From positions 1-24,617 of the IMG/VR virus record IMGVR_UViG_3300036785_000357: a stretch of 24,617 bases of DNA; one strand, given 5' to 3'. This DNA comes from a virus. The translations under genes were made by a program, and so were the position numbers. Within the stretch, counting starts at the first letter, position 1. Every line of letters begins with the position of its first letter. Positions 1-24,617 of this stretch are shown here, one piece after another. Below the pieces are notes generated by a model. The model did no database searches, was not told where the DNA came from, and saw only the letters and a list, made by a program, of their open reading frames with translations.

Positions 1-91
1 TGCCTACTCTAACACCGCCCCATTCCCAGCATTCATCGGGCTTGCTTATTTGAACTTTTGCCCAGAACCGCTCCGCAAGTGAAGGCATCAT
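1..91 (-). CDS. HNH-type endonuclease, N-terminal fragment (cut by window edge)
   Basis: Only the first 30 codons are inside the window. They read ATG-ATG then PSLAERFWAKVQISKPDE, followed by CWEWGGVRVG. The pattern FWxKV...CWxWxG is the usual opening of phage HNH or homing-type endonucleases, which cut DNA and often travel between phage genomes. The start at 91 overlaps the stop of the upstream DNA-binding gene as ATGA. An AAGGAG Shine-Dalgarno lies about 8 nt upstream, inside that gene. The HNH catalytic core would lie beyond the left edge, so the assignment rests on the N-terminal motif alone. It was recovered by reading the frame by hand, because the fragment is short. Confidence 0.6.
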   Translation of the reverse strand, partial: MMPSLAERFWAKVQISKPDECWEWGGVRVG

Positions 92-855
92 TGCCTTTGC
101 TCCTTCGCTTTCAACTCACGTATTCTGAGAGCCCGCACCCGCGCCGCATCAACCTGAGCATGTAGATGCTGCACGTACTCTTCAAATGCTTTCTTGCTGG
201 TCAGGCAGCCGAGCAAACCGCGGTGAGAATAGAGAAACATTTTCGCAGCTGCCTTGCCTGGGTCCATCGGCTCGTTGATCTTGGTATCGTAAGGCGAGGT
301 ACCATCACCAGCCGGCGGCTTGGAGCCGGGCATGGCGCGCTTCTTTGGCTTGATCACCGCCACGCCAGTCTCAGCGATCTCGCCTTCTTCCTGGCGTTTG
401 TCCTCAAGCTTCGCCTTCAGGCGCGAGGCCTGATTGTAGGAGATCCCGACGTCCGCCAGCGTAGGAGGCGGCGCTGGCTCGGAAACCCCTACTTCTGTGG
501 TAGGGGTTTTCGGAGGCCTGCCACCCTTGGCCTTCGGCATCTCCTCCAGGATCTCGGCCATCCGGAGCTCGGTTTTCTCGATCACCCGGTCGAGCACCTC
601 TTTCGCGTGCTTGTTGCGCCCGACCAGCTTTTTCAGCCGCTCGGCATCGACACGAATGAACTTGGCCTCGCCAATGGTGATGTCGATCTTGTCCAGGCTG
701 TAGACCGCTTGAGTGCTCCAGGTCTCGATATTGTTGAGCACCGCAACGTCATCGCTGCTGCGCACCGATACCGGCTTGGCCGGTTGCTGCTCGAACCGGG
801 TTGCGGCCTGGACACTTTTGGGGGCTGGTATTGGAAGGCGTTCTTTGGTAGGCAT
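88..855 (-). CDS. Phage DNA-binding protein with HTH after a KAKGGRPPK hinge
   Basis: 255 residues. Residues about 38-105 form a predicted helical stretch ending in AEILEEMPKAKGGRPPK. A Pro-rich hinge follows, then TLADVGISYNQASRLKAKLED, which reads as a helix-turn-helix. This order (helical region, KAKGGRP, short linker, HTH of the 'TLAdlGIs..qSsr' type) recurs in phage and plasmid proteins that accompany ParB-like or methyltransferase genes. It binds DNA by inference, and the target is unknown. The C-terminal third (DPGKAAAKMFLYSHRGLLGCL...) is not recognised. The start at 855 has an AAGGA about 10 nt upstream. It is the first gene after a hairpin that separates it from the head genes, so it may be transcribed separately. 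Confidence 0.6.
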   Translation of the reverse strand: MPTKERLPIPAPKSVQAATRFEQQPAKPVSVRSSDDVAVLNNIETWSTQAVYSLDKIDITIGEAKFIRVDAERLKKLVGRNKHAKEVLDRVIEKTELRMAEILEEMPKAKGGRPPKTPTTEVGVSEPAPPPTLADVGISYNQASRLKAKLEDKRQEEGEIAETGVAVIKPKKRAMPGSKPPAGDGTSPYDTKINEPMDPGKAAAKMFLYSHRGLLGCLTSKKAFEEYVQHLHAQVDAARVRALRIRELKAKEQRQ

Positions 856-860
856 CGGCA

Positions 861-892
861 GTGGTTCCTTTATTGGGCCGCTGTGGTTCCTT
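861..892 (-). repeat. Two direct copies of AAGGAACCAC ahead of the 855 gene
   Basis: The 10-mer AAGGAACCAC (minus strand) occurs at 883-892 and again at 861-870, 22 bp apart. The second copy supplies the Shine-Dalgarno for the gene starting at 855. The first may be a duplicated leader or a protein-binding repeat. The repeat is seen directly; its function is unknown. Confidence 0.5.
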
Positions 893-914
893 CTGGACAG
901 GTCGGAAACACCTT

Positions 915-948
915 AGGCCGGGCCTGCGTAACCGCACAAGCCCGGCCT
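915..948 (-). terminator. GC-rich hairpin after the 957-2501 gene, possible terminator
   Basis: AGGCCGGGC (915-923) pairs perfectly with GCCCGGCCT (940-948). An inner TGCG/CGCA stem lies inside the loop. On the minus strand it begins about 8 nt after the stop codon of the gene ending at 957, which is where a terminator belongs. The following bases (AAGGTGTTTCC) give only a weak U-tract. The plus-strand flank (TTCATCTTCT) is more T-rich, so it may act in both directions or only attenuate. Confidence 0.5.
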
Positions 949-956
949 TTCATCTT

Positions 957-2501
957 CTATTGGGTAGTCTGGGGAACCTGCTCGCCGCCTATTCCGGCAC
1001 GCTCCAGCATCGGCCCGGCCAGGCCGGCGCCACCAATCCCGTACAGCGGCCGCAATGCACGCACGAGTGCCTGCCGCACGACCTCCTCGCGCGGCGCACC
1101 AGTCAGAATATGCGTGCGCTCGGTCGCCAGATTGGGATGCCCGATCATCGGCCCCTCGTACACGTAACCCGGACCCTCCTTGCCGGCCTTCAGCCCCGCC
1201 CAGCCTACGCCCTGGAATTCCCGCGGGTCCGTGCCGGCTGTCTCAGCCTCCTGCCTCACCACGCGGCTCGCCGGCGAGTAGAACTTCGGGATGTTCTCGC
1301 CGGGCTTGATCGCGCCCATCATCTGCTCGTCGATCACCGGAAGCTTGTGCCCGAGAAATGCGTACATAAAATCATGCCGCTTCGGATTGCCAGGTCCGAA
1401 CGGTTCCATCCCGCCCTCAAGATACTTCTGAAACTGCTCCATATTGGAGCCCGCATAGCGTCCACCGACCGGTGGCGGGAACAGATAACTCGCCCCAGGG
1501 ATCTCCTGGCCGGTCTCCGCCATGTGCGTCGCATAATGCTGCATCATCAAGTTCGCCATTGGCGTCTGCCCGCCCGTGGTCGCCGCCATGCCGCCGGCAA
1601 ATCGCTGCGCGAACTTCTTGCGGCCCTCGGTCTCGCCGAGCTCCCTGATGTATTTGTCTTCCAGCTGCTTCATGAAATACCAATCTTCAGTGTTTGGCAT
1701 CTCAAGCCCGCGCTGATATCCGGCCTGAAGCCGCTGCCGTGATGCCGGCCCGCCATACAGCTCGTTGTACTTCGCGATCGTCGCCTCTTTCTCCGGGTCC
1801 GCCATGGTCGCCATGTTGTAGGGCGTCGGATAATTCCTCGGGTTCACATCCGCGCGCTGCTCAGGCGGAAAGTATGGCTCGAACCCTTCCTGCTTGAGTG
1901 CCGTCGTGACCTTGCTGCGATCGCGCGCGAATTCTTCGCTCTCCGGCGTCAATTTCTTGCTGCGGAAGGCCTTGCCCTCCGCGATCGCCTTCTCCTCCTG
2001 CTTCGGAGTAAGCCCCTCGATCACCGGACCCTCCTTGCCGCCCGGCAACTTGGTCACGAGCTTGCCGCGAGGATCGACCGGCGGATACTCGGTCGTATAT
2101 CTCTCCCACTTGCCAAACAGGCGCTTGAGCACCTCCGCGGCCTTGCTGGTACCCTTCTTGGCCGCACCCCCGCCCAATGCCGCGGCCTCGTCCGGCTCAA
2201 GCGCCAGGCCGCCGGCGCCGGCCAGCAGGCGCGCCCAGATCGGCAATGGGCTCGACGTCATGGAAACCAGCCCAGCCTCGGCAGGCGAGCCGCCGGTGGC
2301 GGCATTGATGCCGGCCATGGCCGGCCCGACACCGTAGGGAGCAAATTCAAGCCCGGTGCGCAGTGCGCTCTCCAGGCCGGGTGAATACGCACGCCCCCCT
2401 GGCGGCCGATCGCTTATTCTCCGTCGCAACGCCGCGCGCTCGAACGGGTCATCCGAGGCCGCGCTCAACGCGCCGTAGGCGAGCTCGGGCTCAACCGGCA
2501 T
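957..2501 (-). CDS. Large phage head-region protein of unknown function
   Basis: 514 residues. The N-terminus is low-complexity and Gly/Ala-rich (residues about 30-110, with GGSPAEAG and LLAGAGGLAL), followed by a charged linker. The C-terminal half is better ordered. It contains DWYFMKQLEDKYIRELGETEG, then FAGGMAATTGGQTPMANLMMQHY and HKLPVIDEQMMGAI. This arrangement (a 'WY...L...Y..ELG' helix, then 'AATTGGQTP..N') resembles uncharacterised C-terminal domains on large podovirus virion proteins. I cannot name the enzyme activity, if there is one. It overlaps the upstream gene by 11 nt, is the last gene of the head block and is followed by a hairpin. Candidate roles are an internal or ejected virion protein or a head-associated factor; both are inference. 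Confidence 0.7.
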   Translation of the reverse strand: MPVEPELAYGALSAASDDPFERAALRRRISDRPPGGRAYSPGLESALRTGLEFAPYGVGPAMAGINAATGGSPAEAGLVSMTSSPLPIWARLLAGAGGLALEPDEAAALGGGAAKKGTSKAAEVLKRLFGKWERYTTEYPPVDPRGKLVTKLPGGKEGPVIEGLTPKQEEKAIAEGKAFRSKKLTPESEEFARDRSKVTTALKQEGFEPYFPPEQRADVNPRNYPTPYNMATMADPEKEATIAKYNELYGGPASRQRLQAGYQRGLEMPNTEDWYFMKQLEDKYIRELGETEGRKKFAQRFAGGMAATTGGQTPMANLMMQHYATHMAETGQEIPGASYLFPPPVGGRYAGSNMEQFQKYLEGGMEPFGPGNPKRHDFMYAFLGHKLPVIDEQMMGAIKPGENIPKFYSPASRVVRQEAETAGTDPREFQGVGWAGLKAGKEGPGYVYEGPMIGHPNLATERTHILTGAPREEVVRQALVRALRPLYGIGGAGLAGPMLERAGIGGEQVPQTTQ

Positions 2502-3486
2502 TCTTTATCCCTGGCGGCTTGATCGAGCTCTGCATCTGCTTGAGCGTCTGCCCGATCGCATCAAGCGCCCGCTGCTTCGGATCCGCAAACAGACCGTCCT
2601 TGTCACCCAGCATGCTCTGTATCAGCATCGTCTGGAGGTACGGATTTGCGACCCCCAGCATGCCATTCGCCAGATCAGTATTTGGCGCAGGAGCGCTGCC
2701 GCCCGTGCCCGAGCTCGCAACGTTCGTGTTCATGCCGCTGCCGATCGGCGGTCCGCCCGTCCTCGCTACGATCGGAAAGCTGCTATCTTCCGGCGCATAG
2801 CCGTGCGACTGCGCCCAGCCTCGTGACCATCCCTCCTGGCCAAACCGCTCGCCCTTCGGGCCAACCTGCAGCGTGATCGGACCACCGCTAAACCCGACAT
2901 AGCGTCCGGTCTGGGGATCGATGCTCGCATTGCCGGTGGGATATTTGCCCACATTGCTCCCGCCGATCACATCGTTCAGCATATTGTTGTAATAATCCGT
3001 CTGATCCGGCGTCAGGCTCATATGCGCAGCGCGGAATTGCGTGATCTCCGGGAAATACTTGCCCAGCGCCTGATTACCCGTCTGCTGGGCCAGCGCGCGA
3101 CGCTCCGCCGTGCTCGCCAGCATGGTCTCGATCGGCACCCCCAGCGCATTGGCGCCGTTGATGATCTCCTCCATGAAGGCTTGCTGCGCCGCCGCACCGC
3201 CGGTCTCCTCCTCGGCGTGCGTGAAACGAAACAGCTTGTCACGCACCGCGGGCGTCAGCTGCTCCTCGTAACCAACGCGCCAGCCGAGCGGGATGGCAAA
3301 ATCATTCTCGTCCTGGCCGGCGCCCGGCATGCTCGCCGGCTGTGCGCTCGTCGCGGTCGCGCTCGTCTGCTGCGTCGGCTGGCCAAACCGCTCAAGCATC
3401 TGCTGCCCGAGCTTCTGCTTCGCCAGCTGCAGCGCCAGCTGGTCATTCTGCTGCAGATAATCCTGATCGCTATCGCCGTTCGCCAT
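2491..3486 (-). CDS. Gln-rich head-region protein, possible internal or ejection protein
   Basis: 331 residues from the ATG at 3486, which has GGAG 8 nt upstream. The reading frame is open further upstream, but that part overlaps the preceding gene. Residues 8-40 are Gln-rich and amphipathic (DYLQQNDQLALQLAKQKL) and match a segment of the preceding small protein. A Thr/Ala/Ser-rich linker leads to a central region (VRDKLFRFTHAEEETGG...LGVPIETMLAS), then a Gly-rich segment with a WSRGWAQSHGYAPE stretch and a helical tail. No enzymatic motif is recognised. Its position after small virion-type genes and before the 514-residue protein fits a structural or ejected protein, as in P22-like podoviruses where such proteins are Gln/Ala-rich. 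That role is inferred. Confidence 0.65.
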   Translation of the reverse strand: MANGDSDQDYLQQNDQLALQLAKQKLGQQMLERFGQPTQQTSATATSAQPASMPGAGQDENDFAIPLGWRVGYEEQLTPAVRDKLFRFTHAEEETGGAAAQQAFMEEIINGANALGVPIETMLASTAERRALAQQTGNQALGKYFPEITQFRAAHMSLTPDQTDYYNNMLNDVIGGSNVGKYPTGNASIDPQTGRYVGFSGGPITLQVGPKGERFGQEGWSRGWAQSHGYAPEDSSFPIVARTGGPPIGSGMNTNVASSGTGGSAPAPNTDLANGMLGVANPYLQTMLIQSMLGDKDGLFADPKQRALDAIGQTLKQMQSSIKPPGIKNAG

Positions 3487-3487
3487 A

Positions 3488-3769
3488 TCAGCGCTCCGTC
3501 GAGCGACTGAATTGTTGTTGCTGCAGTCCCTGCCGCAGCCGCTGCAAAGCCATCTGCCTCGCAAACTGGTCGTTCTCCTGCACGTACGGATCGACACCGC
3601 CTTGTTGCTGCTGCTGGCGCATAAAGTCCTTGTAGCGCGTGGTGCGCTGCACCGGGAAAAGCAAGTCACCAGAATAAGCGTGAGCAAATTGATTGATCAT
3701 ATTTCCCGCCCCACCCGTGGCCAGATCGAGCGCCTGCTGCGCCATCTTTCGATAGTCGAGATCAGCCAT
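3488..3769 (-). CDS. Small Gln-rich virion-type protein carrying two shared motifs
   Basis: 93 residues. The first 20 residues (MADLDYRKMAQQALDLATGG) share a pattern with the N-termini of the proteins at 4207-4542 and 4558-4890. Residues 62-78 (YVQENDQFARQMALQRL) match residues 10-26 of the next protein, 10 identities in 17. A QQQQQ run (residues 52-56) separates the two halves. The start ATG immediately follows the TAG of the preceding gene, and GAGG lies about 11 nt upstream. Function is unknown. The two motifs suggest a set of proteins that use common docking sites in the virion, which is inference. Confidence 0.65.
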   Translation of the reverse strand: MADLDYRKMAQQALDLATGGAGNMINQFAHAYSGDLLFPVQRTTRYKDFMRQQQQQGGVDPYVQENDQFARQMALQRLRQGLQQQQFSRSTER

Positions 3770-3967
3770 CTACAAAAGAACCTCACCTGTCTCTTTATCC
3801 AGCGCGTAGACGTGCTCGTATTTTGAAATCAGCTCCCTGCTGCCACGCTCGCCCTTCAGTCGCTTTTCCCTGGCAGCAGCCACAATATCCAGTGGATTGC
3901 TGTCGACCTGGCAAATTTCGGTCTCGCCGTTCTGGCCGTAAGGCCGGCCCATGATGCGGTATCTCAT
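3770..3967 (-). CDS. Small hypothetical protein
   Basis: 65 residues beginning MRYRIMGRPYGQNGE and ending YALDKETGEVLL. The start at 3967 was chosen because GGAGG lies 5 nt upstream. An alternative ATG at 3988 overlaps the preceding stop as ATGA and would add seven residues. No family is recognised. The C-terminal EHVYALDKETGEVLL reads like a short beta-hairpin. It lies between small head-region genes and is probably co-translated with them. Confidence 0.6.
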   Translation of the reverse strand: MRYRIMGRPYGQNGETEICQVDSNPLDIVAAAREKRLKGERGSRELISKYEHVYALDKETGEVLL

Positions 3968-3984
3968 CAAAGCCTCCATCTCAT

Positions 3985-4203
3985 TCATGCGGCTCGCCAT
4001 GCCTTGATGGCAGCGAGCAGTTCGTAAAAGGGCACTTGGATTGATCCGCTGTGTTTTTCGCCTTCGACAGACAGACGGACGCTCGTGTCCTGCGGGTAAT
4101 TCATCGCCGCCAGCATGCACAAGGCCTCGATCACTTCCATAGCCTTCCTTGTGCTTTCACTTTTTGCTGGTTTTTGTTCATCCAAGAGCTGTTGCTCTGG
4201 CAT
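3985..4203 (-). CDS. Small hypothetical protein
   Basis: 72 residues. The acidic/basic N-terminus (MPEQQLLDEQKPAKSES) is followed by a helix (STRKAMEVIEALCMLAAM) and a short beta-like segment (SVRLSVEGEKHSGSIQVPF). GAGGTG lies 4 nt before the ATG, and the gene starts 3 nt after the preceding stop. No family is recognised. The compact alpha-beta pattern suggests a small folded accessory protein. Confidence 0.6.
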   Translation of the reverse strand: MPEQQLLDEQKPAKSESTRKAMEVIEALCMLAAMNYPQDTSVRLSVEGEKHSGSIQVPFYELLAAIKAWRAA

Positions 4204-4206
4204 CGC

Positions 4207-4542
4207 TCACCTCAGAAATTGCCATGCGGCCATCAGATCGTCCCCCATGGAGCGCTGTGGTTGTTGCATTGTTTGATCGGTCTGCCGCGGAGCAGTAAAG
4301 AATTGCAACGGGATCTCCCCTTTGCCGCCGGCCATGCCGTAATTCTGGCTCATGACCGACCTCGGATCAAACATGTAATCGCCGGCGCGACGGTTCTGAG
4401 CACGATAGGCGTTGAGCCTGCTCATCGGATCGCCACGCTTGCCCACACTAGACGAAAGAATATCGACGGGGGACGTCATGACAGGCGCTGCCGTCATCTC
4501 CAGCAGCGTCTTCGCCAACTCGCGGTAATTCGGTTCAGGCAT
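4207..4542 (-). CDS. Small virion-type protein sharing an N-terminal motif with neighbours
   Basis: 111 residues. Residues 1-20 (MPEPNYRELAKTLLEMTAAP) align with the N-termini of the proteins at 4558-4890 and 3488-3769 as Y-x-x-(M/L)-A-x-x-x-L-(D/E)-(L/M)-(T/A). The rest (SMSRLNAYRAQNRRAGDYMF-type segments, several Met and Gln) has no recognisable domain. A strong AGGAGAGGA precedes the ATG by about 9 nt. It is probably a minor head or cargo protein, inferred from position. Confidence 0.65.
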   Translation of the reverse strand: MPEPNYRELAKTLLEMTAAPVMTSPVDILSSSVGKRGDPMSRLNAYRAQNRRAGDYMFDPRSVMSQNYGMAGGKGEIPLQFFTAPRQTDQTMQQPQRSMGDDLMAAWQFLR

Positions 4543-4557
4543 GTCCGTTATCCTCTC

Positions 4558-4890
4558 CTAAAACCCCCATCTCATTCCACCGACCAGCCGCTTGTCGGCA
4601 TCCCGCAGCATCGGCGCCACACCACCATAAGCCCCCGGCGATGCCCACGGCAGCACGTGGCCCTGCACGAACGCCTGCCCGCTGCCCACCGGGAGCTCGG
4701 CACCGCCCTGCATCATCCCGAGCCCGAGCGGCCAGCCAGGGCCGAGCCCACTCTGGGTCGACAGGTTATATCGCGCCGGACCGTTTTCCTCGAACCGCCG
4801 GCTCCGGTCCACCTTCACCGCGCCGTTGCCCTGCGGCGGCGTCGTCAAGTCGAGCATCTTGCGCGCCATGCTCGCGTAGTCGTCTGGCAT
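4558..4890 (-). CDS. Small Gly/Met-rich virion-type protein with the shared N-terminal motif
   Basis: 110 residues. It begins MPDDYASMARKMLDLTTPPQ, the clearest version of the motif shared by three genes in this block. The remainder is Gly/Pro-rich and low in predicted regular structure (GLGPGWPLGLGMMQGG, PWASPGAYGG). AAGG lies just before the ATG. The reading frame overlaps the GTG-started ORF at 4766-4954 by 125 bp. No enzymatic motif was seen. Confidence 0.65.
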   Translation of the reverse strand: MPDDYASMARKMLDLTTPPQGNGAVKVDRSRRFEENGPARYNLSTQSGLGPGWPLGLGMMQGGAELPVGSGQAFVQGHVLPWASPGAYGGVAPMLRDADKRLVGGMRWGF

Positions 4891-4954
4891 TTTCCTTCGC
4901 CCTCGCCTTTGCCTGCCTTTTGATCTGCTGCCAGAGCTTCTTGTCGATCCTCAC
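4766..4954 (-). CDS. Possible small basic protein overlapping its neighbour
   Basis: 62 codons starting with GTG at 4954, overlapping the preceding stop as GTGA, the same coupling seen elsewhere in this genome. The first 30 residues (VRIDKKLWQQIKRQAKARAK...) form a basic amphipathic helix. The remainder (GAQDARLDDAAAGQRRGEGG...) overlaps the 4558-4890 gene and looks like out-of-frame composition. It may be real with an unselected tail. If it is not translated, it is simply the spacer that carries the next Shine-Dalgarno. Confidence 0.4.
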   Translation of the reverse strand: MRIDKKLWQQIKRQAKARAKENARRLREHGAQDARLDDAAAGQRRGEGGPEPAVRGKRSGAI

Positions 4955-5274
4955 GTATCGTCACTCTCGCCCGACATGTGCCCGCGCAGCGCAATCCCGA
5001 CCGCGCTCTTGAGGCTCTTGTGCTCGGTCAGATGTTTGGCCACCCGCAGCGCCAAACCGTGCTGCCCACGCATCCGCAGCCGCTCGATGTGCGCGAGCTC
5101 CTCCTGGCTGAAATTGTCCGTACTGACCGGGCGCCCAACACTCCTCCTCGCCTCACCCCGCTCGCTGCCCTCGATCACCGGCGCCTCCGGATCCCGTCCG
5201 GGCGGGGCCAGTTCGTTCCGCAGCGCATGCGACTGATCGTAGAAGCGTTCCTGTAGATCACGCGGTGCTGGCAT
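4951..5274 (-). CDS. Hypothetical protein next to portal
   Basis: 107 residues, hydrophilic, with strong AAGGAGAG 4-5 nt before the ATG. The first 60 residues are charged and Pro-containing. Residues about 60-95 look helical (FSQEELAHIERLRMRGQHGLALRVAKHLTEHKSL in two pieces). The immediate position after portal is where many phages place a scaffold or head-assembly factor, but the protein is short for a scaffold and I do not recognise it. Confidence 0.6.
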   Translation of the reverse strand: MPAPRDLQERFYDQSHALRNELAPPGRDPEAPVIEGSERGEARRSVGRPVSTDNFSQEELAHIERLRMRGQHGLALRVAKHLTEHKSLKSAVGIALRGHMSGESDDT

Positions 5275-5292
5275 GGTGCTCTCCTTTTGTTG

Positions 5293-7395
5293 TTACCCGA
5301 TGTTACCAGGTCCGAGCGGTGGTGCTGGCCCGGCCGGCGCGCCCGCAACCATGTCAATGCCGCCACCCAGCGATCCAGGCGGAGGCGGTGGAGGCGGCAT
5401 CGCGCCAGAAGCTCCACCAGGAGCGCCACCTCCCGGCGGAGGCATTGGTGGTGGACCACCGGGAGGCGCGCCCATCTGCGGCGCGGGTGCAGGCGCGCCG
5501 CCTGTCCCTTCCAACTGATTTGCCAGCCCGAGCACATGCGGCTCCATCGGCATGGTCACCGGCGTGAACGCAGTCGCCACCTTGCTCATCGCATCGGCGA
5601 TATTCTTCGCCACCACGCTCTTGGTCTGTGCGACCTTGGCAGCCTCGCCCTCGACCGCAATGCCCTTCAGCTGCTCCTTCTTTGGGTCGGGCTGCGCTGC
5701 CGCATCCATCCGCTGCAGCCACTTCTTCTTGATCCGCGCCGGGATAGGGGAGAGCTCGATCAGCAGCGCCGGCGGCACTTGTGCCCCGCGGCTCGCCAGC
5801 GTCCCCAGCGTGTCGAACGTGTCCTGCATCATGTTGATGGTGTCCGCACCCTCGTCGATGATGATGTCCACGTCGATGGCCGCGATCGAATTCACAGTCT
5901 GCGGCATCATGGTCGTCGGATCAAACCGCAATCCATTTATCTGCACCAGCTGCTGCTCGTCATCCGGATCAGTCACCCGGATCCAGCGTTCCAGTGTCCA
6001 GTGTTTCTTTACACTCGCAAACACCGCGCGATACACCCGCAGCTTCCAATCCTTGTACTCGATGATGTACGGCCCGAGCTCCGCAATTCCGGCCTGCTGC
6101 AAGAGCGCGATCGCGCGCCCGCTGCGGCCCTCGACACCGCCCTGGCCGAGCAGCGCCGGGTTCGGGCCAAAGTTCTCGATCTCGGTTTTCGCGTCTTCCA
6201 GAAATTTGATCTGGCCTTCCATGTCGGCAAGCGCCCGCTGGTCGTCGAATTCGGGCTTTTCCGCATCCCACTCGATGATGCCGTCCGGCTTGAGCAGCTC
6301 CTGCCGCACCTGATTGATGTCGAGCGTGCCGCGGCGCACGAATGTCCGCCGCGTGTTGAGGAGATGCAGCGCCTTGCTGTAGCGATGATTGATCTCGTCC
6401 TGAATGTCTTTCATGTCGCGCACGAACCCGTAGCGATCGCCATCCGGATCCACCGTCGCAGAAAACATCAGGAATTTGCTGATGGTCTGACCGTCCGTAT
6501 CAACAAACGGCGAGACGCCCTCCATCAGGATCGTATTGTATGAGAACAGCGCCCAGCACCATTGGCCATTACGGAAATACCAGATGTCGACCAGCCGCAC
6601 GCGCTTACGGGTCGCATCCATCCACCGAATTGCACGCTCACCGTCCTCGGAGTAGATCGAGCCAGTGTCAGTCGATGACACGCTTTCCAGGTCCGGCCAC
6701 TTCTCCATAGGTGTGAATTGCTTCGCGATCTCGATATCAGCCCACTTGGCCGTGCCCTGATACAAGCAGTCGCTGAAGTCGGGGAGGTAGGAGCGTGGAT
6801 CATAAAACCCCGTGTCGGTCTGGACCTGCAGCAGCGTGATGTCGCAGTCGCCCTGTGCCGTTTGCTTGAGGCCCAGCTCGATAGCGCCTATGCCTTCACG
6901 CGCGGCATCCGATGCGATCTTGCTGCTCAAGGTTTCCCAACGATTAGCATCGAGCACATAGCGGATGACTGCGGTCGCGAGGTCCGCCTGCTCCTCACTC
7001 TGCGGCGTGCGCGGGTAACATTTCGGATCCTGGCGCAATCTCTCGACGAGACCAACGACAGCGTTGATCTTCCGTTTGATGCGATTGCGGGTAACCTTCG
7101 GCTGATTACGGAGCTTGAGCTTCTTTAATTCGTCGGCGGTCCACTGATCGCCGGCAAAGTAGCGACGTGCCTGCCGCTTCTCGGCGATCTCCCACACCTT
7201 GACCATCAGATAGTTTTCGTACATCCGACGCAACTCGGCGACCGGCAGGAACGCATCTACATACGCCGTCCCGAACTTGTCTTCCTGCTGCGATAGATCG
7301 CGCTGGCCGCTGTCGAGCTTCCGATCGGGCTGCCCAGTCCCAAGCTGTGACCAGACCGGCGACCTGCCGTAATCGGAGCCGACCGACATCGCCAT
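5293..7395 (-). CDS. Portal protein, P22-type
   Basis: 700 residues, the usual size for P22-like portals. The portal forms the dodecameric ring at one head vertex through which DNA enters and leaves. Recognisable segments are MYENYLMVKVWEIAEKRQARRYFAGDQW (helical N-terminus, residues about 58-85), PKVTRNRIKRKINAVVGLVE, AREGIGAIELGLK, RYGFVRDMKDIQDEINHRYSKALHLLNTRR, and GRSGRAIALLQQAGIAELGPYIIEY near residue 410. The last 80 residues are a Pro/Gly-rich tail in place of the long helical barrel of P22. AAGGAG lies 7 nt before the ATG. It follows TerL with one small gene between. Confidence 0.85.
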   Translation of the reverse strand: MAMSVGSDYGRSPVWSQLGTGQPDRKLDSGQRDLSQQEDKFGTAYVDAFLPVAELRRMYENYLMVKVWEIAEKRQARRYFAGDQWTADELKKLKLRNQPKVTRNRIKRKINAVVGLVERLRQDPKCYPRTPQSEEQADLATAVIRYVLDANRWETLSSKIASDAAREGIGAIELGLKQTAQGDCDITLLQVQTDTGFYDPRSYLPDFSDCLYQGTAKWADIEIAKQFTPMEKWPDLESVSSTDTGSIYSEDGERAIRWMDATRKRVRLVDIWYFRNGQWCWALFSYNTILMEGVSPFVDTDGQTISKFLMFSATVDPDGDRYGFVRDMKDIQDEINHRYSKALHLLNTRRTFVRRGTLDINQVRQELLKPDGIIEWDAEKPEFDDQRALADMEGQIKFLEDAKTEIENFGPNPALLGQGGVEGRSGRAIALLQQAGIAELGPYIIEYKDWKLRVYRAVFASVKKHWTLERWIRVTDPDDEQQLVQINGLRFDPTTMMPQTVNSIAAIDVDIIIDEGADTINMMQDTFDTLGTLASRGAQVPPALLIELSPIPARIKKKWLQRMDAAAQPDPKKEQLKGIAVEGEAAKVAQTKSVVAKNIADAMSKVATAFTPVTMPMEPHVLGLANQLEGTGGAPAPAPQMGAPPGGPPPMPPPGGGAPGGASGAMPPPPPPPGSLGGGIDMVAGAPAGPAPPLGPGNIG

Positions 7396-7406
7396 GGCGC
7401 GCTCCT

Positions 7407-7619
7407 TCAGTTGGCGTCGCGCCGCCCACCAGTGCCGGTCCAGGGCGGCATCGCCACGCCATCGCTACTTGTCTTGACAGCATCCGCCTGCTGATACGCC
7501 GCCAGCGCCTGTTGCGCGTGCGACAACTGGATCTGCAGCGATGCAATGATGAAATCTTTCTCGCCCAACAGCTGCTGCAGCCGCTGCTGCACCGCAGTCA
7601 TCACCTCGTCCTGCGTCAT
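7407..7619 (-). CDS. Small coiled-coil protein between TerL and portal
   Basis: 70 residues. Residues 5-47 form a heptad-like helix (VMTAVQQRLQQLLGEKDFIIASL, then QIQLSHAQQALAAYQQ), followed by a disordered tail. AGAGGA precedes the ATG by 7 nt. It is probably a small oligomeric assembly or packaging accessory, judging only by position and coiled-coil character. Confidence 0.6.
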   Translation of the reverse strand: MTQDEVMTAVQQRLQQLLGEKDFIIASLQIQLSHAQQALAAYQQADAVKTSSDGVAMPPWTGTGGRRDAN

Positions 7620-7633
7620 TCGATTGTCCTCTC

Positions 7634-9145
7634 TCAGAGAGCCTTGTCGAACCCGTGCAGCTGATCCTGCTGCAGTTCATCATACAGACGATAGCCCGAT
7701 GTGACCTTGCTGTCCTTCTTTTTCTTGGTCGGGCCAAAACTCGCGGTGTCGAGCAGCTGGCCAATCAATCCCATTGCGTCGACCTGATCGTCGTGCTTGC
7801 CTGCCGGGAACGAGAGCAGCTCGTGCTCGAACGCGGAGTACCAGGCAGCATGCACGGGAACATAAAGGGAGTTAAGCGCCATCCGCCCGCGGATCGACTG
7901 GGCACGCACCGCCTTGTCGCCTCGCGTGGGAAACTGTTTGCGGAGTGTCCAGGCCTTGCGATCGCGCATACGCCGGTCCAGGAACGGTCCTACACCCGAT
8001 TTAATCTGACCCTGTTCCTCGGCCCACTCGATCGGCCGATACTTGGTCACCAGGTCGCAAAAGACCTCGATCCAGCGTTCCGAGCTTGTCTGGCCTCGCC
8101 ACAGGTCAATGAGGTAGAGGCGTCCCTGCGGATCGAGCCCCACCACGATGTGAACAGTATAGTCGCCACCCTCCGACGTAACGGCGTAATCGGAGCCACC
8201 GTACAGGTGAAGCGTGGCAAGCGGTGGCGTACGCTCGTACGGACGGAGCCAATCCCGGTGAAAGAAGTTACCGGTGTCCGGAGCCGGCGCCTGCTGGTAA
8301 AGCGCGGACCAATTACGTGGCGTCTGCGTTGCCTTCTCGCGCGCAAGCACAAGGCTGTAGCCGTATGCGTCATCTGCCCATAGGAGAGCCCCTGGAGCGC
8401 GTCCGAGTGCATCCCCTGGCAGCGCCTCGGCCGGCAGCGAGATAACCCGCCAGCGGCCTCCTGTGCGCTCGTCCTCGGCCAGAATTCGCCCGGCGAGGTC
8501 GTCCTCGTGCCAGCGTGTCATGATCAGCACGATGGCGGCGCCCGGCTTGAGCCGCGGCATCAGGTCGGACTTGTACCAGTCCCAATGCCGATCGCGCAAC
8601 GGCTGGCTGTCGGCCTCGGCGCTCGATCGCACCGGATCGTCGATGATCGCCAAATCGGCGCGGAAGCCGGCGATGCCGGTGTCGACCCCGGCCGCATAGT
8701 ATTCCCCGCCAGCGTCGAGCCCCCAGCGGTGCGCCGCGGTGCTGTCCTCGGAGAGCTCGAGCCCGAGGAGCTCGCCCTGGTCGGCGATGAGATTGCGCAC
8801 CCGCCGGCCGAACCTGGTGGCGAGCTCGGCGGTGTGCGAGGCCGCAATGATGTTGCCGAGGCCGCGGCGGTGAGCAAGCCAGAACGGCGGAAACAGGATC
8901 GAGGCGTAGGTTGACTTGGCACTACCCGGCGGCAGGAACAGAGCCAGACGATCCGTTGCCCCGCTTGCCACGTCTTGGAGGGCGCTGACGATAAATCTCT
9001 GATGGGTTGCTGGCACGAACCCCTGGTGCTGACACCACGACAGCATCGATGACCTGACTTCCTTGCGCAGGATCGCCTGCTGCAGGAGCGCCTCCAGGTC
9101 GGCTGGGGAGTGCTCGAACGCGGGTGAGGATGTCTCGGAGCTCAT
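7634..9145 (-). CDS. Terminase large subunit
   Basis: 503 residues from the ATG at 9145. An in-frame TTG at 9163 would add six. The terminase motor docks at the portal, hydrolyses ATP to drive DNA into the head and cuts the concatemer. ATPase motifs are the Walker A variant PPGSAKST (residues 72-79), Walker B LAIIDDP (165-171) and the coupling-motif region MTRWHED (209-215). The RNase H-like nuclease domain shows GGSDYAVTSEGGDYT (first acidic residue near 319), DLWRGQ and the terminal KHDDQVDAM (acidic residues near 452-456). All key positions are present, so the enzyme looks intact. It overlaps the TerS reading frame by about 220 bp. Confidence 0.93.
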   Translation of the reverse strand: MSSETSSPAFEHSPADLEALLQQAILRKEVRSSMLSWCQHQGFVPATHQRFIVSALQDVASGATDRLALFLPPGSAKSTYASILFPPFWLAHRRGLGNIIAASHTAELATRFGRRVRNLIADQGELLGLELSEDSTAAHRWGLDAGGEYYAAGVDTGIAGFRADLAIIDDPVRSSAEADSQPLRDRHWDWYKSDLMPRLKPGAAIVLIMTRWHEDDLAGRILAEDERTGGRWRVISLPAEALPGDALGRAPGALLWADDAYGYSLVLAREKATQTPRNWSALYQQAPAPDTGNFFHRDWLRPYERTPPLATLHLYGGSDYAVTSEGGDYTVHIVVGLDPQGRLYLIDLWRGQTSSERWIEVFCDLVTKYRPIEWAEEQGQIKSGVGPFLDRRMRDRKAWTLRKQFPTRGDKAVRAQSIRGRMALNSLYVPVHAAWYSAFEHELLSFPAGKHDDQVDAMGLIGQLLDTASFGPTKKKKDSKVTSGYRLYDELQQDQLHGFDKAL

Positions 9146-9413
9146 CGACTGAATATCCGTCAAAGGCGCCTAAATTCAAAGAGCCTTTGATCTCGACCGG
9201 CTTACCGTATCCACGATCGAGCACTGCGATCGCTGCGGTTACGATCGCGCTGTGCGGGGAGCGCTCGTCGGTGAGAACGTGGATAAGACCATGCAGCGCC
9301 AGATGCGTGATATCACGCGCCCGCAGGGAGATGCTGCGCGGATCATCAACCCGGACATAGACCGGCTTGACCCGCTTTCGTCCTGCACCTTCTCTTCTAC
9401 CGCCACTTGGCAT
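8922..9413 (-). CDS. Terminase small subunit (probable)
   Basis: 163 codons. The N-terminus GGRREGAGRKR is the usual 'GGaRpGAGRK' opening of small terminases. A helical region follows (DITHLALHGLIHVLTDERSPHSA), then AAIAVLDRGYGKPVEIKG, a phrase typical of this family, and FDGYSVDELRDIL. TerS binds the packaging site and loads DNA on TerL. Residues after about 105 are read out of frame with the conserved N-terminus of TerL and are Pro/Gly/Arg-rich, so that tail is probably unconstrained. The Shine-Dalgarno is weak (GCCCC). The stem-loop at 9423-9446 lies immediately upstream. Confidence 0.75.
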   Translation of the reverse strand: MPSGGRREGAGRKRVKPVYVRVDDPRSISLRARDITHLALHGLIHVLTDERSPHSAIVTAAIAVLDRGYGKPVEIKGSLNLGAFDGYSVDELRDILTRVRALPSRPGGAPAAGDPAQGSQVIDAVVVSAPGVRASNPSEIYRQRPPRRGKRGNGSSGSVPAAG

Positions 9414-9422
9414 TGGGGCTAT

Positions 9423-9446
9423 TTTGATTTCAAATCGAAAATCAAA
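9423..9446. other. AT-rich perfect stem-loop between early small genes and terminase
   Basis: TTTGATTT (9423-9430) pairs perfectly with AAATCAAA (9439-9446) around an 8-nt loop. It fills nearly all of the 33-bp gap between the stop at 9447 and the TerS start, and it is far more AT-rich than its surroundings. It could be an operator for late packaging genes, an RNA processing site, or a weak terminator lacking a GC stem. Confidence 0.5.
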
Positions 9447-9623
9447 CTAATCAAAGCGCGGGCTCTTGGCCAGCTCTGCTTTGGCTTTCCAAAGCCTTTC
9501 GATGGTTATGCCATCACTGATTATAAAAAAGTCCGGAATGATTGCGATTGCCAGGTCCATGGCAAACTCCAGGGTTTCGTTCTCACGCGCGAAGGTTAGC
9601 GACCGGATGTTATCCCAGCGCAT
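9447..9623 (-). CDS. Small hypothetical protein
   Basis: 58 residues: MRWDNIRSLTFARENETLEF, then a hydrophobic helix (AMDLAIAIIPDFFIISDG) and a basic C-terminal helix. The start at 9623 overlaps the preceding stop as TAATG; the longer open frame upstream is only frame extension. The central hydrophobic stretch could be membrane-associated, but it contains Asp/Pro and is not a convincing TM segment. No family recognised. Confidence 0.65.
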   Translation of the reverse strand: MRWDNIRSLTFARENETLEFAMDLAIAIIPDFFIISDGITIERLWKAKAELAKSPRFD

Positions 9624-9784
9624 TAGTGCAGCACCCTGCCGAGGCCACCGATGAGCTCGGCCGCGATCCAGAAGGCTATGGCCGCCCAGCCAAAGTTCCA
9701 GCGCCCCTGGCCAGGCATGACACAGGCGGCGATGACGGCGAACACGAATGCGAACACCAGCAGGATCAATCCAAGATTTGCCAT
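9623..9784 (-). CDS. Small two-TM membrane protein, holin-like
   Basis: 53 residues, found by reading the frame between overlapping genes. It begins MANLGLILLVFAFVFAVIAA (TM1, residues about 2-23), then a short turn PGQGRWNFG and a second hydrophobic segment WAAIAFWIAAELIGGLG (TM2). It ends in a single basic Arg and His. The start overlaps the preceding stop as TGATG and the stop overlaps the next start as TAATG. The two-TM hairpin fits small class II-like holins or other phage membrane proteins. It lies far from the lysin, so the holin label is tentative. Confidence 0.6.
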   Translation of the reverse strand: MANLGLILLVFAFVFAVIAACVMPGQGRWNFGWAAIAFWIAAELIGGLGRVLH

Positions 9785-9906
9785 CAGGGGGCTCCCTGCT
9801 TCCTGTTATAGCGCCGGATAAGCTCCTCCAATAAGAGGAGGTCGTCATTTTTGAACCAGATAGCGGCAGCGCGCCGTAGATGGTCTATGAGCTCCTGATC
9901 GGTCAC
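9784..9906 (-). CDS. 40-residue hypothetical protein, GTG start
   Basis: Reading from the GTG at 9906 gives (V/M)TDQELIDHLRRAAAIWFKN followed by DDLLLLEELIRRYNRKQGAP and a TGA. The GTG overlaps the previous stop as GTGA, and the TGA overlaps the next ATG. Composition is plausible for a small helical protein with two amphipathic helices. No family is known to me. The tight overlaps on both sides are the main support. Confidence 0.55.
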   Translation of the reverse strand: MTDQELIDHLRRAAAIWFKNDDLLLLEELIRRYNRKQGAP

Positions 9907-10103
9907 TGCTGCATCCGTGCTTCTTCGAGTTCTGCTTCCAATCGCTCGATCTCCGCGAGATCGCTGGGCGTGGGCGCTTCCTTGCCAAGGAGCTCGTCGA
10001 GGCGGTCGTAGAGAACGGCGATGTCGTCGAGCTCTTCCGGTGCGCCTTCGAGCTCACGATCGATATCGGACTGTCGCACGCCGGGGGGAAGGTTACCACT
10101 CAT
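9903..10103 (-). CDS. Small acidic coiled-coil protein
   Basis: 66 residues. MSGNLPPGVRQSDIDRELEG is followed by two helices rich in Glu/Leu (LDDIAVLYDRLDELLGKE and DLAEIERLEAELEEARMQQ) with heptad spacing. AGGAGTG lies about 5 nt before the ATG, and the gene starts 3 nt after the previous stop. It is probably oligomeric; role unknown. Confidence 0.65.
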   Translation of the reverse strand: MSGNLPPGVRQSDIDRELEGAPEELDDIAVLYDRLDELLGKEAPTPSDLAEIERLEAELEEARMQQ

Positions 10104-10106
10104 GGC

Positions 10107-10340
10107 TCACTCCTGCTCTGCTGCCTTCAGCATTATTGCAAGTCGCCGCAACGCAATATCGTAATACACAGCGCGCTGCTCAGAAGGCACGTTAGCGATG
10201 CAAAACCCAACGACAAGCAGGCACGCATCTAACGCCTCTGAGATAAGGTGACCATGCAGGAGGCGAGCAAACTGCTCCGCCAGCTTTCTCGCTTCCTTGC
10301 TCGGAGGATCTGGCTTACCAATATTCTTGACCGTGCTCAT
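10107..10340 (-). CDS. Small helical hypothetical protein
   Basis: 77 residues from the ATG at 10340, chosen for the strong GGAGGTG upstream and the ATGA overlap with the preceding stop. It begins MSTVKNIGKPDPPSKEARKL and continues as largely helical sequence (LAEQFARLLHGHLISEALDACLLVVGFCIANV). A moderately hydrophobic helix around LDACLLVVGFCIA may be buried rather than membrane-spanning. No family recognised. Confidence 0.65.
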   Translation of the reverse strand: MSTVKNIGKPDPPSKEARKLAEQFARLLHGHLISEALDACLLVVGFCIANVPSEQRAVYYDIALRRLAIMLKAAEQE

Positions 10341-10582
10341 CGCTTCACCTCCGGACGGAACCTCTTCGCGATGTCGCACAACGCAGCACTATCGCGCAGT
10401 TGCTGCATGAGCTCGGCACTGCTCTCGACAACCGTAGCCTCCAGCAGCCCGAGCCGCCTCTCGATACGAACCTTGCGCGCTTCCAGCTTGTCGAGCTGGT
10501 TGATTGCGCGCTTGAGCCGGGTGCGCCAGCGCTTGATGCTGGCACACACCTTGTCGTAGTCGTTGATGCTGGTGCGGGTCAT
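10337..10582 (-). CDS. Small coiled-coil protein, first gene of unit A
   Basis: 81 residues from the ATG at 10582 (MTRTSINDYDKVCASIKRW), chosen because GGAG sits 8 nt upstream within the leader box shared with two other operons. The open frame upstream to 10618 would run through the promoter and is rejected. The body is a long charged helix (RLKRAINQLDKLEARKVRIE...) with heptad-like spacing. As the first gene of a regulated unit it is expected to be expressed with the helicase and recombination operons. Function unknown. Confidence 0.7.
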   Translation of the reverse strand: MTRTSINDYDKVCASIKRWRTRLKRAINQLDKLEARKVRIERRLGLLEATVVESSAELMQQLRDSAALCDIAKRFRPEVKR

Positions 10583-10589
10583 GTTGGTT

Positions 10590-10637
10590 CTCCGTGGTTG
10601 AGAACCCTTATCTGTCATATTTTATGGAGAGCGTCAA
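10590..10637 (-). promoter_or_regulatory. Promoter/operator/leader A, before the 10582 gene
   Basis: Reading leftward: TTGACG (10637-10632), a 4-bp spacer, the imperfect palindrome CCATA-AAA-TATGA (10627-10615), 13 bp, then the leader box TCAACCACGGAG (10601-10590), whose GGAG is the Shine-Dalgarno. The -10 is unclear; GATAAG is the nearest candidate, 19 bp from TTGACG. The same order occurs at sites B (12900-12946) and C (18949-19000). Confidence 0.7.
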
Positions 10638-10676
10638 GCGCCAGCGCGGAGGTTCCCGGATACCTATGAAAATGAT

Positions 10677-10714
10677 GGGGCGGCAGGTCAACAACCACGG
10701 AAACCTGCCGCCCC
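10677..10714 (-). terminator. Strong terminator whose loop is antisense to the shared leader box
   Basis: GGGGCGGCAGGT (10714-10703 in minus-strand order) pairs perfectly over 12 bp with ACCTGCCGCCCC (10688-10677). ATCATTTTCAT follows, a modest U-tract. It lies about 64 nt after the stop at 10779 and before promoter A, so it ends the helicase operon. The 14-nt loop, TTCCGTGGTTGTTG in the RNA sense, contains TCCGTGGTTG. This is the exact reverse complement of CAACCACGGA from the leader box of sites A, B and C, and a G-U pair extends the match. Confidence 0.8.
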
Positions 10715-10778
10715 GATGCCGGCCGCGGTTCTGGGCGGCGGCGATAACCCTCACGGCCCTGGGAGGCGCGGGCGAGGG

Positions 10779-10979
10779 CTATTTCTTGCGCATGCCAACC
10801 GTGGCGCCGTAGGTCGGGAGCGGCTTGCCGCCCCTGACGTACCGCGGGAGCTTGCCGGGCTGATCCTCGCCGGTCATCTTGTCGGCCACGCCCTTGCTGA
10901 TCCCGGTCTTGGCCCGCACCGCGGGATCCTTCTGCGCCGCATAGAACAGGCCGCGCTGCTTCTGGCTGGTAAATGGCAT
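10779..10979 (-). CDS. Small basic phage protein (MPFTSQKQRGLFYA type)
   Basis: 66 residues. The N-terminus MPFTSQKQRGLFYAAQKDP follows a pattern common among short phage proteins ('MPFxSxxQRxxxxA...'). The rest is basic (ISKGVADKMTGEDQPGKLP, GGKPLPTYGATVGMRKK). These small proteins have no established role that I can name. It is the last gene of the helicase operon, 3 nt after the previous stop, and the terminator at 10677-10714 follows. Confidence 0.7.
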   Translation of the reverse strand: MPFTSQKQRGLFYAAQKDPAVRAKTGISKGVADKMTGEDQPGKLPRYVRGGKPLPTYGATVGMRKK

Positions 10980-10982
10980 TGC

Positions 10983-11258
10983 TCAGCCTCCATCGCCTTC
11001 CGATCGATCCTCGCCCGCCGGCAGATTGAGCTGCTGGTGCGCAATCCGATACATGCCCAGCTGCTCGGACAGACCCAATTCGCGGAGCCACATTACTGCA
11101 TCCTCGGCACTGATGAAACCGCCTTTCAGCGCCACGCCGATGGTATCGACCTCAAGCAGGTCAGCGCGCAACCTGGCCGAGAGCACGCGCAGCTCGGCCA
11201 GGAGGTAGTCGCGATAACCGTTCGCCTCGGGCTCGGCGAATTGGGGCGACAGCGCCAT
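10983..11258 (-). CDS. Small helical hypothetical protein
   Basis: 91 residues from the ATG at 11258, which overlaps the helicase stop as TGATG. An in-frame GTG one codon earlier (11261) is an equal alternative. Content is helical: YRDYLLAELRVLSARLRADL, IGVALKGGFISAEDAVMWL and LSEQLGMYRIAHQQLNLPA. The stretch GGFISAEDAVMWLRELGL resembles short helical repeats in other rhizobial phage proteins, but no function is known to me. Coupling suggests stoichiometric expression with the helicase. Confidence 0.7.
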   Translation of the reverse strand: MALSPQFAEPEANGYRDYLLAELRVLSARLRADLLEVDTIGVALKGGFISAEDAVMWLRELGLSEQLGMYRIAHQQLNLPAGEDRSEGDGG

Positions 11259-12892
11259 CACCGGTAGTCCGAGTAATCATCGCGGACCGGCAGATAGTCG
11301 TCCGGCTTGGTCTTTGCCGGCCCTGGGGAAGCCACTGGTTGGCGTTCCTGGGTCCAGGCAGGCCTGGGCACTGCCGGGCGCTCGAAACCGTTCCCCTGGG
11401 CGTTCCTGGGCGGCTGCGAGCGTACCCAGGCCTTCGCCTCCTCCCTGACCCAGGTCTGCACCAGACCGCACGGGGCTTCGGGTTCACGGCTGACGCCCAC
11501 CGGCCAGACATCCCAGATCGCCCTGTACTTGTTCGCCGCCCAGCCGTCCTTGTAACCACGGCTGCGCGCGATGTGCAGCAACTGGCAGTAAGTCGCCTGC
11601 TTGCCGAGCATCCGCAACGCATCGATCACCTGGATGCGAGCCTTCTGCTCCTGCAGCTTGCGATCGAGCTCGACGAGCTCGCCATCGGCAAACACCAGCC
11701 GGCCATTGAGCGGCGCCGCCCGGAACCCGCAGTGCGGGCACTCCATGCTGCGCGGGGGAATGAGCGCACCACAGCCCTTGCACACCTTGGGCAGCGGAAT
11801 GTCGGCCTCGCCCTTGGGGCGCTTCTCGGCGCCATCGTCCAGCTTGTCGTGCCGGCCGGCGACGTCGGTCACGAACCCGAGCCGGAAATGCGTGTCGCTG
11901 TGATCCAGGATCAGGCAATGATCCTTGCCATTGGCCGTGCGCAGCCCGCGGCCGATGATCTGGACGAACAGCATCTCGGACTTGGTCGGCCGGGCGAGAA
12001 CGATACACCGCACATCCCAGTCGATCCCGGTGGTCAGCGTGCCGACGTTGCAGACGACCTTGGTCTGACCGCCATGAAACCGGCCCTTGATCGCCAGCCG
12101 ATCGGCATCCTTGGTGTTGCAATCCTGGTAATCGCAAGCCACGCCATTGCGCACGAAGTCTTCCTGCAGCGCCTTGGCGTGGGCGCGATCGACGCCAAAA
12201 CAGAGCGTCGGCCGGCTCTCGCCCTTGCGCAGCCAGGTCTGAACCGTGTCCGCAACCAGCGTGTTGGTGTTCATCAGCTTGGCGAGGTCGCCCTCGTGCC
12301 AGTCGCCGGCCACAGTGCGCACCTGCGAGAGGTCAGGGCGGTAAGGCGCGAACACCTTGAAATCCGACAGAAGCCCCTCGTCGATCAGCTGCTGCGTGGT
12401 CGAGGCCACGATCAGCTTGGTGTAGTACTGGCCAAGCCCGCGGGTCCAAGGCGTCGCCGACAGCCCGATGAAAGGCACGCCGGTCCACTCCGGATCGAGC
12501 ATCCACTCGCCGTAATGCTGGAACCAGACGTGACACTCGTCGAGGATGACCAGCCCGGCCTTGGGTTTCTTGCGGCGTGACAACGTCTGGATCGAGCAGA
12601 CCTGCACCGGCTGGTCCCAGTCGGTCATCTCGTGCTGCGCCTGCATCACGCCGATCTGGTCGATGCCCTCGCGCCGCAGCGCCTGCACGGTCTGGTCCAC
12701 GAGCGATATGGCGGGGACACAGAAGATGACCTGCTCGCCGCGGGCGCGGGCATCCTGGATCAACGCCACTGCCATGAGTGTCTTGCCAGCACCGGTGGGT
12801 GCCTGGACGACGACCCGGCGGTGGCCCTCGGCGAGCGCCGCGTGGAGCTTGTCGAGGGTTTCGACCTGGTGAGCTCTCAGTTCGGTATTCAT
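11258..12892 (-). CDS. SF2 DEAD/DEAH-box helicase with zinc-ribbon tail
   Basis: 544 residues from the ATG at 12892, whose GGAG lies in leader box B. It is an ATP-dependent nucleic-acid translocase of superfamily 2. Motifs in order are Q-motif-like LRAHQVETL (residues 5-13), Walker A APTGAGKT (31-38), DECH (118-121), SAT (145-147), and GRGLRT (motif VI, near 313-319). A CKGCG...CPHCG zinc ribbon follows near residues 368-386. A helical domain (VIDALRMLGKQATYCQLLHIARSRGYKDGWA) and a disordered Pro-rich tail close the protein. This architecture is common in phage replication helicases. It probably drives early replication or recombination, with RecT encoded nearby. The open frame upstream of 12892 crosses the promoter and is not used. 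Confidence 0.9.
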   Translation of the reverse strand: MNTELRAHQVETLDKLHAALAEGHRRVVVQAPTGAGKTLMAVALIQDARARGEQVIFCVPAISLVDQTVQALRREGIDQIGVMQAQHEMTDWDQPVQVCSIQTLSRRKKPKAGLVILDECHVWFQHYGEWMLDPEWTGVPFIGLSATPWTRGLGQYYTKLIVASTTQQLIDEGLLSDFKVFAPYRPDLSQVRTVAGDWHEGDLAKLMNTNTLVADTVQTWLRKGESRPTLCFGVDRAHAKALQEDFVRNGVACDYQDCNTKDADRLAIKGRFHGGQTKVVCNVGTLTTGIDWDVRCIVLARPTKSEMLFVQIIGRGLRTANGKDHCLILDHSDTHFRLGFVTDVAGRHDKLDDGAEKRPKGEADIPLPKVCKGCGALIPPRSMECPHCGFRAAPLNGRLVFADGELVELDRKLQEQKARIQVIDALRMLGKQATYCQLLHIARSRGYKDGWAANKYRAIWDVWPVGVSREPEAPCGLVQTWVREEAKAWVRSQPPRNAQGNGFERPAVPRPAWTQERQPVASPGPAKTKPDDYLPVRDDYSDYR

Positions 12893-12899
12893 TGGATAA

Positions 12900-12946
12900 C
12901 TCCGTGGTTGATGTCGCGTTATCCCATTTTTTATGGAGGTCGTCAA
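12900..12946 (-). promoter_or_regulatory. Promoter/operator/leader B, before the helicase
   Basis: Reading leftward: TTGACG (12946-12941), a 17-bp spacer holding the palindrome-like CCATA-AAA-AATGG (12936-12924), GATAAC (12923-12918) as a good -10, then TCAACCACGGAG (12911-12900). This is the clearest of the three promoters. A plus-strand TTGATG (12908-12913) with TTATGG 17 bp later (12931-12936) could start a divergent transcript into the gene-free region. Confidence 0.75.
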
Positions 12947-13372
12947 TAGGCCCATAGGTTCCCGTTCCGTCTACCCTCCCCTCCCCGCTTGCTTGGAGGA
13001 GGGATCTGCTTCTGCTGCACGGCTCGGTTGCAGAAGCTAGGGGCATGCAACTCCCGTCTTGGTATTACACACCGCCGGATATCGACCGGCCAGGACGCTC
13101 CCCTTGCTGGGCTTGGACCAGCTGTCGGGGGGGTAAACGGAGGCACAAGGCCTCCAGGCTGGGCACCTTGCGGTGATCCCCAACTACAGACGAACTGTAG
13201 CGCTGTGTGCTCCCGCGGCCGCATGAAGCCAACGGGACGGTCGGAATTCGCGACAGTGCCGCGATAAGTCCCCGCCAAGACCATGATCCGGAGAGGGGTG
13301 GGACCGGATGACCCATACGCTCAGGCTCCCTGCTCAATGGGGTTGTCACCCCGGCAGTCTGCCTGTATGTTT

Positions 13373-13408
13373 AAAGAGCCCAGACAGACCGATGAGGGTC
13401 GGCTCTTT
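13373..13408. other. Nested hairpin AAAGAGCC/GGCTCTTT
   Basis: AAAGAGCC (13373-13380) pairs with GGCTCTTT (13401-13408). An inner GACC/GGTC stem (13387-13390 and 13397-13400) closes a 6-nt loop, and a 6-nt bulge sits on one side. On the minus strand it could terminate the early operon ending at 13493; on the plus strand it would be the penultimate stem of the candidate RNA. Confidence 0.6.
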
Positions 13409-13430
13409 GGGTACTATGCGTGGACTTTTG

Positions 13431-13470
13431 ACGCCGTCCGACTGCACCTCGGGCGGCGTTTCCTTGTCTA
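13431..13470 (+). terminator. Plus-strand terminator-like hairpin
   Basis: ACGCCGTCCGA (13431-13441) pairs over 11 bp with TCGGGCGGCGT (13449-13459), including one U-G pair, around a 7-nt loop. TTCCTTGTCT follows. No T-tract follows on the minus strand. There is no plus-strand protein gene upstream, so this terminator-like structure supports a noncoding plus-strand transcript. Confidence 0.6.
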
Positions 13471-13492
13471 CTCGTTCGTGATGCCGGTCAAG

Positions 13493-13696
13493 TCAGTGCG
13501 CAGTGTCGCGCAGCCAGCGATCGGGATCGAACCGGGCCGCATACCGGCACTGCCACCGCAGCGGGCCGTAGTGCTCGCGCAGCGCGACGACCTGCACCAC
13601 GGCCGCAGCCTCGCAGCGCTCATAGCTCTGATACTGTCCGGCCTCGAACGGCGGCGCGAGCAAACCCCACATCACCAGGTACCACACAAACATCAT
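13493..13696 (-). CDS. Small membrane or secreted protein ending the early operon
   Basis: 67 residues from the ATG at 13696, which overlaps the GcrA stop as ATGA. MMFVWYLVMWGLLAPPFEAG reads as a hydrophobic signal or anchor, and a soluble part with two cysteines follows (YERCEAAAVVQVVALREHYG, then WQCRYAARFDPDRW). The pattern of hydrophobic start, YxxxxxCEAAA and a later Cys is common among short exported phage and rhizobial proteins of unknown function. The two Cys could form a disulphide outside the cytoplasm. Confidence 0.6.
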   Translation of the reverse strand: MMFVWYLVMWGLLAPPFEAGQYQSYERCEAAAVVQVVALREHYGPLRWQCRYAARFDPDRWLRDTAH

Positions 13697-14202
13697 CGCA
13701 CCCGGCTGATGATGTGATACCGCAGATGGTGATACTCGCAATAGCTCGATCCCTCACACCGGTGCCTTCCGCAATAGCGCGCCAGTTCGTGACCATCCCG
13801 ATCCCGGCCAACGATCGCACGGCAATGGTGATTGCGCAGCGCGATCAGACGCACTGAGCGCTTTGGTGGAAGATCCACATCTGGCGGCACTGGTTTCATC
13901 CTGGTTTCCCCCTCCAGCTTTCTGGCGGCTCTCCTGGCTTCTCTCGCCTCATATTCGCGCTCAGCACGCCGAGCCCGGCGCGCCAGGTATCTGGCTTCCT
14001 GCTCCTCCTTCGAGGCCGCACTGCGTTCCCTGGCCTCGGCCAGGATCGCCTGCGAAACCGAGAGCCCGAGCCGATAGGCGCGCCCGATCACCGCCTGGCG
14101 CGATTTGCCAACGAGCGTGCCGAGCGCATGCGTCGAAAGCGCCGTACGGTAGTGCCTGCGCAGGAGGTCGTCCTGCTCCTGCGTCCATATCACGGGCGAC
14201 AT
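13693..14202 (-). CDS. gcrA-like: GcrA-family transcriptional regulator
   Basis: 169 residues. GcrA is an alphaproteobacterial sigma-70 co-factor that activates promoters carrying CcrM-methylated GANTC sites. The N-terminal DNA-binding part has WTQEQDDLLRRHY and SRQAVIGRAYRLGL (residues 34-47), matching 'TRNAVIGKvHRLGL' of the family. The C-terminal RNA-polymerase-contact domain shows HHCRAIVG (C126), ARYCGR (C143), C148 and SSYCEYHH (C154, H157). The two are joined by a long Arg/Glu/Ala-rich helix (residues about 55-98) in place of the Pro-rich linker of Caulobacter GcrA. The start overlaps the HNH stop as TGATG. The phage may use it to redirect host cell-cycle transcription or its own promoters. 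None of promoters A, B or C contains GANTC. Confidence 0.8.
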   Translation of the reverse strand: MSPVIWTQEQDDLLRRHYRTALSTHALGTLVGKSRQAVIGRAYRLGLSVSQAILAEARERSAASKEEQEARYLARRARRAEREYEAREARRAARKLEGETRMKPVPPDVDLPPKRSVRLIALRNHHCRAIVGRDRDGHELARYCGRHRCEGSSYCEYHHLRYHIISRVR

Positions 14203-14564
14203 CAGTCCCGCTCCCTTGGCTTGCGCACGATGGTCCCGTCAAAGCGCCGCCACGCCAGGATCGAGCGCTTCTTCTTATGGCCAAACACGTGCTTGATCCG
14301 CTTGCGTGCCGCACGCGCCCTGACATTCGCCTCCTCGCCGGTCTTGGCGGTGTGGCACCAGCGATGCACTGGATGCAGGTTGCCCTCGTAATGCCCACCC
14401 CCATCGGCCAGCGCCACGATATGATCGATCTCACAGTCGCCGGCCAGGATCGGAATATGACACAGCCCGCACACCCCACCGGCACGAACAAAGATCCGCA
14501 GCCGCACACGATCAGGAATAGGCGCGTTGTCGCTGCGGCCGATCCAGGGCGGGACTGTTCTCAT
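14202..14564 (-). CDS. HNH endonuclease
   Basis: 120 residues. Zinc-binding and catalytic residues follow the HNH pattern: VCGLCHIPI (C32, C35), CEIDHIVALADGGGH (D47-H48), the EGNLHPVHRWCHTAK segment (N62, C70, H71). A basic C-terminus (HVFGHKKKRSILAWRRFDG) follows and probably contacts DNA. Such nucleases act in packaging or recombination, or as mobile homing enzymes. Here it lies inside the operon and overlaps both neighbours, so it behaves as a resident gene. ATGA overlap at the start. Confidence 0.88.
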   Translation of the reverse strand: MRTVPPWIGRSDNAPIPDRVRLRIFVRAGGVCGLCHIPILAGDCEIDHIVALADGGGHYEGNLHPVHRWCHTAKTGEEANVRARAARKRIKHVFGHKKKRSILAWRRFDGTIVRKPRERD

Positions 14565-15058
14565 TCAGCGTCCGTTGAGTTGGCTGGCTTCCCGGTCTCT
14601 GACGGCTTGCGCGACAGCATCCTGGCGATCTTCTTCGTATCCTCATCAGTCACATTGCTATGGACCGAGGGCTCCTGCATTGCCATGCCGGATCTTGCCA
14701 GCCGCTCCTTGGCGGCACGCAGCGAATTCTTTGCCTGATTGGCCATACCCACCGCGGCATTGGTTGTCTGCTCCGCAGCAGATGCCGCCGTCGAGGCAAT
14801 GACCTCAAGCTGGACCTGCATTTCGTTTGCGACCGCCATCCATTCGTCGCGGGTGCGGGTGATCCGGTGGAGCTCCTGCTCCAGCACTCTGATGCGCTGC
14901 TCGAAGGCGGTAATCTCCCGATCGGCATTGGCAAGCGCCTCGCGCATCTGCTGCACCTCGGGCGCGCTGTCCACGAGCCCATTCAAGAAACCCTGCACGT
15001 CCACCGTGGCGGGTTTGCGCGAGAATAATTTCGACGGTCTGTTCTGCTGGTCAGTCAT
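14561..15058 (-). CDS. Coiled-coil protein of the recombination operon
   Basis: 165 residues. Residues 38-78 form a coiled coil (MREALANADREITAFEQRIR, then LEQELHRITRTRDEWMAVAN). An Ala-rich helix follows (IASTAASAAEQTTNAAVGMA), and the ends are disordered. Phages often place such proteins beside recombination genes; no enzymatic motif is seen. The ATGA overlap with the DUF1367-like gene indicates coupled translation. Confidence 0.65.
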   Translation of the reverse strand: MTDQQNRPSKLFSRKPATVDVQGFLNGLVDSAPEVQQMREALANADREITAFEQRIRVLEQELHRITRTRDEWMAVANEMQVQLEVIASTAASAAEQTTNAAVGMANQAKNSLRAAKERLARSGMAMQEPSVHSNVTDEDTKKIARMLSRKPSETGKPANSTDAE

Positions 15059-15513
15059 GCTGGCTCCTTTTCAATGCTGCCTTGCTCCTCGTTGACCTCA
15101 CGCATCAAATCATCCGGATCGATGCCGGTGTGCACCGCGATCGCCTCCTTGCAGCGGTCGACCAGGGCACGAAAGGCATCCTCGTCCATGCGGCCCCAAG
15201 CTATGCTCTTCGGCACCCGGCGTATTCTGCCATCCATCTCGCGCGCGATCTTGTAGTGCCCGATGTCGAGAAACAGTGCCTCGCGCAGCTCGTCCTCATC
15301 GCCCCAGCGATCGGTGCCGCGCACGACCTTGCGCAGCATGGCGAAGAACCAACGGTGAAATTTCGGATTACGCACGCGCCGGCCAGTGATCAGGATCTCG
15401 CGATTGACCGGCAGGCTTTCGAGCCACTCCTGCGCATGAATGTCGACCGGCAGGAGCACCTGCCGACCGTTGATCAGCGCTCGGATGAAGCATTTGCCGT
15501 CGAGGTCAGGCAT
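15055..15513 (-). CDS. DUF1367-like phage protein
   Basis: 152 residues. RNPKFHRWFFAMLRKVV (residues about 48-64) and GRIRRVPKSIAWGRMDEDAF (about 95-115) match the family pattern 'RN..fH++FFALL' and 'h..KSiSFakMde.eF'. Members occur in replication/recombination blocks of temperate phages and have no established biochemical activity. The start overlaps the preceding gene by 8 nt. Confidence 0.6.
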   Translation of the reverse strand: MPDLDGKCFIRALINGRQVLLPVDIHAQEWLESLPVNREILITGRRVRNPKFHRWFFAMLRKVVRGTDRWGDEDELREALFLDIGHYKIAREMDGRIRRVPKSIAWGRMDEDAFRALVDRCKEAIAVHTGIDPDDLMREVNEEQGSIEKEPA

Positions 15514-16120
15514 TGGCTGTCATCGACCGTGGACGCCCACGACTTGCCCGTATGATCCCGCGCCCCTTGCAATAGGGACAGGTCTTGAACGCATGCTCGA
15601 CATTGTCGGAAACCTGCCCGGAATGTACATTATCCTGGACAGATTTGGCATGACGCTGTGCGGTCGAGCGGGCAATGCCTGCCTGGCGTGCAGCCTCGGC
15701 AACCCCGCCCTTGCGGCCGCGACCGCCCTTTGCTTTCGACACCTCACCAGCCGCCGTCGCCCGCGCGCGCCGCAGTTCCTTCAGCTTGCGGCGAAGTTCG
15801 GCATGCTGCTGGCGCGTTAATATTTTATGCTCGTTGTCATCAGATAATTCGGCAATCTGATAATCAATCGGCAGGCCGCCGACGATGGTCGCCTGGATAT
15901 AATCCCAACCCAGCTCACGCGCGGCCCGCAAGCGGGTGGCACCGCAGATGACCTTGAAACTGTCGCTCGTCACCTGACGCACCAGGATGGGATAGTGCTG
16001 GTCATCATCCTTCAGGCTGCGCGCAAGCTGCGTCACCCGTTTGGCAGTCGGCGGAAAGGCGCGCTCGCCAACGTCGATGGACTGCACCAACAATTTAGTC
16101 GTTCTGAAATATTTGAGCAT
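15506..16120 (-). CDS. ParB-like protein with HTH and Cys motif (second of a pair)
   Basis: 204 residues. The N-terminal ParB-like domain carries ICGATRLRAARELGWDYI (residues 58-75), the counterpart of the 'GeRRlrAa' box. Residues about 138-158 (GVAEAARQAGIARSTAQRHA) read as a helix-turn-helix. The C-terminus has a single CPYCKGRG, half of a DnaJ-type zinc motif, so zinc binding would need a partner. ParB-fold proteins bind or cleave DNA and many bind CTP. The start overlaps the preceding stop as TAATG. Confidence 0.75.
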   Translation of the reverse strand: MLKYFRTTKLLVQSIDVGERAFPPTAKRVTQLARSLKDDDQHYPILVRQVTSDSFKVICGATRLRAARELGWDYIQATIVGGLPIDYQIAELSDDNEHKILTRQQHAELRRKLKELRRARATAAGEVSKAKGGRGRKGGVAEAARQAGIARSTAQRHAKSVQDNVHSGQVSDNVEHAFKTCPYCKGRGIIRASRGRPRSMTANA

Positions 16121-16935
16121 TATTCAAGCCCCTTGATCTTGAGCAGATTGATGATGGCCTGAGCATAGATTTTTGCCGTGCCGCTGGATCCTCGCGTCGG
16201 CAGCAACGCGGAAATGGCTGCTTCCAATGCCAGCAGGCCGTGCCTTTTCAGCCGGACGATGTATCTCTTGCTGCTGAGTGTCTCCTCCTTCTTGGTCAGC
16301 ATGATCTCGACCATCACCAGCCCCTTGAACACACGCGCGCTCAAGTGGCGGCCGCTGCCGAGCTCGACGAACACCGGAAACAGCCGCAAGGTCGCGGTTC
16401 GCTGACGCTTGGCCAGCTTGCGGCGGATCTCGGCCAGGCTGTCAAATTGTACGCCAGCGGCAAGCAATCGATCGAGGTAGTCCTGTGCTTCGAGCGCATT
16501 GTCACGCCCCTCGAACAACTCCGACTTGTGCAACTCATGGACACGTAGCTTGTCGCGGTGCTGATTGATCAGGCGAAAAGCTTCCGCCTCCTGCTTGGCA
16601 TCATTGACCTCGTACACCATGCAGGGCATCAACCTGATGTCGCCGCGGGTTTTTGCTGCCGCCAGCCGCGTGCCGCCATCGGCGATGACATGTGACCCAT
16701 CCGGACGCAGAATGACGATCAGCGTTCCGCACGCAATCCAGTTCCAGGCTATTGCGATCTCCAGTGCGCGATTGCTTGCTTCGCGATCGCGCTGATAGTC
16801 GTCCCAGGGGACAGTCAGATCCTTGATGCTCAGCTCCATATACGTCCCGCGCAGCATCTGATCGATTGGATTGAAATCGATGGCCGGCTGTTTGCGGCGG
16901 CGCGGCGCAGGCTCACTCGATGGGATCAGGCTCAT
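16120..16935 (-). CDS. ParB-like nuclease-domain protein (first of a pair)
   Basis: 271 residues from the ATG at 16935, chosen for GAGGAGAG just upstream; the open frame further upstream overlaps recT. MELSIKDLTVPWDDYQRD (residues 33-50) and VIADGGTRLAAAKTRGDI (83-100) form the ParB/sulfiredoxin-like core, with DGGTRLAAAK in place of GERR. RLINQHRDKLRVHELHK follows. The C-terminal half (VFVELGSGRHLSARVFKGLV and a helical tail) is not recognised. It could act in DNA binding or nicking beside RecT. Confidence 0.75.
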   Translation of the reverse strand: MSLIPSSEPAPRRRKQPAIDFNPIDQMLRGTYMELSIKDLTVPWDDYQRDREASNRALEIAIAWNWIACGTLIVILRPDGSHVIADGGTRLAAAKTRGDIRLMPCMVYEVNDAKQEAEAFRLINQHRDKLRVHELHKSELFEGRDNALEAQDYLDRLLAAGVQFDSLAEIRRKLAKRQRTATLRLFPVFVELGSGRHLSARVFKGLVMVEIMLTKKEETLSSKRYIVRLKRHGLLALEAAISALLPTRGSSGTAKIYAQAIINLLKIKGLE

Positions 16936-16949
16936 CTGCTCTCTCCTCG

Positions 16950-17681
16950 TTACCTGATGTCCTCGACCGTGGCCGGCCGCTCGCCCTCCTCCTCCCACAC
17001 CACCGCATCCGGAGCAGGAGGAGGTGGCGGCACGACTATTTTTGTCCTCGCGCCATCCCCTCCACTGCCGCCATTTGTGGGAATAAAATCGGCCATCTCC
17101 TCGGCCGATGCCATGCCGCGCAGGACATCCGGAAAGACATCGCGCAAGGCAAATGCGCGCGCCCGCATCTGCAGCATGCGCATGGGATGCGTGATCCAAG
17201 GCGTCGGCTCGCCCTTGTAGGTACGCTTCCCCCACAGGCCGGCAACCTGGGCGTCCTTGCGTGAGAACGCGCGCGCCACACGGTGACCATCACGCACCAC
17301 GATGCACGTTGCCGTCGGGTTCTCGCCGTCGCGATCGGCAATCTTTTCGGTGATCCGCTCCAGCCGGCCGCTCTTGATGACCACGGCGAGGAGGCCGTCG
17401 CCGTACAACGCCGGCCGCCCGTTGATGAGTGCGATGCTCTGCAGTGCCTGCATTGGCGGCAGACCCACCTCGGCACCGGCCATGATCACGCATGCTATCT
17501 TGGCCATGGTGTCGTAGTCGCGCGGCGCCAATCCAGACGCCAGCAACATGGTGGCCATGCGCTGCACCTCTTCGAGCGTGCCCGGCACGATCGCCACCAC
17601 CGTATTGCCACCGGCCAGGGCCGGATATCTGGGTGCATCGGTGCCGCGAGTGTCGGTATCGGTAATGCCGGCTGTGCTCAT
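16950..17681 (-). CDS. recT: RecT-family single-strand annealing protein
   Basis: 243 residues. RecT anneals complementary single strands in phage recombination. The core is easily recognised: AKIACVIMAGAEVGLPPMQA, LQSIALINGRPALYGDGLLA, and MRMLQMRARAFALRDVFPDV. A disordered Pro-rich C-terminus follows (VVPPPPPAPDAVVW). The start overlaps the preceding gene as ATGA. No RecE or other exonuclease is identifiable nearby, although the upstream 297-residue protein is the usual position for a RecT partner. Confidence 0.92.
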   Translation of the reverse strand: MSTAGITDTDTRGTDAPRYPALAGGNTVVAIVPGTLEEVQRMATMLLASGLAPRDYDTMAKIACVIMAGAEVGLPPMQALQSIALINGRPALYGDGLLAVVIKSGRLERITEKIADRDGENPTATCIVVRDGHRVARAFSRKDAQVAGLWGKRTYKGEPTPWITHPMRMLQMRARAFALRDVFPDVLRGMASAEEMADFIPTNGGSGGDGARTKIVVPPPPPAPDAVVWEEEGERPATVEDIR

Positions 17682-18571
17682 ACTGCCTTCTCCTCTGTGA
17701 TGGTCGAGCAGCCAGGGACGCCAACACCTGCCCTGACCGCCCGGTCAGCGAGACGCTGAACCAGCTCGCGAACCTCTGAATTGTTGGCGAAGAACGCCAG
17801 CACCGCCTGGTAGTCGTCAATGTGCGCAGTGATGACCTTGCGCAGGCTTGTCGTGCGTTTGAGCGCACCTGCTCGTATGGGAGGCGGAGCCTCAACCGTC
17901 GCGCCGATCGCCGCAGCCTCGGCTGCCCTGCGCTCGGCCGCGGCCCAGCGCTCCCTCAGAAATGGCGTGACGACCTTGATCCTGATGGCGATCTTGAGAT
18001 CCTCGGCGCGATCACGCAGCTTGAACCACATGCCGTCAATGCGCTTGGCCTCGGCCAGGACCGGAGCTTTTTCCGCCCTGTGCGCGGCGACGACCTTCTG
18101 CTGGATCGCCATGAGCTCGTTGGCAATATCGGAAGCCTGGTCGGCCTCGTCCTGGTTTCGCGCGGAGCCAACACCAAGGATCCGCCTGGCTTCGTGCTCG
18201 ATCGCATCGAGCACCGAGACCACGCTTTCATAACTGCCATCGTCCGGCGGCCTGTTGTGACCGATCAGCACTTCGGCCTCGTTTGGCCAGCGGCCATTCT
18301 TGATCCGGAACAAATAATCCTGGTGCGTGACCGCATGGTCACACACCCATTGCCAGAGCCCCTGGCCATGCCCGAGGCTCTGCAGACGCTCGTTCACTGC
18401 GCACTGGATAGTCGCATACGAGCCGCCTCCAGCCACGCCATTATCCAGCCAGTACGCCACCGCATTGCGTGATTTCGGATGCCTGTAAAATCCAGGTTGC
18501 GGGTCATCCGGATGTGCGGCCGGCTTGTTGCCCTCGCAGGCAGCGCGCCAGTAGGCGTATGGATCGGTCAT
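17678..18571 (-). CDS. RecT-associated phage protein of unknown activity
   Basis: 297 residues. The N-terminal part (NAVAYWLDNGVAGGG, QWVCDHAVTHQDYLFRIKNG) is unrecognised. Residues about 100-215 are a long helical region (IGHNRPPDDGSYESVVSVLD, then ANELMAIQQKVVAAHRAEKA and WFKLRDRAEDLKIAIRIKVV). The C-terminus (HIDDYQAVLAFFANNSEVRE...LADRAVRAGVGVPGC) is a phrase common in phage proteins encoded just before RecT. It probably assists annealing or protects ends (a Gam-like role is possible); no nuclease motif is visible. ATGA overlaps at both ends. Confidence 0.65.
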   Translation of the reverse strand: MTDPYAYWRAACEGNKPAAHPDDPQPGFYRHPKSRNAVAYWLDNGVAGGGSYATIQCAVNERLQSLGHGQGLWQWVCDHAVTHQDYLFRIKNGRWPNEAEVLIGHNRPPDDGSYESVVSVLDAIEHEARRILGVGSARNQDEADQASDIANELMAIQQKVVAAHRAEKAPVLAEAKRIDGMWFKLRDRAEDLKIAIRIKVVTPFLRERWAAAERRAAEAAAIGATVEAPPPIRAGALKRTTSLRKVITAHIDDYQAVLAFFANNSEVRELVQRLADRAVRAGVGVPGCSTITEEKAV

Positions 18572-18726
18572 TGTTTCTGCTCCTCGTCGGGATCCTGTGG
18601 TTGCAGCAACAGCGCGGCGTCATCAGACAGATCCAGCAGCCGCCAGCCGCTCTGCAGCAGTCGCTTGAATTCCTCGGTATTCCGTTTGACGACCTTGACC
18701 AGAACCTTGTCGCCCGGCTTGAGCAT
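18568..18726 (-). CDS. Small KOW-like hypothetical protein
   Basis: 52 residues from the ATG at 18726 (MLKPGDKVLVKVVKRN...), preferred because AAGAGGA lies 8 nt upstream. A GTG at 18750 would add eight residues. LKPGDKVLVKVV resembles a short KOW-type beta segment; the rest is a helix and an acidic tail. No function known. Confidence 0.6.
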   Translation of the reverse strand: MLKPGDKVLVKVVKRNTEEFKRLLQSGWRLLDLSDDAALLLQPQDPDEEQKQ

Positions 18727-18756
18727 CAGGTAATTCCTCTTGACCAGCACTGGCCT

Positions 18757-18942
18757 TCACCCGATGCGGCCGTAGCGACCCGGAATGAGACCGGCGTCGG
18801 TCTCCAGCTGCTCGATTTCCTCGGTGCTGGTGACCTCGTCCACGCCGTCCTCGAAGATCTTGTGGCAGCACGAGCAGTACCACTGCGCGTCGTGATCATT
18901 GTCGGACCCGCAGCCCGAGCACGTCCAAAAGGCGATTGTCAT
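18757..18942 (-). CDS. Small Cys-rich, zinc-ribbon-like protein, first gene of unit C
   Basis: 61 residues. WTCSGCGSDNDHDAQWYCSC places CxxC at residues 8-11 and a Cys cluster with C26 and H27 (CCHKIF), an arrangement that suits one zinc ion. An acidic C-terminal helix follows. It is translated from leader box C (GGAG about 7 nt upstream) and heads the recombination operon. It may be a regulator or an accessory of DNA metabolism; the role is inferred only from the fold hint and position. Confidence 0.7.
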   Translation of the reverse strand: MTIAFWTCSGCGSDNDHDAQWYCSCCHKIFEDGVDEVTSTEEIEQLETDAGLIPGRYGRIG

Positions 18943-18948
18943 TGGTTT

Positions 18949-19000
18949 CTCCGTGGTTGATCGATACCCTCTCCATATGATATGGGAGGACGAGCGTCAA
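18949..19000 (-). promoter_or_regulatory. Promoter/operator/leader C, divergent with the HTH gene
   Basis: Reading leftward: TTGACG (19000-18995), the perfect palindrome CCATA-TCA-TATGG (18985-18973), 12 bp, then TCAACCACGGAG (18960-18949). TTGACG is 9 bp from the palindrome here, against 4 at A and B; TATGGA at 17 bp is a weak -10. On the plus strand TTGATC (18957-18962) with ATATGG 17 bp later (18980-18985) could drive the HTH gene, so one operator would control both directions. Confidence 0.7.
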
Positions 19001-19023
19001 GCAGTATTTCATGGAACCTGAAT

Positions 19024-19269
19024 ATGGCAATGGGCGACCAGCAGGCCAAGCGCCTGAAAGCGTTGAGGAAAATCGACGACATGTTCGAGGCACTGGGCGG
19101 TGTGCACGGACTGATGGAGCTCACCGGCTCCCGTCAGACCGCGGTCACCAATTGGCGCACGGTCTACAGGCGTTGCCCGGCGAAGACCTACCTGCTCCTG
19201 CAGGACGAGCTCAAGCGCCGTGGCTATATCGCGGATCCGCAGCTGTTCGGGATGCTGATGCGGCGCTGA
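19024..19269 (+). CDS. Small HTH protein, Cro/repressor-like
   Basis: 81 residues, the only plus-strand protein gene. The ATG at 19024 (MAMGDQQAKRLKALRKIDDM) was chosen because the earlier in-frame ATG at 18982 lies inside the operator. GGAA lies 7 nt before the start. ALGGVHGLMELTGSRQTAVT followed by NWRTV reads as a helix-turn-helix with the recognition helix at SRQTAVTNW. The C-terminus (AKTYLLLQDELKRRGYIADP) resembles small Cro/YdaS-like phage regulators. It is divergent from the recombination operon across the perfect palindrome, which suggests autoregulation and control of sites A-C. Confidence 0.75.
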   Translation: MAMGDQQAKRLKALRKIDDMFEALGGVHGLMELTGSRQTAVTNWRTVYRRCPAKTYLLLQDELKRRGYIADPQLFGMLMRR

Positions 19270-19284
19270 TCCTGGCGCCGCTTT

Positions 19285-19524
19285 TCATCCTCCTGGCACC
19301 ACGCACTTTGCCAGCAGCGCGGACACTTCCCGCTGATACTCGAATTGCGATTTCAATAGATTGTCCCTGAATTCCGCGGCGCGGATCAGGGCGTAAAAAA
19401 TGAACGCCAGCAGACAGGCGTTGCACACGATCAGCGCGAGCACCGCCGGCTGCGTGCGCATCGCATCAAAGAACGACCGCGCGGTCTGGCCCGCTTCCTC
19501 GACCGGACTGCCAGGGTTCATCAT
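19285..19524 (-). CDS. One-TM protein downstream of lysin, holin or spanin candidate
   Basis: 79 residues from the ATG at 19524 (MMNPGSPVEEAGQTARSFFD). It has AGGAGG 7 nt upstream and overlaps the lysin stop as ATGATGA. Residues about 27-48 (AVLALIVCNACLLAFIFYAL) form one TM segment, followed by a charged helix (EFRDNLLKSQFEYQREVSAL). The strong Shine-Dalgarno and adjacency to a peptidoglycan hydrolase suggest a lysis role. A single TM with a helical tail fits a class III-like holin or an inner-membrane spanin equally. Confidence 0.65.
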   Translation of the reverse strand: MMNPGSPVEEAGQTARSFFDAMRTQPAVLALIVCNACLLAFIFYALIRAAEFRDNLLKSQFEYQREVSALLAKCVVPGG

Positions 19525-21809
19525 GCGATTGCCTCCTGCGTATCGATGTACGCTTGCACTGCCTGCAGCATCACATCGGCATCGGCGCGCAATTCCGCCT
19601 CCTCGCGGTTGATCGGTCCGTAGTGCTGTCTTAATTTGCGCAGCACGATTGCGCAGCTCTCGCAGGCAAACGCTGGCTCGCTCTTGCACAACCCCTGAAA
19701 TTTTTCGCCCATGCCCGAGCCATAGTTGTCCCAGTCAGAGGAGCCGCACGACACTTCCTCCTCGAACTGAGCCAGGAAACCCTGCAATTCCCCGGCCTCG
19801 AACGCACGCATCAACTCGTCGAATTCGCTCGAACACGTATGCGCGTTGTAGCTGGTCTGGAACAGCCCCGCCTCTGCCGTGTCGCTTGATGTGTTGTCGG
19901 CGCTCTGATCGCGGCCGCAGCAGTGCTGCCCGGAGCTCTCGCGCATGCCAAGCCCCATCAGCAGCGCCCACAGATGCCGCAGCGTGTCGGGGCCGTCACG
20001 AGTATTGTCCATGCCCGCATCGCGGAATTGCGTGTAATACCACTGCAGAACATCCTTCTCGCTGTTGCCCGTGTTGGCCTTGGCCATCTCGACTGCCGGA
20101 GAATAGCCGCCGAGCAGCTGCCGGTAGGTGTTGGCGAAGGCCAGCGCAAAGCCCTTCACGTAACCGTCTGGAGCCTGGCCACGATCATCCCAATTGTAGT
20201 TCGCAATCCTGGAATTGATCGCAATCGTGGAGATTGCATCCACCTGCTCCTCGCTCAATGGCGCCAGCGCACCGCTGACCGGTGGCTCGCCGGTCTCCGC
20301 GAAAATGTAGTCTTGCGAGGCCCAGCCATAGACCGCCACGCCTGCCATGTGATCGTCGCCAAATTTCAACTTGTACCAAGTGCCCGAGCTGCCGACGATC
20401 GTGACCAGATCGCTGTTCTCGGCCCGGCCGATAATCGCAGCCGAGCCGCTGGCAGTCGCTCGAATATTCAGATAGTCGTCAGGCGGGACACCATGCACCT
20501 CGCCCACGACCGGCACCTCTGTCACCGGCGGCTGCTCGGTATCCGGCGGCTGCTCGGTGTCCGGCGGCTGCTCGTCGATCGGCACCCCGGCAAGGGTTTC
20601 GGCAATCGTCCGACAGATGGCCTCGAAATGCTGATTGAGCAGATCAGTATCTGCGCGACTGTCGCAGAACATGGTCTCGATGAGGATGCTTTTGGCCCTT
20701 GTGTTGTTCAGGAAGGCCAGATCCGACCTGTACTTTGGGCCACGGTCAATAAAATGACCAGCCGCCGCAATGTTCACGGACATGCGGTCTGCCAGATCTT
20801 CCTGGGTGACATAGAGCACCTCGACGCCCATTGGCTTGGTGGTCGAGGTGTACGCATTTAAGTGCACCGAGACGTCGTAAGTGTGCGACGGCTGGGCATT
20901 GTGGAAATTGGTTATCGTCGAGAGGTTCTCAGACTGGGAATGGCTCGTGTTATCGTGAAATTTGGTCACCTTGACGTTTTCCGACACCAGCATCTCGGTG
21001 ACGCGATCCACGATCCGCCTGGCCTCATTGACCTCGTCGCAGTACCCCGAGGCCCCTCGCACATACAATCCGTGGCCCGATGAAATGACGATCGAATTTG
21101 CTGTCATGATCGGTTCTCCGGTTTGATACTCCAGCACATCCTCGACCGTAGTATACTCCCCACGCCCCGAGTAGGTCACTCCGACATTGAGCAAATCAGC
21201 GGCCTGCATCGCAACCCGATTTGCCCACCTCCAGCCGGTACCATGTCCGCCCTCGTCGAATGCCACGAACCACAGCGGCAGATCAGGCTTGCCGCAGGCC
21301 CGGCGCAACCCTTCCAGCAAATTGAGCGACTGCGTACTGCGCTCGATGATCACTCCAACCACATGGGGATGCTCAATGTAGCGGCGTGCATTCTCGCGGG
21401 ACAACAGCAGGGGGTTCTTCGCGATGACCTGGAACCCGCAGTTCGCGACCTCGTCCATGACATAGTCGAAATAGTCGTCATAGCTGTCAGGATTGTCGAG
21501 CTCGATCGTGGTGTGACCCTGCGCCCGCCGCAGCGCATATTGCCGGTCGAGATTGCGCCGCCAGCCGGCACCGCGTGGATCGATGCGGCCCTCGCCGTAC
21601 GCACCGGACACGTCGTCGTCCGGCAAATACGGCCCGTAGATCGGTCCCTCCTCGTCGTAGTGCTCGTGAAACAGGTTGCAGTAGGCAATGTTCTCTCCGC
21701 TACCCACACATGGATCATCGTACGGTACCTCGATCACGCGTGAGCCATCCGCCTCGATGCGCTCGAAATCAGCCCCGATCAGATAGCTGAGCGCCCTGTT
21801 CACAGGCAT
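19521..21809 (-). CDS. Multi-domain peptidoglycan hydrolase (TIM-barrel-like + Amidase_3 + SH3 + lysozyme-like)
   Basis: 762 residues. Residues 1 to about 230 look like a glycosidase TIM barrel (HTTIELDNPDSYDDYFDYVM, IEHPHVVGVIIERS, LWFVAFDEGG). Residues about 235-408 are an N-acetylmuramoyl-L-alanine amidase of the Amidase_3 type. Its zinc and catalytic residues are H246 (SSGHG), E262, H316 (SVHLNA) and E378 (IETMFCDS). A PPDTEQ repeat linker (415-431) leads to an SH3-like domain (about 440-505: DDYLNIRATASGSAAIIG, then GTWYKLKF). A Cys-rich lysozyme-like domain follows with E624 in GMRESSG and EAGLFQTSYNAH. It would cleave both peptide-glycan and glycan bonds, either as endolysin or as virion lysin. 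No signal peptide. It starts 4 nt after the previous stop without a clear Shine-Dalgarno, and has a good internal start at 21107. Confidence 0.8.
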   Translation of the reverse strand: MPVNRALSYLIGADFERIEADGSRVIEVPYDDPCVGSGENIAYCNLFHEHYDEEGPIYGPYLPDDDVSGAYGEGRIDPRGAGWRRNLDRQYALRRAQGHTTIELDNPDSYDDYFDYVMDEVANCGFQVIAKNPLLLSRENARRYIEHPHVVGVIIERSTQSLNLLEGLRRACGKPDLPLWFVAFDEGGHGTGWRWANRVAMQAADLLNVGVTYSGRGEYTTVEDVLEYQTGEPIMTANSIVISSGHGLYVRGASGYCDEVNEARRIVDRVTEMLVSENVKVTKFHDNTSHSQSENLSTITNFHNAQPSHTYDVSVHLNAYTSTTKPMGVEVLYVTQEDLADRMSVNIAAAGHFIDRGPKYRSDLAFLNNTRAKSILIETMFCDSRADTDLLNQHFEAICRTIAETLAGVPIDEQPPDTEQPPDTEQPPVTEVPVVGEVHGVPPDDYLNIRATASGSAAIIGRAENSDLVTIVGSSGTWYKLKFGDDHMAGVAVYGWASQDYIFAETGEPPVSGALAPLSEEQVDAISTIAINSRIANYNWDDRGQAPDGYVKGFALAFANTYRQLLGGYSPAVEMAKANTGNSEKDVLQWYYTQFRDAGMDNTRDGPDTLRHLWALLMGLGMRESSGQHCCGRDQSADNTSSDTAEAGLFQTSYNAHTCSSEFDELMRAFEAGELQGFLAQFEEEVSCGSSDWDNYGSGMGEKFQGLCKSEPAFACESCAIVLRKLRQHYGPINREEAELRADADVMLQAVQAYIDTQEAIA
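21105..21120 (-). promoter_or_regulatory. Internal ribosome-binding site and ATG within the lysin gene
   Basis: CGGAGAACCGATC-ATG lies in frame at Met235, exactly between the TIM-barrel and amidase domains. GGAG is 8 nt from the ATG, and GGAGAACC matches the Shine-Dalgarno context of the genes at 10582 (GGAGAACCAAC) and 22080 (GAGAACCAA). Initiation here would make a 528-residue amidase-SH3-lysozyme product from the same gene. Confidence 0.55.
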
Positions 21810-21813
21810 GAAA

Positions 21814-22080
21814 TCATGGAAACATCTTCAAGAGCGCAGCAGCCTGCGTCGGTGATCCACTGTTGTAGGTGAACAGCATCTGCACAATCGCGTCCTGTGC
21901 AGCGGTCACGTCGGCTGCGGCAATGTCCTCCCGGTGCGTCGCCGTCGGATCAAAGTACCGGGTGATCAGGCTGGGATCCTCGGTGAGCTGCTGGTTCTTT
22001 GTTTCCAGATCCTTCAACATATCCACGAAGGCCTTGATCTGCCCAGAGTAGGCGTTGATGAAGCTGATGGCATCGGCCAT
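21814..22080 (-). CDS. Small helical hypothetical protein
   Basis: 88 residues. The sequence is helical and mildly acidic (FINAYSGQIKAFVDMLKDLE, ITRYFDPTATHREDIAAADV, and a C-terminal helix TAAQDAIVQMLFTYNSGSPT). AGGAGAGAACCAA precedes the ATG, and GAGAACCAA occurs twice within the preceding 25 bp. It is encoded between a tail protein and the lysin and probably belongs to the tail or lysis block. No family recognised. Confidence 0.65.
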   Translation of the reverse strand: MADAISFINAYSGQIKAFVDMLKDLETKNQQLTEDPSLITRYFDPTATHREDIAAADVTAAQDAIVQMLFTYNSGSPTQAAALLKMFP

Positions 22081-22101
22081 TTGGTTCTCTCCTCTTGGTT
22101 C

Positions 22102-22902
22102 TCAGTACACATTCGCCCCGACGCTGGTCATGTAGGTGTTGATGCGGCTGGAGAGATTGGCGGCTTGCGTCGCCGAAAGCTGATTGCCCCAGCTGCTGGC
22201 TGCGATCTGATCGGTGTCAAAGCTGTCGGCTGTTCCCTGGTTGTTACGGGCACAAATGAAAACATTCAGGTTGGCAAGCGCAGCCGATGCATTGGAGGGG
22301 TTAGTATAAATACTGCTGCCATTTTGGAACATTTCCTCTGCAAGCGAACTCCTGCGGATGACGACGAGCATTCCGGCCCCGGAACCGTTGAAAGTGTCGC
22401 CCCCATTGGTGTTGATGCCCATATAGTATTGTGAGCCATTAACCTGTAGCATTTGAATGATACAGACACCGTCATAGCAACCCTGCCAGATGTTGCTGCC
22501 AGCCGTGTTCTGCCGGGTGTAGACCGAATAGTGCGCATCATTCTGCTTGTAGAGTGTCGCAGTCGACGGATTAAAATTGCTGTTGAGATAGCTGGTGGTG
22601 CCGTTGCTGGCGTAGCCGCGATCGACCGTGAATGTCGGCGAGTTGACCGGCGTTGCAGACGCAAGAGCCACCAGATCGGTAAGTGCACTTTGTGAATTTT
22701 CAGCGGCAAGCAGCCACAACCGATCAAGCTTCGTCCAGAGACCATCTGTCTTGAGACCCGTGATCAGAGTATCTACTACCGTCTTGCGTCCAGCACTTAC
22801 AGACCCGCCATTCGTGATAACCTGATTGACCCATGCCGTCGTTGCTGGGTCTAGACCACCAGCAGCCGCGTGATCCATGAACAGTACAGCAGCAACTGTC
22901 AT
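22102..22902 (-). CDS. Tail-associated protein of unknown function
   Basis: 266 residues from the ATG at 22902, which overlaps the tail-fibre stop as ATGA. A GTG nine codons earlier (22929) lacks a Shine-Dalgarno. The N-terminus (FMDHAAAGGLDPATTAWVNQ, LWTKLDRLWLLAAENSQSAL) is helical. The rest is beta-rich (TFTVDRGYASNGTTSYLNSN, DAHYSVYTRQNTAGSNIWQG). This pattern is frequent in rhizobial prophage proteins encoded directly after tail fibres. The beta-rich region could be a concanavalin-like jelly roll, but no catalytic residues are evident. Confidence 0.7.
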   Translation of the reverse strand: MTVAAVLFMDHAAAGGLDPATTAWVNQVITNGGSVSAGRKTVVDTLITGLKTDGLWTKLDRLWLLAAENSQSALTDLVALASATPVNSPTFTVDRGYASNGTTSYLNSNFNPSTATLYKQNDAHYSVYTRQNTAGSNIWQGCYDGVCIIQMLQVNGSQYYMGINTNGGDTFNGSGAGMLVVIRRSSLAEEMFQNGSSIYTNPSNASAALANLNVFICARNNQGTADSFDTDQIAASSWGNQLSATQAANLSSRINTYMTSVGANVY

Positions 22903-24617
22903 GTCAGCCCCGTCCCGGAGATCAGCCACGTCGTCGAGGTAAGCTTCAGTGCCGTGGCAATGCCGTTGGCTGCGAGCGTGCGCGAGCCGGTGCTGCCAGC
23001 GCCTGCAAGCGTCATGGTATCGGTCGTGATGGCGATGGTCAGCGTGTTGATCATGTTGACGAACGTGAGCGTGGTCCCTGTCGGATAAGCCACGCTGGCG
23101 TTGGCGGGAATGGTGAAGGTTCTCGCAGTGTTGTCCGTAGTCGGGTGCGTGATCGCAGTGTTCGCATCAGCGAGCACGGCCGTATAGGCCGCGCTCTGAT
23201 TGTTGATCGGGATCCCAGGAGTGTTCCACGTCCCGTCCGCGCGCAGGAAATTGGCAGTGCCGCCGCCCGATGCCGGAACGAGGCCCTGCAGGGCCGTCGT
23301 GAAAATGGCGAGCATCGCCGTAACCTGCGCCACTGTCAGATCGAGCGGAGCACCGGTCGAACCGCTGTTGTTGCCCTTGATGGTGGCAGTCACCATGTTC
23401 GCCAGCTTGGCGTTGGTGACTGCACTCGCGGCGATCGTCTGAGCCAGTGAGCCCGACGGCTTGGTGACGTCGCCAGTGAAGGCCGGGGAGTTAGCCGCAG
23501 GCTCCACGCCCAACGTGGTCCAAGCAGTCGCCACCGTCATGTCCGTAGGCACGGCCGTGCCACCAGTGGCGTTGCCCTTGAACGTAAGGGTAGGCATCGT
23601 GGCCATCTTGGCGTTGGTCACTGCGTTGGCAGCGATCGTTGTTGCCAAGGTCCCGGCAGTGTTGGTCACATCACCAGTGAGTGCAGGCATATTCACAGCC
23701 TGCAGCAGTGTTTCACCAGACACGGTAGAACCAGCGGCAGCATAGTAGGCGAGCTGATTGATGGTGCCCGCGTTGACCCCACCGCCGCCTGCTGGAGCGG
23801 CCCACGTTCCATCAGCCCGGAGAAAGTTCGTCGAGCCACCGCCTGAGAGCGGAGCCAGCCCTTTCAGCGTCGTGGTGAAAACGTTGAGCGATGCGGTCGC
23901 CTGTGCTGCGGTCGCAGCGACTACGGTAGTCCCGGTCGCTGAATAATAGGCCAGCGAGCCGGCGGTTCCTGAGCTAACCGTGCCGGTGCCGCCGAAGCCG
24001 CTGAACTCGGTGACTACGACTACGCCAGCAGATCCTGCTCCGCCGCCGGGGACCGTCGAGGCACCGTTCTGGATGCCGCCGCCGCCACCTGATCCGTAGT
24101 TGCTAGCTGGAAGCCCATCGTTGCCTGCTGCTGCCCCAGGAATTGTTTGGGCACCGCCGCCACCCCAGGTACTGCTGCCGCCATATGCCGATGGGACAGT
24201 GGCAGTAGTACCCGCACCTGACTTGCCACCAGTCTCGCCTGCTGCCGTGACATCACCAGTCCCAGCAATGCCACCAACTCCTGTTGCATCGCCGATGCCG
24301 GATCCTGTGTAACCAGCGCCTCCACCACCACCCTTGCCGATGCAGAGCGTGCCGAAGCTGACATCGCCACCAGCGCCGCCATTGCCAGCCGTGCCGCTGG
24401 CTGCGCCGATGCCAGCTCCGCCGATCGTGATTGTCTGCGAGGCTCCAATCGCCGCCGCGGAGAGGATCTTGCGTGAGTATCCCCCCGAGCCACCACCACC
24501 GCCCCAGGTGACACCGGCGCTGACAGCGCAGCCACCACCTCCACCACCGGAGCCCACGCACTCGACGATGGCGTAAGCGGTGCCGGGAGTAGGCGTATAG
24601 GTACCGGACGCCGTGAA
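22899..24617 (-). CDS. Tail fibre with glycine-rich N-terminal domain (5' end outside window)
   Basis: 572 residues are visible and the frame is open to the right edge, so the gene starts outside the window. It enters as FTASGTYTPTPGTAYAIVEC followed by a GSGGGGGG run, the standard junction of phage glycine-rich tail-fibre domains. Loops such as GGGGSGGYS, GKGGGGGAGYTG and GSGGGGGIQ follow to about residue 195. The C-terminal part contains two STNFLRADGTW/TANFLRADGTW repeats and two AVTNAK(M/L)A(T/N)M...KGN repeats typical of tail-fibre shafts. It presumably binds the host surface. A chaperone gene is not evident downstream. Confidence 0.8.
   Translation of the reverse strand, partial: FTASGTYTPTPGTAYAIVECVGSGGGGGGCAVSAGVTWGGGGGSGGYSRKILSAAAIGASQTITIGGAGIGAASGTAGNGGAGGDVSFGTLCIGKGGGGGAGYTGSGIGDATGVGGIAGTGDVTAAGETGGKSGAGTTATVPSAYGGSSTWGGGGAQTIPGAAAGNDGLPASNYGSGGGGGIQNGASTVPGGGAGSAGVVVVTEFSGFGGTGTVSSGTAGSLAYYSATGTTVVAATAAQATASLNVFTTTLKGLAPLSGGGSTNFLRADGTWAAPAGGGGVNAGTINQLAYYAAAGSTVSGETLLQAVNMPALTGDVTNTAGTLATTIAANAVTNAKMATMPTLTFKGNATGGTAVPTDMTVATAWTTLGVEPAANSPAFTGDVTKPSGSLAQTIAASAVTNAKLANMVTATIKGNNSGSTGAPLDLTVAQVTAMLAIFTTALQGLVPASGGGTANFLRADGTWNTPGIPINNQSAAYTAVLADANTAITHPTTDNTARTFTIPANASVAYPTGTTLTFVNMINTLTIAITTDTMTLAGAGSTGSRTLAANGIATALKLTSTTWLISGTGLT
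23370..23639 (-). repeat. Two 69-bp repeat units within the tail-fibre gene
   Basis: Segments 23370-23438 and 23571-23639 share beginnings (gttgcccttg) and ends (gcgatcgt) and encode TIAAxAVTNAK(M/L)A(T/N)M...KGN. A second pair of units encoding FLRADGTW lies near 23220-23335 and 23800-23910. Together they form a duplicated shaft module that has diverged by substitutions without changing length. Confidence 0.6.

Follow-up and report, generated by a model that had tools for sequence, protein, structure and literature searches.

A terminator-like phage hairpin with a loop antisense to the leader of three operons, and leader-matched antisense elements in other phages

Some bacterial small RNAs derive from 3′UTRs, the terminator-bearing 3′ fragment of a transcript acting in trans on other mRNAs. 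The phage hairpin described here would differ in that its seed is the terminator loop itself and its targets include its own operon. Antisense regulation within phages is exemplified by the c4 RNA of P1 and P7, the loops of which block translation by pairing around ribosome-binding sites in genes of the phage itself (PMC5320573, PMC12197685). In mechanism, c4 is the most similar of the known systems, in that it is a phage antisense RNA and its loops cover the regions where ribosomes bind; our loop is likewise complementary to the ribosome-binding region of phage genes. But c4 is a three-stem RNA, processed by RNase P, which acts on ant mRNA, whereas here one sequence fits a leader reused by several genes. 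The Rfam covariance model for C4 antisense RNA gives no match naming C4 at E≤10 in positions 10400-13300 of the sequence analysed. Among host RNAs, alpha-r14/NfeR1 and the cuckoo RNAs of alphaproteobacteria keep an anti-Shine-Dalgarno motif unpaired in hairpins, as the phage elements do; in alpha-r14 RNAs, three hairpins display CCUCCUCCC (PMC10746234). In these host RNAs CCUCCUCCC is ultraconserved, whereas the phage seeds vary together with the leaders and reach beyond the Shine-Dalgarno sequence. The CCUCCUCCC motif is absent from the loop studied here (UUCCGUGGUUGUUG) and from the seeds of R1, a family of elements described below.

The hairpin and the common leader

The window, by which we mean the whole 24,617-nucleotide stretch of viral DNA analysed, has its longest perfect hairpin at 10677-10714, closing the helicase operon on the minus strand. 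Re-reading of the letters confirms what the preliminary description reported, namely a perfect 12-bp stem, a 14-nt loop and, within the loop, 10 nt of exact antisense that one G-U pair lengthens to 11 pairs. On the plus strand, GGGGCGGCAGGT (10677-10688) is followed by the loop CAACAACCACGGAA (10689-10702) and by ACCTGCCGCCCC (10703-10714); the minus strand, read from 10714 to 10677, is GGGGCGGCAGGT-TTCCGTGGTTGTTG-ACCTGCCGCCCC, then ATCATTTTCATAG. The minus-strand loop TTCCGTGGTTGTTG (10689-10702) is the putative anti-leader seed. Its antisense core (10692-10701), TCCGTGGTTG, is the exact reverse complement of CAACCACGGA. Both the hairpin and this complementarity can be read directly from the sequence.

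The leader in question carries a 12-nt box, TCAACCACGGAG, said to stand mismatch-free before the genes starting at 18942, 12892 and 10582. An exact search of the window finds just these three copies, all on the minus strand and each 6-7 nt ahead of an ATG. The copy at 18949-18960 leads a 61-aa gene (18757-18942, minus strand), and that at 12900-12911 leads the DNA helicase gene (11258-12892, minus strand; phrog_16; ResIII/Helicase_C). The third copy (10590-10601) leads the gene at 10337-10582 (minus strand), which lies about 95 nt downstream of the hairpin loop. This last copy sits inside a 7-bp hairpin, GGTTCTC/GAGAACC. With a self-folding energy of -10.1 kcal/mol, the 10582 leader must unfold for pairing; the other two leaders are less stable as local hairpins.

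TTGACG and a palindrome-like CCATAnnnnATG precede all three leaders, the palindrome being perfect before 18942 and degenerate before 12892 and 10582. The corresponding minus-strand promoter regions are 18973-19000 (TTGACG and the perfect palindrome CCATATCATATGG), 12924-12946 (TTGACG and CCATAAAAAATGG) and 10616-10637 (TTGACG at 10637-10632, CCATAAAATATG at 10627-10616). The phages L091, L093 and L094 have the same promoter arrangement, but with other leaders. As a separate matter, TTGACG with the palindrome CCATATnATATGG, found in the three window promoters and in L091, L093 and L094, looks like a phage operator regulon.

In all three leaders, the box stands at a fixed distance from the palindromic promoter element. 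This would be expected if CAACCACGGA were a site for a protein on DNA or RNA, for example a repressor binding just downstream of the three promoters, with the inverted fourth copy, which precedes the third by 101 bp, serving as a looping or decoy site. The box of a viral contig, L299, which lies in sense within a terminator loop, would also be in keeping with a protein site. We nonetheless give this idea very little weight, as it leaves unexplained both the exact placement of the inverted copy in the loop of the window's longest perfect hairpin and the antisense elements of other phages.

The hairpin itself resembles an intrinsic terminator: the stem is strong, the U tract (AUCAUUUUCAU) is modest and confined to the minus strand, and the 14-nt loop falls outside the limit of 8 set in the terminator scan. 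The hairpin has a T-rich flank only in the orientation that would give the antisense loop as RNA. The last gene ahead of it encodes 66 aa (10779-10979, minus strand). No promoter belonging to the hairpin is detectable, the best site scoring 7 points with 47.5% of shuffles equally good; therefore, the RNA would have to derive from the end of the operon transcript. The seed is placed inside the terminator loop, and a separate seed hairpin is absent. A 10-bp duplex within a 14-nt loop is strained, and because the loop is short for such a duplex, a partial kissing contact is likelier than full pairing.

Strength of the loop-leader match

The preliminary description set the probability of a chance match at the order of 5 × 4^-10, which ignores other hairpins and leaders that might equally have been noticed. 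When every hairpin with a stem of at least 9, both orientations and three 10-mers are allowed for, our own arithmetic gives about 2e-4. That the match is unusual is nonetheless upheld by shuffling: among about 230 hairpins with a stem of at least 9 and a loop of 8-20, a loop with at least an 8-mer of the box appears in 0 of 120 dinucleotide-preserving shuffles of the window. A 10-nt match between a loop and any leader is also seen when sequences are reversed as a control (2 in 233 loci), so the remarkable part is the match to a box common to three genes.

The predicted loop-leader duplexes amount to -18.4 to -19.3 kcal/mol. Hybridisation energies had been proposed as a check, and those at the leaders are favourable, but the same loop gives -20.2 and -18.8 kcal/mol with two sites in coding sequence. 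Because these values are comparable or better, energy alone cannot define the targets.

The helicase, terminase and portal proteins of L091, L093 and L094 are about 57-67% identical to those of the window phage. It had been proposed that relatives keeping the leader while losing its complement would speak against regulation; L091, L093 and L094 instead have neither the box TCAACCACGGAG nor the matching loop. Because the pair is missing whole, neither kept nor broken, these three phages are uninformative on direct covariation of loop and leader. Just ahead of a coiled-coil gene they carry a GC hairpin, CCCCGCCCCGG-TATCGCAG or TGTCGCAG-CCGGGGCGGGG, that lacks a U tract and has a loop (TATCGCAG or TGTCGCAG) unrelated to the leaders of those phages.

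These observations bear on another account of the locus, namely that it is an ordinary intrinsic terminator, that its loop resembles the leader by chance or through local reuse of sequence, and that there is no regulation. The hairpin is well sited as a terminator, the nearest relatives have a GC hairpin with an unrelated loop at a comparable position, and a comparison of all hairpin loops with any leader, shared or not, gives no overall antisense excess. Set against this are the failure of all shuffles to reproduce the match and the recurrence of leader-matched antisense elements in other phages. On balance, we consider a plain terminator unlikely, though well worth weighing.

Separately, antisense copies of the CCAAGGGG leaders lie beside a GC hairpin at L091:16000-16070 and L094:19070-19140, and possibly constitute another anti-leader element.

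Leader-matched antisense elements in other phages

Distant helicase relatives carry antisense elements of their own. In L045, L052-54, L055, L063/64 and L067, an RNA element consists of a hairpin presenting GTTTGCTCC(TTT), followed by a terminator. The leader to which it is antisense, AAAGGAGCAA, precedes 8-14 genes in most of the carrier phages. In L053, the genes with this leader include the helicase, an exonuclease VIII-like protein, a DUF2201 protein and an AAA ATPase, a set that fits early DNA-metabolism functions. Alignment of L045, L063, L052 and L055 gives 12 invariant columns, GTTTGCTCCTTT, together with the seed hairpin and the terminator; 10 predicted pairs across the element are changed on both sides, albeit in few sequences (n=4) and with the stem alignment partly uncertain. 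A covariance model, R1, built from these four sequences finds L067 independently (E=1.5e-7). It finds L065 weakly (E=0.14), by the terminator part alone and not by the seed; an upstream hairpin in L065, GCGCGCA-TGTCTGCTTGCTCCGCATC-TGCGCGC, is antisense to that phage's own GGAGCAAGC leaders. The R1 seeds are GUUUGCUCCUUU, and the model has no match in the window at E≤1. Other antisense sequences, each fitting its own leader, occur in L013/L065, L048, L114 and L312/L316. Like the window hairpin, these leader-matched elements are plainly present in the sequence.

Five R1 members have promoter-like sites (TTGNNN-N17-TANNNN) just upstream, with 1-17.5% of shuffles equally good for each. In L312, L316 and L114, T-rich tails past the terminator lie on the antisense-carrying strand. 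The elements of the relatives usually lie 0.4-2.4 kb 3′ of the helicase: the distance downstream is 449-1487 nt in L055, L052, L045 and L013 and about 2.3 kb in L063, compared with about 545 nt in the window.

For the window hairpin, pairing with readthrough RNA in cis is no less possible than pairing in trans. If the window hairpin were a device acting solely in cis, the loop on readthrough RNA from the helicase promoter would pair with the leader about 95 nt downstream, the 10582 gene would be translated only from the transcript of its own promoter, and the other two matches would be a by-product of the common box. The 10582 promoter and leader do follow immediately after the loop and share its strand, and the effective concentration of the loop in cis would presumably be high. 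In the relatives, however, the antisense element is distant from most of the genes it matches, which lie on either strand, and we regard a purely cis-acting device as improbable.

How closely each element fits its own phage can be seen from a matrix in which leaders with a perfect complement of at least 9 nt to each element were counted phage by phage. For the AAAGGAGCAA phages, the seeds match 8-14 genes of the same phage, as well as genes of the other phages in the group. The L048 element (GGAGCACGAC) matches 10 of the phage's 33 genes and the L067 element 1 of 13, while own-gene matches number 2 and 3 for the L013 and L065 elements (GGAGCAAGC), 2 for L114 (AAGGGGAAA), and 3 and 1 for L312 and L316 (AACCACGGAG). 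The matrix is near block-diagonal; off-block counts are mostly 0-2, except for 4 in L048 for R1 seeds. The count for the window is 1, because two of the three genes were given different starts by the simple gene caller. One caveat is that the matrix is descriptive and partly circular, since most of the elements were found through antisense to their own leaders; L065 and L067 are less affected by this.

Several controlled counts address whether such matches recur beyond chance. Antisense copies of leaders common to at least three genes, with opposite-strand leaders excluded, pointed to L045, L048 and L063. A filter for intergenic position and a downstream GC hairpin gave five matches (L114, L052, L053, L048 and L013, those of L052 and L053 being one element), versus none in reversed and none in complemented sequence. 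Own-leader matches near intergenic hairpins were found at 6 loci, against a mean of 0.31 and a maximum of 3 in 200 permutations with the leaders of other loci. Inspected singly, three of the six convince (L013, L045 and, on the minus strand, L048), one is uncertain (L091) and two, L190 and L356, seem spurious; the automatic matches in L190, L356 and the plus strand of L048 resemble repeats or opposite-strand leaders. A second design gave 7 versus 1.2, with a maximum of 6.3 in 300 permutations, and L039 and L051 are among its doubtful matches. For the helicase's own leader alone, with the window masked, 3 loci have at least 10 nt versus 0.98 expected, a slight excess. The case that antisense to a phage's own leader recurs beside terminators across phages thus appears good but not overwhelming.

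Two other tallies proved less useful. An early count of antisense leader copies was swamped by genuine opposite-strand leaders, which were then filtered, and a perfect 6-bp stem around the seed, used as a criterion, was uninformative (9 antisense versus 8 reversed).

Proposed role and related observations

We favor a reading, to which we assign a probability of roughly 0.57, in which the window hairpin both ends the helicase transcript and yields an anti-leader antisense RNA that gives delayed negative feedback on early genes. Transcription of the helicase operon would produce a 3′ fragment ending in the hairpin and exposing UUCCGUGGUUGUUG. The loop would pair with CAACCACGGA(G), which the leaders of three early operons contain, among them that of the helicase operon itself. 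Pairing would cover the Shine-Dalgarno GGAG and lower translation, so that early-gene expression is damped after a delay. We infer accumulation of the RNA, its pairing, the repression and the timing from the arrangement of the elements; early-gene shut-off is proposed because the L053 leader genes fit early DNA metabolism. The preliminary description had likewise suggested a 3′-end-derived antisense RNA acting on three Shine-Dalgarno leaders. Its proposal gains from the comparative evidence and is weakened by the missing promoter and seed hairpin, the strained loop and the self-folding 10582 leader.

The finding is of wider interest than first stated, given that antisense elements matched to a leader are also present in other phages. 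The best explanation of the window element may be that it belongs to a wider, previously uncatalogued phage practice, in which one structured RNA is matched to a reused leader. More specifically, the odds seem to us about even that phages of the helicase lineage, and some others, use one antisense RNA as a genome-wide translational off-switch, with seed and leader changing together and the RNA perhaps transcribed from a promoter of its own, as in R1, or derived from a terminator loop, as in the window. Phages commonly reuse the same leader before many genes, for reasons that are not obvious. If our reading is correct, a matching antisense RNA would make the common leader an address for simultaneous shut-off, providing a compact early-to-late switch that acts on translation. 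Matched seed-leader pairs lend themselves to clear predictions for reporter tests, and seeking antisense copies of a genome's own leaders may be a general route to phage regulatory RNAs.

Wider searches give some idea of the distribution of these sequences. No Rfam family reached the gathering threshold at any of eight loci from relatives. A scan with R1 of a single bacterial order, represented by 150 genomes, gave 10 weak matches, and the alignments inspected cover the terminator only, without the seed; the seed-plus-terminator pattern was found in 0 of 385 genomes, and four cultured phages have no convincing element. Among viral contigs, a search for the box plus promoter gave 4 matches, with related genes absent. 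A looser scan for the box gave more than 119 matches, a total that lacks a control-scan baseline; most are single leaders, and the 16 loci with at least two same-strand copies stand out.

Other sequences of possible interest were encountered along the way. AACCACGGAG occurs 3-5 times in each of L265, L293, L295, L299 and L347, mostly ahead of start codons, in viral contigs with no detected kinship to the window. At L299:2150-2230, the box CAACAACCACGGAG lies in sense within a terminator loop (AAGCCCCTC...GAGGGGCCTTTT), and the same box is present in two L299 leaders. Within the window, positions 13693-14202 encode a GcrA-like cell-cycle regulator (PF07750, E=3.8e-21), and two ParB-like proteins are encoded side by side at 15506-17235; together, these suggest an alphaproteobacterial host. 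Finally, the endolysin gene contains an 18-nt tandem repeat, CGGCTGCTCGGT, at 20511-20574, and a perfect 10-bp hairpin, AAACCCCTAC-TTCTGTG-GTAGGGGTTT, is found at 483-509.
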